NCBI RefSeq assembly: GCF_019355935.1
Contig: NZ_CP079925.1
Span: 3,410,001 to 3,474,000 of the forward strand
Reading direction: 5' to 3'
DNA: 64,000 nt
Source of the DNA: Comamonas sp. Y33R10-2
GTDB lineage: Bacteria > Pseudomonadota > Gammaproteobacteria > Burkholderiales > Burkholderiaceae_C
Below, piece by piece: positions 1 to 64,000 of this stretch; position 1 is the first letter of the stretch, and the number at the start of each line of letters is the position of its first letter. The translations under genes and the position numbers were made by a program. The notes under the pieces were generated by a model that did no database searches, had not been told where the DNA came from, and worked only from the letters and a program-made list of their open reading frames with translations.

Positions 1-441
1 AATGCCACTTACGCCAAGTACCTGCTGTTCCCCAGCATTCCCGGCACCGGTGAGCTGATGGTGTTTTGCGGTGCCATGGCCGGTGCGGGTCTGGCCTTTC
101 TCTGGTTTAACGCCCACCCCGCGCAGGTGTTCATGGGCGACGTGGGTGCACTGGCGCTGGGTGCGGCATTGGGCACCATCGCCGTGATCGTGCGCCAGGA
201 AATTGTGCTGGCCATCATGGGCGGCATCTTTGTGGCTGAAGCCGTCTCGGTGATGCTGCAGGTGACTTACTTCAAATACACCAAGAAGCGCTATGGCGAA
301 GGCCGACGCCTCTTGAAGATGGCCCCGCTGCACCACCACTTTGAAAAGAGCGGCTGGAAGGAAACGCAGGTTGTGACCCGCTTTTGGATCATCACCATGC
401 TGCTGTGCCTGCTGGGGCTGTCTACCCTGAAGCTGAGGTAG
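1..441 (+). CDS. mraY: MraY, phospho-MurNAc-pentapeptide translocase (3' part only)
   Basis: Integral membrane enzyme that moves phospho-MurNAc-pentapeptide from UDP to undecaprenyl phosphate, giving lipid I. The window opens inside the gene, and the last 146 codons are present in frame from base 1. The visible part has the hallmark loop [16 protein letters not shown] with its conserved Asp, the cytoplasmic [11 protein letters not shown] motif, and a final hydrophobic helix. It is followed five bases later by murD, as expected in a dcw cluster. The N-terminal part, including the other catalytic Asp residues, lies outside the window. Confidence 0.97.
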
Positions 442-446
442 TCGCC

Positions 447-2381
447 ATGCAAGACGAAGACCTCAAGCTCAACCCTCAGTCGCCGCAGCAGCAGGCCGAA
501 GATGCTATGCAAATGCAAGCGTCTTGTGCTGATGCGCAGACGTCTTCAGAGTTCATTGCTGTTGAAAGTAATGAAGTTCAGGCAGTAGTTGCTACTGAAA
601 TTGAAGCAGGCCTAGTGGCCTCTCCTATTTCTGAGGCTCCTGTGGCGGCTCTGGAAGCTGAGCCAATCCCTGATATCTCAACGCTGACAGCCGCTAAAGA
701 TGCAGCCGCTTTTGTGGCGCAAATCTTTGCCGACCCTAGCATCTCCGATGCGGCAGATGGTGAAGTCACGCAAGCTCAAGAGCAGCTTGAAGTGGCTGAA
801 GTTGAAGTGGTGGAGCTGCCGCCCGTGCCTGCACTGTGGCCGCAAGGCGCAGCCCAGCATCTGCAGGGCCAGCGCGTGCTGATTCTGGGTCTGGGCATCT
901 CGGGCATCGCCATGGCACGCTGGTGCGTGCGCGCCGGTGCCGATGTCACGGTGGCCGATACACGTGAGGCGCCTCCCTTCTTACCGGCTTTGCAGTCCGA
1001 ATTGCCCAGTGTGCGCTTTGTCGCAGGCGAATTTTCTGCGGCGCTGGTCGATGGTCAAAGTCTGAGTTCTGTGTACCGCTCACCCGGCCTGAGCCCTGCA
1101 GACGTTGCTGCGGTTTTTAATGCCTCACGCAGCATTGGCCTGCCCACGGGCGGTGAGCTGGACTTGTTCGCCTTCGCCCTCAGAGGGCTGCGTGACTCTC
1201 ACGGCTATGCCCCCAAAGTGCTGGGCATTACAGGTACCAATGGCAAGACGACAGTCACCTCTTTGACGGGCCAGTTGCTCGAACATGCCGGTCTTAAAGT
1301 CGGTGTCGCTGGCAATATTGGTCCGACATTGATGGATACGCTGTCGCAGCGCATTGATGCGAATGAGCTGCCTGATGCTTGGGTGCTGGAGCTGTCCAGC
1401 TTCCAGCTCGACGATTTGAACGTGGGTGGCAATGGCTTTGCGCCCACGGCCGCAACGGTACTCAACATCACGCAAGACCATCTGGACTGGCATGGCGGCA
1501 TGCAGGCCTATGCAGATGCCAAGGCTCATGTCTTTGGCGAGCAGGGCCTGATGGTGCTGAACCGCGAAGACCCTGTGGTCATGGCCATGCTGCCCGCAGC
1601 CGTGCCTGTGCCCGGTAAGCGCGGCAAGACTTTTCAGCGCGCCTATGTCACCTTTGGTGGCGACATGCCACGCCGCCCCGGCGACTTTGGTCTGGAAACC
1701 GTTAACGGTATGACGTGGCTGGTGCGCGCCCATGAGGCTGACGAAACCAGCAAGGGCAAGCACGCCGATGACCTGCATATTGCCCGTCTGATGCCTGCGG
1801 ATGCCCTGCGTATTCGCGGTCGTCACAACGCTATCAATGCCTTGTCAGCACTGGCGCTGGCAACGGGCGCGGGCTGCAATCTGGCTCCGCTGCTCTTTGG
1901 TCTGCGCGAATATCGCGGCGAACCGCACCGCGTGCAGCCCATCGGCCGCGTGAGCGATGTTGAATACTTTGACGACAGCAAGGGCACGAATGTGGGCGCC
2001 ACCGTGGCCGCTCTCATGGGTCTTGGCCCCGATCACCGCATCGTGGTGATTCTGGGCGGTCTGGGTAAGGGGCAGGATTTTGCACCGCTGGCAGCTCCCG
2101 TCTCGCGCTATGTGCGCGCTGCCGTGCTGATCGGCCAAGATGCGCCTCTCATCCGTGAAGCACTTACCGACTGCGGTGTGACGTTAGTGGATGCAAGCAC
2201 CATGCAGGACGCTGTGGAGCATGCAGCCCGTCTGGCCCACGCCAACGATGCGGTGCTGCTCTCGCCTGCCTGTGCAAGCATGGACATGTTCAAAGACTAC
2301 GCGGACCGAGCCCACCAGTTTGTGGAAGCCGTGCGTGAGCTGGCCTTGGAAACAGGCCAGCAACTGGAGGAAGGTGCATGA
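447..2381 (+). CDS. murD: MurD, UDP-MurNAc-L-alanine:D-glutamate ligase with a long N-terminal extension
   Basis: Cytoplasmic Mur ligase adding D-Glu to UDP-MurNAc-L-Ala. The recognisable enzyme starts with a Rossmann segment ([16 protein letters not shown]) near residue 143. The ATP loop [12 protein letters not shown] is near residue 260, and the C-terminal Mur ligase domain carries the DDSKGTN motif. The start chosen is the ATG at 447, five bases after mraY, with GAGG about 9 nt upstream. This gives 644 residues against roughly 440-550 usual for the family. The first ~140 residues are Ala/Glu/Gln-rich, acidic and without obvious fold. An internal GTG start near 790-830 would give a normal-sized enzyme and cannot be excluded. 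The stop overlaps ftsW by ATGA. Confidence 0.95.
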
Positions 2382-3649
2382 CTGCCACCTTCCTGACCAG
2401 CCTCTCAGGCCGCATGCGCTCGTGGTTTCGCAGCGCTGAGGACAAGCCCATCGACGTACTGCCTGTGCGCGTGGGTGGGCCGCTGTACGACCGCCCCACC
2501 CGCACGCCGGCTAGCGTGCTGGGGCTTGATCTGGCATTGATCTGGGTTGTCATCGCCTTGTTGTCCTGGAGTTTGGTCATGGTTTATTCGGCATCCATTG
2601 CGATGCCGGATAACCCGCGTTTTGGCAAGATTCAGCCCTATCACTTCTTGGTGCGCCACACCATGTCGATCGGCATGGCGTTTGTGGGGGCACTGCTGGC
2701 CTTTCAGGTTCCCATGAAGGTGTGGGAGAAGGTAGCGCGCAAGCTGTTTGTCGTCTCCATCATCTTGCTCGTGGCGGTGTTGATTCCGCATGTGGGCGTG
2801 GTGGTCAATGGGGCGCGGCGCTGGTTGTCGCTGGGCATCATGAACTTTCAGCCTTCAGAGCTGGCCAAGTTCGCCATCCTGATCTATGCCGCCGACTACA
2901 TGGTGCGCAAGATGGAAGTCAAAGAGCGGTTCTTCCGCGCCGTGCTGCCCATGGGATTAGCTGTGGTCGTGGTGGGCGTGCTGCTGCTGGCCGAGCCGGA
3001 TATGGGCGCTTTCATGGTAATCGTGGTGATCTCCATGGGCATTTTGTTCTTGGGCGGTGTGAATGCGCGCATGTTCTTCATCATCGCGCTGCTGGTGGTG
3101 GGGGCCTTTGCGCTGATCATTGCCACCTCAGAATGGCGCCGCGAACGCATCTTTGCGTATCTGGATCCATGGGATGAAAAGCACGCGCTGGGCAAGGGCT
3201 ACCAGCTCTCTCACGCGTTGATTGCTATTGGCCGGGGCGAGATCTTTGGCGTGGGGTTAGGCCGCAGTGTAGAAAAGCTGCACTGGCTACCCGAGGCGCA
3301 TACCGACTTTTTGTTGGCCGTGATTGGTGAAGAGTTGGGCCTGATTGGTTTGCTGGTGATTGCGGCCGTCTTCTTTTGGCTGACTCGCCGAATCATGTTG
3401 ATTGGTCGTCAGGCCATTGCGCTAGACCGAGTGTTTTCCGGGCTGGTGGCTGAAGGCGTGGCGATCTGGATGGGCTTTCAGGCCTTTATCAACATGGGTG
3501 TGAATTTGGGTGCTCTGCCAACCAAAGGTCTGACTCTTCCGTTAATGAGCTTTGGTGGTTCGGCCATTTTGATGAATTTGATTGCGATAGCTGTGGTGCT
3601 CAGAGTCGATTACGAAAACAAGTTGCTGATGAAGGGAGGTCACGCATGA
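2378..3649 (+). CDS. ftsW: FtsW, septal SEDS peptidoglycan glycosyltransferase
   Basis: Polytopic inner membrane SEDS protein that polymerises lipid II at the septum with its partner class B PBP (FtsI, not in this window). 423 residues, with multiple hydrophobic helices after a ~45-residue cytoplasmic N-terminus. SEDS signatures visible are [17 protein letters not shown], the large periplasmic loop with [18 protein letters not shown], and the C-terminal [14 protein letters not shown]. The start overlaps the murD stop by 4 nt (ATGA) and the end overlaps murG the same way, so translation is probably coupled along the cluster. Confidence 0.97.
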
Positions 3650-4743
3650 GTCTCCCCGTCTCAAAAACGACCTCTAAAAACAAACAACGTGTTGCGCTCG
3701 TCATGGCGGGTGGCACGGGTGGTCATATCTTCCCCGGTCTGGCTGTGGCGCAAGAGTTGCGCGCGCGCGGCTGGGTGGTGCATTGGCTGGGCGCCCCCGG
3801 CTCGATGGAGTCACGCATCGTGCCGCCGCAAGGCTTTGCGCTGGAGCTCATTGAGTTCGGTGGTGTGCGTGGCAAGGGCATCAAGACCCTGCTGCAACTG
3901 CCGCTCAAGTTACTCAAGGCTTTCTCTCAGGCACGTGCTGTGATCAAGCGCGTGCAGCCCGATGTCGTCATTGGTTTGGGCGGCTACCTCACCGTGCCCG
4001 GTGGTTTGATGGCCGCCATGTCTGGTGTGCCCGTGGTGCTGCATGAGCAAAACTCTGTGGCCGGCATGGCCAACAAGGTGGTGGCCAAGGTCGCTAAGCG
4101 CGTGTTCACCGCTTTCCCTCGGGTGTTTGCCAAGGGTGAATGGGTGGGCAACCCACTGCGTCAGCCGTTTTTGGAACAAGCTGCACCGGCCCAGCGCTTT
4201 GCGGGCCGCACTGGCACGCTTAAGCTTTTGGTCGTAGGCGGTAGCTTGGGTGCGAAGGCGCTCAACGAAATTGTTCCTCAAGCGCTAGCCTTAATTGCTG
4301 AGGATCAACGCCCTCAAGTCACACACCAAAGCGGTGCGGCGCAGATCGATGCACTGCGTGCCAACTATCAGGCTGCTGGTGTACAGGCCGAGCTGACCCC
4401 TTTTATTGATGACACGGCGAAAGCCTTTGCTGAAGCCGATGTCATCGTCTGCCGTGCCGGTGCTAGCACCGTGACCGAGATCGCTGCCGTGGGCGCCGCA
4501 GCGGTCTATGTGCCCTTCCCGGCAGCGGTGGACGACCACCAGACCAGCAACGCCCGCTTTTTGGTGGATGCCGGAGCTGGTTGGTTGATGCCACAAAGTA
4601 CTTTAAGCGCCCACGGGTTGGCTGAAATGCTACAAAATATGCAGCGCGCTACGCTGTTGGAGCGCGCTGAACTCGCGAAGAAAATGCAAAAGATTGATGC
4701 CACCGAAAAGGTGGTTGCCGCTTGTGAGGAACTGGCCGTATGA
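3646..4743 (+). CDS. murG: MurG, lipid II-forming GlcNAc transferase
   Basis: Peripheral inner membrane GT-B enzyme that transfers GlcNAc from UDP-GlcNAc to lipid I. The N-terminal glycine-rich [19 protein letters not shown] is the lipid I/membrane side of the site. The C-terminal [24 protein letters not shown] followed by DDHQTSNA binds UDP-GlcNAc. 365 residues, a normal size. It overlaps ftsW at the start and murC at the end by 4 nt each. Near the 3' end, around 4627, the coding sequence contains a short GCTACAAAATA-like motif that recurs elsewhere in the window. Confidence 0.97.
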
Positions 4744-6176
4744 AACACGCCATTCATCACATTCACTTTGTCGGTATTGGCGGATCCGGCATGAGCGGTA
4801 TTGCAGAGGTTCTGCATAACCTGGGTTACGTTATTTCGGGCTCCGACCTGTCGGATAGCGCCACGCTGCGCCGACTGTCGGACCTCGGCATTAAGACCTA
4901 TGTGGGTCATGCCGCCGAGAATGTTTCGGGCGCTGATGCCGTGGTCACCTCGACTGCGGTGCAAAGCGACAACCCCGAAGTCGTGACCGCCCGCGAGAAA
5001 AAAATTCCTGTCGTGCCTCGCGCACTGATGCTGGCGGAGCTGATGCGCTTTAAGCAAGGCATCGCCATTGCGGGCGCGCACGGCAAGACCACGACCACCA
5101 GCTTGGTGACCAGCGTGCTGGCCGAAGCCGGTCTGGATCCCACGTTTGTCATCGGTGGCAAGCTCAATAGCGCGGGTGCCAATGCCAAGCTGGGACAGGG
5201 CGACTACATCGTGGTCGAGGCTGATGAGTCCGATGCCTCCTTTCTGAACCTGCTGCCTGTGATGGCCGTCGTCACCAATATTGATGCCGACCACATGGAA
5301 ACCTACGGCCACGACTTTGGCCGTCTGAAGCAGGCGTTTGTCGATTTTCTGCACCGCATGCCGTTCTACGGTCGCGCCATCCTTTGCTTGGATAGCCCCG
5401 CGGTGCGCGAAATTTTGCCCAAGCTGGCCCGCCCGGTGACGACTTACGGCTTTGCCGAAGACGCGCAGGTGCGTGCAGTCAACGTGCGCGCTGAGTCTGG
5501 CCGCATGTGCTTTACGGTCAAGCGCAGCTTGGGCGATCAAACCTATCCCGATCTGGATTTGGTGTTGAGCCTGCCCGGAGAGCACAACGTGCTCAACGCC
5601 CTGTCTGCCGTGGTGGTCGCCATGGAGCTTGAAATATCGGATGAAGCGCTGCAGCGCGCATTGGAGAACTTCAAGGGAGTGGGCCGCCGCTTTCAGCGCT
5701 ATGGCGATCTGCCAGCCAGCAATGGCGGCGTGTTCACCGTGATTGATGACTACGGTCATCACCCGGTTGAGATGGCGGCCACGCTGGCTGCTGCGCGCGG
5801 AGCCTTCCCCGGCCAGCGCTTGGTGCTGTCCTTTCAGCCCCACCGCTATAGCCGCACACGCGACTGCTTTGAAGACTTTGTGAAGGTCATCGGCAGCGCA
5901 GACTCCGTGCTGCTGGCTGAGGTATATGCCGCTGGCGAGTCGCCGATTGTGGCGGCTGATGGCCGTTCTTTGGCCCGTGCTTTGCGCGTGGCGGGCAAGA
6001 TTGATCCTGTGTTTGTGGAAGACATCGCCGATATGCCGGCGGCCATTTCGGCCAACGCGCAAGGCGGTGATGTATTGCTGTGCATGGGCGCCGGCTCTAT
6101 CGGAGCTGTGCCAGCAAAGCTGGTTGAGATGCTACAAAAACAAGAGCTAAATGTCATTGCAGGGAGTGCGGTATGA
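4740..6176 (+). CDS. murC: MurC, UDP-MurNAc:L-alanine ligase
   Basis: Cytoplasmic ATP-dependent ligase for the first stem-peptide residue. The N-terminal Rossmann motif is [17 protein letters not shown], the ATP loop [16 protein letters not shown] is near residue 110, and YGHHPVE lies in the C-terminal domain. 478 residues is usual. Start and stop overlap murG and ddl by 4 nt. The last 20 codons contain an in-frame GCTACAAAAAC motif like those in murG and in spacers, and they differ in composition from the rest of the gene. Confidence 0.97.
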
Positions 6177-7144
6177 GCACATTTGGCACAAATATTGATG
6201 TGAAGGCATTGGGCAAAGTCGCCGTGCTGATGGGTGGGCGCTCGTCCGAACGCGAAGTCTCGCTGATGTCTGGCGCTGGCGTGCTGGCTGCTTTGCAGTC
6301 GCATGGCGTGGATGCCCATTCGTTTGATCATGCCGAGCAGGCTTTGGATCAGCTCAAAGTGCAAGGCTTTGACCGCTGCTTTATCGCGCTGCATGGCCGT
6401 TTTGGTGAAGATGGCACGGTGCAGGGTGCGCTGGAGCTGCTGGGCATTCCTTACACCGGCTCGGGTGTGATGGCTTCTAGCATCGCTATGGACAAGGTCA
6501 TGACCAAGCGCATCTGGCGCTTTGAAGGTCTGCCCACACCTGACTGGCGCATGGTGGCTTCGGCCGATGAAACCCGCGCTGCGTTTGAAGCGCTGGGCGC
6601 ACCCATGATCGTCAAGCCTGCACGTGACGGCTCCAGCATCGGCCTGACCAAGGTGATGAATGCCGACGAATGCGCTAAGGCCTATGCGCTGGCAGCGCAG
6701 TACGACGCAGAAGTGCTGTGCGAGGAGTTCATCACCGGTGATGAAACCACTTGCCCCGTGCTGGGTACCGGTGCCAAGGCGGGCGCGCTACCCGTGATTC
6801 GCATCGTGGCGCCCGAGGGCAACTACGACTACCAGAACAAGTACTTCACCGATACCACGCAATATCACTGCCCAAGCGGTCTGCCTGCCGATGAAGAAGC
6901 CGCGATTCAGCGCATTGTGGAAAAAGCCTTCCGCACGCTGGGCTGCCGTGGCTGGGCGCGTGCCGACATCATGATTCGCGGCAGTGATCGCAAGCCTTTC
7001 TTGCTGGAGATCAATACCTCGCCGGGCATGACCGGGCATTCTCTGGTCCCCATGGCTGCGCGTGCTTCTGGTGTGAGCTATGAAAACCTGTGCCTTGGCA
7101 TTTTGGCCATGAGCGCACTGGATGGAGATGCGGAGCAAGCATGA
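6173..7144 (+). CDS. ddl: D-alanine--D-alanine ligase
   Basis: ATP-grasp ligase making the D-Ala-D-Ala dipeptide used by MurF. Visible motifs are [17 protein letters not shown] at the N-terminus (first D-Ala site), [15 protein letters not shown] in the central ATP-grasp region, and [20 protein letters not shown] with Mg-binding Glu/Asn at the C-terminus. 323 residues, the DdlB size. No murB lies between murC and ddl here, unlike some other proteobacterial clusters. It overlaps ftsQ by 4 nt. Confidence 0.96.
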
Positions 7145-7947
7145 GTCGCAACCATCCCACATCTGTCGTTCCGTTCGACGTCAAGCTGATGAACATCACC
7201 GCTACGGTTATGTTCATGGGGTGCTTGGCGGCGCTCGTGATGACCGTGGGGTGGTGGCTGATGCGAACTCCGGCCTTCAATATTGGCCGCATCGTGGTGG
7301 ATGGCGAGTTGGTGCACAACACGGCGCTGACGCTGCGGGCTAATGTGGCGCCCGTGCTCAAAGGCAATTTCTTCACCGTGGATTTGAAAGCCGCTCAACA
7401 TGCTTTCGAGCAAGCGCCCTGGATTCAGGAGGCGCGTGTGCGCCGCGAATACCCCAACGGCTTGCGCGTCTCTCTCAAGGAGCATGTGGCAGAGGCCTTC
7501 TGGGGCCCTGAGACCGGCAGCGGTCTGCTCAATAAATCGGGTGAAGTGTTTGAAGCCAACTTGGGCGAGTTGGATCGCGAAGGTCTGCCTCGCCTGCAGG
7601 GGCCTGATGGATCTGCACCACGAGTTCTGCAGATGTACCACGCGCTCGCGCCGGCTCTGAAACCACTCAATGTTGAGCTAGATAGTTTGACGCTCAATGC
7701 CCGCGGCAGCTGGGATGCGGTGCTAGATAACGATGCCCAGCTTGAACTAGGCGGCGGCACGACAGAAGACGTACTGCTACGCGTGCAGCGCTTGGTGCGC
7801 ACGTTGCCCAAAATTAGCTCTCAATACCAGCGCTCGGTTGCGGATCTTGCATCCGCTGATTTGCGCTACGAAGACGGATATGCCTTGCGACTCAAAGGCG
7901 TAACTACTGGATCCTCCGCGCCGGCACTCGCCAGCCCCAGACGATGA
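7141..7947 (+). CDS. ftsQ: FtsQ, divisome bitopic membrane protein
   Basis: Scaffold of the FtsQLB complex, one membrane helix with the bulk in the periplasm. The ATG at 7141 overlaps the ddl stop by ATGA; an upstream in-frame ATG at 7090 lies inside ddl and is less likely. The short cytoplasmic tail is followed by a hydrophobic helix (about residues 18-40). Next come the POTRA-type segment ([15 protein letters not shown]) and the beta domain ([24 protein letters not shown]). 268 residues, a usual length. Confidence 0.94.
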
Positions 7948-7967
7948 ACCGCAGCAGGAAAGCAAAT

Positions 7968-8018
7968 ATGCAAGGCGCACATAAAGATAAGACGGAACTT
8001 ACCGAGGGCGGACGCTGA
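7968..8018 (+). CDS. Possible 16-codon minicistron before ftsA
   Basis: A short reading frame between ftsQ and ftsA encodes MQGAHKDKTELTEGGR and stops one base before the ftsA ATG. An AGGA is placed about 9 nt before its ATG. Its last codons contain the GAGGGCGGA that would be the ribosome site for ftsA. It could couple ftsQ and ftsA translation, or be chance. No homology is claimed. Confidence 0.25.
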   Translation: MQGAHKDKTELTEGGR

Positions 8019-8019
8019 T

Positions 8020-9249
8020 ATGGCAAGAGAATACAAGGATGTAATCGTTGGTCTGGACATCGGCACCGCCAAAGTCATGGCGGTGGTGGCCGAGGTCTTG
8101 CCTAATGGCGAGCTGAAACTGGCAGGCCTTGGTGTGGCCCCCAGCAATGGCTTAAAGCGCGGCGTGGTGGTCAATATTGATGCCACGGTGCAGAGTATTC
8201 AGCAGGCTTTGAAAGAGGCTGAGTTGATGGCTGATTGCAAGATTCAGCGCGTGTGCACAGGCATCACGGGCAGCCACATCCGGGGCCTTAACTCCAGCGG
8301 CATGGTGGCAATCAAGGACAAGGAAGTCACCTCGACCGACATGGCCCGTGTGATGGAAACCGCCAAGGCCATCAATATTTCGTCCGACCAGCGCCTTTTG
8401 CTGGTGGAGGCGCAAGAGTTTGTCATTGACGGCCATGAGGTGCGCGAGCCCATCGGCATGAGCGGCATTCGCCTTGAAGCCAAGATTCATATCGTCACGG
8501 GCGCGCAAAGCGCGGCTGAGAACATCATCAAGTGCGTGCGCCGCTGCGGCCTGGAAGTCGAGCAGTTGCTGCTTAACCCACTGGCATCCGCACACGCCGT
8601 GCTGACCGATGACGAGCGTGAGCTGGGCGTGGCGGTGGTCGATATCGGCGCAGGCGCGACGGATGTCGCTATTTTCACTGGTGGCGCGATTCGCCACACG
8701 GCGGTGATTCCGATTGCGGGTGATTTGATTACCAGCGACATCGCCATGGCGCTGCGCACGCCAACCAAGGATGCTGAAGACATTAAGGTTGAGAGCGGCT
8801 ACGCCAAGCAACTTCTGGCGGATCCTGATGCGCAGGTTGAAGTGCCGGGCTTGGGTGATCGCAGCCCCCGCATGATTAGCAAGCAGGCGCTGGCCGGCGT
8901 GATCGAGCCGCGCGTTGAAGAAATTTTCTCGCTGGTGCAGCAAGTCATCCGCGAGTCGGGCTACGAAGAAGTGCTGTCCTCGGGCATCGTGCTCACGGGC
9001 GGCAGCTCCGTCATGCCCGGAATGATTGAGCTGGGCGAGGACATCTTCCTCAAGCCCGTACGCCGCGGTCTTCCCAAGTATTCGGGTGCGCTGGCCGACA
9101 TGGTCGCCCAGCCCCGCGCCGCCACCGTGATGGGCCTGCTTGATGAAGCGCGCCTGGCACGTATACGTGGCTACAAAGTGGCTCAGCAAAGCGGATCGAT
9201 GAAGACTGCTTTTGGCCGGTTCAAGGACTTTATTGTGGGGAACTTCTGA
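8020..9249 (+). CDS. ftsA: FtsA, actin-like Z-ring membrane tether
   Basis: Actin-fold ATPase that anchors FtsZ to the membrane. The N-terminal phosphate-1 loop is GLDIGTAKVMAVVAEV. Further on are the second phosphate region VVDIGAGATDVAIFTGG and the adenosine motif GIVLTGGSSVMPGM. The last ~15 residues (MKTAFGRFKDFIVGNF) form the expected amphipathic membrane-targeting helix. 409 residues. The start has GAGGGCGGA just upstream. It lies 72 nt after ftsQ and 146 nt before ftsZ. Confidence 0.97.
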   Translation: MAREYKDVIVGLDIGTAKVMAVVAEVLPNGELKLAGLGVAPSNGLKRGVVVNIDATVQSIQQALKEAELMADCKIQRVCTGITGSHIRGLNSSGMVAIKDKEVTSTDMARVMETAKAINISSDQRLLLVEAQEFVIDGHEVREPIGMSGIRLEAKIHIVTGAQSAAENIIKCVRRCGLEVEQLLLNPLASAHAVLTDDERELGVAVVDIGAGATDVAIFTGGAIRHTAVIPIAGDLITSDIAMALRTPTKDAEDIKVESGYAKQLLADPDAQVEVPGLGDRSPRMISKQALAGVIEPRVEEIFSLVQQVIRESGYEEVLSSGIVLTGGSSVMPGMIELGEDIFLKPVRRGLPKYSGALADMVAQPRAATVMGLLDEARLARIRGYKVAQQSGSMKTAFGRFKDFIVGNF

Positions 9250-9395
9250 TATGAGCACCTATCGCATGTTCATCACAGGCCCCCCGTTAATGGATTTTTT
9301 AGGGTTGCGAAGGCGAAGGCCTCGACGACCTCTGATTTCGATGATTTCTTTTCCACAGCAGCGACAGACCACCACTCAAGAACAGGAGCACCACT

Positions 9396-10589
9396 ATGCC
9401 GATTGACATGATTGAAACAGAAGAATTCAACCAAGGTACGCAGATCAAAGTGATCGGCGTCGGTGGCGGCGGCGGCAACGCCGTTGACCACATGATTGAA
9501 CGTAACGTGCAAGGCGTTCAATTCATCACGGCCAATACGGATGCTCAAGCCCTGCTGCGCAGCCGCGCACATCGCACGATTCATTTGGGTGGTAGCGGCT
9601 TGGGCGCTGGCAGTAAGCCAGACAAGGGTCGCGAGGCTGCGGAGCTGGCTGTGGAAGACATCCGCGCTGCAATTGAAGGTGCACACATGCTCTTCATTAC
9701 AGCCGGTATGGGCGGTGGTACGGGTACCGGTGCATCGCCTGTGATCGCACGAGTGGCCAAGGAAATGGGCATTCTGACGGTGGGCGTGGTGACCAAGCCT
9801 TTCGATTGGGAAGGCGGGCGCCGCATGCAAAACGCTGACTCCGGCCTGGCCGAGTTGGAAGCGAATGTGGACTCGTTGATCGTCGTGCTCAACGAAAAGC
9901 TGCTCGACGTGCTGGGTGACGATATCTCCCAAGATGAGGCTTTTGCCCATGCCAACGATGTTCTGAAGAACGCCGTGGGCGGTATTGCCGAAATCATCAA
10001 CGAGTACGGCCATGTGAACGTCGACTTTGAAGACGTGCGCACCGTGATGGGCGAGCCAGGCAAGGCCATGATGGGTACGGCCAAGGCCGCAGGCCCTGAC
10101 CGAGCCCGTATCGCTGCTGAACAAGCCGTGGCTTGCCCACTGCTCGAAGGTATCGATCTGTCTGGCGCCAAGGGTGTGCTGGTGCTGGTGACTGCGGCCA
10201 AGGGTAGCTTGAAGCTGTCCGAGTCGCGTCTGGCCATGTCCACCATCAATGCCTACGCTTCGCCTGATGCACATGTGATTTACGGTGCTGCCTACGACGA
10301 CTCACTGGGTGACGAAATCCGCGTGACTGTGGTAGCTACCGGCCTGTCGCGCCCTAACGTGCGTCGCCAGAACATTCAGGTGGTGCAGGGCGGTCTGCGC
10401 ACTGGTACGGACAACGTCGCAGTGGGTCTGCCTCCTATCGGTGGTCTGGACTACGGCACGGCCAACACCAATGTGCCTAGCGTCTGGCGCACCAACCGTA
10501 CCCAAGCTTCGGAGCGCGTGAGCGCACTGGCGTCTGGCGGTATGGATGATGTGGAAATCCCTGCGTTCCTGCGCAAGCAAGCTGACTAA
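9396..10589 (+). CDS. ftsZ: FtsZ, tubulin-like cell division GTPase
   Basis: Cytoplasmic GTPase forming the Z-ring. The N-terminal GVGGGGGNAVDHM and the tubulin signature GMGGGTGTGASPV bind GTP. NADSGLAELEANVDSLIVVLNEKL and the T7-loop region follow. The C-terminal tail DDVEIPAFLRKQAD is the conserved peptide that contacts FtsA/ZipA. 397 residues. A GC-rich repeat begins just after the stop, and lpxC follows 257 nt later. Confidence 0.98.
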   Translation: MPIDMIETEEFNQGTQIKVIGVGGGGGNAVDHMIERNVQGVQFITANTDAQALLRSRAHRTIHLGGSGLGAGSKPDKGREAAELAVEDIRAAIEGAHMLFITAGMGGGTGTGASPVIARVAKEMGILTVGVVTKPFDWEGGRRMQNADSGLAELEANVDSLIVVLNEKLLDVLGDDISQDEAFAHANDVLKNAVGGIAEIINEYGHVNVDFEDVRTVMGEPGKAMMGTAKAAGPDRARIAAEQAVACPLLEGIDLSGAKGVLVLVTAAKGSLKLSESRLAMSTINAYASPDAHVIYGAAYDDSLGDEIRVTVVATGLSRPNVRRQNIQVVQGGLRTGTDNVAVGLPPIGGLDYGTANTNVPSVWRTNRTQASERVSALASGGMDDVEIPAFLRKQAD

Positions 10590-10593
10590 GGCT

Positions 10594-10700
10594 AGCACCC
10601 CCTGAGGCGCTTTGCGCCTTCCTCCTCTCTCGCTTTGCGGGAGGGGGACGAAGCCATCGCTGCGGGGCGGCCCTTGCTCGGCTTCCCTGACTTGGCGCCT
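10594..10700 (+). repeat. GC-rich interspersed 3' repeat, copy A1 (after ftsZ)
   Basis: Begins about 5 nt after the ftsZ stop with CACCCCCTGAGGCGCTTTGC. It contains a GGCGC-TTT-GCGCC hairpin, a CCTCTC...GGGAGGGGGACG stem, and the block GCTGCGGGGCGGCCCTTGCT. The same order of blocks recurs after other stop codons in the window (near 12777 minus, 24832, 35561 minus, 50738). Confidence 0.85.
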
Positions 10701-10790
10701 GCTTGTTCAAAGCAGGCAGCGGTTAGTAGCAAAGGCCTTTGCTTCGTTAAGGGCTCAAGGCTCATCAATTCGCTGTATCGCAGCGATTAA

Positions 10791-10829
10791 GACAACCCTA
10801 AGCTGGTATGCACCATCTTAGGGTTTGTC
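10791..10829 (+). promoter_or_regulatory. Stem-loop just upstream of lpxC
   Basis: AACCCTAAG (10794-10802) pairs with CTTAGGGTT (10817-10825), extended by GAC/GTC with one bulge. The loop holds a TGGT/ACCA sub-stem. It ends about 18 nt before the lpxC ATG and lacks a clean U-tract. It could act as a weak terminator after ftsZ or as a structure in the lpxC leader. Confidence 0.5.
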
Positions 10830-10846
10830 GCATTTAAAATAGACAG

Positions 10847-11770
10847 ATGCTTCAGCAACGCACCATCAAGACTATCTCCCGGGCCGTAGGCGTGGGCATG
10901 CACAGCGGCCAACGTGTCGAGTTGACACTGCGCCCAGCGCAGCCTGATACCGGCATCGTGTTTCGTCGGGTGGATTTGCCTGAGCCTGTGGAAATTCCGA
11001 TTTCAGCAGAGTCTGTTACCGATACACGCATGGCTTCCACCATTGGAACAGGCGGCGCCAAGGTGCACACCGTTGAGCATCTGATGTCGGCGATTGCTGG
11101 CCTGGGTATCGACAATATCTATGTGGATATCACGGCTGAAGAAGTGCCCATTCTGGATGGCTCGTCTTCGTCCTTCGTCTTCTTGCTGCAAAGCGCTGGG
11201 GTGGAGTTGCAAAAAGCGCCTAAGCGTTTTATCCGCATCAAGACCCCCGTTGAGGTGCGTGAAGGTGAAGGCCCCAACCTGAAGTGGGCGCGCTTTGATC
11301 CCTACCACGGCTTTAAGCTGCGCTTTGAGATCGATTTCTCTCACCCTGCGGTGGACTCCACCGGGCAGTGCGTTGAGTTCGATATGGGGCTGGATAACTA
11401 CACCCGCGATATCGCTCGTGCCCGTACCTTTGGCTTTACCAAAGATGTGGAGATGCTGCGCAACAACGGCTTAGCGTTAGGTGGTGGCTTGGATAACGCC
11501 ATCGTCATGGACGACTACAAGGTCCTCAACAGTGGTGGCCTGCGTTATGACGATGAGTTTGCCAAGCATAAAATTTTGGATGCTATTGGCGACCTGTATC
11601 TGATTGGCAAGCCGATTTTGGGCGCGTACAGCGCTTTTCGCTCGGGCCACGGGCTCAATAACAAGCTGCTGCGGGCCATTTTGGAGCAGCCGGATGCTTG
11701 GGAAATCGTGACCTTTGATAGCGAGCGTCAGGCCCCTCAGGGCTTTGGCATGCCGACCCAAGCTTGGTAA
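10847..11770 (+). CDS. lpxC: LpxC, UDP-3-O-acyl-GlcNAc deacetylase
   Basis: Zinc enzyme for the committed step of lipid A synthesis, in the cytoplasm. Zinc ligands are visible in [17 protein letters not shown] (first His, near residue 77) and in the later [14 protein letters not shown] (His and Asp). The catalytic HG region is at SGHGLNN. 307 residues, a normal size. It lies at the distal end of the division cluster as in many proteobacteria, separated from ftsZ by a repeat and a stem-loop that may set separate expression. Confidence 0.97.
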
Positions 11771-11780
11771 GAAAGCGCCC

Positions 11781-11957
11781 ATGCTGATTTTTCGCTGGCT
11801 GGCCACACTGCTGATCTTGGCCAGCGCCGTGAGCTTTGCGTTTTACCTTGGCACCGGTAAGCAGTGGTACAAGCGCATGAGCTTTTTGCTGTTCAAGTGG
11901 ACGGTCATTGCAGGCCTTGCATTTTTTGCCGTGATGTTTGTGGGACGTATCGTTTAG
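11781..11957 (+). CDS. Small two-helix membrane protein of unknown function
   Basis: 58 residues starting at the ATG 10 nt after lpxC. Two hydrophobic helices (about residues 5-22 and 36-55) are separated by a short polar loop, GTGKQWYKR. I do not recognise a family. The close spacing suggests co-transcription with lpxC. In-frame codons upstream overlap lpxC and are unlikely to be used. Confidence 0.65.
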   Translation: MLIFRWLATLLILASAVSFAFYLGTGKQWYKRMSFLLFKWTVIAGLAFFAVMFVGRIV

Positions 11958-12162
11958 TGCGTTGAAAAGTCATATTGCGACGCTCTTTAAAACATAGCTA
12001 AAAGTGCTTGTGATAATTGCAGTTGCAGCCGTATTGGCGTTGTAAAGCATAGGCAAAAAACGGTAAATAACTTATTGCCGTACTTGCAATGGAGTGCGAT
12101 TGGGTGAAGATGCGCACATGGCCTCGTAATTGGATGAGTGCCTTGCTTCAGAAAGGAAACCT

Positions 12163-12621
12163 ATGTTTCGCCTGACCTCTCGCATTCTTTCTGCTTGCGT
12201 TGCTGCCTGCCTGGGTTTCGGTAGTCTGGCTGTTCAAGCTCAGCCAGGCCCACCTCCCGGTCATGGTCCGGGTGATATGCGTCATGGTGGCCGTCACGAT
12301 GATCGTGGCCGCCATCACGACAATCATCGCCATGACGATCGCCGCTTTGACGACCGCCGGGGTGATAACCGCGGGGCTGATAACCGTTTTGACCGCCGCG
12401 ATGATCGCCGTATGCGTGGTGCAGGCCCAGATCACAACTGGCAGCGGGGTTATCGCGTACCGCCTCAGTATCGCTCGCACCACTATGTCGTTAACGACTG
12501 GCGCGGCCACCGTCTCTCGGCGCCTCCGCGTGGCTATCAATGGGTACAGAACGGCAGTGATTATTTGCTGATCGGCATTGCCACGGGTGTGATCGCCACC
12601 ATGGTGCTGGGCGGCTATTAA
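12163..12621 (+). CDS. RcnB-like periplasmic protein
   Basis: 152 residues. A clear signal peptide (hydrophobic core to AVQA, about residue 24) precedes a His/Asp/Arg-rich low-complexity stretch (about 30-85) that could bind metal. The C-terminal RcnB-type domain (WQRGYRVPPQYRSHHYVVNDWRG, then the YQWVQNGSDYLLI region) ends in a hydrophobic glycine-rich tail. RcnB of E. coli is a periplasmic factor in Ni/Co homeostasis; the role here is inferred. Start chosen at the ATG with AAGGAAA 4 nt upstream. A strong terminator follows. Confidence 0.8.
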   Translation: MFRLTSRILSACVAACLGFGSLAVQAQPGPPPGHGPGDMRHGGRHDDRGRHHDNHRHDDRRFDDRRGDNRGADNRFDRRDDRRMRGAGPDHNWQRGYRVPPQYRSHHYVVNDWRGHRLSAPPRGYQWVQNGSDYLLIGIATGVIATMVLGGY

Positions 12622-12640
12622 TAGCCTGCACGAGCAAAAG

Positions 12641-12668
12641 AAAAGCCGTGGTGAGCCACGGCTTTTTT
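12641..12668 (+). terminator. Rho-independent terminator after the RcnB-like gene
   Basis: Stem AAAAGCCGTGG / CCACGGCTTTT with a TGAG loop and a run of six T. It serves the plus-strand gene. The A-run on the left arm makes it potentially bidirectional for ruvC transcripts arriving from the right. Confidence 0.9.
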
Positions 12669-12712
12669 GCGTCTTGGTATGGGTATCCAAATCGCAGAGC
12701 CTCACTCAGAGG

Positions 12713-12778
12713 CAGCAAGCAAGGCCGCCCTGCGGCGGGGTTGCCGTCCCGCGTGGAGGACGCCGCAAAGCAACACAG
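12713..12778 (-). repeat. Degenerate GC-rich 3' repeat, copy A5 (after ruvC)
   Basis: Read on the minus strand this contains a GGACGGCAACCCCGCCGCAG segment followed by GGCGGCCTTGCTTGCT. It matches the second half of the better copies at 10594, 24832 and 35451. It starts a few bases after the ruvC stop, in the same sense as ruvC. Confidence 0.5.
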
Positions 12779-12782
12779 TGGG

Positions 12783-13331
12783 TTAATAGACTCTTCCACC
12801 CTTAAACATGGCGTGCTGCTTGCGTTGCAGATCGGTGGATTTGGCCATCAAGCTCATGGCTGCATAGGCATGTGCATGAGTAATAGCCAGCCCCAGTGCA
12901 TCGGCCGCGTCGGGGCCGGGCAGGCCGGGTAGTTGCAGCAGGCGTTTGACCATTTCCTGAATTTGATTTTTGGCGGCGCGGCCATGGCCGGTCACGGCTT
13001 TTTTCATTTGCAGGGCAGTGTATTCAGACACCGGCAAGTTGGCATTGACCAGTGCCGTCAGCGCCGCGCCGCGTGCCTGGCCCAGCAGCAAGGTGGATTG
13101 GGGGTTGACGTTGACGAAGACGATCTCCACCGCCGAGCAGTCTGGGCTGTAGCGCGAAGCAACTTCAGAGATGCCGTCAAATAGCACTTTGAGACGGCCC
13201 GGCAGGTCGCCTAGTTCCATTTTGTTGGTGCGGATAGTGCCGCTGGCCACATAGGACAGGCGCTGCCCATCCATGTCGATGACGCCAAAGCCCGTGGTCT
13301 GCAGGCCGGGGTCGATTCCTAAAATTCGCAT
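12783..13331 (-). CDS. ruvC: RuvC, Holliday junction resolvase
   Basis: Endonuclease that cuts Holliday junctions with RuvAB. The RNase H-like active-site acidic residues are visible in [15 protein letters not shown] (N-terminal Asp), [12 protein letters not shown] (Glu) and [17 protein letters not shown] (C-terminal Asp pair). 182 residues, a usual size. It is the last gene of a minus-strand run after mtgA, with 19 nt between them. ruvA and ruvB are not in this window. Confidence 0.95.
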
Positions 13332-13350
13332 GGTTTGAATGTAGCGCTTC

Positions 13351-14067
13351 TCAAGGTGCGGTCACCATCGGGATATATCGCGCAATAGTGCGTGCGCGTT
13401 GCGCCAGGTAGCGCGATTGTGGCGTTTTTTCAAAGCGTTTTGGTGCAGGCAGCATGGCGGCAAGGCGGGCTGCGTCGCTGGCGCTCAACTGGGCTGCACT
13501 TTTGCGAAAGTAGTGTTGGGCTGCAGCCTCGGCACCAAACACGCCTTGGCCCCATTCCACGTTGTTGAGGTAAATCTCCAAAATACGTTGTTTGCTCAGC
13601 ATCAGTTCTAGCAATTGGGCCAGCAGCAGCTCTTGCGCTTTGCGCAAGAAATTACGCTCACCCGATAGCAGCAAGTTCTTGGCCAGTTGCTGGGTGATGG
13701 TGGAGCCGCCATAGACCTTGGCAGGCTTGCCGTTGTCAGCTAACTCGGCTTTAGCCTCTGCCTTTGCATTACGTTGGTAGGCTTTTTGAATGGCCTCCCA
13801 CTGAACGCCGTGGTGATCTAGAAAGCCGGCGTCTTCTGAAGCAATCACCGCACGGGTGAGGTTGCTGGAAATTTGAGCGTAATCCACCCACTGTTGACGC
13901 CAGCGCAGGCCGTCTTGGCTGTTCGCCAACTGCCATGCTTCAGAGCGCTGATAGGTGGTAGATTCTGAGTCAAGCCAAGCCATTGCTGCGATGCGCGCTA
14001 CAAAAAATAGCTGTAGCAGCACGCTGGCGCAGAGTACCAGCAAGAGCAGGCGAGCAAAGGCTTTCAT
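13351..14067 (-). CDS. mtgA: MtgA, monofunctional peptidoglycan glycosyltransferase
   Basis: GT51 family enzyme polymerising lipid II, anchored by one N-terminal helix (about residues 5-25). The catalytic [18 protein letters not shown] region and [20 protein letters not shown] are visible, followed by [22 protein letters not shown]. 238 residues from the ATG at 14067; a TTG five codons upstream is less likely. The membrane helix coding sequence contains GCTACA...TGTAGC, an inverted repeat of the short family noted elsewhere. It lies directly after aroE. Confidence 0.94.
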
Positions 14068-14108
14068 GGCGAATAGGTGCAATGAACGGGCTGAATGAAT
14101 GAGCTGTA

Positions 14109-14975
14109 TTAATGAGCTGTTGTGGCTTGCAGCAGCTCGCGCAATTCAGCCAGTACTTGGGCCGACGGCGGGCGCACGCCGCGCCACAAGGCAAAGGACT
14201 CTGCGGCTTGCTCGACCAACATACCCAAGCCATCTCTAGCGACTGCGCCATGTGCGCTGGCCCAGTCCAAAAATGGCTTGGCTGCAGGGCCGTACATCAT
14301 GTCGTAAGCCAGACTGCCTGCGCGCAGCACAGATGCGGGAGCCGGTACTTCGGCACCGCCGAGGCTGCTGGCGGTAGCGTTGATGATGATGTCGAAATTT
14401 TGAGTTAAATCGGCTTCTAGTGCTTGTTTATCAATGACTTGTAGCTCTACTTTATGTAGCAAAGCAATGTTTGCGTGTTGCTCGACTAGTGCCTGTGCCT
14501 TGGCATAGGTGCGGTTTACCACCACGATGCGGCGTGGCTTTTCCTCTAGTAGCGAGCCCAAAGCGCCAGCTGCTGCGCCACCAGCGCCCAGCAAAAGAAC
14601 ATCGCGCCCGTTGATCGTGACGCCTGCATTGCGGGTGATGTCAGCCACAAGGCCTAGGCCATCCGTATTTTCTGCATGAATGCCGCTGCCGCTAAAGATC
14701 AGCGTATTGGCGGCGCCGGCCAGGCGTACGCGTTCGCTGGCGCTGATGGCCAGCTCGGCTGCTTGCAGCTTGAAGGGCACGGTGACGTTACAGCCCTTGC
14801 CGCCGGCTGCGGCAAAGTTTTGCACAAAGGCCGTAAAGCCGTCGAGCGCGACCAGCGTGCGCTCATAGCTGAGTGCTTGCCCCGTTAACTGCGCAAAGCG
14901 GGCGTGAATCCAAGGAGATCGGCTGTGGGCAACAGGGTTGCCGGCAACGCAGTACGAGTCTGTGATGGCAGTCAT
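14109..14975 (-). CDS. aroE: AroE, shikimate dehydrogenase
   Basis: NADP-dependent reduction of 3-dehydroshikimate to shikimate in the aromatic pathway. The N-terminal substrate motif NPVAHSRSPWIHARFAQLTGQ, the NVTVPFK loop with its catalytic Lys, and ENTDGLG are present. The nucleotide motif VLLLGAGGAAAGAL and the C-terminal DMMYGP are also present. 288 residues. It sits between a TonB-like gene and mtgA, an arrangement I associate with betaproteobacteria. It feeds the same pathway as aroG at 22.4 kb. Confidence 0.96.
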   Translation of the reverse strand: MTAITDSYCVAGNPVAHSRSPWIHARFAQLTGQALSYERTLVALDGFTAFVQNFAAAGGKGCNVTVPFKLQAAELAISASERVRLAGAANTLIFSGSGIHAENTDGLGLVADITRNAGVTINGRDVLLLGAGGAAAGALGSLLEEKPRRIVVVNRTYAKAQALVEQHANIALLHKVELQVIDKQALEADLTQNFDIIINATASSLGGAEVPAPASVLRAGSLAYDMMYGPAAKPFLDWASAHGAVARDGLGMLVEQAAESFALWRGVRPPSAQVLAELRELLQATTAH

Positions 14976-15043
14976 GAAAGTCGGGGTTATTTAGCAGACC
15001 GCTGATAGCCCGCAGATGATGCAGCAAGAGCTGTTGCTAGGAA

Positions 15044-15904
15044 TCAGTTCACGTTGGTTTTCAGCGTTAAGTCGCGATTGAAGCGAAAGCGTGAGACCAC
15101 GGCAATTTGATCGGCCTTGGCGCGCATGGCCGGGCCAAAGTGGCCATAGGGGCCGGCAGCGCGGGCAATGGCTTCGGCACGCGTATCCAGCATCCGGTTG
15201 CCTGAGCCTTGTACCACCTCGGTCGAGAGTACGCGGCCATCGTGGTTCACGGTCAGCACGATGACTAGCTCGCCGTACAGTTTCTTGCCCTTGTTTTCTG
15301 GGAAGTTCTCTGTGCCCTTGTCTTCTACCTTGCGGCGTAGCGCGTCGTAATAGACGGCGTACACGGCTTCCTTTGTCGAGGGGCTGATGTAGCGCTTTTT
15401 GGGGCGTGCGTTCTCTTCGTTGATGCGCTTTTCAATCTCGGCGAGCATCTTGATGAGTTGCAGTTGCTTCTCTTCTTGCGATTCTTTGTCCGGGTTTTCG
15501 GTGCTCAGGCGCGGGTCAATGGGCGGCAGTGCAGCGACCTGCTGACGCAGCTGGGTCAGCAATTGGTGCTGCTGCTCCTGCATGGCGTCGAGCTGGTGCT
15601 GCTTGGTCTCAAAATCATCGCCCACAGCGGTCAGGGCTGAGTAGGGCAGAGGGCTGGTCGCCCGGCCTTTTTCAGCATCGCCGCCACCTGCCAACGAGGT
15701 CTGGGCAATGGCCGCAGCCTTGTCCGGTGTCTCGTTGGCGCGGGCGTTGACCAAAATCACTTCCAGCGGCGTGTCTTGAAACACGCGCTCAAAGCTTTCA
15801 GGATCGACAAACCGAATGGTCAGTAACACGGCATGCACCGCAATCGACACGCCCAGCGTTAGCTGCAGCGTACTCAGTCGTTTAAAAGAGGGGGGCAGTT
15901 TCAC
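15044..15904 (-). CDS. TonB-family energy transducer-like protein
   Basis: 286 residues. A short cytoplasmic N-terminus leads into one membrane helix (about residues 14-32). A polar periplasmic linker follows with a coiled-coil-like Gln/Leu segment (about 95-125) and charged residues. The C-terminal TonB-type domain has GELVIVLTVNHDGRVLSTEVVQGSGN. TonB proteins couple ExbBD to outer membrane uptake, but no exbB or exbD is nearby, so the partner receptor is unknown. It lies between the RNB exonuclease gene and aroE on the same strand. Confidence 0.8.
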   Translation of the reverse strand: MKLPPSFKRLSTLQLTLGVSIAVHAVLLTIRFVDPESFERVFQDTPLEVILVNARANETPDKAAAIAQTSLAGGGDAEKGRATSPLPYSALTAVGDDFETKQHQLDAMQEQQHQLLTQLRQQVAALPPIDPRLSTENPDKESQEEKQLQLIKMLAEIEKRINEENARPKKRYISPSTKEAVYAVYYDALRRKVEDKGTENFPENKGKKLYGELVIVLTVNHDGRVLSTEVVQGSGNRMLDTRAEAIARAAGPYGHFGPAMRAKADQIAVVSRFRFNRDLTLKTNVN

Positions 15905-15965
15905 GGCGGCGTTAGTGCGTTATTGCTTCAATGCGGTGGTGTGTTTGTGCGATGTTGAGCAGAAC

Positions 15966-18041
15966 TCAGGGCTGCGGCTTGTCAGCAGCCGGGGCTTCTG
16001 CGTCGTTCATATCCACTGCAATGGCAATGGGACCGGCTACGGCATCATCTTCATCATCTTCGCCGCTGTCGTCGCCTTCGGGCTGAGCCTGGGCTTCGGC
16101 ATCCAGACGCTCGATGAGCGTGCCCGTGATGTCCAGCGAGATCTCGTCAATCTCGCCGAGCTTGATGCGGATATGCGCACCACGCGGCAGGTTTTGCGCA
16201 CCCAGCACCGGTAGCACCAGCGGCAGATTGTCGGCGCGCACCAAGAAAGAACCATTGGGCCCTTCCTTGAAGACGCTGGCTGTCAGCTCGGTAATACCGT
16301 TTTGCTCCAGATACTTGAGTGTCCAGAAGCGCTCCATGCCGCCTTGATAGCCGTTGTAGGCGCTATAAGCACCGTCAAAGCTGCTGATGATGCCGAACAG
16401 CTCTGCATCCTTGGGCTTGAAAGGAGCAGCCAGCGCGGCAGTTTTTCCGTGGCGGGTGCAGGCAATGATTTGCCACTGGTTGACCAAGTCGGTATAGCGG
16501 CGCAGGGGCGAGGTGGCCCAAGAGTAGGCCTTTACGCCAATACCGGCGTGGGGCAGTGCCTTGGTGCTCATGCGCACCTTGACTCCCGGGGCCAAGCTGG
16601 CCTGGCTGCGGTAAATGCCGGGCACGCCGTGCTCGGCCAGCATCAAACCCCAAGTGCTGTTGGCCACAATTGCGGCCTCGGCCACGATCAAGTCCAGCGG
16701 CGCGCCGCGCTTGCGCACGGTGATTTGTACTTGCTCGCTGCCATTGGGCTCGGCACCGTCGTTGCCGACGAGGCGGAAGTTGTAGTCCGGGCGGTTGAAG
16801 TTCTCAGGCTTGCCGCGAACCACTTCGCGGTTGGCCTTGAGGAACTTGGACCAGCGCTGTAAAAAGGTGAGCTCTTCGCGCTTACCCAGCAAGGACTCAG
16901 GCGTGTTTTCGACCTCAATCGAGGTGTCGGTCAGCCATTCTTCGGTGACGATGTGGTCGAGCTTGTCGTAGCGGAAGTTGACATCCACGGGCACGCGCTC
17001 AAGGCGGGTTTCGCTGGAGACGGTCTCCAGCGTTTCCTCGTTGATGGTCACGTACAGCGACACGGCGGGGTTGGCGCGGCCTTCATCCAGCGTGTAGATC
17101 TGCACCACCTCATCGGGGAGCATGGTGATCTTGTAGCCGGGCATGTACACGGTGGACAGGCGATTGCGGCCCAGTTTGTCCAGATCGCTGCCGGGCGTGA
17201 TGGCCAGACCGGGGGCTGCAATGTGAATACCCACGGTGACCGTGCCCGTCCCCAAGCCGGTGACGGACAGGGCATCGTCGATTTCGGTGGTGGCCGAATC
17301 GTCGATAGAGAAAGCATTGACCTCGGCCAGAGGCAGGTCTGCCGGTGGCTGGGGCGCTTCCAGAGCCGGGAAGCCCGTGCCCTTGGGGAAGTTGTCGAAC
17401 AGGAAGCGCTTCCAGTGGAACTGGTAGGACGAGTCAATGGCGCCTGCGCGGTGCAGCAAGTCCAGCGGCGCCATCTTGGTGGCGCGGGTGGCTTCGACGA
17501 CGGCCTTGTATTCAGCCGCATTCTTGTCGGGTCTGAACAGAATTTTGTAGAGCTGATCGCGAACGGCTTGCGGGCATTCGCCGCGGCCCAACTCTTCGGC
17601 CCAGCCGTCAATCTGGGCCTGAATCAGTTTCTTTTTTTCAATGGCGGCCAGCGCTTGCTGCAAAATTTCAGCGGGCGCCTTCTTGAAGCGGCCCTTGCCT
17701 GCGCGGCGGAAGTAGTGCGGTGCCTCAAACAGGCAAAACAGCGCGCCGACCTGCTGGGCCAGCGTGGCTGATTCCGAGAAATAGTCGCGCGCTAGGTCGG
17801 CAAAGCCGAATTCTTCATCCGACGCAAACTCCCAAGCCAGATCTAGATCGATCTCGCTTGCCTGCGCTTGGCCTTGAGCGATGAGCTCGGCAGGCGCTGG
17901 CTTCTCAAACTTGAGAAGAATGTTGGCGGACTTGACCTTAACCCGCTTACCCGAGTCCAGTTCGACTTGGGCAGAGGATTCGGCTTCAGAGAGGATGCGT
18001 CCGGCCAAAAATTTACCGGCTTCTTCAAACAGTGCGTGCAT
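15966..18041 (-). CDS. RNB-domain exoribonuclease (RNase II/R family)
   Basis: 691 residues from the ATG at 18041; a GTG 18 nt upstream is possible. The RNB catalytic domain occupies roughly residues 200-540, with the acidic motif FSIDDSATTEIDDALSV that holds the metal-binding Asp residues. It hydrolyses RNA 3' to 5' in this family. The N-terminal region is not a clear cold-shock pair, and the tail (about 645-691) is strongly acidic. I would not choose between RNase II and a shorter RNase R-like form from sequence reading alone. It heads the tonB-like/aroE/mtgA/ruvC run. Confidence 0.9.
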   Translation of the reverse strand: MHALFEEAGKFLAGRILSEAESSAQVELDSGKRVKVKSANILLKFEKPAPAELIAQGQAQASEIDLDLAWEFASDEEFGFADLARDYFSESATLAQQVGALFCLFEAPHYFRRAGKGRFKKAPAEILQQALAAIEKKKLIQAQIDGWAEELGRGECPQAVRDQLYKILFRPDKNAAEYKAVVEATRATKMAPLDLLHRAGAIDSSYQFHWKRFLFDNFPKGTGFPALEAPQPPADLPLAEVNAFSIDDSATTEIDDALSVTGLGTGTVTVGIHIAAPGLAITPGSDLDKLGRNRLSTVYMPGYKITMLPDEVVQIYTLDEGRANPAVSLYVTINEETLETVSSETRLERVPVDVNFRYDKLDHIVTEEWLTDTSIEVENTPESLLGKREELTFLQRWSKFLKANREVVRGKPENFNRPDYNFRLVGNDGAEPNGSEQVQITVRKRGAPLDLIVAEAAIVANSTWGLMLAEHGVPGIYRSQASLAPGVKVRMSTKALPHAGIGVKAYSWATSPLRRYTDLVNQWQIIACTRHGKTAALAAPFKPKDAELFGIISSFDGAYSAYNGYQGGMERFWTLKYLEQNGITELTASVFKEGPNGSFLVRADNLPLVLPVLGAQNLPRGAHIRIKLGEIDEISLDITGTLIERLDAEAQAQPEGDDSGEDDEDDAVAGPIAIAVDMNDAEAPAADKPQP

Positions 18042-18098
18042 AGGCGCGCATTTTCCCACGAGCGGGGAACTTGTAGGCGCTAGAGTTTATGCAGCAGC

Positions 18099-18683
18099 TC
18101 ACGCCAGCATTAAAAACTCGTCAATCCGGCCCAGATACTCAGGGAAATCCGTCAGTGCGTGGTCGCCGCCTTCTTGCACCAGTTGCAGCGCATGGGGGTA
18201 ACGCTCACTCATCTCCGTCCAGCTCAGTACTTCATCACCTTGTGCGATGAGTGCCATCTCTGGTGCGGCTGGCGTCATGCTTCGTGTATCAAGCTGTCGC
18301 AATTCATCGATGTATTCAGGGCGAAAGAAGAACGTGTCCTCTGGGTCATGCCAGCTGGCTTGCTCGCCAATGTATTTCTCGAGGTCCCGGGCCGGGTTGA
18401 CGGCCGGGTTGATCAGCACGCTCTTGCAGCGCGCCAACTGCGCCACCCAACTGGCGTAATAACCGCCCAGTGATGAGCCCATGACGGCCATGCTCTGGCG
18501 CGGCCAGCTGGCAATGCCTTCCGCAATTAAAGCCGCCGCATCGCGCGGAGAGGGCGGCAACTGTGGGCACCACCAGCGCACCTTGGAGTGCTGGGCGCCG
18601 ACATAGTCCGCCATGATGCGGGCCTTATTGGATTGGGGGGAGGAGCGAAAACCGTGCAGATACAGCAGGTGGGTGGTTGTCAT
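18099..18683 (-). CDS. YqiA/YcfP-family alpha/beta hydrolase
   Basis: 194 residues. The N-terminal LYLHGFRSSPQSNKA provides the oxyanion region. The nucleophile elbow GSSLGGYYASWVAQ holds the catalytic Ser, and a late GGDHALTDF supplies the His. This matches the YqiA esterase family; the physiological substrate is unknown. Start chosen at 18683, where AGAGGAGA lies 8 nt upstream. It lies just upstream of the RNB gene on the same strand. Confidence 0.85.
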   Translation of the reverse strand: MTTTHLLYLHGFRSSPQSNKARIMADYVGAQHSKVRWWCPQLPPSPRDAAALIAEGIASWPRQSMAVMGSSLGGYYASWVAQLARCKSVLINPAVNPARDLEKYIGEQASWHDPEDTFFFRPEYIDELRQLDTRSMTPAAPEMALIAQGDEVLSWTEMSERYPHALQLVQEGGDHALTDFPEYLGRIDEFLMLA

Positions 18684-18867
18684 GGCGGCAATCTCCTCTC
18701 TTAAATAAAGCGGCTTTTCAGTTCTGATGATTGTGGACTGTTTGCAGCCAAGCCTATCAGCGGGAAAGGCCTGCGAGGGGCTCAAGAGGGGGGATCTATT
18801 TCAAGTCGTCAGAAAAGCTCAACCTTGTAATGAGCGCGGAGGCCCTCTCCCCCGATAATTGCCGCCC

Positions 18868-20049
18868 ATGTCCGCCACCGAATTTGATAAGCCCTCTTTG
18901 CTGCAACGCATTGTTCCGCTGTTTCGCGGCTTTGACTTTTTGCTGCTTCTGTTTATAGCCATGCTGGCCGGGGCGGGGCTGCTGGCGATGTACTCAGCGG
19001 GCTTCGATCACGGCACGCGCTTTAGAGACCACGGGCGCAATATGTTGATTGCTGCCAGCCTTTTGTTCCTGCTGGCGCAGGTGCCGCCGCAGCAATTGAT
19101 GAAGGTGGCGGTACCGCTTTATGTTCTGGGCGTGACGCTGCTGGTGGCCGTGCTCCTCTTCGGTATCACCAAGAAAGGCGCAACGCGCTGGGTGAATGTG
19201 GGGGTGGTGATTCAGCCTTCAGAGCTATTAAAGATTGCGACGCCGCTGATGCTAGCTTGGTGGTTTCAGCGCCGAGAAGGCAATTTGCGCGCCTCAGACT
19301 TTGCCGTCGCCTTTGTGCTGCTGATGCTGCCTGTGGGCCTGATCATGAAGCAGCCGGATTTGGGCACATCGCTGCTGGTCATGGCTGCAGGCCTGTCCGT
19401 CATCTTTTTTGCGGGTTTGCCTTGGAAGCTGATCGTGCCGCCGGTGATCTTGGCTGTGGTGGGTATCTTGCTGATCGTGTGGTTCGAGCCTCAACTGTGC
19501 CTTGATGGTGGAAGCTGGTATTTTCTGCACGACTACCAGCGCACCCGAGTCTGCACATTGCTGGACCCCACGCGTGACCCGCTGGGTAAGGGTTTTCACA
19601 TCATTCAGGGAATGATTGCGATTGGCTCGGGCGGGGTTTGGGGCAAGGGCTTTATGGCTGGCACACAGACCCACTTGGAGTTCATCCCCGAGCGCACCAC
19701 CGATTTCATCTTTGCCGCTTACTCCGAGGAGTTTGGGCTGGTCGGCAATTTATTCATCCTCGCCGGCTTTTTGCTGCTGGTCTGGCGCGGTCTGGCGATT
19801 GCCATGTACGCCAATTCATTATTTGGCCGTTTGATGGCAGGGGCCGTGGCCATGATTTTCTTCACCTATGCTTTTGTGAACATGGGTATGGTCAGCGGCA
19901 TTCTTCCAGTAGTGGGCGTGCCTTTGCCTTTTATTAGCTATGGCGGTACAGCCATGGTCACGCTGGGGCTGGCGCTGGGGGTGTTGATGTCAGTCTCACG
20001 GGCGCAGCGCCAGTTGCCGGGTGGCGATGGGCATATTCCTCATGGTTAA
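18868..20049 (+). CDS. rodA: RodA, SEDS peptidoglycan polymerase of the elongasome
   Basis: Inner membrane glycosyltransferase working with PBP2 in lateral wall growth. 393 residues with about ten hydrophobic helices. SEDS motifs PSELLKIATPLMLAWWF, HDYQRTRVCTLLDPTRDPLGKGFHIIQ, PERTTDFIFAAYSEEFG and LPFISYGGTAMV are present. The DPLGKGFHIIQ pattern separates it from FtsW at 2.4 kb. Start at the ATG 18868; a TTG three codons upstream is possible. mreBCD and mrdA are not adjacent within the window, so it either ends an operon beginning elsewhere or stands alone. Confidence 0.95.
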   Translation: MSATEFDKPSLLQRIVPLFRGFDFLLLLFIAMLAGAGLLAMYSAGFDHGTRFRDHGRNMLIAASLLFLLAQVPPQQLMKVAVPLYVLGVTLLVAVLLFGITKKGATRWVNVGVVIQPSELLKIATPLMLAWWFQRREGNLRASDFAVAFVLLMLPVGLIMKQPDLGTSLLVMAAGLSVIFFAGLPWKLIVPPVILAVVGILLIVWFEPQLCLDGGSWYFLHDYQRTRVCTLLDPTRDPLGKGFHIIQGMIAIGSGGVWGKGFMAGTQTHLEFIPERTTDFIFAAYSEEFGLVGNLFILAGFLLLVWRGLAIAMYANSLFGRLMAGAVAMIFFTYAFVNMGMVSGILPVVGVPLPFISYGGTAMVTLGLALGVLMSVSRAQRQLPGGDGHIPHG

Positions 20050-20199
20050 CAATCTAAAAATAAATTGCTATTAAAAATATAGCTATAAGTCTTTATTGAT
20101 AAATGATCAAAGCCTGATTTGACTCAAATTCAATGAAGCTGCGGCGCACTTAGAGCGTGGAAAATTGTCAGTAGTTCCCTCTGATCTCTTGCTTAGTGT

Positions 20200-20214
20200 G
20201 TAAACAGCGTTTAC
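20200..20214. promoter_or_regulatory. Inverted repeat in the rodA-tldD spacer
   Basis: GTAAAC-AGC-GTTTAC, a perfect 6-bp inverted repeat. It lies between a TTGCTT and a TACAAA spaced about as a weak -35/-10 pair, so it could be an operator over a promoter reading toward the terminator at 20318. This is inference only. Confidence 0.3.
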
Positions 20215-20317
20215 AAATGAATCTGGAGGGGTCAGAAGACCGATCATGCGGGAGCGGCAAAGGCCTAAGAGGTTTTTGTGATGCATTGCGGGCAGCGCAA
20301 AAATCTGGCGAGTGAAT

Positions 20318-20366
20318 AGAGCGGAATGTTGATCATCCTGGTGGGGTGACATTCCGCTCTTTTTTA
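20318..20366 (+). terminator. Strong stem-loop terminator upstream of tldD
   Basis: AGAGCGGAATG (20318-20328) pairs perfectly with CATTCCGCTCT (20350-20360), followed by a T-run (TTTTTT). It lies 52 nt before the tldD start, so it ends a transcript from the spacer or from rodA. Confidence 0.85.
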
Positions 20367-20417
20367 TGCTGCATCCACCAGCGAGTCAGGATTTGTAGCT
20401 ATCTCTACAATGTCTAC

Positions 20418-21878
20418 ATGATTTCCCGCGAACCCACCATCGAACGCTTGGCCACGGCCCGTCAGTTGCTGCTTGAGCCTTTCGGCCTAGACGAAACCCA
20501 TCTTGCGCGCGCGCTTGCCGAAATTCGCTCGCACCAGGTGGATGACGCCGACCTCTACTTCCAGTACACCCGAGCCGAAGGCTGGAGTTTGGAAGAAGGC
20601 ATCGTCAAGACAGGCTCCTTTTCCATCGACCAGGGCGTGGGCGTTCGCGCGGTCAGCGGCGAGAAGACGGCGTTTGCCTATTCCGACGATATTTCTGAAG
20701 CCTCTTTGCTAGACGCTGCGCGCACCGTGCGCTCTATCTCTAGCGCAAGCCAGACGCGTCGAGTCAAGGCTGCTAAGCAGAAAATTACGCAAAGCCGCTC
20801 TCTTTACCCCGAGCTGGACCCTATCAGCACGCTAGACAGTACTGCCAAGATTGAGCTGCTGGGCAAGGTGGAAAAGCTGGCCCGCGCCAAAGATCCGCGT
20901 GTGGTACAGGTGATGGCCGGTTTGGCCAGTGAATATGACGTGGTGATGGTCGCTCGTGCTGACGGCACGCTCGCTGCCGATGTGCGCCCGCTGGTGCGCT
21001 TGTCGGTCACCGTTATTGCCGAGCAAAAGGGTCGTCGCGAGGTGGGCTCTTCCGGCGGTGGCGGACGTTTCGGTCTGGCTTATTTCAGTGACGAGCAAAT
21101 CACCCAATATGTTGATGAAGCAGTGCACTCCGCACTGGTCAACTTGGAAGCACGCCCCGCACCCGCAGGCGTGATGACCGTGGTGCTGGGCTCGGGCTGG
21201 CCCGGCGTGCTGTTCCACGAAGCAGTGGGTCACGGCTTGGAAGGCGACTTCAACCGTAAGGGCTCTAGCGCCTTCAGTGGCCGCATTGGTCAGCGCGTGG
21301 CAGCCAAGGGCGTCACTGTGCTGGACGACGGCACCATCCCTGATCGCCGTGGCTCGCTGAATGTGGACGACGAAGGCCACGTAAGCCAGCGCAATGTGCT
21401 GATTGAAGACGGCATCTTGAAGGGCTACATCCAGGATTCGATGAATGCCCGCCTCATGGGGGTCAAGCCCACCGGTAATGGCCGTCGCGAAAGCTACGCC
21501 CACATTCCCATGCCGCGCATGACCAACACTTATATGTTGGGTGGCGATAAGGACCCGCAGGAAATCATCGGCTCCATCAAAAAGGGCTTGTACGCCAGCA
21601 ATTTTGCGGGCGGTCAAGTGGACATCACCAGCGGCAAGTTTGTGTTCTCTGCAAGTGAAGCCTACTGGGTGGAAAACGGCAAGATTCAGTATCCCGTCAA
21701 GGGCGCCACCATCATCGGCAGCGGCCCTGAATCGCTCAAGCACATCAGCATGATCGGCAACGATATGCGTCTGGACTCTGGCGTGGGAACCTGCGGCAAA
21801 GAAGGCCAGAGCGTGCCTGTGGGCGTGGGCCAGCCAACGCTGCGTATTGATGGCCTGACGGTCGGCGGTACGGCTTAA
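20418..21878 (+). CDS. tldD: TldD metalloprotease
   Basis: Subunit of the TldD/TldE (PmbA) heterodimeric metalloprotease, which processes unfolded peptides and some peptide antibiotics. The catalytic zinc motif is in LFHEAVGHGLEGDFNRKGSS (HExxxH). The C-terminal half contains GNDMRLDSGVGTCGKEGQSVPVG, typical of the family. 486 residues. Start at the ATG 20418, after the terminator. The partner gene pmbA is not in this window. Confidence 0.96.
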   Translation: MISREPTIERLATARQLLLEPFGLDETHLARALAEIRSHQVDDADLYFQYTRAEGWSLEEGIVKTGSFSIDQGVGVRAVSGEKTAFAYSDDISEASLLDAARTVRSISSASQTRRVKAAKQKITQSRSLYPELDPISTLDSTAKIELLGKVEKLARAKDPRVVQVMAGLASEYDVVMVARADGTLAADVRPLVRLSVTVIAEQKGRREVGSSGGGGRFGLAYFSDEQITQYVDEAVHSALVNLEARPAPAGVMTVVLGSGWPGVLFHEAVGHGLEGDFNRKGSSAFSGRIGQRVAAKGVTVLDDGTIPDRRGSLNVDDEGHVSQRNVLIEDGILKGYIQDSMNARLMGVKPTGNGRRESYAHIPMPRMTNTYMLGGDKDPQEIIGSIKKGLYASNFAGGQVDITSGKFVFSASEAYWVENGKIQYPVKGATIIGSGPESLKHISMIGNDMRLDSGVGTCGKEGQSVPVGVGQPTLRIDGLTVGGTA

Positions 21879-21911
21879 CGCTGTATTTTCGGCAGGCTTT
21901 CCTGCTTAAGC

Positions 21912-21954
21912 ACAAACCCCGCGCTGCATAGCAGCCCGGGGTTTTGTTATTTTT
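21912..21954 (+). terminator. Terminator after tldD
   Basis: AAACCCCG and CGGGGTTT arms enclose an inner GCTGC/GCAGC stem and are followed by TTGTTATTTTT. It lies about 35 nt after the tldD stop. Confidence 0.85.
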
Positions 21955-22232
21955 AGCCCTTTAAAAGGGTTAGAAGTTGTGGCTGAGACGAATTTTTAAC
22001 GCATTCATTGGCGAATAGATAAAAATTGCGGATGCGCTGAAAAATTGCATTGATTGTTTTTCAGATCATTTTTTAGTCAATAAAATTCTAAAAAAATATT
22101 AAAAACGCAAAAAAATTGCATATCAAATGCATTAAAAAATTCCCCTGTTCAGAGGAGAAGAGCTTTTCTGACAGCACTTTTGCATTGATGCCTGATGCTG
22201 CATTGCAAAAGAGCTGTGCTACATTGAAAGAC
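21955..22232 (+). promoter_or_regulatory. AT-rich upstream region of the aroG leader
   Basis: About 280 nt without a gene. 21990-22145 is strikingly AT-rich with A and T tracts, unlike the rest of the window, and includes TTGCATATCAAATGCATT. Further down, CTTTTGCA (22177-22184) and TGCAAAAG (22204-22211) form an 8-bp inverted repeat just before the leader peptide. It probably holds the aroG promoter and perhaps an operator; I cannot assign -35/-10 boxes with confidence. Confidence 0.5.
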
Positions 22233-22295
22233 ATGCAAACGCAACGCGCTTATTTCTTTTACTTTTGGTTCTCACCCCCGGCGGCTGAGAGGTAA
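22233..22295 (+). CDS. aroG leader peptide, rich in Tyr, Phe and Trp
   Basis: A 20-codon frame encoding MQTQRAYFFYFWFSPPAAER, followed by TAA. Codons 7-13 read Tyr-Phe-Phe-Tyr-Phe-Trp-Phe, seven aromatic residues in a row, which is very unlikely by chance. GAAAG lies just upstream as a weak ribosome site. The frame is followed by mutually exclusive stem-loops and a terminator before aroG, as in classical leader-peptide attenuators (trpL, pheL). The function, sensing charged aromatic tRNAs, is inferred from this arrangement. Confidence 0.88.
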   Translation: MQTQRAYFFYFWFSPPAAER

Positions 22296-22359
22296 TTGAG
22301 CGCACCCTGCACACACCTCCCTAAGAACCGCCGAAGCTGACAAGCCCGGCGGTTTTTTT
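22279..22359 (+). promoter_or_regulatory. Attenuator: antiterminator and terminator before aroG
   Basis: Two exclusive folds can be read. Terminator: AACCGCCG (22326-22333) pairs with CGGCGGTT (22347-22354), followed by a T-run to 22359. Antiterminator: CGGCGG (22279-22284) pairs with CCGCCG (22328-22333), enclosing a second stem GAGGT (22289-22293) with ACCTC (22315-22319). The 5' antiterminator arm overlaps the last codons of the leader peptide. A ribosome reaching the stop would therefore mask it and allow termination. A ribosome stalled at the aromatic codons (22251-22271) would leave it free. Confidence 0.85.
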
Positions 22360-22417
22360 ATGCCCACGTTCCAGCTCCCCCGGTTTTCCAAAATCAAAGA
22401 CTTCACGAAAGATCGCC

Positions 22418-23578
22418 ATGACTGCTCTGAACACTTCAACCACTGATTCCTGGTATCGCTCTGCCTCCCCCAAGACAGGACAGACAGACGACGCACGTAT
22501 CAAGGACATCACAGTGTTACCACCTCCAGAGCACCTCATTCGCTTCTTCCCAATCTGCGGCACGCCCGTGGAGACACTGATCAGCGACACCCGCCGCAGC
22601 ATTCACAACATCATGCGTGCGCAGGATGACCGCTTGCTGGTGATCGTCGGCCCTTGCTCCATTCACGACCCTGCCGCCGCTTTGGAATATGCCCGCCGTC
22701 TGGCCGTAGTGCGTGAGCAGTACAAAGACACACTAGAAGTGGTGATGCGCGTGTACTTTGAGAAGCCTCGCACCACAGTGGGCTGGAAGGGGCTGATCAA
22801 CGACCCCTACTTGGATCAAAGCTACCGCATCGACGAAGGCCTGCGCATTGCACGCCAGTTGCTGATCGACATTAACCGTTTGGGCGTGCCAGCGGCCAGC
22901 GAATTCTTGGATGTGATCTCTCCCCAGTACATTGGCGACTTGATCAGCTGGGGAGCCATTGGTGCTCGTACCACGGAAAGCCAAGTACACCGCGAGTTGG
23001 CTTCGGGTATCTCGGCGCCTATCGGCTTCAAGAATGGCACCGACGGCAATATTCGTATTGCAACGGATGCGATTCAGTCCGCCAGCCGCGGTCACCACTT
23101 TTTGTCGGTACACAAGAATGGCCAAGTCGCTATCGTGCACACCGGCGGCAACCAAGACTGCCATGTGATTTTGCGCGGCGGTAAGACGCCTAACTACGAG
23201 GCAGAGCATGTCGCTGCCGCCTGTAGGGATTTGGAAGCTGCTGGCCTGACGCCTACTTTGATGGTGGATTGCAGCCATGCCAACAGCAGCAAGCAGCATG
23301 AGCGTCAAATTGACGTTGCCCGTGACATCGGCGCTCAAATCGCTGGCGGTTCCAACAGCGTGTTTGGCGTAATGATTGAAGGCCACCTGGTCGGCGGTGC
23401 CCAGAAGTTCACACCCGGCAAAGATGAAGTCAGCAAGCTGACTTATGGCCAGAGCATTACCGATGCTTGCTTGAACTGGGATGACTCCGTCGCCACCATG
23501 CAAGAGCTGTCACAAGCGGTGCTCAAGCGCCGCCAAGCTGCTGCTGTTGGTAATAAAGAAGCGGCAGTTGCTGCCTGA
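22418..23578 (+). CDS. aroG: 3-deoxy-7-phosphoheptulonate (DAHP) synthase, AroG type
   Basis: First enzyme of the shikimate pathway, condensing PEP and erythrose 4-phosphate. Class I (AroAI-alpha) motifs are clear. GPCSIHDPAAALEYARRL has the metal-binding Cys. GARTTESQVHRELASG, VDCSHANSSKQHERQ and the C-terminal GGSNSVFGVMIEGHLVGG are also present. 386 residues, slightly longer than E. coli AroG because of tails at both ends. It is controlled by the attenuator directly upstream. Which amino acid inhibits the enzyme itself cannot be read from the sequence. Confidence 0.96.
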   Translation: MTALNTSTTDSWYRSASPKTGQTDDARIKDITVLPPPEHLIRFFPICGTPVETLISDTRRSIHNIMRAQDDRLLVIVGPCSIHDPAAALEYARRLAVVREQYKDTLEVVMRVYFEKPRTTVGWKGLINDPYLDQSYRIDEGLRIARQLLIDINRLGVPAASEFLDVISPQYIGDLISWGAIGARTTESQVHRELASGISAPIGFKNGTDGNIRIATDAIQSASRGHHFLSVHKNGQVAIVHTGGNQDCHVILRGGKTPNYEAEHVAAACRDLEAAGLTPTLMVDCSHANSSKQHERQIDVARDIGAQIAGGSNSVFGVMIEGHLVGGAQKFTPGKDEVSKLTYGQSITDACLNWDDSVATMQELSQAVLKRRQAAAVGNKEAAVAA

Positions 23579-23598
23579 TTGAAGCTGAAGACCTAAAA

Positions 23599-23636
23599 AA
23601 ACAGGCCACAAGGCGATTGCCCTGTGGCCTGTTTGC
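23599..23636 (+). terminator. Terminator after aroG
   Basis: AAACAGGCCACA (23599-23610) pairs perfectly with TGTGGCCTGTTT (23623-23634), with A-rich and T-rich flanks. It can serve both aroG and the convergent yqcC-like gene. Confidence 0.88.
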
Positions 23637-23666
23637 TAATTGACATAGATCGACTAGCGCTTTGGA

Positions 23667-24038
23667 TTAGTGTGTGGAGTCCGGTGCTGAGTCAGGCGTT
23701 ATATCGGATCCGTTAAGGCAGGCATCGATGCGGTTGATTAGACGCAGCAGATTGCTTTTATCGAAGTCTGTGCTTTGTTCCCACTCGTGGCTAGCCAAGG
23801 GGTAAACATGGCTTTGATGGGGGAGAGCCCCCTTGGCATCAATCACGGCGCGCAGACGCGGAATGTAGACCCACTGCAGCCATTGATGCAGTTTGAGGGT
23901 GTCATACATGAAAGGTGTGGTGGACTCCAGCGCCTTGGGGTCAGGCGCGACCGCAGACCAAAGCTTCTGGGTTTGCAGCTCTAACTCCAGTTGCTGCAGG
24001 CGCTCGCGTAATTCTTGATAGATGTTTTCAGCGGTCAT
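23667..24038 (-). CDS. YqcC-family protein
   Basis: 123 residues. The conserved pattern of the family is visible: ELELQTQKLW near residue 20, then TPFMYDTLKLHQWLQWVYIPRLRAVID, and LPHQSHVYPLASHEW. In E. coli yqcC lies beside truC; that neighbour is absent here. Function unknown. The start at 24038 is preferred over a GTG/CTG-type upstream extension because it begins the family-like region. Confidence 0.8.
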   Translation of the reverse strand: MTAENIYQELRERLQQLELELQTQKLWSAVAPDPKALESTTPFMYDTLKLHQWLQWVYIPRLRAVIDAKGALPHQSHVYPLASHEWEQSTDFDKSNLLRLINRIDACLNGSDITPDSAPDSTH

Positions 24039-24511
24039 GATGATGTGGTCCTGAATGCGTTGTGCTGCTGGCAAGTAATTTTTAAGTATGTAAGTGCTCT
24101 CGTTGAAATTTCAAGCCTAGAGAACTCTGACTTAGAGCGACTCACACCACCGAGCAAAGCTATGGTTTGTGTTTGAGACTAGGCGCGAAGCAACAACCTA
24201 TCAAGGGTTTCGTTAGCGGCTCTTAATAACAACGAGGTTACGGTTTCTTAATGGGGGTTGAAAAAAGCACTTTCACCCCTATATTCATATCAAATGTGAA
24301 TGTGCTGCTATCAAATTAATTGATTTTTTAGCGCTGTTCACGGTATGTTTCGGTAACCGCGGTGATGCTTGAATCGAATTTTCAGCCCTGCATAGGTTAT
24401 CGCTGCTGTTTGCAAGCTGTCAGCTTGTAGCGTTTTCAGCCAAGAGGCCACTATTAAGCTGTGGTCATGACAATGAATGGTGCGACAGTCACCAGAAGTG
24501 AAAGGCGATTT
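24039..24511. other. 473-nt spacer upstream of yqcC-like and the 24512 gene
   Basis: A divergent spacer with no protein gene. It holds repeat B1 (24131-24226). After this is an AT-rich stretch (24230-24400) with the inverted motif ATTCA...TGAAT near 24283-24301 and a CGGTAACCG near 24350. It likely carries promoters for both flanking genes; none is assigned with confidence. Confidence 0.4.
24131..24226. repeat. Interspersed palindrome-ended repeat, copy B1
   Basis: 96 bp starting CTTAGAGCGACTCACACCAC and ending GTTAGCGGCTCTTAA, so the two ends are imperfect inverted repeats. It matches 38990-39118 through most of its length (GTTTGAGAC.AGGCGCGAAGC, TATCAAG, GTTAGCGGCTCTTA). It lacks about 33 nt present in that copy between two GGCG(C)GAAGC direct repeats. 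Confidence 0.8.
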
Positions 24512-24829
24512 ATGCGTAGTGAAGTAATCGTGGTCTTAGATGGTGATCTTGAATACCGCGTGGATACTCAGTCTTTGCCTACAGTCAGTTCGGACGAAGG
24601 TCGTCGTTGGCTGGATCAGCAATTCACCTCGCTCGAATGCGAGCCTTTGCGCGCTACAGGCAAGGTTTTGCTCGCCGATAAATTGGTGGTCGTTGCGCGT
24701 GAAGCGCAAAATCGCCCTGAATTGTTTGAGAGCACAGACTGGCGCAACACTTATGCTGTGGCCGCGCAGGCCGTGTTGTCCAAGCCCCTGATTCGGGTGG
24801 ATGTGCCTGCAATGTCGATAAGTTATTGA
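24512..24829 (+). CDS. Hypothetical protein, 105 residues
   Basis: Not recognised. Begins MRSEVIVVLDGDLEYRV and ends VLSKPLIRVDVPAMSISY, soluble with no signal peptide or helix bundle evident. The start chosen has AAAGG 7-8 nt upstream; in-frame ATGs at 24467 and 24473 would add 13-15 residues but lack as good a site. A GC-rich repeat (A2) and then a terminator follow the stop. A hydrophobic/charged alternation in the first 20 residues suggests a beta-rich N-terminus. Confidence 0.65.
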   Translation: MRSEVIVVLDGDLEYRVDTQSLPTVSSDEGRRWLDQQFTSLECEPLRATGKVLLADKLVVVAREAQNRPELFESTDWRNTYAVAAQAVLSKPLIRVDVPAMSISY

Positions 24830-24831
24830 AC

Positions 24832-24918
24832 ACTGCCTGAGCCGCTGCGCGGCTTCCCCCAAGGGGGACGACAGCCACGCTGCGGGGCGGCCCTTGCTTG
24901 CTGTCACTGGCTTGGAGT
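24832..24918 (+). repeat. GC-rich interspersed 3' repeat, copy A2
   Basis: Starts 2-3 nt after the stop at 24829 with CACTGCCTGAGCCGCTGCGC. It continues GGCTTCCCCCAAGGGGGACG and GCTGCGGGGCGGCCCTTGCTTG, the same block order as copies A1 and A3. The first hairpin is GCCGC/GCGGC instead of GGCGC/GCGCC, so base pairing is kept while the sequence changes. Confidence 0.85.
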
Positions 24919-24931
24919 TGTTCCAGTTTTA

Positions 24932-24965
24932 AAAAATGCCCGTTGATTTCTCAGCGGGCATTTTT
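24932..24965. terminator. Bidirectional terminator between the 24512 gene and mpl
   Basis: AAAAATGCCCG (24932-24942) and CGGGCATTTTT (24955-24965) form a perfect 11-bp stem with an A-run on one side and a T-run on the other, between convergent genes. Confidence 0.9.
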
Positions 24966-24974
24966 GCTTCTGGC

Positions 24975-26381
24975 TTACTTCAGCGCTTCAAGCAGTTTGG
25001 CGTGTATTCCGCCAAAGCCGCCATTGCTCATGCAGACAATGGTGTCGCCGGGTAGGGCTGCCGCAGTGATTTGGGCAATTAATGTGTCGATGTTGTCTGT
25101 CGCTTGAGCACGTTCGCCCATGGGCTGCAGAGCTTCAGCGGCATCCCAGTCTAGGCCGGCGGTATGGCAGAAGGCCAAGTCGGCACTTTCCAGCGACCAA
25201 GGCAGCTGGCTCTTCATCGTGCCCAGCTTCATGGTGTTGCTGCGTGGCTCGAATGCAGCAAGGATGCGGGCTTTTGGGCCGATCTTGCGGCGCAGGCCGT
25301 CTAGCGTGGTGCGAATGGCGGTGGGGTGGTGGGCAAAGTCGTCATAAACCTCGATGCCGTTCACGGAGCCGCGCAACTCCATGCGGCGCTTGACGTTTTG
25401 AAAGCGCGAAAGGGCTTCGCAAGCTACTTCAGCGCTAACGCCTAAATGGTCCGCCGCGGCAATGGCAGCCAGAGCATTGAGCTGGTTGTGCACGCCGGTC
25501 AAGGACCATGTTAATTGGCCCACCTTTTTGCCATGGCGCAGCACGGCAAAGTCGCTGGCGTCGCCTTCTGCGCTGAAGTCGCTGACAGCAGAGCCGAAAG
25601 AGCGCACTTCGCTCCAGCAGCCCTGACCCAATACTCGGGTCAGGCTTTCTTCAAGGCCATTGGTCACCACGCGTCCGCTTGCTGGCACGGTGCGCACTAA
25701 ATGATGAAATTGGCGCTCAATGGCTGCGAGATCATCAAATATATCGGCGTGATCGAATTCAAGGTTGTTCAGCACAGCAGTGCGTGGGCGGTAGTGCACA
25801 AACTTGCTGCGCTTGTCGAAGAAGGCCGTGTCGTATTCATCGGCCTCAATCACAAACACGGGCTCGTCCCCCGCAGGGCCGGGACCGGTTGCGGGGCGCT
25901 CTGGGGCACCTAAACGGGCTGAAATACCAAAGTCCAGCGGTACGCCGCCCACTAAAAAGCCCGGTTGCAGGCCTGCGCATTCCAGCACCCATGTCAGCAT
26001 GGATGTTGTGGTGGTTTTGCCGTGTGTGCCCGCAATCGCTAATACATGGCGTCCGCGTAAAACATGTTCAGCCAACCACTGTGGGCCACTGGTGTAGGCC
26101 GCGCCGGTGTCCAAAATCGCTTCCATCAGCGGAAATTTTGGCGAGCCATCGGGCAGGTGTTTGCGGCTGACTACGTTGCCGATCACATACATATCGGGTT
26201 GGAGCGCTATTTGATCGGCGCCATAGCCCTCAATCAGCTCAATACCCAACTGGCGCAGCTGATCGCTCATGGGCGGGTAAACGCCCGCATCACAGCCCGT
26301 CACTTTGTGACCCGCTTCACGCGCCAAGGCGGCCAGACCTCCCATGAAGGTGCCGCAAATACCCAGAATATGAATGTGCAT
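24975..26381 (-). CDS. mpl: Mpl, murein tripeptide ligase
   Basis: Recycling ligase that joins L-Ala-gamma-D-Glu-meso-DAP to UDP-MurNAc, returning wall peptide to synthesis. The N-terminal HIHILGICGTFMGGLAALAREAGHKVTGCD is the MurC/Mpl Rossmann motif, [17 protein letters not shown] is the ATP loop, and DDFAHHPTAI is in the C-terminal domain. The long interdomain sequence and the first motif (GICGTFMGG) fit Mpl better than MurC, which is present separately at 4.7 kb. 468 residues. Functionally linked to ampD at 39.1 kb. Confidence 0.94.
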   Translation of the reverse strand: MHIHILGICGTFMGGLAALAREAGHKVTGCDAGVYPPMSDQLRQLGIELIEGYGADQIALQPDMYVIGNVVSRKHLPDGSPKFPLMEAILDTGAAYTSGPQWLAEHVLRGRHVLAIAGTHGKTTTTSMLTWVLECAGLQPGFLVGGVPLDFGISARLGAPERPATGPGPAGDEPVFVIEADEYDTAFFDKRSKFVHYRPRTAVLNNLEFDHADIFDDLAAIERQFHHLVRTVPASGRVVTNGLEESLTRVLGQGCWSEVRSFGSAVSDFSAEGDASDFAVLRHGKKVGQLTWSLTGVHNQLNALAAIAAADHLGVSAEVACEALSRFQNVKRRMELRGSVNGIEVYDDFAHHPTAIRTTLDGLRRKIGPKARILAAFEPRSNTMKLGTMKSQLPWSLESADLAFCHTAGLDWDAAEALQPMGERAQATDNIDTLIAQITAAALPGDTIVCMSNGGFGGIHAKLLEALK

Positions 26382-26657
26382 GGCGGGGGATTCTACGTTT
26401 ACGTGTCAGGTCTGGGCGCAAGCGGTGAGCCCGGTAGGCGCTTGTAGCCATCTTTCTTACTAAAGTAATAGCTGGCAGTCCTTTATTTACATTGAGTTAA
26501 TCGTATTTTTGCCTTGATCTTGAGGTCTACCTGTGACTAGTTGCTATCAAAAATATTTCATGTGCGAAATAGGGCGAAGTAGCTTCTCTTTCATGGGTCA
26601 CAATGCTTTTTAATGCCCCGATGTAGCACATCGCTGTGGACTCAAAGGAAGCTTGCT

Positions 26658-27260
26658 ATGAGTTTGGATAACGTGACGACTGAAATCGCTCAAACAGCGG
26701 CCCGCATCGTGGTTGAAGAAGGGCTGGATTGGGGGCCTGCTAAGCAGCGGGCCGTGCGCCAGTTGGCCTTGCCCAGTCGTACGGCACTGCCTGATAACGA
26801 GCAGCTTGAAGAAGCCGTGCGTGAATATATAGAGCTGTTCTGCGGCGACACCCAGCCGCAAGAGCTGCAGGCGCTGCGTGAGCTGGCGCTGGTTTGGATG
26901 GATCGGCTGCAGGAATTTCGCCCGCACTTGGCCGGGGCGGTTTGGCGCGGTACTGCGACCCGGTTATCTGATATTTATCTGCAATTGTTTTGCGACGACT
27001 CCAAGTCCGCTGAAATTGCCTTGATCAATAAGCAGGTTTCCTACGAAGCGAGTACGGTGAAGGGATTTCAAGGCAAACCGGTGGAAGCGCTATCAATCCA
27101 CTCTCTGTGCAAACCGCTTAATGAAACTGTTGGCGTGCATCTGATGGTGTATGACCATGACGATATGCGCGGTGCCATGAAGCCCGATAGCCGTGGGCGC
27201 AGCCCGCGTGGTGATGCCAAGGCTTTGCGTAAGTTGCTTGAAGAGAGTCGTGATGAGTGA
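26658..27260 (+). CDS. Conserved hypothetical protein, possible nucleotidyltransferase-like fold
   Basis: 200 residues, cytoplasmic, with no signal peptide. AAAGGAAG lies 5-6 nt before the ATG at 26658. The middle has FRPHLAGAVWRGTATRLSDIYLQLFCDDSKSAE, which resembles the G-x-R-G-T...SD segment of nucleotidyltransferase folds but lacks a clear second acidic residue. Catalytic activity is therefore doubtful. It is divergent from mpl and its 3' end overlaps the next gene by 8 nt. Function unknown. Confidence 0.75.
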   Translation: MSLDNVTTEIAQTAARIVVEEGLDWGPAKQRAVRQLALPSRTALPDNEQLEEAVREYIELFCGDTQPQELQALRELALVWMDRLQEFRPHLAGAVWRGTATRLSDIYLQLFCDDSKSAEIALINKQVSYEASTVKGFQGKPVEALSIHSLCKPLNETVGVHLMVYDHDDMRGAMKPDSRGRSPRGDAKALRKLLEESRDE

Positions 27261-27810
27261 ATTACCTAACCCCAAACCACAACACCAAACGGGCTCGCGC
27301 CGCCGCCTTTCGCTGATCGGGGCTGTGGCTGGCGTGGCCGCTGCTGCGGGCGCTGGCTTTGCATGGAAGCGCAGCCAACCGCAGCCCGTGGAATCAGGCG
27401 CTCAAGAACAGTTGTGGAGTCAGGTTTTTGAAACCCCGGATGGCAAACCATTTGCCATGGCAGATTTCAAAGGCCGCCCTGTGCTGCTTAATTTTTGGGC
27501 GACATGGTGCCCGCCTTGCATCAAAGAGCTGCCCATGCTCAGTGAATTCGCGCAAAAACAAGGCGCGCAGGGTATTCAAGTCGTTGGTCTGGCGGTGGAT
27601 AAGCCAGAATCGGTGCTGCGTTTTTTGCAGCGACAACCGGTGAAATTCCCTGTAGGAATTGCGATTCAAGGAGGTTTGGGCCTGACTCGAAGCTTGGGGA
27701 ATTTACAGGGAGGCCTGCCGTTCACAGTTCTGTTCGATGCCCAAGGCCAAGTCAAGCAGCGTAAAATAGGGGAGCTTTCCAGCGAAGATCTGGTAAGTTG
27801 GAGTCAATAG
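27253..27810 (+). CDS. TlpA/ResA-like thiol-disulfide oxidoreductase
   Basis: 185 residues. An N-terminal twin-Arg-like RRR stretch and hydrophobic helix (about residues 17-38) direct it to the membrane or periplasm. The thioredoxin-fold active site FWATWCPPCIKELP is near residue 83, followed by VVGLAVDKPESV and a cis-Pro region GGLPFTVLFD. Such proteins reduce periplasmic disulfides, often for cytochrome c maturation. It overlaps the upstream unknown gene by 8 nt, so the two are probably translationally coupled. Confidence 0.88.
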   Translation: MSELPNPKPQHQTGSRRRLSLIGAVAGVAAAAGAGFAWKRSQPQPVESGAQEQLWSQVFETPDGKPFAMADFKGRPVLLNFWATWCPPCIKELPMLSEFAQKQGAQGIQVVGLAVDKPESVLRFLQRQPVKFPVGIAIQGGLGLTRSLGNLQGGLPFTVLFDAQGQVKQRKIGELSSEDLVSWSQ

Positions 27811-27958
27811 AGCGAATGAACATTGCTCTTGCCGTCAGAAAAGTGTAGGCGACTCCAATTCCCCGGTGGTGTTGTTGAAAATTATGCGCTAATGCGCGCA
27901 GAAGGCCGAATTTGAGGTAAATTCGCGCCCTGTTTAGAATTAAGTCGCTGGAGCTCCC

Positions 27959-28408
27959 ATGGATTTGCGAAAACTCAAGACCCTTATTGATCTGGTGTCC
28001 GAATCGAATGTGTCGGAACTAGAGATCACCGAAGCAGAGGGCAAGGTCCGTATTGTTAAGAGCGAAGGTATCGTGCAGCAGTATGTTGCCGCTCCTATGC
28101 AAGCTGCACCCGTAATGGCAGCCCCAGTTGCAGCTGCTGCCGCGCCAGTCGCCGCAGCCCCTGCCGCTGCTGAAGGTCACGTCGTCAAGTCGCCCATGGT
28201 TGGCACTTTCTACCGTGCCTCCAGCCCAGGTGCTAAGGCTTTTGTGGATGTGGGAAGCCAAGTCAAAGAAGGCGACACGATCTGCATCGTTGAAGCCATG
28301 AAAATTCTCAACGAGATCGAAGCTGACAAGAGCGGCACCATTGTTCGCGTGCTGGGTGAAAACGGCCAGGCTGTGGAATACGGTCAACCCCTGTTCGTGA
28401 TCGAGTAA
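27959..28408 (+). CDS. accB: AccB, biotin carboxyl carrier protein of acetyl-CoA carboxylase
   Basis: 149 residues. The N-terminal [27 protein letters not shown] helix is followed by an Ala/Pro linker (about 45-70) and the biotinyl domain. Biotin is attached to Lys in [13 protein letters not shown] near residue 113. It carries carboxybiotin between AccC and AccAD in fatty acid synthesis. It is followed by accC after 124 nt, the usual pair. Confidence 0.96.
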
Positions 28409-28532
28409 TAGGTCATGAGGCGTTGCATGCTGATTGCATTGCAGCGCCAAGGTGCGCTAGCCGTTGGCTGCGCGACTGGGTCATTGGCAGTGGTCTGTGC
28501 TGAGGCGCAGGCAACAAGCTGCGAGGAACTTC

Positions 28533-29891
28533 ATGTTTAAGAAAATTTTGGTTGCCAATCGGGGCGAAATTGCCCTGCGCATCCAGCGCGCTTGCCGTGA
28601 GCTGGGTATCAAAGCGGTGATGGTTTATTCCGAAGCCGACCGAGATGCCAAGTACGTCAAGCTCGCCGACGAAGCCGTGTGTATTGGCCCAGCGCCCTCG
28701 GGACTGAGCTATTTGAATATGCCTGCACTCATTTCGGCTGCCGAAGTGACGGATGCTGAGGCGATTCACCCCGGCTACGGCTTCTTGGCTGAGAACGCTG
28801 ACTTCGCCGAGCGCGTTGAAAAAAGCGGTTTCACCTTTATTGGCCCGACACCCGAGAACATCCGCATCATGGGTGACAAGGTTTCGGCCAAGCAAGCCAT
28901 GATCAAGGCAGGCGTGCCTTGCGTGCCCGGCTCGGACGGTGAGTTGCCTGACGATCCTGCACTGATCAAGCGCATTGCCAAGGCCGTGGGATACCCTGTG
29001 ATCATCAAAGCCTCCGGTGGCGGTGGTGGTCGCGGCATGCGCGTGGTACACACCGAAGCTGCTTTGGTGAACGCCGTGCAAATGACCAAGGCGGAAGCTG
29101 CTGCAGCTTTCGGCAATCCTGCGGTCTACATGGAAAAGTACCTGCAAAATCCGCGTCACGTGGAAATTCAGGTCATTGCCGACACCTTCAAGAACGCCGT
29201 TTATCTGGGCGAGCGCGACTGCTCCATGCAGCGTCGTCACCAAAAGGTGATTGAAGAAGCTCCGGCTCCAGGTATTCCTCGCAAGCTGATCGAGCGCATC
29301 GGTGAGCGCTGCGTGACTGCTTGCAAGAAGATTGGTTACCGCGGTGCGGGCACGTTCGAGTTCTTGTACGAAAACGGCGAGTTCTACTTCATTGAAATGA
29401 ACACCCGCGTGCAGGTTGAGCACCCTGTCTCTGAGCTGATTACCGGCGTGGATATTGTTCGCACCCAAATCATGGTGGCGGCCGGCGAAAAGCTGCCCTT
29501 CACCCAGCGTCAGGTTGAGTTCAAGGGCCATGCCATTGAATGCCGCATCAACGCTGAAGATGCCTACAAGTTCACACCTTCGCCTGGACGCATCACCACA
29601 TGGCATGCACCTGGCGGCCCGGGTGTGCGCGTGGACTCGCATGTGTACAACAACTACTTTGTGCCGCCTCACTACGACTCGATGATTGGCAAAATCATCA
29701 CGTACGGCGACACCCGCGACCAGGCCATTGCGCGTATGCGCACTGCTCTGCTAGAGACCGTGGTTGAAGGCATCAGCACGAACATTGCGCTGCACCAGGA
29801 TTTGATGGTGGACGCGAAGTTCCTAGAGGGTGGTACCAATATCCACTATTTGGAAGAGTGGCTGACACGTCGTAACCCGACCAAACGATGA
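28533..29891 (+). CDS. accC: AccC, biotin carboxylase
   Basis: ATP-grasp enzyme carboxylating the biotin on AccB. The N-terminal [22 protein letters not shown], the glycine-rich [14 protein letters not shown] loop, [19 protein letters not shown], and [14 protein letters not shown] with metal ligands are all present. 452 residues from the ATG at 28533 with GAGGAA upstream. An in-frame upstream extension is not family-like. Confidence 0.97.
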
Positions 29892-30038
29892 GCTGGCCAT
29901 TGCCGCTTTGATTTCTGATGCTGGCCTCTGGCAACGGAGACCAGCATTTTCGTTTTTCAGGAATATATGGTTTATGCAGCTAGATAGAGGCAGCGCCTTG
30001 TATCTATGCCCTGCATAGCCCCCATGAAAGGATTGGCC

Positions 30039-30929
30039 ATGTACGAGCTGAGCCTAATGTGCCCGGAAGACCGGGTCGAGACCATGAGCGACGCGCTTGA
30101 TGCATTGGATGCATTGAGCGTGTCTGTTGAAGATGCCGATGCACAGACGGATGCCGAGCAGGCCCTGTTTGGCGAGCCCGGTATGCCTGCGCCCAAGGAG
30201 GGCTGGAACCGTAGCCGCGTGATTGCGCTGTTCCCCACCCAAGCAGCTGCTGCAGAAGCACGTGACTTGCTGGTGCCCCAAGAGTTTTTTGAGGGCTGCA
30301 AAATTTTGGCCCTCAAGCCAGTGCCTGATCAAGACTGGGTGCGCCTGACGCAATCTCAGTTTGAGCCTGTGGACATTACCCCTGAGTTCTGGATTGTTCC
30401 CACTTGGCACGAGTTGCCAGAGCAAGCCAAGATCAGCATTCGTTTGGACCCTGGTCTGGCGTTTGGTACGGGTACACACCCCACGACCCGTATGTGCCTG
30501 CGCTGGATTTCACGCCAGCCTAAGGACACGCTAGGCCGCACGCTGGACTACGGCTGTGGCTCCGGCATTTTGGCCATTGGTGCTGCCAAGTTTGGCGCGA
30601 CGCAAATCGATGCAGTGGATATTGATCCCGCAGCGGTGGAGTCCACCAACTACAACAGCAGCGCCAACCACGTTGAAGTGAAGGCAGGTCTGCCTGAAGC
30701 TGCGGGCGGCGAGTACAACACCGTGTTGGCCAATATTTTGGCCACCCCGCTCAAGGTACTGGCTCCGCTGCTGTGCGGACGTGTTCAGGCCGGAGGTAAT
30801 TTGGTGCTGGCCGGTATTTTGGAGCGCCAAGCCGATGAGCTTAAAGAAGCCTACGCGCCTTACCTTAAGCTTGAAGTAGCTGACAGCCAAGATGGCTGGA
30901 TCTTGATGACCGCCCAACGCGCCGCTTGA
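30039..30929 (+). CDS. prmA: PrmA, ribosomal protein L11 methyltransferase
   Basis: SAM-dependent methylation of ribosomal protein L11. The N-terminal L11-recognition domain starts MYELSLMCPEDRVETMSDAL. The SAM motif LDYGCGSGILAIGAAKFGA is near residue 170, and NILATPLKVLAPLL corresponds to the NPPY-like post-motif. 296 residues from 30039, where GAAAGGA sits about 7 nt upstream. An accB-accC-prmA order is common in betaproteobacteria. Confidence 0.95.
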   Translation: MYELSLMCPEDRVETMSDALDALDALSVSVEDADAQTDAEQALFGEPGMPAPKEGWNRSRVIALFPTQAAAAEARDLLVPQEFFEGCKILALKPVPDQDWVRLTQSQFEPVDITPEFWIVPTWHELPEQAKISIRLDPGLAFGTGTHPTTRMCLRWISRQPKDTLGRTLDYGCGSGILAIGAAKFGATQIDAVDIDPAAVESTNYNSSANHVEVKAGLPEAAGGEYNTVLANILATPLKVLAPLLCGRVQAGGNLVLAGILERQADELKEAYAPYLKLEVADSQDGWILMTAQRAA

Positions 30930-30983
30930 TACAGGTCCGCACCTTAACGGGTGCGGGTTGTTGCTGCCTACATTTGCCATCCG

Positions 30984-32189
30984 ATGAGCCAAGTTACCCG
31001 TTGCCCCTCCTGTGGAACCCGCTTCAAAGTGGTTGCAGACCAGTTGCGCATCTCGCAAGGCTGGGTGCGCTGCGGCAGGTGTCAAGGCGTATTTGATGCA
31101 TCGCAGGATTTGCAGTCCGTGCCCGATGAATTGCTGGTGCCTAGAGCCTTGCAACCTATGGGGCAGACCCCTGTAGAGCGACAAGAATCTATTGCGCATT
31201 CAGATGAGCTTGAATCAACGCATGCTCCTGTTTTGGAAGCGGTAAGTGCTGATGAAGAAAAGGCTTTAGCCCAATCTGGTTCAAACTTGCCCGGCGAGAA
31301 ATCTCTGGATGAAGTGCTTGAGGCGGCTGAAGATGAGGCGGCGCGCGCCGCTGATGCGGCTGATTTGAGCGATCAAATTCAGCCCGGCTCTTCACTTGCC
31401 TCTGTCGCAGCGCCGCAAGTCACAGAGCCTTCGTTTGTCGATCAGGCCCGCCCTTTGCTCGATAAGGATGAGCCTTTGGCTGCAGAACGTGAGGCTCAGA
31501 CAGAGACCACTGTAGAAGTCCAATCTGCGGATGCTCCTTTGCCCATTCCTGCGGATGAGTCCAAACCCGCTGCACTTGCATTGCAGCTTGCTGCGGATGC
31601 GGATCGCGATGCAGATGACAACAAGGGTGACGAGGTCCAAGACGAACTCGAAAAAGCCGCACCTGAAAGTGATGAGCTTGGCTTTATACGCGAGGCACGG
31701 CGTAAAGCTTTTTGGCAATCCACTGGCATGCGCATTGCGTTGGTCGTGGGCTCTTTGGCTGCCGCAGCAGGTGTTGTGAGTCAGCATGCATGGCAGCAAC
31801 GCGATGCGCTGGCGGCGCAATATCCAGCGTTAACGCCGACTCTTACCAGCGCATGCAACTTGGCTGGTTGCGAGTTGCAGGCGCGGCGTCAAATTGCTGA
31901 CGTGGTGATCAATGGCTCTGGCTTTAAGCAACTGGCCGATGCGCATAAGTATCAGTGGAGCCTGACGCTTGAAAACCGTTCTGATGTCGCCGTAGCCATG
32001 CCGATGGCTGAGTTGACACTGACGGATTCGCAGGACAAACCGCTGCTCAGGCGCGTGATAGATCTTCAATCTCTGGGTGCGCCAGCGCAGTTGCAGGCCC
32101 GCGAAGAGTGGAGCGTTAGCGTGCCTGTTCAAGTGCAGGAGCTTGATGCCCCCGTGGCCGGCTACCGTGCACTGGTTTTTTACCCTTAA
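30984..32189 (+). CDS. Zinc-ribbon and DUF3426 membrane protein
   Basis: 401 residues. The N-terminal zinc ribbon is CPSCGTRFKV...RCGRCQGVFDA (four Cys, about residues 6-36). A long acidic, low-complexity linker (about 60-245) follows. Then comes a single hydrophobic helix (about 255-275) and a periplasmic DUF3426-type domain of beta character. The family is usually found after prmA in betaproteobacteria. Function unknown; this looks like a membrane-anchored sensor or scaffold. Confidence 0.85.
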   Translation: MSQVTRCPSCGTRFKVVADQLRISQGWVRCGRCQGVFDASQDLQSVPDELLVPRALQPMGQTPVERQESIAHSDELESTHAPVLEAVSADEEKALAQSGSNLPGEKSLDEVLEAAEDEAARAADAADLSDQIQPGSSLASVAAPQVTEPSFVDQARPLLDKDEPLAAEREAQTETTVEVQSADAPLPIPADESKPAALALQLAADADRDADDNKGDEVQDELEKAAPESDELGFIREARRKAFWQSTGMRIALVVGSLAAAAGVVSQHAWQQRDALAAQYPALTPTLTSACNLAGCELQARRQIADVVINGSGFKQLADAHKYQWSLTLENRSDVAVAMPMAELTLTDSQDKPLLRRVIDLQSLGAPAQLQAREEWSVSVPVQVQELDAPVAGYRALVFYP

Positions 32190-32213
32190 TCAATTTCTGA
32201 AAGAAAAAGCACC

Positions 32214-33113
32214 ATGGCTGCTTTGATCTGTGGATCGCTGGCGTTCGACAACATCATGACCTTTGACGGTCGTTTTGCGGACCAGATTCTTCCCGACCAA
32301 CTGCATATTCTGAATGTGTCGTTTCTAGTGCCCACGCTGCGTCGCGACTTTGGTGGTTGCGCTGGCAATATCGCATACAGCCTGAAGCTGCTGGGTGGCG
32401 ATGCGCGCCCGATGGCGATGGTCGGCAGCGACGGTGCTGACTATGTTCAGCGCTTTAAAGATTTGGGCATTGAAACTCGCCACGTGGGTCAGCTGCAAGC
32501 TACGCACACGGCTCAGTGCATGATCATGACGGACCATGACAACAACCAGATCACGGCCTTCCACCCCGGCGCCATGATGCAGGCGCACGAGAACCAAATC
32601 ACGGCGGATATGGCTGCCGAAATCAAGGTCGGCATCGTGGCCCCCGATGGCCGCCAAGCCATGATTGATCACGCTGCGCAGTTTAAGGCCGCAGGCATTG
32701 CGTTTGTGTTCGATCCGGGCCAAGGTTTGCCCATGTTCAATGGTGATGAGCTCAAGGCTTTCATCGAGCAGGCTGACTGGGTTGCAGTGAATGACTATGA
32801 AGGCAAGATGCTCAGCGAGCGTACCGGCCTGAGCTTTGCGCAAATCTCGCAGCAGGTGCGTGGCCTGATTGTGACGCTGGGCGCTGAAGGCTGCGAAGTT
32901 TGGCAAAACGGCGAGAAGACACTGGTGGCTGCTGTGAAACCAGCGGCTGTGGTTGACCCTACCGGCTGCGGCGATGCATGGCGTGGTGCCTTCCTGTTTG
33001 GCTTGGAGCGTGGCTGGGACCTAGTGCGCTGTGCCGAGCTGGGCAACCGCATGGGTGCGCTGAAAATTGCGAGCCGCGGCCCGCAAAATTATCAGCTGGA
33101 CTTTCAGCCTTGA
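32214..33113 (+). CDS. PfkB/ribokinase-family sugar or nucleoside kinase
   Basis: 299 residues. The N-terminal substrate region FGGCAGNIAYSLKLLGG and the C-terminal signature VDPTGCGDAWRGAFLFGLERG with the catalytic Asp are present. The family phosphorylates sugars or nucleosides with ATP. Adenosine- or ribokinase-like specificity is plausible, but I cannot choose between them. It lies 24 nt after the DUF3426 gene and ends in a strong bidirectional terminator. Confidence 0.88.
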   Translation: MAALICGSLAFDNIMTFDGRFADQILPDQLHILNVSFLVPTLRRDFGGCAGNIAYSLKLLGGDARPMAMVGSDGADYVQRFKDLGIETRHVGQLQATHTAQCMIMTDHDNNQITAFHPGAMMQAHENQITADMAAEIKVGIVAPDGRQAMIDHAAQFKAAGIAFVFDPGQGLPMFNGDELKAFIEQADWVAVNDYEGKMLSERTGLSFAQISQQVRGLIVTLGAEGCEVWQNGEKTLVAAVKPAAVVDPTGCGDAWRGAFLFGLERGWDLVRCAELGNRMGALKIASRGPQNYQLDFQP

Positions 33114-33154
33114 TACCTTGATTAGCGTACTTGGTGCGCTGATCTGATGCATGT

Positions 33155-33193
33155 AAAAAAGCCCGACTCTCGCAAGCGAGATCGGGCTTTTTT
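33155..33193. terminator. Bidirectional terminator between the PfkB kinase and the histone-like gene
   Basis: AAAAAAGCCCGA (33155-33166) and TCGGGCTTTTTT (33182-33193) form a 12-bp stem, with an inner CTCGC/GCGAG pairing. It lies between convergent genes. Confidence 0.92.
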
Positions 33194-33217
33194 ATTGCGC
33201 GCCGGTCAGTAAGCTGA

Positions 33218-34096
33218 TTAAGGCTTGTTGCCTGTGGGGAATGGCCATGCAGCTTGAGGTGCAAGGCGAGTTTGAGCCACAGGTGCAGCAGTTTCTGCCA
33301 CGGGTGCAGGGGCAGCCTTCTTAGCAGGAGCAGCAGCCTTCTTGGCAGTCTTGGCAGGAGCAGCCTTCTTGGCAGGAGCAGCAGCCTTCTTGGCAGGAGC
33401 AGCAGCCTTCTTGGCAGGAGCAGCAGCCTTCTTGGCAGGAGCAGCAGCCTTCTTGGCAGGAGCAGCAGCCTTCTTGGCAGGAGCAGCGGCCTTCTTGGCA
33501 GGAGCAGCAGCCTTCTTGGCAGGAGCAGCGGCCTTGGCAGTAGTTGCAGCCTTCTTAGGAGCAGCAGCCTTGGCAGTAGTTGCGGCCTTCTTAGGCGCAG
33601 CAGCCTTGGCAGTAGTTGCAGCCTTCTTAGGAGCAGCAGCCTTGGCAGTAGTTGCAGCCTTCTTAGGCGCAGCAGCCTTGGCAGTAGTTGCAGCCTTCTT
33701 AGGTGCAGCAGCCTTGGCAGTAGTTGCAGCCTTCTTAGGCGCAGCAGCCTTGGCAGTAGTTGCAGCCTTCTTAGGCGCAGCAGCCTTGGCAGTAGTTGCA
33801 GCCTTCTTAGGCGCAGCAGCCTTGGCAGTAGTTGCAGCCTTCTTAGGCGCAGCAGCCTTGGCAGTAGTTGCAGCCTTCTTAGGCGCAGCAGCCTTGGCAG
33901 TAGTTGCAGCCTTCTTAGGAGCAGCAGCCTTGGCAGTAGTTGCAGCCTTCTTAGGAGCAGCAGCCTTGGCAGTTGTTGCAGCCTTCTTAGAAGCAGCAGC
34001 TTTCTTCACAACTTCAGCCTTGGGCGCGGCCGCCTTCTTGGCAGTTACTTTTTTCTCGGGTGTGGCCTTGGCGGCCGTCTTCTTCGCAGTTGCCAT
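33218..34096 (-). CDS. Histone H1-like Lys/Ala/Pro repeat protein
   Basis: 292 residues, almost entirely Lys, Ala, Pro and Thr. After a short leader (MATAKKTAAKATPEKK) come 13 copies of a 12-residue unit (AATTAKAAAPKK) and then about nine 7-residue AAAPAKK-type units. The C-terminus is non-repetitive, ending AAWPFPTGNKP. Proteins of this kind bind DNA and are compared with the H1 C-terminal domain. AGGAG lies 6 nt before the ATG at 34096; another ATG at 34099 is only 3 nt away from it. Repeat number probably varies between strains. Confidence 0.9.
   Translation of the reverse strand: MATAKKTAAKATPEKKVTAKKAAAPKAEVVKKAAASKKAATTAKAAAPKKAATTAKAAAPKKAATTAKAAAPKKAATTAKAAAPKKAATTAKAAAPKKAATTAKAAAPKKAATTAKAAAPKKAATTAKAAAPKKAATTAKAAAPKKAATTAKAAAPKKAATTAKAAAPKKAATTAKAAAPKKAATTAKAAAPAKKAAAPAKKAAAPAKKAAAPAKKAAAPAKKAAAPAKKAAAPAKKAAAPAKKAAPAKTAKKAAAPAKKAAPAPVAETAAPVAQTRLAPQAAWPFPTGNKP
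33330..33524 (-). repeat. 21-bp coding tandem repeat
   Basis: About nine 21-bp units encode AAAPAKK, a second repeat tract adjoining the 36-bp one within the same gene. One interruption near 33340 reads AAPAKTAKK. Confidence 0.88.
33525..33993 (-). repeat. 36-bp coding tandem repeat, 13 copies
   Basis: Each 36-bp unit encodes AATTAKAAAPKK on the minus strand. Units are nearly identical with scattered synonymous changes (GGAGCA/GGCGCA/GGTGCA), which suggests recent expansion by slippage or unequal recombination. Confidence 0.92.
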
Positions 34097-34272
34097 CATT
34101 TTCTCCTTCGTTGATTTGCATAAGACGTCCAGCTTTTTTGTGGCTGGACGATTCAAAGCGATGTGGAGTTACGTATCGCTAGGAACACAAATTTGCTTCA
34201 CGTCAAAACTTCTATTTTTATAGCAATGAAGTGAAGCAAGTCATGACTCGCATTGTGCCTGCTTAGAAGCAA

Positions 34273-35364
34273 TTAATCCCAAGAAAGTGCACCACCGGTT
34301 TGATACTCGATCACTCGTGTCTCAAAGAAGTTACGTTCTTTCTTCAAATCGATCATTTCGCTCATCCAAGGGAAGGGATTCTCCTCACCCGGGAACAACT
34401 CTTCCAGACCAATTTGCGTGGCGCGGCGGTTGGCGATGTAGCGCAGATAGCCCTTGAACATAGACGCATTCATGCCCAGCACGCCACGTGGCATGGTGTC
34501 TTCAGCGTACTGATATTCAAGCTCTACAGCCTTGATGAATAGCTCATTGATTTCTTGCTTGAACTCGGCGGTCCACAGCTGCGGATTTTCGAGCTTGAGT
34601 TGGTTAATCAAATCGATGCCGAAGTTGCAGTGCATGGACTCGTCACGCAGGATGTATTGGTACTGCTCGGCAGCGCCGGTCATCTTGTTTTGACGACCCA
34701 GCGCCAAAATTTGCGTGAAGCCCACGTAGAAGAACAGGCCTTCCATCAAGCAAGCAAAAACGATCAGCGACTTGAGCAAAGTCTGGTCGGTTTCGAACGT
34801 GCCGGTGTGGAAGTTGGGGTCACTGATAGCGTCGATGAACGGGATCAGGAACTCGTCCTTATCGCGGATGGACTTGACCTCGTTATAGGCGTTGAAAATT
34901 TCGCCTTCATCCAGACCCAACGATTCCACGATGTATTGGTAGGCGTGGGTGTGAATCGCTTCTTCAAACGCTTGGCGCAGCAAGAACTGGCGGCACTCAG
35001 GCGCAGTGATGTGGCGGTAGGTGCCCAGCACAATGTTGTTGGCGGCCAGCGAGTCGGCTGTCACGAAGAAGCCGAGATTGCGCTTGATGATGCGGCGCTC
35101 GTCTTCGGTCAGACCATTAGGGTCCTTCCACAAAGCGATGTCGCGCGTCATGTTCACTTCCTGCGGCATCCAGTGATTAGCGCAGGTAGCCAGATACTTT
35201 TCCCAGGCCCACTTGTACTTGAAGGGAACCAGCTGGTTCACGTCAGTCTTGGCGTTGATGATGCGCTTGTCAGCAGCATTCACGCGCTTGTGGGTGCTGG
35301 GGGATGCGCCGGCTTCTGCACTGGTGGCGGAAGGGGTGAAGGTGTCGTCGTCAAAGCTCAGCAT
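34273..35364 (-). CDS. nrdB: NrdB, class Ia ribonucleotide reductase beta subunit
   Basis: 363 residues. The diiron and radical pattern ExxHxxxY is seen in [17 protein letters not shown], which aligns with E. coli Glu115, His118 and Tyr122. The protein supplies the tyrosyl radical to NrdA for dNTP synthesis. Start at 35364 with AAGGAA 8 nt upstream. It is downstream of nrdA with a GC-rich repeat (A3) between them. The intact radical Tyr argues for class Ia rather than Ic. Confidence 0.95.
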
Positions 35365-35450
35365 TCTCGAATTCCTTATTGGAAAAAGCTGGGTGCAGTG
35401 CAATCAACATCCAGCCTTCTGATTTATCTATTTACTCAATGCCAGTGAAA

Positions 35451-35561
35451 ACTGGCTCGGCCCAAGCGAGAGACATCAAGCAAGGGCCGCCCCGCAGCGA
35501 GGATGTCGTCCCCCTCCCGAAGAGAGAGGGGGAAGGCGCATAGCGCCTCAGGGGGTGCCAG
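35451..35561 (-). repeat. GC-rich interspersed 3' repeat, copy A3 (nrdA-nrdB spacer)
   Basis: The best copy. On the minus strand it starts CTGGCACCCCCTGAGGCGCT four nt after the nrdA stop. It continues with a GGAGGGGGACGA-like block and GCTGCGGGGCGGCCCTTGCTTG. It ends GGCCGAGCCAG, so its ends are complementary (CTGGC...GCCAG). Confidence 0.9.
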
Positions 35562-35565
35562 TTAA

Positions 35566-38475
35566 TTACTGACAGGCTTCGCAGCCCGGATCGTCAATCG
35601 CGCAGAACTTGATGTCTGTAGCAGGTGCCTGAGCACGTGCTGCAGCAACTGCTGCGTCCAGTGCGCTGACTGCAGGCTTTGCAGCGGGTGCAGCAGCAGC
35701 CGGAGCTGCGGAAGACACGGCATTCAGCGTGCGGCTTTGCACGGTAGATTTTTCAATCTGAGTCGCGCTGGTGGTGCGCAGGTAGTACGTAGTCTTGAGG
35801 CCACGAATCCAAGCGAGCATGTAGGTGTCATGCAGCTTCTTGCCCGATGCGCCAGCCATGTAGATGTTCAGGCTTTGGGCCTGATCGATCCACTTTTGGC
35901 GACGCGAGGCAGCTTCCACCAACCATTCTGGCGCAACTTCAAACGCGGTGGCGTAGAGGTCTTTGACCTCTTCTGGCACACGGTCAATGGCGCGCAGCGA
36001 GCCGTCGAAGTGCTTCAAGTCCATGACCATCACATCGTCCCACAGGCCCAGGCGCTTCAGGTCACGAACCAAGTACTGGTTGATGACGGTGAATTCGCCA
36101 GACAGGTTGGACTTCACGGATAGGTTGCCAAACGATGGCTCAATCGATGCATCCACGCCCACGATGTTGGAGATGGTGGCTGTCGGTGCAATGGCCACGC
36201 AATTGCTGTTGCGCATGCCATCCTTGGCGATTTTTGCGCGCAGAGCGTCCCAATCCATGGTGGCAGAGCGGTCCACTTCCACATAGCCGCCACGGGCTTT
36301 TTCCAGCAGCTTCAGAGTGTCGTGGGGCAGGATGCCCTGATCCCACAGCGAGCCCTTGAAGGTGGAGTAAGTGCCGCGCTCTTTGGACAACTCGGTCGAG
36401 GCCCAGTAGGCGTAGTAGCAGATCGCTTCCATGGCTTGGTCGGCAAACTCAACCGCACCTTCGCTGGCGTAGGACGTACGCATTTCATACAGCGAATCTT
36501 GGAAGCCCATCAGGCCCATGCCCACAGGGCGGTGGCGCAGATTGGATTCCTTGGCCTTGGGCACGGCGTAGTAGTTGATGTCGATCACGTTGTCCAGCAT
36601 GCGCATGGCGGTGGTGACCGTCTTGCGCAGCTTTTCGTGGTCGATCTTGCCGTCCTTGATGTGCTGAACCAGATTCACGGAGCCGAGGTTACAGACCGCG
36701 GTTTCGGTGTCGCTAGTGTTAAGCGTGATCTCGGTGCACAGGTTGGACGAGTGCACCACGCCCACGTGTTGCTGGGGCGAGCGGATGTTGCAAGGATCCT
36801 TGAAGGTGATCCAAGGGTGGCCAGTCTCGAACAGCATCGAGAGCATCTTGCGCCACAGGTCGTTGGCCGCCAGTGTCTTGTGCAGCTTGAGCTCGCCAGC
36901 GGCAGCCTTGGCTTCGTAGGCCAGATAGGCCTTTTCGAATTCGGTACCAAACAGGTCGTGCAGATCTGGCACGTCGCAGGGCGAGAACAAAGTCCAGTTG
37001 CCCTTTTCAATCACGCGCTTCATGAACAGGTCTGGAATCCAGTTGGCCGTGTTCATGTCATGAGTGCGGCGACGGTCATCGCCGGTGTTCTTGCGCAGCT
37101 CCAGGAATTCTTCAATGTCCAGGTGCCATGTTTCCAGATAGGTACAGACAGCGCCCTTACGCTTGCCACCTTGGTTCACGGCCACAGCGGTGTCGTTGAC
37201 GACCTTGAGGAAAGGCACAACGCCTTGCGACTCGCCGTTCGTGCCCTTGATGCGCGAACCCAGAGCACGCACACGTGTCCAGTCATTGCCCAGACCGCCC
37301 GCAAATTTGGACAGCAGAGCGTTTTCTTTGATGGACTCGTAGATGCCGTCCAGATCATCCGGTACGGTGGTCAGGTAGCACGACGACAGTTGCGAGCGCA
37401 ATGTGCCGCTGTTGAACAACGTGGGGGTGGACGACATGAAGTCGAACGAAGACAGCAGCTCGTAGAACTCGATGGCGCGGGCATTGCGGTCATCTTCTTG
37501 CAGCGCCAAGCCCATGGCTACGCGCATGAAGAAGGATTGGGGCAGCTCGATGCGGGTCTTCTTGACGTGCAAGAAATAGCGGTCATACAGAGTTTGTAGA
37601 CCCAGGTAGTCGAACTGTTCGTCGCGCTCGGCCTTCAGGGCCTTGGCCAGACGGGGTAGGTCGTAGTTCAGCAACTCAGGGTTGAGCAGTTCGTTATCGA
37701 CACCCTTTTGGATGAAGCCGGGGAAATATTCAGCGTAGGCCGCTTGCATGTCCGAGGGCTGTACATCACGCAGCATGACTTCGCGCACGATGGTGTGCAG
37801 CAGCAGGCGGGCGGTGACGTAGGTGTAATCGGGGTCTTTTTCGATCAGCGTACGGGCGGCCAAGATGGACGCTTTGTGGACTTCAGCCAGAGGCACGCCG
37901 TCGTACAGGTTGCGTAGCGTCTCTGCCAAGACAGGGGCTGCCTGAATGTCGGCATTGAGGTTGCGGCAGGACGCCTGGATCAGGGTTTCGAGGCGTTCCA
38001 TATTCAGAGGGATGCGCTGGCCGTTTTCGGTCACATGTAGCACGGGCTTGGCGGAAGCGGCCGCTGCAGTAATGGCGGCGGCCTTCTTTTGCTCGGCACG
38101 CTCTTGATTGCGGCGCTCGCGGTACAGCACATAGGCGCGGGCCACATCTTGGTGACCGGCGCGCATCAGGCCCAGCTCGACTTGGTCTTGCACGTCTTCA
38201 ATATGGAAGGTGCCGCCATTAGGGCGCGAGCGCAGCAGGGCGCGAACAACGCCTTCGGTCAATTCGTTGACGGTATCGCGAACGCTGGCAGACGCAGCGC
38301 CTTGTGCGCCACGCACGGCCAGAAACGCCTTGGTCAGTGCCACGGCAATCTTCTGGGGAGTGAACGCCACCACATCACCGCTGCGGCGGATGATCTGGTA
38401 GTTGTCATTGGGGGAGGAAGAATCAGCTGCGCTGACAGGCGCGGCAGAAGGCAGTGAGTTCAACGCTTCTTGCAT
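35566..38475 (-). CDS. nrdA: NrdA, class Ia ribonucleotide reductase alpha subunit
   Basis: 969 residues; reduces ribonucleoside diphosphates with NrdB. A normal ATP-cone lies at about residues 25-115 (IIRRSGDVVAFTPQKIAVALTKAF). A second, cone-like segment follows at about 145-235 (GQRIPLNMERLETLIQASC), reminiscent of the double-cone NrdA of Pseudomonas. The catalytic barrel has SNLCTEITLNTSD and PTATISNIVGVDASIEP. The C-terminal shuttle Cys pair is in GCEACQ. Start at 38475 with GAGGAA upstream; an upstream in-frame extension is not family-like. Confidence 0.96.
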   Translation of the reverse strand: MQEALNSLPSAAPVSAADSSSPNDNYQIIRRSGDVVAFTPQKIAVALTKAFLAVRGAQGAASASVRDTVNELTEGVVRALLRSRPNGGTFHIEDVQDQVELGLMRAGHQDVARAYVLYRERRNQERAEQKKAAAITAAAASAKPVLHVTENGQRIPLNMERLETLIQASCRNLNADIQAAPVLAETLRNLYDGVPLAEVHKASILAARTLIEKDPDYTYVTARLLLHTIVREVMLRDVQPSDMQAAYAEYFPGFIQKGVDNELLNPELLNYDLPRLAKALKAERDEQFDYLGLQTLYDRYFLHVKKTRIELPQSFFMRVAMGLALQEDDRNARAIEFYELLSSFDFMSSTPTLFNSGTLRSQLSSCYLTTVPDDLDGIYESIKENALLSKFAGGLGNDWTRVRALGSRIKGTNGESQGVVPFLKVVNDTAVAVNQGGKRKGAVCTYLETWHLDIEEFLELRKNTGDDRRRTHDMNTANWIPDLFMKRVIEKGNWTLFSPCDVPDLHDLFGTEFEKAYLAYEAKAAAGELKLHKTLAANDLWRKMLSMLFETGHPWITFKDPCNIRSPQQHVGVVHSSNLCTEITLNTSDTETAVCNLGSVNLVQHIKDGKIDHEKLRKTVTTAMRMLDNVIDINYYAVPKAKESNLRHRPVGMGLMGFQDSLYEMRTSYASEGAVEFADQAMEAICYYAYWASTELSKERGTYSTFKGSLWDQGILPHDTLKLLEKARGGYVEVDRSATMDWDALRAKIAKDGMRNSNCVAIAPTATISNIVGVDASIEPSFGNLSVKSNLSGEFTVINQYLVRDLKRLGLWDDVMVMDLKHFDGSLRAIDRVPEEVKDLYATAFEVAPEWLVEAASRRQKWIDQAQSLNIYMAGASGKKLHDTYMLAWIRGLKTTYYLRTTSATQIEKSTVQSRTLNAVSSAAPAAAAPAAKPAVSALDAAVAAARAQAPATDIKFCAIDDPGCEACQ

Positions 38476-38556
38476 AAGTTCCTCGGAATTAATTTGTGGA
38501 TAGCTGGCAAAGGTCTGCCGTCTGGGCAGGCCCTCAAAAACAAGAATTGGCGCCAA

Positions 38557-38600
38557 GGTTTACACATGGTTTGCACAGGGTGTACACAACTTGTAAACAC
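38557..38600 (-). promoter_or_regulatory. Four-fold 11-bp array upstream of nrdA
   Basis: On the plus strand, four consecutive 11-bp units: GGTTTACACAT, GGTTTGCACAG, GGTGTACACAA and CTTGTAAACAC. The 11-bp period places each unit on nearly the same helix face. The core TTTRCACA is loosely like a DnaA box (TTATNCACA) but does not match it well. It lies between the NrdR-type boxes and the nrdA start. Confidence 0.6.
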
Positions 38601-38643
38601 TAGATGTGGGGTCTAAGGCGCTCTCAGACACTACCGGTAGTGT
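38597..38643 (-). promoter_or_regulatory. NrdR-type box pair upstream of nrdA
   Basis: A perfect 16-bp palindrome, ACACTACCGGTAGTGT, at 38628-38643. A second site with an exact ACACTA half is at 38597-38612. Left edges are 31 bp apart. NrdR boxes (consensus like ACACTATATATAGTGT) usually occur as pairs about three helical turns apart before nrd genes, which is what is seen. The second site is degenerate in its right half. Confidence 0.75.
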
Positions 38644-38989
38644 ATCGCTGTTCAATCTTGCTGACTTGATGAAAGTACTGAAGCGGGCATTTTTGCAGTC
38701 GCTTGACAGCTTGAAAAAAGCCTTCATACCGCATGAAACAAGGGCTGTAGCGTGGTTGCAGTGCTGAAGCTTTCGTGTCGTTAATGTGTAAAAAATTTAC
38801 GTGTTTGATGGAAGCGACAGATGTAGTCAATGTGCCATTGACAGCGATAACTTGCATGTGATTTCAAAAGGCACGGTCTTGGCTATAAAAACAGGAGCGC
38901 CTTGTCCAATTCATTGATGCGTTTCAGGTGCATATATGGCTGCAAGACGCTACAGGCAGGGACGGCATGCTCCTGATAAAGATGCGCAC

Positions 38990-39118
38990 CTTAGAGCGGC
39001 TAACACAACTCAGCAAACCGAAGGTTTGCGTTTGAGACGAGGCGCGAAGCCGCAGACAGTACATGCGTACGACAAGGCGAAGCAACGACGTATCAAGCGT
39101 TGCGTTAGCGGCTCTTAG
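38990..39118. repeat. Interspersed palindrome-ended repeat, copy B2
   Basis: 129 bp from CTTAGAGCGGCTAACAC to GCGTTAGCGGCTCTTAG. The 15-bp ends are inverted repeats with two mismatches. It contains an inner GTACATGCGTAC palindrome and two GGCG(C)GAAGC direct repeats. Deleting the sequence between those would give roughly the shorter copy B1 at 24131. Confidence 0.85.
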
Positions 39119-39140
39119 AGAAGGTAAGGGCGGGATAGCT

Positions 39141-39758
39141 TTAGACGCTGCGGGGCAGCTGCCATGCAAGCGTGCGGCTGTCTGCGCTCAATTTCTGCTG
39201 AAGTTGCGCCCAGTCAAAACCGGGGCCGGGGTCTTGCTTGCGCCCCGGTGCAATATGCTCGTGGCCCGCGATGTAGCGAACTGCGTATTGCGCCGCAATG
39301 CCTTGGCAAAGTTGCTGCAAGGCTTGGTACTGCGGGGCTTCAAAGCTCAGGCCTTCAAGGCCTTCGAGTTCTATGCCAATAGAGTCATCGTTGCAGCGAT
39401 CACGCCCGCGCCATTGGCTGACGCCGGCGTGCCATGCGCGGTCATCGCAACTGACGAATTGCCAGATTTCGCCCTCGCGGGTAATAAAGAAGTGCGATGA
39501 CACTTCCAGCCCGCGAATGCCTTGGTAGTAAGGATGTGCGTCCCAGTCCAACTGATTGCTGAACAGCTGCTGCACTGCACCCGTGCCGTACTGGCCTGGC
39601 GGTAGGCTGATGGAGTGCAGAACGACGAGATCGATTAGCGCTCCATCAGGGCGCGGGCCAAAGTTGGGGGATGCAAGCGGGCGTGCTCGCTGATACCAGC
39701 CGCATGTCCAGTTTGATGGCTGCTGTGTGTCGTGCTTTGCAGGGTCAGGAATTGTCAC
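39141..39758 (-). CDS. ampD: AmpD, 1,6-anhydro-MurNAc-L-alanine amidase
   Basis: 205 residues. Zinc amidase (amidase_2) cutting anhydro-muropeptides in the cytoplasm during wall recycling. Visible motifs are LVVLHSISLPPGQYG near residue 45 (first zinc His), SSHFFITREGEIWQFV, AWHAGVSQWRGRDRCNDDSIGIELEG, and GHEHIAPGRKQDPGPGFDW with the last His/Asp ligands. No signal peptide. Its start overlaps the pilR stop by 4 nt. With mpl it forms a recycling route. Confidence 0.94.
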   Translation of the reverse strand: MTIPDPAKHDTQQPSNWTCGWYQRARPLASPNFGPRPDGALIDLVVLHSISLPPGQYGTGAVQQLFSNQLDWDAHPYYQGIRGLEVSSHFFITREGEIWQFVSCDDRAWHAGVSQWRGRDRCNDDSIGIELEGLEGLSFEAPQYQALQQLCQGIAAQYAVRYIAGHEHIAPGRKQDPGPGFDWAQLQQKLSADSRTLAWQLPRSV

Positions 39759-41254
39759 TTTGCGCCTTCGGCTGGCAGATCAATGTTGAGGCGCTCAATG
39801 CGATAGCGAATCTGGCGCAGGCTAATCCCCAATTTGGCCGCAGCGGCGGTGCGGTTGAATCCGTTGTCTTGCAGCGCCCTAATCAGAATGCTGCGCTCTT
39901 GCTCATCCAGCCAGCCTTGCAGGTTTTCGGGAATGTTGGCGGGGCTGTCAGCGGGGATATTTTGCTGGTCTGCCTGATCGACATTCACTGACAGCTTGGC
40001 AGCGCTGGTGATGCCGGTCACGCTGGCGGGGCTTTCGAGATTTGGCGCAAGACTGCTGGGCGGAATGCGCAGCGGGCCTTCGTCGCCTAGTGCAATGGCG
40101 CGGTGCAGCACGTTTTCCAGCTCGCGCACATTACCGGGCAGGGACAGCTGGGCAATTTGGGCGAGGCTGGTTTCATCCAGCGCTGGCGTGGCAAGCCCAG
40201 ACTCTTTGGCCAGCTTTTTCAGCAGAGCTTGGCACAGTAAGCCGAGGTCTTCGCGGCGCTCACGCAGGGCAGGTAGCTCAATCTCAATGACGTTGAGGCG
40301 GTAGTACAAGTCTTGGCGAAAGTTGCCAGATTGCACTTCTGTGCCTAGGTGGCGGTGAGTGGCGCTGACGATGCGTACATCGACGGTCTCTTCTTGCGTG
40401 CTGCCCAGTGGGCGAATCTTGCGCTCTTGAATGGCGCGCAGCAGCTTGGCCTGCATGGCCAAAGGCAGGTCACCAATTTCGTCAAGAAACAAGGTGCCGC
40501 CCTGAGCGGCCTGAAAGTAGCCGACCCTGTCTTGCGTGGCGCCGGTATATGAGCCTTTGCGGGCGCCGAAGAATTCGGCTTCTAATAAGTTCTCAGGAAT
40601 GGCGCCGCAGTTCACGGCCACCATGGGGCCATTGGCGCGCTGGCTGCAGGCGTGCAGGGCCCGGGCGACCAGCTCTTTGCCGGTGCCGGATTCGCCATGA
40701 ATGAGCACCGGTGCCATGCCTTTGGCCACTTTGGCGATGCGCTGCTTGACCTGTTGCATGGCAACAGAGTTACCAACCAGTGCTTGCAGGGCGCTGTAGT
40801 TGGTGTCTTGGCCGCTGTTGACAGCTGCTGGCGTCGTGTGTGCGGTGCCGGGCTGAGGTACGGCGCCAATGCCTTGAATGGCAGAGGCAACGACTTGGCG
40901 AAACTGACGCAGATCCACGGGCTTGGTCAGATAGTCAAATGCGCCTGCGCGCAAAGCCTCAACAGCGTTTTCTGCCGAGCCGTAGGCGGTCATGACGATG
41001 CAGCGCTCAGTGCGCGACTGATCGCGCAGTTGCTGCAGCAACTCCATGCCTATGCCGTCGGGCAGGCGCATGTCGGTGATGACAACATCAAAGTGCTGAT
41101 TTTGCAGCTGGGCTGAGCCTTCTTGCACTGATCCGGCCGTTTCCACGCGATAGCCTTCCCTGAGCAGGGTCAGCTCATAGAGTGTGCGCAGGTCAGGCTC
41201 GTCGTCGACCACCAAAATGGTGGCATTGGTGGATGCAGTAGGCAAAAAGTTCAC
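39755..41254 (-). CDS. pilR: PilR-like sigma-54 response regulator
   Basis: 499 residues: receiver domain (about 12-125, VVDDEP and phospho-Asp in VVITDMRLPDG), then the AAA+ sigma-54 domain (about 170-410), then a Fis-type helix-turn-helix (about 450-495). Walker A is GESGTGKELVARALH, Walker B is GGTLFLDEIG. The sigma-54 loop reads GSYTGA instead of the common GAFTGA. By family it activates the pilA pilin promoter with PilS; no pilin gene is in the window. It lies 5 nt after pilS. Confidence 0.92.
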   Translation of the reverse strand: MNFLPTASTNATILVVDDEPDLRTLYELTLLREGYRVETAGSVQEGSAQLQNQHFDVVITDMRLPDGIGMELLQQLRDQSRTERCIVMTAYGSAENAVEALRAGAFDYLTKPVDLRQFRQVVASAIQGIGAVPQPGTAHTTPAAVNSGQDTNYSALQALVGNSVAMQQVKQRIAKVAKGMAPVLIHGESGTGKELVARALHACSQRANGPMVAVNCGAIPENLLEAEFFGARKGSYTGATQDRVGYFQAAQGGTLFLDEIGDLPLAMQAKLLRAIQERKIRPLGSTQEETVDVRIVSATHRHLGTEVQSGNFRQDLYYRLNVIEIELPALRERREDLGLLCQALLKKLAKESGLATPALDETSLAQIAQLSLPGNVRELENVLHRAIALGDEGPLRIPPSSLAPNLESPASVTGITSAAKLSVNVDQADQQNIPADSPANIPENLQGWLDEQERSILIRALQDNGFNRTAAAAKLGISLRQIRYRIERLNIDLPAEGAK

Positions 41255-41259
41255 TAGGC

Positions 41260-43062
41260 TTACACCATGATGGGGTCAAAAAGAGAGGGGCTTTCGAGGC
41301 TCAAGCGGCCGCTGCGCAGGGTTACGACAAATGCATTGCCATCCACATCCCCCTCAGGCGTGTTGCGGCTGAAGCGTAGGTAGCTAATGCTTGCATCGTA
41401 GCGCTGGCATAGCTCTCGGCAGATATACAGGCCGAGTCCGCTAGAGCGGCTTTGCGAGGAGAAAAATGGCTCGAACAAATGGCGCTCGACGCTGGCTTCC
41501 AGCGGTGCGCCATTGCTCCAGACCATAAACCAACAAATATCGTCTTCGGGCAGGCCGTGCATCTGGGTATTGAGCGGGCCACAGCCGCTGACCAGTTGTA
41601 GGCCTGCTTCATTGCCAGCATTGCTGCGGTGGCGCTGAGCATTGTCCAACAGGTTAATCAGCACGCGGCGCAGATGCTCTTCATCAAACACGATATGGCG
41701 TGCTGTTGCGTTGAGCTGAAGCAAAATTTGGCGAGGGGGAGTGGATTGTCCGCGCCACTCGTGGCTGATTTGGGCGAGCAGGAGGTCTAAGGGCAGCGAT
41801 TGGCCGTGATAAGTATCAGCACCTTGCTGCACGCGTGCCAAATTGAGAATCTCTTCTGCAATGCGGGCCAGTCGGTCGGCGTTTTGCCCCACGATACGGC
41901 AAAGCTGCTGGGGCCCGGGCTGGCTCACCAGATCTTCGGCCAGCAGCGCATTGGCTTGTGTAATAGCGGCTAGAGGGTTGCGGATCTCGTGCGCTACGGC
42001 TGCGGACATACGGCCCATAGAGGCCAATTTTTCGGTGCGCAGTTGTGCTTCCATCTCGCGCAGGTCATGCAAAAACATGACGCACAGCGAATGGCTGGGC
42101 TCGGTTTGAGGCTTTTCATCCAAAAATGGCGCAGAAACTTCGGTGATGCGCGTGCGCACATTGATACCCGTGGGGCCGCTATGCTCAGTGGCTTGCAGAT
42201 GAATCGTGGCTGACAAAGGGCGGGCGTGGGCAAAGCTGGCCTGTGCAGAGTCGGCCAAGGGTTCCCACCAGCGATAGGCTTGCAAAGAAAAAGGCTGAGT
42301 GTGCTCAGGCGGAAGGTTGAGCAATTGCAGGGCGGCTGGGTTGGCTTGCAGCACTTGCAAGCTGGAGTCAACCACCAGAACACCATCTGAGAAATGGTTG
42401 ATCACCAAGCTGTTGACTTGCTCCTGAGTTTGGGTGCGCAGGCGATTAAACAGCGACTGAGAGCGCTCACGCCGCACGCGCTTGGCCAGCTCATGTGTGA
42501 GATAGGCCACGCAGAAATAAGCGGCGGAGGAAAATGCGGCCTGATAGTAGGCTTGGGCGGAGTCACTCAGGCCGCTGTGGTAGAGCCAGAAGGTATGGGT
42601 CAGTGTCAGCAGCGTAATGCAGGCTGTGGTGCCAAGCGCTAGCATCAGGCCGCCAAGCGCTGATGAAATCAAGATAGGAATGGCCAGCAAAGCGGTGTAA
42701 TTGAGCGAGCCAACCTGAAATACTTGCAGCAAAAAAATGACTGCAATGTCGACACCAATGACGGGTAGCCATTGCATTGCTGCTCGCGGTGCGGGCAGTT
42801 GCTTGCCCGCGAGCAGGCGCAGCGCGGTGGTCAAGATCAGATAGGCAAAGCAAACTATCCAGACCAGTGGAGAGCTAATATTTTGCAGCTGCTGGTTGAG
42901 TGCCTGCAGCAAGATCAGCACTAGCGCCAGAAAAATGCGGCCGCTTAAAAATGCTTGCCACAGGCGCACAAACGGGGCGTTGAGGCTGGCATCGGCGCGG
43001 CGGCTGATGGCTGTGTCCAGCGGAATAGCGGTGTGTAGCCAAGGAGAGGCGGAATTCACCAT
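41260..43062 (-). CDS. pilS: PilS-like membrane sensor histidine kinase
   Basis: 600 residues. The N-terminal half has about six hydrophobic helices (about 30-200), followed by a PAS-like domain (about 225-330). The HisKA box MSAAVAHEIRNPLAAITQANALL and an HATPase domain with SSGLGLYICRELCQRY complete it. It phosphorylates PilR. Its position directly before pilR supports the name. The multi-helix sensor is typical of PilS. Confidence 0.92.
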   Translation of the reverse strand: MVNSASPWLHTAIPLDTAISRRADASLNAPFVRLWQAFLSGRIFLALVLILLQALNQQLQNISSPLVWIVCFAYLILTTALRLLAGKQLPAPRAAMQWLPVIGVDIAVIFLLQVFQVGSLNYTALLAIPILISSALGGLMLALGTTACITLLTLTHTFWLYHSGLSDSAQAYYQAAFSSAAYFCVAYLTHELAKRVRRERSQSLFNRLRTQTQEQVNSLVINHFSDGVLVVDSSLQVLQANPAALQLLNLPPEHTQPFSLQAYRWWEPLADSAQASFAHARPLSATIHLQATEHSGPTGINVRTRITEVSAPFLDEKPQTEPSHSLCVMFLHDLREMEAQLRTEKLASMGRMSAAVAHEIRNPLAAITQANALLAEDLVSQPGPQQLCRIVGQNADRLARIAEEILNLARVQQGADTYHGQSLPLDLLLAQISHEWRGQSTPPRQILLQLNATARHIVFDEEHLRRVLINLLDNAQRHRSNAGNEAGLQLVSGCGPLNTQMHGLPEDDICWFMVWSNGAPLEASVERHLFEPFFSSQSRSSGLGLYICRELCQRYDASISYLRFSRNTPEGDVDGNAFVVTLRSGRLSLESPSLFDPIMV

Positions 43063-43065
43063 CGC

Positions 43066-43335
43066 TTAGTGATCGCCTGTGTTTTGCGGCCCTAAACGGC
43101 GGTGCTCTGCGCTGCAGTAGTGCAGGCTATCGTGACCAGAGGTGGTCTTGGTCACGGCGTCAGCCTGAGGCAGGTGCAGGCCGCAATGGGCGCACTCCAC
43201 CATGTTTTGGGGCTGCTGAAGGGTTGGGGTTGGCGTGGGGGTTGCCGCTTTGCGCTCAGCCACTTCGGCGCGTCGTTTGTTGCGCCAAATGCCGAAGGCC
43301 ACCACGATGACCAGCAAGACGAGTAGGTACTTCAT
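43066..43335 (-). CDS. PP0621-like small membrane/zinc-finger-like protein
   Basis: 89 residues: one N-terminal helix (MKYLLVLLVIVVAFGIW), a basic linker, a Thr/Pro stretch (TPTPTPT), and a C-terminal cysteine/histidine pattern (CAHCGLHLP...SLHYCSAEHRR) that could bind zinc. The start overlaps the ccsA-like stop by 4 nt, and pilS follows after 3 nt. This order (CcsA-like, PP0621-like, pilS, pilR) is familiar to me from betaproteobacteria. Function unknown. Confidence 0.8.
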   Translation of the reverse strand: MKYLLVLLVIVVAFGIWRNKRRAEVAERKAATPTPTPTLQQPQNMVECAHCGLHLPQADAVTKTTSGHDSLHYCSAEHRRLGPQNTGDH

Positions 43336-44138
43336 GCAGCGCGCTCCAGCAGAACTTCTGCGACAAAGCGCGAACCTGCATAGGCTAATAATAAAAAGAT
43401 GGCGCCAATATAGAGAACGCGCACTGCGCTGTGCCCGCGCCAGCCAAAGCGGTTGCGGCCAAATAGCAAGACTGCAAAAGTTACCCAAGACAGTAGTGAG
43501 AAAACTGCTTTGTGATTCCACACCCAGCTTTTGCCGTAAAGCTGCTCACCAAAAAACCAGCCGGCTGCCAAAGTAGCCGTCAACAAAATAAAGCCTGCGG
43601 CTACAAAGCGAAAGGTCAGGCGCTCTAAAGTGAGCAGGGGCAGACCACCGTCATGGTCTGCACCTTGGCGCATTTGCCTTTCGGCATGACTCATGAGTGC
43701 ACCGTGCACAACGGCTGCAGCAAAAAGCCCGTAAGAAGCAATACCAAGAGCCAGGTGCAAAGGCAGCCAAGGCGAGGCATCGACATGCAAAGGTGAGCCA
43801 GGAAAGACGGCGGCTAGCAAAACAGCCATGCTGCCCATGATGGACAGCGGCCAGCGCGAGCTGAGTTGAGGATACAACTGCTGCTCGACCACATAAACAG
43901 TCAGCACCAGCCATGCGGTGATGGAGAGTGCAGGCGCGAACCCGAAGCGCGGAAAACCGCCTAGAAGGCCCCAGCCTAAAAATAGGGCGTGCAAGCCCCA
44001 GGCCAGAAGCAGGCTGTGACGTGCGCCTTTTTCTTGCAGGCTTTTGGTGGCAAGAGCGGGAATGGCGTAGGCCAAGGCTGCCGCAATGGCCAAAATCCAA
44101 GCCATGGGGCTGGCTACGGTGAGCATTTGGGAGAGCAT
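43332..44138 (-). CDS. CcsA/YpjD-like cytochrome c assembly membrane protein
   Basis: 268 residues from the ATG at 44138; another ATG lies at 44126. About eight hydrophobic helices, with the tryptophan-rich and His motifs of the CcsA/HemX type visible in WLPLHLALGIASYGLFAAAVVHG and GKSWVWNHKAVFSLLSWV. The family handles heme in cytochrome c maturation; its exact role in this context is unproved. In related bacteria I recall it sitting divergently beside ffh, while here two signalling genes intervene. Confidence 0.85.
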   Translation of the reverse strand: MLSQMLTVASPMAWILAIAAALAYAIPALATKSLQEKGARHSLLLAWGLHALFLGWGLLGGFPRFGFAPALSITAWLVLTVYVVEQQLYPQLSSRWPLSIMGSMAVLLAAVFPGSPLHVDASPWLPLHLALGIASYGLFAAAVVHGALMSHAERQMRQGADHDGGLPLLTLERLTFRFVAAGFILLTATLAAGWFFGEQLYGKSWVWNHKAVFSLLSWVTFAVLLFGRNRFGWRGHSAVRVLYIGAIFLLLAYAGSRFVAEVLLERAA

Positions 44139-44197
44139 GCTTTCAATGATAGTGCGGCTGGCCGGCACTCATCTTTTGATGGATGAGTGCGAAAGAG

Positions 44198-45127
44198 TCA
44201 ATTGTGCGTATAAAGCGCCGACTGAACTTGATTGCGACCTTCAGACTTTGCCTTATAAAGCAGTTCGTCGACTTTTTGCAGCCATTGCTCAAAGCTCTCA
44301 GGGCTTGGTTGTGCAATGGTCAGCACCCCGCAGCTCACCGTCAGATGCTTTGCCGTGCCAGATGCGCTATGTGCGATACCCAGCTCGGCCACACTTGCGC
44401 GAAACTGCTCTACCAGTGACTGTGGCTCTGTATTGCCGGGGAGGATGAGCGCAAACTCTTCGCCGCCAAAGCGCGCTGCAATATCGAAGGAGCGCCTGGC
44501 ATGGCGCGCCAGCGTTGATGCTACAGATTTGAGAGCTTCATCTCCTTGTAAATGGCCGTAGTGGTCGTTGTACTGCTTGAAATGGTCAATGTCGATCAGC
44601 GCCAGCCCCAGCATCTCCCCAGTCCGCATACAGCGGCGGCTGGTACGTTGCAGCATGTCATCAAAGTGGCGGCGATTGGAGAGGCTGGTCAGTCCATCAA
44701 CATGGGCTAGGCGCTCAAGCGCGCGTCGTTGCTGGGCCATCTGTATCTGGTTGCGTACGCGCACACTCACCACGGCTGGGCGGATAGGCTTTGAGACATA
44801 GTCGGCCGCACCAAGGCGCAGGCCGTATTCCTCGGCGGCGGCATCGCTTTGCCCGGTGATGAAAATAATGGCAATCCCGGCCGTGGCCTCATTGCTGCGC
44901 AGCTGGGCTAGAACCTCGTAGCCATCCATGCCCGGCATGCTGACGTCGAGCAAAATAAGCATGAGCCGGTGGGCCTCACGGCTGGCAATGGTCAGAGCGC
45001 TGTGGCCATCCTTGGCTAAAAGCACCCGGTATTGCAGTCCCAAAAGCTCCGCTAGCATGGTGCGGTTGACGCGCTCATCATCCACGATGAGCAGCGTGGG
45101 CAGTTCTTGTTCCTGTTCTTCCAACAT
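44198..45127 (-). CDS. Response regulator with GGDEF (diguanylate cyclase) domain
   Basis: 309 residues. Receiver domain (about 10-125) with VDDE and phospho-Asp in LILLDVSMPGMDG. The GGDEF domain starts with DGLTSLSNRRHFDDML and has the active site RFGGEEFAL near residue 222. An RxxD (RSFD) lies directly before it at the spacing of the inhibitory I-site. It makes cyclic di-GMP when phosphorylated, by family. It follows the hybrid kinase gene by 38 nt and is likely its output. Confidence 0.93.
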   Translation of the reverse strand: MLEEQEQELPTLLIVDDERVNRTMLAELLGLQYRVLLAKDGHSALTIASREAHRLMLILLDVSMPGMDGYEVLAQLRSNEATAGIAIIFITGQSDAAAEEYGLRLGAADYVSKPIRPAVVSVRVRNQIQMAQQRRALERLAHVDGLTSLSNRRHFDDMLQRTSRRCMRTGEMLGLALIDIDHFKQYNDHYGHLQGDEALKSVASTLARHARRSFDIAARFGGEEFALILPGNTEPQSLVEQFRASVAELGIAHSASGTAKHLTVSCGVLTIAQPSPESFEQWLQKVDELLYKAKSEGRNQVQSALYTHN

Positions 45128-45165
45128 AGGCGGTGCTTTACTGATAAAGGGACAAGTGCGCAGAG

Positions 45166-48100
45166 TCACGCAGTAGTTTGATGTAATTGTTGCTTGAGCA
45201 GGTCAAGGTCTTGCAAAGCGGCATCCGCCTCAAGGTCTTCGATGTTTCTGCGAATGCGCTGCAGCTGTACGCCATGCTTGCGTTGATCGAGCTGGCGCTG
45301 CAGGCGCTCAAAGCCATCCATGGCGGCGTAGTTGCCATCAGTAATTAGTTGACGCAACTCTTCAATGATGACTTTGGCTGCGGCAAGGCCGCTGTTAGAG
45401 GCCGCAGGCGTTTGCGTCGCTGAGGCGCTTGGATCTGCAGCGGCTTGCTGCAACTGCTTGAGTAACTGAGCCAGCTGTTCAGCAAAGATAGGCACGTGCT
45501 GCTGCAGATGCTGGTGTGACTCAGGTGTCAGGTTCACCATGTGTTGCGGTGTGCGGCAGGCAAACTCAATCAGGGTGGCTTGCTCTGTCAAGGCGGGAGT
45601 GCCTAGATAACCGAGAGAGCCTTTGAGGGTGTGAGCCAACATTCCCAAATCTTGCCAGCGACTTTGTGACAGGTACTCCTGTAGCTTGGCTGGGGCTGCG
45701 GCAAAGTCCCGCACAAAGCCATTGAGCACGCGGCTGATCAGATTGCTATTGCCGCGAAAGCGCTGCTGCATTTGCGAGAGATCGAACGCTGGGCTGGTTT
45801 GCGGTGATTGGGCTTGTGAGGCAGGTAGTGGAGATGCAGCGTGATGAGTAGCAGATGCATGAGGCGCCATCCATTGACACAGCGTTTCGTAGAGCAGCTT
45901 GTCGTCAATGGGTTTGCTCAGATGTGCATTCATGCCGGATTTTTCAATCGCATCACGGTCTTCCGTGCGGGCCTGTGCTGTCAGCGCAATCACTGGCAGG
46001 CCTCTCAGAGCAGGCTGTTGGCGAATGGCCTGTGTCGCTTGCATGCCATCCATATTGGGCATGTGCACGTCCATCAAAACCAGATCAAATGATTGCTTTT
46101 CTAACACTTTCAGTGCCTGCACGCCGTCCGTAGCCATCTCTACTTGAATGCCCATTAGCTCCAGAAAATCTGCGGCTACCTCGCGGTTTAAAGCATTGTC
46201 ATCGACGACGAGTACGCGCTTGCCTTTGAGTTCTGGGTAGCGCCTGCTGAGGGAGATGTCTGCAGTGCTCGGCACTGCAGCGGCTTGATGGCTTGGGCTG
46301 TGTACTTGCAAAATTTCCAAAATGGAGTTGAACAGCACAGACTCTGTGACGGGCTTGGTTAGCAGGCCTTGCAGTCCTAGTTGCTCGGCCTGTCTTTGCA
46401 CCTCATCGCGGCCGTAGGCGGTGACCATCAGCACGGCTGGAATGGTCGCCAAATGCTCTACCTCGCGAATGCGCCGTGCGACCTCAAGGCCATCCATGCC
46501 GGGCATGCGCCAATCCATCAGCACCAAGTCATAGGGCGAGCCGCTGCCCACCGCATGGTGCAGCGCGGCCAGTGCTTTGTCGCCGCTGTCGACAGCATCG
46601 GTGCGCATGCCAAAGCCGCGCACCATGCTGGCGAGAATGTCGCGTGCGCTGGCGTTGTCATCCACGATCAGCACTCTATTTGCTTGACCCACAGGGTAGA
46701 TTTGTGGGCGCTTGGTGGGATGGCTGGTGGCCAGCATCTGCACCGCAAAGCGAAAGGTGCTGCCGCGCCCCGGAGCGCTGAAAACATCAAAACGGCCACC
46801 CATTAACTGCACTAAACGGTTGCAAATGGCCAAGCCCAGTCCGGTGCCACCGTAGCGGCGTGTGGTTTGGCTGTCAGCCTGTGAGAAAGGGCGAAACAGC
46901 TGCTGAATTTGCGCCTGATTCATGCCAATTCCGGTATCGCGCACCGTGATTAAAAGGGTTTGTACCTCGTCCACATCCGTGCTGGCGCGTGCAATAGCGG
47001 GGCGCTCTTTTTCAATCGATACGACCACTTCGCCCTGATGGGTGAATTTGATGGCATTGCTCACCAGATTGTTGAGAACCTGGCTCAGGCGCAAAGGGTC
47101 GCCGCGCAAATGCCGCGGCACTTCTGGTGATACGGAATACGCCACCTCCAGCCCTTTTTCCTCGGCTTGCAGCATGGTGACGGCGGAGACGGTTTCCAAA
47201 ATATCGTCCAGCGCAAACTCCACACTCTCAAGCTCCAGCATGCCCGCTTCGATTTTGGAATAGTCCAAGATGTCATTGATGATGGACAGCAGCGCGTTGG
47301 CAGACAGCTCTACCTTATCTAAATAGTTACGTTGCTTGGGCGATAGCGGGGTTTGCTGCACCAGACGCGTCATGCCAATGACCGTATTCATCGGGGTGCG
47401 GATTTCATGGCTCATGGTGGCCAGAAACTCGGACTTGGTGCGCTCTGCCGTCTCGGCAGCTTCTTTGGCTTGTTGCAAAGCGATCTCGGCTTCGCGCTCG
47501 CGCGAGATGTCTAACAAAATACCGTCCCAGACGATGCCTGTTTCCGTCTGCTGGGGGGCACAGCGGCAGCGCAACCAGCGCATTACGCCATTGGGGCGGA
47601 TGATGCGAAAGCTGTGGTCAAACACCTTTTTCTGCTGCTGTGCATCTTCCATCAAGAGCTTGTATTGCGTGACATCACTGGGGTGAATGCGATCCAGATA
47701 CAGCTGCTGGCTGGCAGTCAGAACAGATGCCTTAATGCCGATGAGCTTTTCTATGCCTGCGCTGATGTATGTCATACGCGGCGATGCATCGTCACTTTGA
47801 AGGCGAAAGATGGCACCGTTGGGCAGGTTGTCTGCCACGGCTTCAAGCCGCTGTTTGGCCGCTTCGCGCTCAGTGAGGTCTTGCACCACACCGCTGATGC
47901 CGATGATGTTGCCTTCATCATCACGATCAGCTTGCCCAAGAATAGAGGCGGGAAAGCTGCCGCGTACAGGGTTGGTGTGAGTCACGTCCAGCGCATAGCC
48001 TTGTCCCGTCTGGGCGCAGAGGTTGATGGCAGCCGTTACGCGGGCGTGATCTTCGGGGGGCATCAGGCGGCGCAGATCATCAGGGGTCAACTGAGCGCCG

Positions 48101-48999
48101 CGAGGATCCGCACCATTCATCTCATACATCATCTCTGATGCCCAAAACTCGCCGGTTTTCAGATCCAGTCTCCAGCTACCAATGCGCGACAGCCGCTCGG
48201 CCCGGCGTAAAAAATGGTTGCTGGTGCGCATGTCTTTTTCAGTCGCGCGCAAGGACGTTATGTCTCGTGCAATTCCCAGCAGGCCAATGACGTCGCCGTT
48301 TTCGTTTCGGTAGGGGCTTTTGATGGATTGAAACAGACATCTCAGACCATCTTTTTGCAAGTAGGACTCGGAAATGATGGGCTGATCACTCTGGATTGCT
48401 TGAGCGTCATCGCTGGCAAAGTTATTGTTGCCACCCCAAATGTCTTGGTCCGTTTTGCCGATCATGGCTCCTTCCGGCACTCCCGCCATCTTGTCGGACG
48501 CCGGGTTGGAGAAAAGGTAGCGACCATTGAGGTCTTTGACAAAAACAATGTCTGAGGTGCCGCGCATGACAGAGTTCAGCAGCCGGCTAGAGTCTTTCCA
48601 GCGCTGCTCCAGCTCGGTGTTGAGCTTGCGGATTTCAGCTTCTCGCTGCACACGCTCAGAGATATCTCGGGCCATGGCGTAAAAGAGTTTTCGCCCTTCC
48701 ACTAATTGGCAGGAAATTTTGACCTCAACGGGGTAAAGCGTTCCGTTCTTGCGAACGTGGCGGTCTTCTACGACGGTGTTGAAGCCAGGCTCTACGGATT
48801 TCCAGAGTGCGAGCAGTGCGGCGTCGTTATGACCTTCTGAGAAGTGACGTACCTTCAGCGCTAGTAGCTCATCACGGCTGTAGCCTAGGTTTTCGCAGGC
48901 TTGCATGTTGACATCGAGCAACTGGCCGCAGTCGTCGTGCAAAAAGAATGCATCGGCGAAGTGATCGAGGAATTGACGGTACAGCAACTGATCAGACAT
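45166..48999 (-). CDS. Multi-PAS hybrid histidine kinase with two receivers and HPt
   Basis: 1277 residues from the ATG at 48999, after an AAGG; an in-frame extension to 49212 seems spurious. Domains in order: four PAS/PAC-like units (about 1-120, 130-255, 260-380, 385-505), HisKA with phospho-His 531 in [12 protein letters not shown], HATPase (about 575-740, GTGLGLAI), receiver 1 (from about 778, LIVDDN), receiver 2 (from about 930, LVVDDN), and HPt with His about 1123 in [12 protein letters not shown]. No membrane helices are seen, so it is probably a soluble sensor. A complete phosphorelay sits in one chain, ending at an HPt that could pass phosphate to the GGDEF regulator. Confidence 0.93.
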
Positions 49000-49341
49000 G
49001 ACGCGCCTTGGGAATAGAAGGTGCCAGTGGTCAAGCGGCAACTCCTGAAGCAAAGTGATTGGGTTGATGTTACCTCTGTAGCACTTAATAACAAGCAGGC
49101 CTGAACCCTGCGAGCCTTGCGAATTGATGAATGTGCAGGTGTCAGAGCCTCTTTCCCGCCAGCTTAAACAGGCACCAAGCTCCTCTATAGAAGGGGTGCA
49201 GGTAAAATGCACTATTCACACAGCTTTGCCTTGTCTCGGTGATGGACGGCCCGGCAATGTTTGCAAGCGGTGTGGCGGCTGGCATACGCTGGCTTGCGCT
49301 CTGTTTCTTGTCTGTCCACAACTTTCGAATGCTTTTTGTCT

Positions 49342-50733
49342 ATGGCCTCCGCACTGACCGATAAACTCTCGCGCCTCGTCAAGGAGATGCGTGGCCAGGC
49401 CCGCATTACCGAGTCCAACGTACAGGACATGCTGCGCGAAGTGCGCATGGCTTTGCTTGAGGCTGACGTGGCCCTGCCCGTGGTGCGAGACTTCATTGCC
49501 CGCGTCAAAGAAAAAGCGCTGGGGCAAGAAGTCATCAGCTCGTTGCAGCCCGGTCAAGTGCTGGTCTCTATCGTCAATAAAGAACTGTCGGCCACGATGG
49601 GTGAGGGTGTTGCGGACATCAACCTCAACGCCCAGCCACCCGCCATTATTTTGATGGCCGGTCTGCAAGGTGCGGGTAAGACCACCACCACGGGCAAGCT
49701 GGCTAAGCACTTGATTGAAAAGCGCAAGAAAAAAGTGCTGACTGTCTCGGGTGACGTGTATCGCCCAGCGGCGATTGAGCAGCTCAAGACCGTGACTGCA
49801 CAGGCCGGAGCCGAATGGTTCCCGTCCACGCCCGATCAAAAGCCCCGCGACATTGCCATTGCTGCGCTGGACTACGCCAAAAAGCATTACTTCGATGTGC
49901 TGCTGGTGGACACGGCTGGCCGCTTGGCCATCGACGAATTGCTGATGGCCGAAATCAAGGATTTGCACGCCATCTTGAAGCCTGTCGAAACCCTGTTCGT
50001 GGTCGATGCCATGCAGGGTCAGGATGCGATCAACACCGCCAAGGCTTTTAAGGAAGCGCTGCCGCTCACAGGTATCGTCCTGACCAAGCTCGACGGTGAC
50101 TCGCGCGGCGGTGCGGCGCTGTCTGTGCGCCAGATTACGGGTGCGCCCATCAAGTTTGCCGGTGTCTCAGAAAAGCTCGACGGTCTGGAAGTCTTTGACG
50201 CCGACCGCCACGCACAGCGCGTGCTGGGCATGGGTGACATCGTAGCCTTGGTGGAGCAAGTCACCAAGGGCGTGGACATGGAAGCCGCGCAGAAGATGGC
50301 CGAGAAGCTCAAAAGCGGCGACGGCTTTGATCTGAACGACTTCTTGGCGCAGCTGCAGCAGATGAAGTCCATGGGCGGCCTGTCCCAACTGATGGACAAA
50401 TTGCCAGCCGAATTGGCGGGCAAGGCGGGCTCTGTTGATATGGACAAGGCCGAGCGTGAAATCAAGCGCAAGGAAGGCATCATCTGCTCAATGACGCTTA
50501 AAGAGCGCAAGCATCCCGCTCTCATCAAAGCCACCCGCAAGAAGCGCATTGCTGATGGCGCTGGTGTGCAGGTTCAAGAAGTGAACCGCCTGCTCAAAGA
50601 GTTTGAGCAGATGCAAACCATGATGAAAAAGTTCAAGGGCGGCGGCCTGATGAAGATGATGAAGAAGATGGGCGGCATGAAAGCCATGAAGGGAATGATG
50701 GGCGGTGGCGGTATGCCAAAGCTGCCCTTCTGA
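49342..50733 (+). CDS. ffh: Ffh, signal recognition particle GTPase
   Basis: 463 residues. N-domain helix bundle, then the G-domain with GLQGAGKTTTTGKLAKHL, DTAGRLAIDE and TKLDGDSRGGAALS. The methionine-rich M-domain ends MMKKFKGGGLMKMMKKMGG and binds 4.5S RNA and signal peptides. It targets inner membrane proteins. Start chosen at MASALTDKL; the longer in-frame extension is not family-like. A GC-rich repeat (A4) begins right after the stop. Confidence 0.97.
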   Translation: MASALTDKLSRLVKEMRGQARITESNVQDMLREVRMALLEADVALPVVRDFIARVKEKALGQEVISSLQPGQVLVSIVNKELSATMGEGVADINLNAQPPAIILMAGLQGAGKTTTTGKLAKHLIEKRKKKVLTVSGDVYRPAAIEQLKTVTAQAGAEWFPSTPDQKPRDIAIAALDYAKKHYFDVLLVDTAGRLAIDELLMAEIKDLHAILKPVETLFVVDAMQGQDAINTAKAFKEALPLTGIVLTKLDGDSRGGAALSVRQITGAPIKFAGVSEKLDGLEVFDADRHAQRVLGMGDIVALVEQVTKGVDMEAAQKMAEKLKSGDGFDLNDFLAQLQQMKSMGGLSQLMDKLPAELAGKAGSVDMDKAEREIKRKEGIICSMTLKERKHPALIKATRKKRIADGAGVQVQEVNRLLKEFEQMQTMMKKFKGGGLMKMMKKMGGMKAMKGMMGGGGMPKLPF

Positions 50734-50737
50734 TGCG

Positions 50738-50795
50738 GATCACCGCCTGAGGCGCTTTGCGCCCTCCCTCTCTTTGCTTCGGGGATTCCCGATTT
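50738..50795 (+). repeat. GC-rich interspersed 3' repeat, copy A4 (after ffh, truncated)
   Basis: Begins 5 nt after the ffh stop with GATCACCGCCTGAGGCGCTTTGC, the same first hairpin as A1, then CCTCCCTCTCTTTGCTTCGGGG. The GGGGCGGCCCTTGC block is missing, so the copy is shorter. Confidence 0.75.
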
Positions 50796-50954
50796 CGCCA
50801 GTTTAAAAAGTGAGCTGTTAGTCTTAGTCAAATCTTGGTTTAAGCGGTAAAACTGCTTGAAACCATTCATTTGCAAAGACTGGCAGCTCATTTTTTTGTA
50901 AAAACACTCAGCAAAGGTGGATGCAAAGATTGCTTTCTGAGAACATGCCTTCCT

Positions 50955-51521
50955 ATGAAGTTAAAAGACTCGACTTTCGTGCAGGCCGCGTCACCTCAAT
51001 TACTCGAGCGCCGTAAAGCATTCCTGCTCGCAGGCTCTGCGCTGGCGCTGCTAGCCGGTTGCTCCACCACCAAAGACAAGCCAAAAGCCGCAGCGCAAAG
51101 CAGCTCACCCGCCCGTTTGGCCGGGGCATTGAGTCTGGATGGCGATTTGCGCGAGTCTTTGCTGGCCCGCGCCATGCTGGTAGTCAACACGCGCTACACC
51201 TATGGGGGCAACTCCCCAGAGGGCGGCTTTGACTGCAGTGGCCTCATTCAGTGGGCCGTTAAAGGAATTACGGAAATCCGCTTGCCCCGCACCACGGCGC
51301 AATGGGCGCAGGCCAGCAACCCGGTGAATGGGCGCGAGCTGGCGCGGGGAGATTTTGTGTTCTTCAACACGCTGGGCGGGCGCTATTCCCACATGGGGAT
51401 CTTTGTGGGCAACGGCCAGTTTGTGCATGCGCCCTCCAGTGGAGGGACGGTGCAGCGAGTGCGCATGGACAACGTCTATTTCTCCAAACGTTTCACAGAA
51501 GCCCGCAGTATTTTTGCCTGA
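50955..51521 (+). CDS. NlpC/P60-family lipoprotein peptidase
   Basis: 188 residues. The signal sequence ends in a lipobox, LALLAGC (about residue 34), so it is probably an outer membrane or periplasmic lipoprotein. The NlpC/P60 catalytic Cys is in GGFDCSGLIQW, and the His is in YSHMGIFVGNGQFVHAPS. The family cuts peptidoglycan stem peptides (D,L-endopeptidase). Start at the ATG 50955; an upstream in-frame region is less likely. It is convergent with the three-gene cluster on the minus strand. Confidence 0.9.
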   Translation: MKLKDSTFVQAASPQLLERRKAFLLAGSALALLAGCSTTKDKPKAAAQSSSPARLAGALSLDGDLRESLLARAMLVVNTRYTYGGNSPEGGFDCSGLIQWAVKGITEIRLPRTTAQWAQASNPVNGRELARGDFVFFNTLGGRYSHMGIFVGNGQFVHAPSSGGTVQRVRMDNVYFSKRFTEARSIFA

Positions 51522-51565
51522 CTTGTCTGCTCTCGGAGGCGACTCTCTGGCGGAACGCTTATGGA

Positions 51566-52279
51566 TCAGGCGGCGCTGACTGCGTGGGGCGCACTGTCAG
51601 CGGCCTCTGCTGCCAGCGGCAGATTCCAGTTCATGCAATGCCAGGGGTGTTTGTCTTCAGTGACCCATTGGGCGACTTCTTCGCTGGTGAAGGCGATGCC
51701 CCGCAGATCGCTGCGCCCTTGCGCCACCCACTGCGCACGGCCCTTGGAATAAGCCTGCCCAAAATCCAGCCAGCTGCCAAAGCATTGCTGGGCGCGTTGT
51801 GCGTTGAGCATGAGGAGCTGCCAATGAGGCTCCTCCTCGATCCAGTTCAATAGTCTTGCGCAGCGCACAAAGAACGTCACCCGGGCGCAGGCAAAAGCCA
51901 TGGCCGCCTGCGGATCGTCGCTGCGCTGAAGCCGCTGTAAATCCAGCATGAACCAGCGCTGGCGCATGGCGTCCGGCAGTTGCTGGCGTATTTGATCGTC
52001 ATTCAGATCGGTTCGCAGTCCCAGGTGGTGCAACACCATGGGACGCAATTGCTTGGCCAGGGTCTCATCGGCACCATTCAAATCGCAGGCAAAGCCGCCC
52101 TGCATGGCGTGGTAGGCCATAGGGTGGGCGAGGGCCAAGGCCCAATTGCGCTCAGGGCTACCCGCTTGGTAGCTGACCATGTCGCCCCTGGCTTTGGCGG
52201 CACTCAAACGCTTGAAACCGCCGCGAAACACCCAATACACCACGGCGAAGGTGATCAGGGCATAGGTCCAGCCGTTCAT
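51566..52279 (-). CDS. DUF1266-like protein
   Basis: 237 residues. One N-terminal helix (about 4-20) is followed by a basic segment and a helical body. The C-terminal part has a Trp/Tyr-rich pattern (GSWLDFGQAYSKGRAQWVAQGRSDLRGIAF) like the DUF1266 family (E. coli YbeU/YbeR). Biochemical function unknown. Its start overlaps the stop of the PcfJ-like gene by 4 nt, so it is the third gene of a coupled cluster. The family assignment is by eye and moderate. Confidence 0.75.
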   Translation of the reverse strand: MNGWTYALITFAVVYWVFRGGFKRLSAAKARGDMVSYQAGSPERNWALALAHPMAYHAMQGGFACDLNGADETLAKQLRPMVLHHLGLRTDLNDDQIRQQLPDAMRQRWFMLDLQRLQRSDDPQAAMAFACARVTFFVRCARLLNWIEEEPHWQLLMLNAQRAQQCFGSWLDFGQAYSKGRAQWVAQGRSDLRGIAFTSEEVAQWVTEDKHPWHCMNWNLPLAAEAADSAPHAVSAA

Positions 52280-53475
52280 GCCCGGCCTCCGCTGCGGGCG
52301 GGACGCATTTTAGCCAGTCGCAGAGTCTCTTTCAATGCGGCAGATTGGGGCATGCGCTCCAGGATTTCATGGGGGATGGAGTCCTTGCGTGCAGCCACCA
52401 TCCATTGCATCAAAGGGGTGCGCAGGTTCAGTTGAGGCAGCAACTCGGGGTGTTGTTGCATCAGCCACAGCTGTTCCGAATCCGACTGCAACTCTTGTAC
52501 GGCACACCAAGCTGCTAGATGGGGTTGGGCCTCCAGAACATGGGGTGGTCTGCGCACAATGCCCATGGCAATGGCATCGTCGGAAACCGTGTCGTTCAGT
52601 GGCAGGTGATTGAGCAGTGCCACCACATCGGGGGCATAACGGGCAATTGGTGGGCGGTTTTGTTTGCCCTTGATCTGCTCGATTTTCAGGCTGCCATCTT
52701 TTTGCACATAGGCGTTGACGGTAATTCGGGGCTGGGCAGAGCCGGTGCGATAACTGAACAGCCGCATCCGTCCGGATTCCAGCCCTTCTGCGTAGTGCTC
52801 CCCGTAGCCGCCTTGAAAATTTTTACGGTCAGCGAACTGGCCCACGCAATGCCCCATCATCTGGCTTTCATAAGCCATCTCCTGACGCATATTGGGGTTC
52901 TTGCTATCAAATTCGAAAAATATGCCGTGCTGCCCGGGCAACAGACCACGCACGGCGTCCTTATGGTGCTCCACGCGACCGCTGCTTTGCTTTTTCTCAA
53001 ACGCAAGGTGCTCCAGCGTCCAGCGTGCAAGCGCCTGGGGGGCGTTGATGCGCTGCAACTTACCTTCCAGTGAAGTGCCTTTGCGGGTAGAGAGGAATTC
53101 GACCAACCGACTCTCCAGGGTCGCAACCGCCGAGCTGTCTGGGTCCACCCACCAAAGGTCAGGCAGATTGATACCCGCCCCTTTTTTGGCAAGCCGCTCC
53201 AGAGCCCAGGCGGGTGGCTCTTTGCGTCCCATCAAGTCTTGCAATTCTTTGGCGTCGGTAATGCGCAACACGGCCGGCGCATCGGCCTGCACATTGCCTA
53301 TGACATAGCGGTAGAAGTGATTGCCCATCCAGGCGGCTACATCGGAAGCATCACCACGCGCGGCGCTGCGGGTTTGGATGCGCTCCTTGATGGCTGGAGC
53401 GTTGACCACGTCACGTGCCTTGTAGGCACTGGCTGCGGCGGTGGGAGTGCTTGCCTGGTTCACCAGAATTTCCAC
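52276..53475 (-). CDS. PcfJ-like domain protein
   Basis: 399 residues. The central-late region AYESQMMGHCVGQFADR, then MRLFSYRTG, ITVNAYVQKDG and IEQIKGKQNRPP, follows the order of the PcfJ-like pattern (HCVG, an iR-like strand, then Q.xG.xN). PcfJ-like proteins occur on plasmids, phages and in chromosomes, and their role is unknown. The N-terminal 150 residues are not recognised. It overlaps the TPR gene by 16 nt at its start and DUF1266 by 4 nt at its end. Confidence 0.72.
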   Translation of the reverse strand: MEILVNQASTPTAAASAYKARDVVNAPAIKERIQTRSAARGDASDVAAWMGNHFYRYVIGNVQADAPAVLRITDAKELQDLMGRKEPPAWALERLAKKGAGINLPDLWWVDPDSSAVATLESRLVEFLSTRKGTSLEGKLQRINAPQALARWTLEHLAFEKKQSSGRVEHHKDAVRGLLPGQHGIFFEFDSKNPNMRQEMAYESQMMGHCVGQFADRKNFQGGYGEHYAEGLESGRMRLFSYRTGSAQPRITVNAYVQKDGSLKIEQIKGKQNRPPIARYAPDVVALLNHLPLNDTVSDDAIAMGIVRRPPHVLEAQPHLAAWCAVQELQSDSEQLWLMQQHPELLPQLNLRTPLMQWMVAARKDSIPHEILERMPQSAALKETLRLAKMRPARSGGRA

Positions 53476-55754
53476 CAGGCTTTGCGACCGGAGGACGCGC
53501 TGCCGGCTTCAGCATCACGCTCGCCAATCTTGCGTTCCGCACGGGCAATGCCTTCGCGGGACATGCGGCGCTCGTCTTCGTCGTCGTCCTTGTCGAGGAA
53601 GCTGTGGGCTTTTTTGTGTAGCTCCAGCGATTCTTCGAGGAGTTCCGGATAGGCCTCCAGAGCACAAGCCAGGCGGCGCAGCGGATAGCAATCACGCAAG
53701 GAGGTGACTTCAGCCTGATGGGCCCGCAAACGCGGCAGCACCAACTCGGGCTGGGTGCTGGACTGGAAGTCCAGCATGGACATCAGCGTCGCCAGGTAGT
53801 CGCGGCGCTCGCTGGCCTGATCTTCCTCATCCAGCTCTTCAAACCACTGGTCCAAACGCTCCAGCCAGATGCTGATTTCATCGTCGCGATCCAGTTTGTA
53901 CAGCGACATGGAGACGGTAGAGAAATAGCTAGTCGGGTCATGGCGACCATAGCCGTGGTCCTGCACAAAATGCCACAGGCGCTCGGCCTCGGCCACGATC
54001 TCGCTGTCATCGTCCTTGAGGATGGCACACCACATCAGTCCATCCTGGTGCTCGGCAAAGGGGCTGCTTTCCAGTCCTTTGCGGTGCAGGACTGCGGCAT
54101 CGTCATAGCGCTCGGCGAAGCGGTATTTGATGGCCAGGTTGTTGCACAGCATGGAGTACACATGCAGGTCCGCATCCTTGTATGCACCCTGGCCCGTGGC
54201 CCAGAATTGCTCGAAGCGGGCCAAGCCCATCTCGTAATAGCGCACTACCAGTGGCAGGCGTACTTCGTCGGAGGGAACTTTTTTCTTGCCACCCATCAGC
54301 GGGGCCAGGTCGTCTTCATCGTCCAGAACCACGCCGGCGGCATAGCACCAGTGGCCGCCATGGGACTCGGGGAAGGGGCGCGCAAGTGCCTCTTCCAGTG
54401 GCAGAGCGGCAAAACGAGCCGCCCACAGCGCGGGCAGCTTGTCGGAGTCGGCAAACTCCGGGTGTTGGCCCACGGACTGCTCCAGCAAGGGCAAAGCCAG
54501 CTCCATCTTGCGCTTCTCAGCCCATTTCATGCCTTCGATGACGGCCAGAACCGGGTGCTGTGGCTGGGCTGCGCGCACCATGTTCATATAGAACTCTGGT
54601 GGGTGGACTGCCATATCCTCTTGCGCCAGCAACTGGCGCATGTCCTCGTCGATGCCACCCATGGCCAGAATCAGAGCCCAGGTAATGGAGCGCTGAGGAT
54701 CGGTGTCAATTCGCTCGCGTGCGAGGTGGTAGGCGGTGACGGCCGAGACGGGGCGGGCATGCAGCACGCTTTCCAGGGCCAGGTCGGCAGCGTCGTCCAG
54801 ACGTCCTGCCTGTACCAGCCATTGCAGCTGCTGACTGGTGAACGGGTCACCATGGTCATCCGTCAGCCCGAAGTGGCCTTGCGGTGCCAGTTGCAGCGCC
54901 GCTTCGAGCTGCCCTGCTTGTGCGCAGGCCTGTGCCTGCAGGCGCACGATGCGTACTTTGCGGTGGGTCTTGATGGCCTGAGAGGGTGGGCTCACCTCTG
55001 TGCTGGCCAGTCTCTGCTCACAGGCCATCAGCAACGATGGCAGACTTTGTGGTGCCGCGCTCAGGACTTCGTCGGCCAGCGTCATCCAGCGGTCGAAATC
55101 GACCTCCTGATCGGCTGGAGCGTACCGCAATGTGCTGATAGCACTTTGCACCAGTTGCGTCGTCTGCGATGCGTTGCCGCTTTTCTGGGCCAGCTCGGCT
55201 TTTTGCACGAAGGCCATGGCATCCAGATAGGCATTGTCATCGGCCATGTCCGAGTTCTGACGCTGCTGTGCGCGCAGCATGTCCACGCCAATGGCGGCCA
55301 CTTCCCATGCCTTTAGCTCATGGACCATGTCGCGCCAGATAGACCAGAAACTGTCGGCATCCTCATGATCTGTGAGCTGGGAAATGGCTTGGGCCGTAGG
55401 CAGCAGCAAGGCAATGGCAGAAGCCTTGTCAAAACCCATGCGACTTTGGATATCGCTCAGCGCCAGTCTTACGGCGCTGTCTTCGGCAAACTGCACCTGG
55501 TGGCGATGGGTCTGCAGCAGATGGTTGGCGCTTTCAGGTTTGCCCAGAGCAAGCCAGAAATCGTGCAGCCGCTCCAGCTCCAGTGCGGAGGTCGGAGCAA
55601 AAGTCTGCTGCTCCATCAGCTCCACAGCCGCCGCAATGCGGTCTTCGCGGGTGATGTGGCTGGGCTGTTCATCGTGGTAATCGTTGAGCAGCTCGTGTGC
55701 CTGATCCAGAAAAATGTAGAGCGCGTCGCCTTGCAGTGCAGCAGTTTGGTTCAT
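53460..55754 (-). CDS. Large TPR-like helical repeat protein
   Basis: 764 residues, cytoplasmic, with no signal peptide. The sequence is helical throughout with degenerate TPR-like pairs (for example AACALEAYPELLEESLELHKKA near 700 and LCNNLAIKYRFAERYDDAAVLHRKGLE near 575). The tail is strongly charged (DKDDDEDERR) and ends GRKAWWKFW. TPR proteins are usually protein-protein scaffolds. It begins the three-gene cluster 193 nt before the miaB 3' end and has its own ATG in a clean context. Function unknown. Confidence 0.72.
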   Translation of the reverse strand: MNQTAALQGDALYIFLDQAHELLNDYHDEQPSHITREDRIAAAVELMEQQTFAPTSALELERLHDFWLALGKPESANHLLQTHRHQVQFAEDSAVRLALSDIQSRMGFDKASAIALLLPTAQAISQLTDHEDADSFWSIWRDMVHELKAWEVAAIGVDMLRAQQRQNSDMADDNAYLDAMAFVQKAELAQKSGNASQTTQLVQSAISTLRYAPADQEVDFDRWMTLADEVLSAAPQSLPSLLMACEQRLASTEVSPPSQAIKTHRKVRIVRLQAQACAQAGQLEAALQLAPQGHFGLTDDHGDPFTSQQLQWLVQAGRLDDAADLALESVLHARPVSAVTAYHLARERIDTDPQRSITWALILAMGGIDEDMRQLLAQEDMAVHPPEFYMNMVRAAQPQHPVLAVIEGMKWAEKRKMELALPLLEQSVGQHPEFADSDKLPALWAARFAALPLEEALARPFPESHGGHWCYAAGVVLDDEDDLAPLMGGKKKVPSDEVRLPLVVRYYEMGLARFEQFWATGQGAYKDADLHVYSMLCNNLAIKYRFAERYDDAAVLHRKGLESSPFAEHQDGLMWCAILKDDDSEIVAEAERLWHFVQDHGYGRHDPTSYFSTVSMSLYKLDRDDEISIWLERLDQWFEELDEEDQASERRDYLATLMSMLDFQSSTQPELVLPRLRAHQAEVTSLRDCYPLRRLACALEAYPELLEESLELHKKAHSFLDKDDDEDERRMSREGIARAERKIGERDAEAGSASSGRKAWWKFW

Positions 55755-55946
55755 GGTGTCCAGATGTCAATCCGAGGCTGAGCGCGCCTCAACAGCTCTC
55801 CATCCTAACGACTGATAGAGCGCAGGCGTTCATCTTTGGGGGCTTTCACCTCTTGTTACCAGAATGGCAAACCATGAAAAAAGCCTGCCTCTGCAGAGCA
55901 GGGCAGGGCAGGCAGGGTGTTAGCGCTCAGAGCGCTAGGAAGGCAC

Positions 55947-57275
55947 TCAGTCCTTGACCAGCACTTCAGCGCGCAAGGTGTAAACCTTGGCTTCGGTGAT
56001 CTTCACATCCACCATCTGGCCAATCAGGCGTTCATTACCGGGGAAGTTGACCACGCGATTGCACTCGGTGCGGCCCATCAGCTCGCTGCCGTCGCGCTTG
56101 CTCACGCCTTCCACCAGCAAGCGTTGCACGGTGCCCACGCGCTCGTTGCTGATGTCTTTGATGTTGTTGTTAATGACGGCTTGCAACTCTTGCAGGCGGC
56201 GCAGCTTCACTTCATGCGGGGTGTCGTCATGCAGATTGGCGGCGGGCGTGCCGGGGCGGGGGCTGAAGATGAAGCTGAACGAGTTATCAAAGCGCACATC
56301 GTGGATGAGCTTCATCATCTTTTGGAAGTCTTCTTCCGTCTCGCCGGGGAAGCCGACGATGAAGTCGCTGCTCATGGCCATATCCGGGCGAATGGCACGC
56401 AGTTTGCGCACAGTGCTCTTGTATTCCATAGCGGTGTAGCCGCGCTTCATGGCCATCAAGATTTTGTCCGAGCCATGTTGCACGGGCAGGTGCAGGTGGC
56501 TGACCAGCTTTGGCAGCTTGGCATAGGCCTCGATCAGACGAGGTGTGAACTCGTTAGGGTGGCTGGTGGTGTAGCGAATGCGCTCAATGCCAGGGATTTC
56601 AGAGACATATTCCAGTAGCAGCGCAAAGTCGCACATCTCGCTGGTGTCACCCATCTTGCCCAGATAGGCGTTGACGTTCTGGCCCAGCAGCGTGATTTCT
56701 TTGACGCCTTGCTCGGCCAGACCGGCTACTTCTACCAACACGTCTTCAAACGGGCGACTGACTTCTTCACCGCGGGTGTAAGGCACCACGCAGTAGCTGC
56801 AGTACTTGGAGCAGCCTTCCATGATGGAGACAAAGGCTGACGCGCCATCTACGCGGGCGGGCGGCAGGTGGTCAAACTTCTCGATCTCGGGGAAAGAAAT
56901 GTCGACTTGCGGCTTTGCCTTGGCTGCGCGGGCGTTAAGTAACTCGGGCAGGCGGTGCAGGGTCTGGGGGCCAAAAACCACGTCCACATAAGGCGCGCGC
57001 TTGATGATTTCTTCGCCTTCTTGGCTAGCCACACAGCCGCCCACGCCAATGAGCACGCCTTTTTCTTTCAGGTGCTTGTAGCGACCCAGATCGCTAAACA
57101 CCTTCTCTTGCGCCTTTTCGCGCACCGAGCAGGTGTTGAACAAAATCAGGTCGGCCTGCTCGGGGTCGTTGGTGGATTCATAGCCTTGGGCAGCGCCAAG
57201 CACGTCGGCCATCTTGTCCGAGTCGTACTCGTTCATCTGGCAGCCGAAGGTTTTGATAAAGACTTTTTTGCTCAT
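55947..57275 (-). CDS. miaB: MiaB, tRNA A37 methylthiotransferase
   Basis: Radical SAM enzyme that adds methylthio to i6A37 in tRNA. The N-terminal UPF0004 domain has [15 protein letters not shown] and the first-cluster Cys residues. The radical SAM motif [15 protein letters not shown] is near residue 157. The C-terminal TRAM domain starts around [13 protein letters not shown]. 442 residues. It starts at 57275 on the minus strand with no other gene before it for 180 nt. Confidence 0.96.
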
Positions 57276-57455
57276 GGGGCGCTCTTATAGGGAAAAGGCT
57301 TGCAAAAGCTGTATTCGCTGCAAGCGCAAAGTCATAGCGGCTAGTGCCTGCTATTACTAGGTTTGAATAGTTAAATGGCCTGAACTGCATGTACTTCTAG
57401 GACATGCAGCTTCAAAATTAATAGCGGCTAACTCAATAGCGAAGAGGGCGTCGAA

Positions 57456-57878
57456 TCAGCTACCAAACACGCGCTGCAGCAAGGTGCGTGGCTGAATGGG
57501 CTTGTATTTTTCGATCTCGGCGGGCGTCAAAATCCACGCTGTGTGCAGGCCTTGGGTCTGAGGCTCAATCACATAGCCCACCAGCATCTTTTGGCCCGCG
57601 TAATTGTGGGCAAAGACGACGCTGCGCTCTTGGCTGAAAAGGCGAAAGCCCGGCGTGGTGCGAATGGCGCCGCCGTTGATCGCAACTTCAGGGAAGTTGG
57701 TAATCGTCAGCTCGCCAAACTGCGCGGTGGGCGGAAAGTTGCGCGCATCATTCGATGGCAGGCCTTGGGCCTGAGCCAGCAAGCTGGCGCTGCCTATGCA
57801 AGCCACAGCGATGGAGGCAAACAGACGGCGATTGAGCAAGGCGAGGCGAGTGGGGGAGACAGTCTTGCAGCGGTTCAT
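57456..57878 (-). CDS. Conserved secreted hypothetical protein
   Basis: 140 residues. A basic start (MNRCKTVSPTRLALLNRR) followed by a hydrophobic core to AQAQG makes a signal peptide (cleavage about residue 38). The mature part is beta-rich (FGELTITNFPEVAINGG, then AHNYAGQKMLVGYVIEP). I do not recognise a named family. It lies between fdhD and miaB on the same strand. Function unknown. Confidence 0.7.
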   Translation of the reverse strand: MNRCKTVSPTRLALLNRRLFASIAVACIGSASLLAQAQGLPSNDARNFPPTAQFGELTITNFPEVAINGGAIRTTPGFRLFSQERSVVFAHNYAGQKMLVGYVIEPQTQGLHTAWILTPAEIEKYKPIQPRTLLQRVFGS

Positions 57879-57969
57879 GGTGTATATCCAGGGGCTGATC
57901 TAGGGGCGCTACAAAGTTTTGCAGCGCAATGCGGTGATTCTAGAGGCTAGCGGGCAGTTGCGCGCTTGC

Positions 57970-58836
57970 TCAAGCTTTGCCGCCGTTGGCATACAACACC
58001 GCCTTGGGCGGGCGGCACAGCCCCCAAAAGCGCAAACCTGTTAGATCGGCCATGCGCACGCCCATGACGGTAGGTGCTGAAATAGTGGCCAGCGCCGCAA
58101 TGCCGACCTTGGCGCATTTGCGCACCAGTTCATGGCTGCCGCGGCTTGATAGCACCACAAAACCGGGCTCCCCAAGTCTGCCGGTGCGGGCGAGGCGGCC
58201 AATCAACTTGTCCAGCGCGTTATGGCGGCCCACGTCTTCCAACACATCGGTGATTTCGCCACTGAGCGTAGCCCAGCCAGCGGCGTGAATGGCGCCGGCT
58301 TTGGCGTTCAAAATTTGGTGCGGGGGCAGAGCGTCAATGGCTTTGAGTACGGTGGCGGCATCGACGTTCTCTAGCCAGTCATGCGCGGGCAGGGCGTCAA
58401 ATGACAGATCAAGCGCGGCAAAACTCTCCACCCCGCAAACGCCGCAACCCGTGCGCCCCGTCATGCTGCGGCGCTTGTCTTTCAAGCGCGCAAAGCAGCG
58501 CGATGCAATGTCGAGTTGCACCTCAATGCCGTCCATACCTTCGGGCAGACCGGCCGCCGCTGCGCTGACTGGACTGACTTCAATGCTGTAGCAGTCGGCT
58601 GCGCTTTCGATGATGCCTTCGGTCAGTGCAAAGCCCAGCGCAAAGTCTTGCACATCGCCGGGCGAGCCCATCATCACCGCATGCGATATGCCGTTGAACA
58701 CCAGCGCAATTGGTACCTCGGCCGCCAATACGCGTTCTTGCGGCTCTACTTGCTGCGCGTTGAAGAACGTCACGGCATGGCTTTGCAGAGCTGCTAGAGG
58801 CTTGGTGGCGGGCAGGGGGCAGGCGGATTCGGTCAT
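57970..58836 (-). CDS. fdhD: FdhD, sulfur carrier for formate dehydrogenase
   Basis: 288 residues from the ATG at 58836. FdhD moves sulfur from IscS to the molybdenum cofactor of formate dehydrogenase. The key GRTGCGVCGVESF motif with the CxxC pair is near residue 128, and VLEDVGRHNALDKLIG follows. The gene lies just after modC on the same strand, matching its molybdenum role. The formate dehydrogenase genes are outside this window. Confidence 0.95.
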   Translation of the reverse strand: MTESACPLPATKPLAALQSHAVTFFNAQQVEPQERVLAAEVPIALVFNGISHAVMMGSPGDVQDFALGFALTEGIIESAADCYSIEVSPVSAAAAGLPEGMDGIEVQLDIASRCFARLKDKRRSMTGRTGCGVCGVESFAALDLSFDALPAHDWLENVDAATVLKAIDALPPHQILNAKAGAIHAAGWATLSGEITDVLEDVGRHNALDKLIGRLARTGRLGEPGFVVLSSRGSHELVRKCAKVGIAALATISAPTVMGVRMADLTGLRFWGLCRPPKAVLYANGGKA

Positions 58837-58925
58837 AGCCTGATGATAGTGATCTGTCGTTTTCAAAGAGCAAGAACGGTCAAAACGGCCCTGGGCCCAA
58901 CGAGGTGCGCAGCCGCTCAGGGCGG

Positions 58926-60011
58926 TCAATCTAAAAGTGCCATGCCCTTGATTTGCGCAAACAGTGGCATGCCCGGTTGCAGCTGCAAGGCATGAGCCGA
59001 ATATTGGGTGATGCGCGCCAGCAGCCGGGTATTGCCCGCTTGCAGCGACACCATGACTTGGCCCGGCCCGTCTTGCCGCAGGCCCAGCACCTGCGCGGCA
59101 AGGATGTTGAGGATGCTGCTGCCTAAAGGCTTGCTAAGACTCAGGCTCACATCGCGGGCCTGCACGCGCAGCTGCACTTGGCTGCCCGCCGGTTTGGGGT
59201 GAGCCATAACGAGTTGTAATAGCCCGCCATCAAAGGTCAGCGTGCTCAGGTGGTTGGCTGCATCGTGGCTTTGCACGGTGGCGTGGACTACGCTGGATGC
59301 AATATCGCCATGGGCCAGCGGCAAATCAAGGCGGGACAGGAGATCGGTCACAGCACCTTGCGCCACCACCCGGCCTGCATCCAGCAGCACCATGTGCTGA
59401 GCGAGGCGCGCTACTTCATCGAGCGAGTGACTGACGTAGATCACGGGTATCTGCAAATGGCGCTGCAACTGCTCCAGATAAGGCAGCACCTCGGCCTTGC
59501 GCTGCGCATCAAGGGCGGCGAGGGGCTCGTCCATCAGCAGCACTTCAGGGCTGGTGCCCAGTGCGCGGGCAATGGCGACACGCTGGCGCTCGCCGCCTGA
59601 GAGCGTGGATGGCATGCGGTCCATCAAATGCGCAATGCCGAGCAGTTCAACCGCTCTATCGCGGGAGACTTTGCGCCGTTCGACTGGCGTGCGCTTGAGG
59701 CCGTAGTCAATGTTCTTTTGTACGGACAGATGCGCAAACAAGCTCGCTTCCTGAAACACATAGCCCAGTGCGCGTTGATGGGTGGGGAGCCATTGTTTGC
59801 GTGCATCGTCCTGCCAAATATTGCCGTTGACAGAGACCCGGCCCTGTGCGCGCTCCAGTCCCGCCAGACTGCGTAAGCAGCTGGTCTTGCCACAGCCCGA
59901 TGGGCCAAATAAGGCGGTGACGCCGTGGCCGGGCAGTTGCAGATCGACATCGAGTGCAAAGTCTGAACGTATCAGCTTGAGCTGCGCGGAGATGAAGTGG
60001 TAGGTGCTCAT
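58926..60011 (-). CDS. modC: ModC, molybdate ABC transporter ATP-binding protein
   Basis: 361 residues. Walker A is [17 protein letters not shown], the ABC signature is [15 protein letters not shown], and Walker B is [12 protein letters not shown]. The C-terminal ~100 residues (from about 255) contain a TOBE/MOP-type domain that binds oxyanion. The start overlaps the modB stop by 4 nt (ATGA). It powers molybdate uptake with ModA and ModB. Confidence 0.96.
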
Positions 60012-60688
60012 GCGCGTTGCTCTGCCTTGGGTTGCAGCCAGTTCAGCGCCAGCAGCACCATGAAGGAGAACACCACCATGCCCGCAGCCAGCAGGTGGGC
60101 GTGGCCGTATTCCATGGCTTCCACATGGTCGTAAATCTGTACCGAGACCACGCGCGTCACGCCGGGGATGTTGCCGCCCAGCATGAGCACCACGCCAAAC
60201 TCGCCCACGGTGTGAGCAAAGGTCAGCACGGCAGCGGTAATAAAGCCGGGGCGTGCCAGCGGAACGGCCACGGTTAGAAAGCGATCTATCGGGCTGGCCC
60301 CCAAGCTGGCGGCGGCTTCCATGGGGCGTGTGCCCAGCGTCTCAAAAGCGCGTTGTAGCGGCTGCACGGTAAACGGTAAGGAGTAGATCAGTGAGCCCAC
60401 CACCAAGCCTGCAAAGGTAAAGGGCAGGTTGCCCAAGCCAAGGGCCTGCGTGAATTTGCCGATGGGGCCGTTGGGGCCCATGGTGATGAGCAAATAAAAG
60501 CCGATGACGGTGGGCGGTAGCACCAGCGGTAGCGCCACAACCGCCCCAATCGGCCCGCGCCAGCGTGAGCGGGTGTGGGCTAGCCACCATGCCAGCGGTG
60601 TACACATGAGCATGAGCAGCACCGTGGTCACACTGGCGAGCTTGAGCGTGAGCCAGATGGCTGCGTAGTCTTCGGCATTCAGTTGCAT
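60008..60688 (-). CDS. modB: ModB, molybdate ABC transporter permease
   Basis: 226 residues with about five hydrophobic helices. The permease EAA-like loop is visible in [25 protein letters not shown]. The start at 60688 has GTAAGGGA upstream. A hairpin lies between modA and modB, perhaps allowing more ModA than ModB. It overlaps modC by ATGA. Confidence 0.95.
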
Positions 60689-60710
60689 GGAATCAAAAAA
60701 ATCCCTTACG

Positions 60711-60726
60711 GCCCCTTTTCAGGGGC
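60711..60726 (-). promoter_or_regulatory. Intercistronic hairpin between modA and modB
   Basis: GCCCCT (60711-60716) pairs with AGGGGC (60721-60726). A U-tract follows in the minus-strand transcript about 9 nt later. It could be a partial terminator or an end-protecting structure for modA mRNA. Confidence 0.5.
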
Positions 60727-60775
60727 AGAGGTGTATTACTGATTAAATCGACCGCCAGTCCTTATTGATCAAGGA

Positions 60776-61601
<826 letters not shown>

Positions 61602-61667
61602 AAGTGTAGCCCTTTTGAAAAGACGCGCAGCAGCTAGGAAAAGGCAAGGTGGGCATGATGGCGGCTT

Positions 61668-62540
61668 ATGTCAGAAATCGATCATCCTAAAGAAGAACAA
61701 TTTGATGCTTTTGACGACGAGGGAGTGCAAAGCCGCTCTCTGTCCTCAGACTCCGTATCGCAAGCGCTGGGCTACGACATGGCAGACCGGCGCATCGCCA
61801 TCTTGCGCGGCATTGCGCAAAGCGGCTCTATCTCTCAGGCGGCCCGCGATGTGGGCGTGAGCTACAAGGCCGCATGGCAGGCCATTGATACGTTGACCAA
61901 TCTCGCTGGCGTATCGCTGGTGGAGCGTAGCGTGGGCGGTGCCGGTGGCGGTGGAGCACAAATTACCCCCGCAGGTGAAGAATTGCTGCATGCGGCCGAA
62001 GCCATGATGCGACTGCGCACCGAGCTGATGCAGCGCATGAAGTTGGGCACGCCCGGCGGCACGCAGCCGAACTTGGGTTTGATGACCAGCATGCGCAATC
62101 AGTGGCCTTGCACGGTGCTCAAGGTGGAATCGATGGGCGGTCAGATTCGCGTCTGGCTGCGCGCGGCAATGGATGCGGGCTCAGACTGGACGATTGCTGC
62201 CCGCATCACCCCCGAAAGCTATGAGCTGCTGGGTTTGGCTCCCGGTGTGCAGGTGCTTGCGTTGTGCAAGGCCACGGCCGTTAAGGTGTGGGTGGGCGCC
62301 GAGCGCCCAGTTGCATCTACGCAGAGTATCAACCTCTGGCCCGCCGTGGTGCAGCGCGCAACCTACGGTGCGCAAACTGTGTCTGAAGAAGTGATTGCCT
62401 CTGATGAAGCCATTTGCCGCCTGAGCTGGGGCGCGCAGATTGTAGGCTTTGCAGCCGCCATGAGCGGACTAGTGGCCAACGACAACGTGTGGCTGGAAGT
62501 GCCTGAATCTGCAGTGGTTGTGGCGGTTACGGCCAGCTAA
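61668..62540 (+). CDS. modE: ModE, molybdate-responsive transcriptional regulator
   Basis: 290 residues. An N-terminal winged helix (about 40-115, AILRGIAQSGSISQAARDVGVSYKAAWQAIDTL) is followed by two MOP/TOBE-type repeats (about 145-285) that bind molybdate. Divergent from modA with the palindrome between them. Compared with E. coli ModE (262 residues) it has an extra acidic ~30-residue N-terminus. It probably represses modABC, and perhaps its own gene, when molybdate is bound. Confidence 0.93.
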   Translation: MSEIDHPKEEQFDAFDDEGVQSRSLSSDSVSQALGYDMADRRIAILRGIAQSGSISQAARDVGVSYKAAWQAIDTLTNLAGVSLVERSVGGAGGGGAQITPAGEELLHAAEAMMRLRTELMQRMKLGTPGGTQPNLGLMTSMRNQWPCTVLKVESMGGQIRVWLRAAMDAGSDWTIAARITPESYELLGLAPGVQVLALCKATAVKVWVGAERPVASTQSINLWPAVVQRATYGAQTVSEEVIASDEAICRLSWGAQIVGFAAAMSGLVANDNVWLEVPESAVVVAVTAS

Positions 62541-62557
62541 GTAACTACTCTTAATAA

Positions 62558-62594
62558 AAAAGCGCTGCAGTGCTTTGGCACTCCAGCGCTTTAT
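62558..62594 (+). terminator. Terminator after modE
   Basis: AAAGCGCTG...CAGTGC pairs with GCACT...CAGCGCTTT around a short TTTG loop, flanked by A- and T-rich runs, about 18 nt after the modE stop and before the convergent receptor gene. Confidence 0.85.
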
Positions 62595-62654
62595 TTATAT
62601 GCACTAGCAGCTATCTTTATTGAAGTTGCTGCTAGCTTTGGAAAAGCGGGCCTG

Positions 62655-63656
62655 TCAGTCCACCTTCAGGCCAATTTCCTTGATCAGTGGTGCGAAGCGG
62701 ACGCGCTCCTTGGCGTGGTGATCGACAAACTCCTGGCGGCTCATATTGGGTTCAGGCGTGGAGCCAAGTCCTTGCAGCACATCGATCACATTTTTTTGCT
62801 CCAGCGCCTTGAGCACGCTGGCGCGCACGGCCTCCACCACGGGCGCAGGCGTGCCTGCGGGAGCGTAGATGCCGAATAAAGTGTCGGCATCAAAGCCCGG
62901 CAAGCCACTTTCGGCCAGCGTTGGGACTTTGGGGTAGAGAGGGGAGCGCTGCGGGCTGCCAATGGCCAGCAGCTTGAGCTTGCCGGCCTCGACTTGCTTG
63001 AGGCCGGGGCCCGGATCAAACCAGTACTGGAGCTGGCCGCTGAGCACATCAGTCAAAGCCGGGCCAGCGCCTTTGTAGGGAATGTGACTGGCATCGACCT
63101 TGGCGGCGCGTTTGAACATTTCACCAGCCAGATGCGGCGAGCTGCCGGGGCCGGGCGAGCCGTATGACAATTTGCCGGGGTTGGCCTGCAGATGCTTGAT
63201 GAAGTCCTGCACATTGCTCACCGGCAAGCTGGGGTTGGTTTCCAGAAAGACATGCACGCGCGCCACGGCGGCGACGGGGATCAAATCCTTCTCGGGGTTG
63301 AAGGACAGCTTGCTGTAAATCAACGGATTGATGCTGATGCCGCCGCCTGAGCTCAGCAGCAGCGTATAGCCATCTTTGGCTGCACGCACGGTTTCACCAA
63401 TGCCGATATTGCCGTTGGCGCCGGGCTTGTTGTCCACCACCACGGACTGCCCCAGCACCTGGCTCATGGTGGGGGAGATGGCCCGCCCCATTACGTCGGC
63501 CGCGCCACCGGGGGCGAAGTTGACGATCAGGCGGATAGGGCGGTCTGGCCACTTTTCAGAAGCCACAGCAGTGGCCGCAAATACACTGCAAAGCAGAGCT
63601 GGAATAGCGGCCAGACTCAAGCGGCGCAGGCTGTTGATGACGTGTTTTGAAGGCAT
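62655..63656 (-). CDS. Bug-type (tripartite tricarboxylate transporter) solute-binding protein
   Basis: 333 residues. Signal peptide (residues 1-32, hydrophobic core LSLAAIPALLCSVFAATAVASE). The mature part has the Bug-family pattern WPDRPIRLIVNFAPGGAADVMGR near the start and VVVDNKPGANGNIG. Start at 63656 with AAGGAGA 7 nt upstream. Such receptors bind carboxylates; they are very numerous in Comamonadaceae. It is probably linked to the ThDP-enzyme gene just upstream on the same strand, with 64 nt between them. Confidence 0.9.
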   Translation of the reverse strand: MPSKHVINSLRRLSLAAIPALLCSVFAATAVASEKWPDRPIRLIVNFAPGGAADVMGRAISPTMSQVLGQSVVVDNKPGANGNIGIGETVRAAKDGYTLLLSSGGGISINPLIYSKLSFNPEKDLIPVAAVARVHVFLETNPSLPVSNVQDFIKHLQANPGKLSYGSPGPGSSPHLAGEMFKRAAKVDASHIPYKGAGPALTDVLSGQLQYWFDPGPGLKQVEAGKLKLLAIGSPQRSPLYPKVPTLAESGLPGFDADTLFGIYAPAGTPAPVVEAVRASVLKALEQKNVIDVLQGLGSTPEPNMSRQEFVDHHAKERVRFAPLIKEIGLKVD

Positions 63657-63720
63657 GTCTTGTCTCCTTGGATGGGTTTTTATCAATCCGCCTCGAACGG
63701 GCGGTAATTTTTGAGCTTCT

Positions 63721-64000
63721 TCAGGCCACTTCCACCTCAACCACGATGGGTCGAGGGTGGGCAATAGTTTCCTTGAGGATCCGGCTTAGCTGACTAGCGT
63801 CTTCCACATGAATGCCATCGCAGCCGTGGCCTTTGGCCAGAGCCACAAAGTCGAGATCGGGTAGTTCTGTGCCTTCTACCTTTTCACCTTCGCGGTAGCC
63901 AAAGACTTTGGAGAAGTCTTGCAGCGCGGCGTAGCGGCGGTTTTTGAGAATCACAAAGGTGATGGGCAGGCGTAGATGGGCCGCAGTCCACAGGGCCTGA
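63721..64000 (-). CDS. Thiamine-diphosphate-dependent decarboxylase/synthase, 3' part only
   Basis: The last ~93 codons of a gene that continues past the window. The sequence (LWTAAHLRLPITFVILKNR, then GTELPDLDFVALAKGHGCDG and HPRPIVVEVEVA) matches the C-terminal domain of acetolactate synthase/benzoylformate decarboxylase-type enzymes. RYAALQDF is reminiscent of benzoylformate decarboxylase. The substrate cannot be set from this part. The Bug receptor downstream suggests a carboxylate catabolic locus. Confidence 0.85.
   Translation of the reverse strand, partial: QALWTAAHLRLPITFVILKNRRYAALQDFSKVFGYREGEKVEGTELPDLDFVALAKGHGCDGIHVEDASQLSRILKETIAHPRPIVVEVEVA

Follow-up and report, generated by a model that had tools for sequence, protein, structure and literature searches.

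How is the entry into aromatic amino acid synthesis controlled in a bacterium in which the regulators of Escherichia coli are not detected? In E. coli aroH is under the control of TrpR and aroF-tyrA under that of TyrR, according to the cited passage (PMC5343134); in the genome of Comamonas sp. Y33R10-2, by contrast, neither regulator was found by models, those for TrpR (PF01371) and for the TyrR-type HTH (TIGR04381) having no match there while they do match in E. coli. The locus that raises the question lies in a stretch of 64,000 nucleotides of that genome, here called the window. Its aroG product scores 528.2 bits against the DAHP synthase model TIGR00034 (cut-off 173.2; 6.6e-159) and 551.5 bits against NF006723, just below the cut-off of 568. 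A second DAHP synthase of the same genome (L002, G000:C1:3075908-3076948) is 56% identical and has no aromatic leader by our scan.

Upstream of aroG stands a short frame in which codons 7-13 are all aromatic (Table 1); the 20-codon leader with YFFYFWF at these positions, as originally proposed, is exact to the base on direct reading. Its run is the only one of at least seven aromatic codons in all six frames of the window. When the 539-nt intergenic region was shuffled with its dinucleotides kept, a plus-strand, start-to-stop frame of 8-60 codons with such a run arose once in 3000 shuffles, which rules out a chance ORF as the source of the leader.

Table 1. Features of the aroG locus in positions of the window
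Feature	Position	Strand	Basis and remarks
Extended -10 element TGC-TACATT	22217..22225	+	Letters and family conservation; 7 nt before the leader ATG
Leader ORF MQTQRAYFFYFWFSPPAAER, 20 codons, stop TAA 22293-22295	22233..22295	+	Letters and relatives; predicted leaderless, without Shine-Dalgarno
Control codons 7-13, Tyr Phe Phe Tyr Phe Trp Phe	22251..22271	+	Letters; seven consecutive aromatics
Strand A (region 2) CGGCGG, antiterminator 5' half	22279..22284	+	GGCGG:CCGCC pairs in diverse rows
GAGGT, helix 2 5' half, inside conserved GAGAGG	22289..22293	+	Folding; matched versus mismatched partner test
ACCTC, helix 2 3' half	22315..22319	+	Folding; matched versus mismatched partner test
Strand B (region 3) CCGCCG, common to antiterminator and terminator	22328..22333	+	Covariation alignments
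Strand C (region 4) CGGCGG, terminator 3' half	22347..22352	+	Terminator covariation alignment
Intrinsic terminator, stem 22323-22333 with 22347-22357, U7 22353-22359	22323..22359	+	Fold, covariation
aroG, DAHP synthase, regulated gene	22418..23578	+	TIGR00034
Inverted repeat after aroG, possibly its terminator	23599..23634	.	Letters; scored as a minus-strand terminator

The same arrangement recurs in the window's family. When relatives were searched, as first suggested, an aromatic leader was seen before aroG in 109 of 111 loci. The loci had been selected through the similarity of their AroG proteins (80 named, and 31 from the window's genome and family), and at least five are second copies of one record: L083, L084, L088 and L089 repeat L004, L010, L020 and L023, and L091 apparently repeats L027. 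The two loci without a leader are the paralogue L002 (L001 and L002 being the two aroG copies of the window's genome) and L040, where the sequence starts only 31 nt before aroG; L068 carries a leader and is counted in the 109 but left out of the 108 used below. The records include Comamonas, Delftia, Acidovorax, Diaphorobacter, Simplicispira, Giesbergeria, Limnohabitans, Rhodoferax and Ramlibacter. Two titles are at odds with their contents: L069 (CALQKH020000003.1), titled Akkermansia muciniphila MAG, has aroG with a Limnohabitans-like leader (MTSRFAFYFFYFWFSVPGGREASA) on a contig that looks mis-binned, and L017 (NZ_CACSJA010000009.1), titled Pantoea sp. 18069, has the same leader peptide (MNAARAYFAYFWFSVPGG) as Acidovorax sp. 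CCYZU-2555 (L016), which makes its name doubtful.

Beyond the family the element was traced with covariance models. The first, R1, was built from family sequences only and yet finds the element in other families, with matches at E 0.01 in 124 of the 399 genomes searched from the order, in part short terminator-only ones; in the window's genome it has one strong site (2.7e-26), and no second copy was found there, no other R1 match being better than E 0.07. We checked 89 loci, comprising 60 sites fetched from other families and 29 search-returned loci, 11 of them of the window's family. AroG lies downstream of the element in 87 (there is none at L202 and L203) and the scan reports a leader in 85, that of L183 being in a spurious frame, while L201 and L205 have AroG and no leader by scan; the model used to find the far loci contains aromatic codons and so favours aromatic leaders. 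The far set consists of those of L130-L208 with a leader, minus L183 and L131 (the latter of the window's family), which makes 73 loci; counts given on 74 (chance and peptide, spacing, -10 shuffles) still include L131. Among 193 leaders, 4 lack an exact CCGCC...GGCGG and 11 an exact leader GGCGG, and these were excluded from the tables of strands A, B and C. A diverse set of 62 leaders was obtained by removing near-duplicates at 80% and excluding L068, L183, L088 and L091; L178 is among the 62 but was omitted from alignment A2, leaving 61 rows.

The second model, R2, built from the 61 diverse leaders, matches 126 of the 399 genomes at E 0.001. At 1e-6 or better it has full-length matches in 103 genomes, many of which had supplied sequences for it; these belong to 14 of the 51 families sampled in the order. 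It has one further weak partial match in the window's genome (E 0.006). Of 369 genomes sampled across the class, four from outside the order match below 1e-12, three of them in one family and all before aroG. As a negative control we took 40 aroG upstream regions from 40 genomes, drawn from families, genera or gene copies that had given no strong match. A single frame exceeded the threshold (L237, spurious) and none was credible, so the element is clade-bound rather than universal. One of these control loci, L274 (G425:C31:41685-42265), has a CCGCCA/TGGCGG terminator and a TGATAGCAT element before aroG with no recognisable leader ORF, and is possibly a decayed or altered attenuator.

What is conserved in the leader is informative about the level at which selection acts. 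Past the aromatic run the peptide varies (PPAAER, VPGG, VPGGREASA) while GGCGG is kept, and the reading frame of GGCGG varies as well, being frame 0 in 79 and frame 2 in 28 loci of the window's family, and frame 0 in 6, frame 1 in 6 and frame 2 in 49 of the other families; GGCGG is thus kept as RNA and not as peptide, with selection at the peptide level up to the end of the run and at the RNA level past it. The run itself is T-rich, with 77% T at codon position 1, so that one might regard the aromatic frame as a by-product of a U-rich RNA element, a protein or sRNA site, followed by a terminator. We judge this very improbable. In the 62 diverse leaders C (0.42) and T (0.45) are nearly equally frequent at the third codon positions of the run, and the other frames are not aromatic: the densest 9-codon window holds 6.6 aromatic codons in frame against 2.2 and 1.7 in the other two, a comparison in which the windows were picked as densest in frame and the choice favours the reading frame. 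The start ATG, moreover, lies at a fixed distance from the -10 element, and in 104 of 107 family loci, as in 52 of 61 others, the distance from the start of the last aromatic codon to GGCGG is 11-15 nt. An untranslated U-rich element is accordingly rejected on the evidence of codon positions and frames.

The leader frame seems to begin where the transcript begins. In the window's family TGnTAnnnT stands 6-8 nt 5' of an in-frame leader ATG in 108 of 108 loci, against 0.35 expected from shuffles; for the ATG picked first by the scan the count is 101 of 108, and the remaining seven, in which that ATG lies 12-14 nt after the -10, have a second in-frame ATG at 6-8 nt, which was used instead. In L011, L020 and L088 the ATG at gap 8 was used instead of that at gap 2. 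No Shine-Dalgarno sequence is seen before the leader ORF: in the 60 loci with ATG as the aligned first residue the energies average -0.02 for leader starts, none at or below -5, and -4.3 for the aroG starts, 39 of 60 at or below -5, while the 62 diverse leaders average -0.9 against -1.6 in shuffled sequence. From the -10 spacing and the absent Shine-Dalgarno the sensor frame is predicted to be leaderless in the window's family, with a predicted transcription start at 22233 or about 1 nt before it.

A conventional 5' UTR, with a start site further upstream and a leader frame that is not leaderless, has some points to recommend it, namely a sigma-70-like pair at 22058-22086 on the plus strand (9 of 12 in a pattern scan), from which a 5' UTR some 140 nt long would result, and the 44 of 73 other-family leaders that have no TAnnnT 6-8 nt before the ATG. 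Set against the invariant -10 spacing of the family and the weak Shine-Dalgarno energies of its leader starts, however, we think it improbable. In other families TAnnnT is found at that distance in 29 of 73 leaders, with about 3.7 expected for 74, and the other 44 may start otherwise than leaderless. A Burkholderia cenocepacia transcriptome paper reports 82 short 5' UTRs in its Table S3 (PMC5688073); a term search of its main text does not find aroG.

Downstream of the leader frame, the positions proposed for CCGCCG and for its two possible CGGCGG partners, one of them in a U-tailed terminator, are confirmed, and by folding strand B pairs with A or with C exclusively. The fold energy of the terminator is -19.8 kcal/mol (z -5.4, equalled by 0 of 200 shuffles), and its end lies 58 nt before aroG; a simple pattern scan of the window did not list it. 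It lies between tldD (end 21878) and aroG and might therefore be taken for the ordinary terminator of tldD. This is hardly credible, given the conserved promoter and ORF that intervene and the presence of the element with aroG in 87 of 89 loci. The tldD terminator reading was rejected, since tldD is followed by a hairpin of its own, read by eye near 21917-21946.

The five GGCGG:CCGCC pairs of the antiterminator form in 58-61 of the 61 diverse rows. A second antiterminator helix, GAGGT/ACCTC, was also part of the original prediction; its positions are right, but it is not confined to the antiterminator, for the minimum-energy fold and several full-length folds contain it alongside the terminator. 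Across leaders its energy is -7.5 kcal/mol with true partners and -6.3 with mismatched ones, a difference reached in 0 of 5000 permutations (n = 55), although kinship inflates the contrast. The pyrimidine-rich aromatic codons (22250-22268) can in turn pair with GAGAGGTAA and part of strand A (22278-22295) in a duplex of -9.4 kcal/mol, possibly a weak region-1 helix that in the folding does not prevent A:B.

Ribosome positions were modelled by masked folding. The distance from the ribosomal A-site to the leading edge is conventionally about 13 nt, and this mask size was assumed; the spacing from the last aromatic codon to GGCGG is close to it. With a stall at codons 7-12 the probability of A:B is at least 0.99 before C is made, whereas a stall at codon 13 (Phe) gives 0.01 and is predicted to be ineffective, and with the ribosome at the stop codon the terminator alone forms. 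Computed with this mask, then, a stall frees the antiterminator strand and a ribosome at the stop codon covers it, codon 13 excepted. Of the 62 diverse leaders 55 were entered in this test and in that of helix 2: stalled in mid-run, A:B exceeded 0.5 in 54 (the exception being L169), and with the ribosome at the stop codon B:C exceeded 0.5 in all 55. At full-length equilibrium the terminator always wins, and antitermination must therefore be kinetic. Without a ribosome the probability of A:B before C appears is 0.98. A protective region 1:2 hairpin is usual in trp-type leaders but not universal, so we do not take it as defining; no effective one emerged in the folding of this leader, and since A:B forms without a ribosome, readthrough is predicted when the leader is untranslated.

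Covariation of both helices had been named as a check; for the terminator the result was positive, for the antiterminator weak. The terminator has 31 cells changed on both sides, a number reached by 0 of 500 shuffles, chiefly at pair 154:170, which is GC in 29, AU in 27 and otherwise in 5 of the 61 diverse rows across families; its covariation score too was reached by 0 of 500 shuffles, and its count of further pair types was not above shuffles. The antiterminator has 18 such cells, matched by 1 of 500 shuffles, but a slide of two columns gives 19. Its covariation score was matched by 35 of 500 shuffles, its percentage paired by 28 and its both-side pair changes by 423, and position 68:154 is CG in 21, UA in 17, UG in 1 and unpaired in 22 of 61 rows. 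The A:B covariation is weak because the core pairs hardly vary; inside the window's family, where the core is invariant, it is uninformative. The letter B+1 changed at least 4 times on the AroG tree, and of 4 independent changes 3 are followed at C-1 and on average 1.6 at A-1, never in the reverse direction, numbers too few for significance.

Which amino acids does the leader sense? The element was said to read all three aromatic tRNAs at once. In the window's family its anatomy agrees with this, Phe, Tyr and Trp all being present in 67 of 70 distinct leader peptides, but elsewhere Trp is present in 29 of 71 distinct leaders and missing in 42. The general sensor is thus a Phe/Tyr sensor, and three-aromatic reading, Trp being regular only in the window's family, a feature of that clade. 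It is possible, if less than likely, that the attenuator responds to Phe and Tyr together (or to Phe only) and that the single Trp codon is incidental, a reading to which the 42 leaders without Trp and at least 10 changes of Trp presence on an AroG tree of 54 rows lend weight. The aroR leader of Corynebacterium glutamicum (Phe-Tyr-Phe) is likewise reported as Phe-responsive and not Tyr-responsive (PMC11802643), a 2025 review stating in the cited part that this aroF leader responds to limitation of Phe and not of Tyr; the presence of codons does not, therefore, prove a response. Against an incidental Trp stand its retention in the window's family and the position of the family's Trp codons, at least 14 nt before GGCGG in all 110 counted, from which a Trp stall leaves strand A free in the mask model.

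The locus thus has clustered codons for products of the pathway, an intrinsic terminator before aroG and an antiterminator that shares a strand with it. Leader-peptide attenuation of aroG, the core of the original prediction, is strongly supported by conservation, geometry and pairings that exclude one another in folding, and on this basis we are confident that the element is a ribosome-mediated transcription attenuator of aroG. The start site, the stalling, the kinetics and the response to each amino acid are what we infer, as follows. Transcription would start at the leader AUG or 1-2 bases from it, and ribosomes would enter directly at the 5' end of the RNA, no Shine-Dalgarno sequence being involved. 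With all aromatic tRNAs charged the ribosome would reach the stop codon and cover strand A, whereupon B would pair with C, the terminator would form and aroG would be off. With uncharged Phe, Tyr or Trp tRNA it would stall within codons 7-12 shortly before its leading edge reaches A; this strand would then pair with B, extended by helix 2, before C is transcribed, and the polymerase would enter aroG. A lack of any one of the three amino acids would suffice, so that the first reaction common to their synthesis would be under an OR gate. Termination would yield a leaderless RNA about 127 nt long (22233-22359) that encodes a 20-aa peptide, comparable to rnTrpL/peTrpL.

Our broadest reading, which in our estimate is evenly poised between right and wrong, is that of an undescribed RNA family, with members in 14 or more families of one order and in a few relatives outside, that has a leaderless sensor ORF and ribosome loading on the first base of the transcript. 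In the window's family it would combine the tRNAs of Phe, Tyr and Trp in an OR gate, which would replace TyrR/TrpR at the entry into the shikimate pathway; it would have no region-1 hairpin, and its control codons would end 11-15 nt before the antiterminator strand, a distance set by the leading edge of the ribosome. A known Rfam element was considered and rejected, with no matches in the window and two far below the gathering threshold in 22150-22450. If correct, our account offers a testable view of how aromatic synthesis may be controlled at its entry in these bacteria, at least one of them without detectable TrpR or TyrR. It also provides a natural sensor of three amino acids in one ORF and, as a prediction, a widespread instance of leaderless translation inside a regulatory switch. 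The covariance models are supplied and detect the element in other genomes.

We looked for precedents in the open full-text literature, outside which subscription papers mostly lie and in which older work may be missing: among the matches listed there is neither this leader nor any DAHP synthase leader with all three aromatics. The enterobacterial trp and phe leaders have exclusive hairpins and a U-tailed terminator, as in the Comamonas element, but unlike it they serve one amino acid each, are led by a Shine-Dalgarno sequence and have a region 1:2 hairpin. A Vibrio gene that enters the comparison, aroAIalpha_Y, we take to be a DAHP synthase gene. Cognate codons and regulation by charged tRNA are likewise common to the enterobacterial leaders and ours, on the cited description (PMC11802643). 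RNA-level control has been predicted upstream of DAHP synthase genes, as here, in Shewanella aroF/aroH and in a Vibrio DAHP synthase-tyrA unit: Shewanella aroF is tabled as 'Attenuator sensing tyr-tRNA' (PMC2659441), and among attenuators predicted for tyrA operons Vibrio aroAIalpha_Y > tyrA is tabled as putative (PMC1173090). These differ in being predictions in other orders with one or no amino acid named in the tables, and are likened by description only. The predicted uORFC-13-1 of Acholeplasma aroF, known from 24 representatives in Acholeplasma and environmental DNA, also combines an upstream ORF containing Phe with a terminator before a DAHP synthase gene; as described, it differs in an RBS in its consensus, at least one Phe codon and another structure (PMC8632094).

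For the leaderless frame the reported precedent is Sinorhizobium meliloti trpL (rnTrpL), an attenuator whose transcript begins with the leader ATG and whose peptide and RNA act in trans; the cited text describes Trp codons before trpE(G) in an alphaproteobacterium, unlike the present case (PMC7298713). For the regulated gene it is aroR of C. glutamicum, a leader peptide that precedes the DAHP synthase gene aroF and acts by attenuation (PMC11802643, PMC4046766), as proposed for Comamonas; it differs in its Phe-Tyr-Phe codons and its response to Phe, with no Trp mentioned in the passages cited, belongs to Actinobacteria and is likened by description and not by sequence. Set beside these systems the mechanism is a classical one; what looks new is this member of the kind, together with its triple sensing and its distribution.
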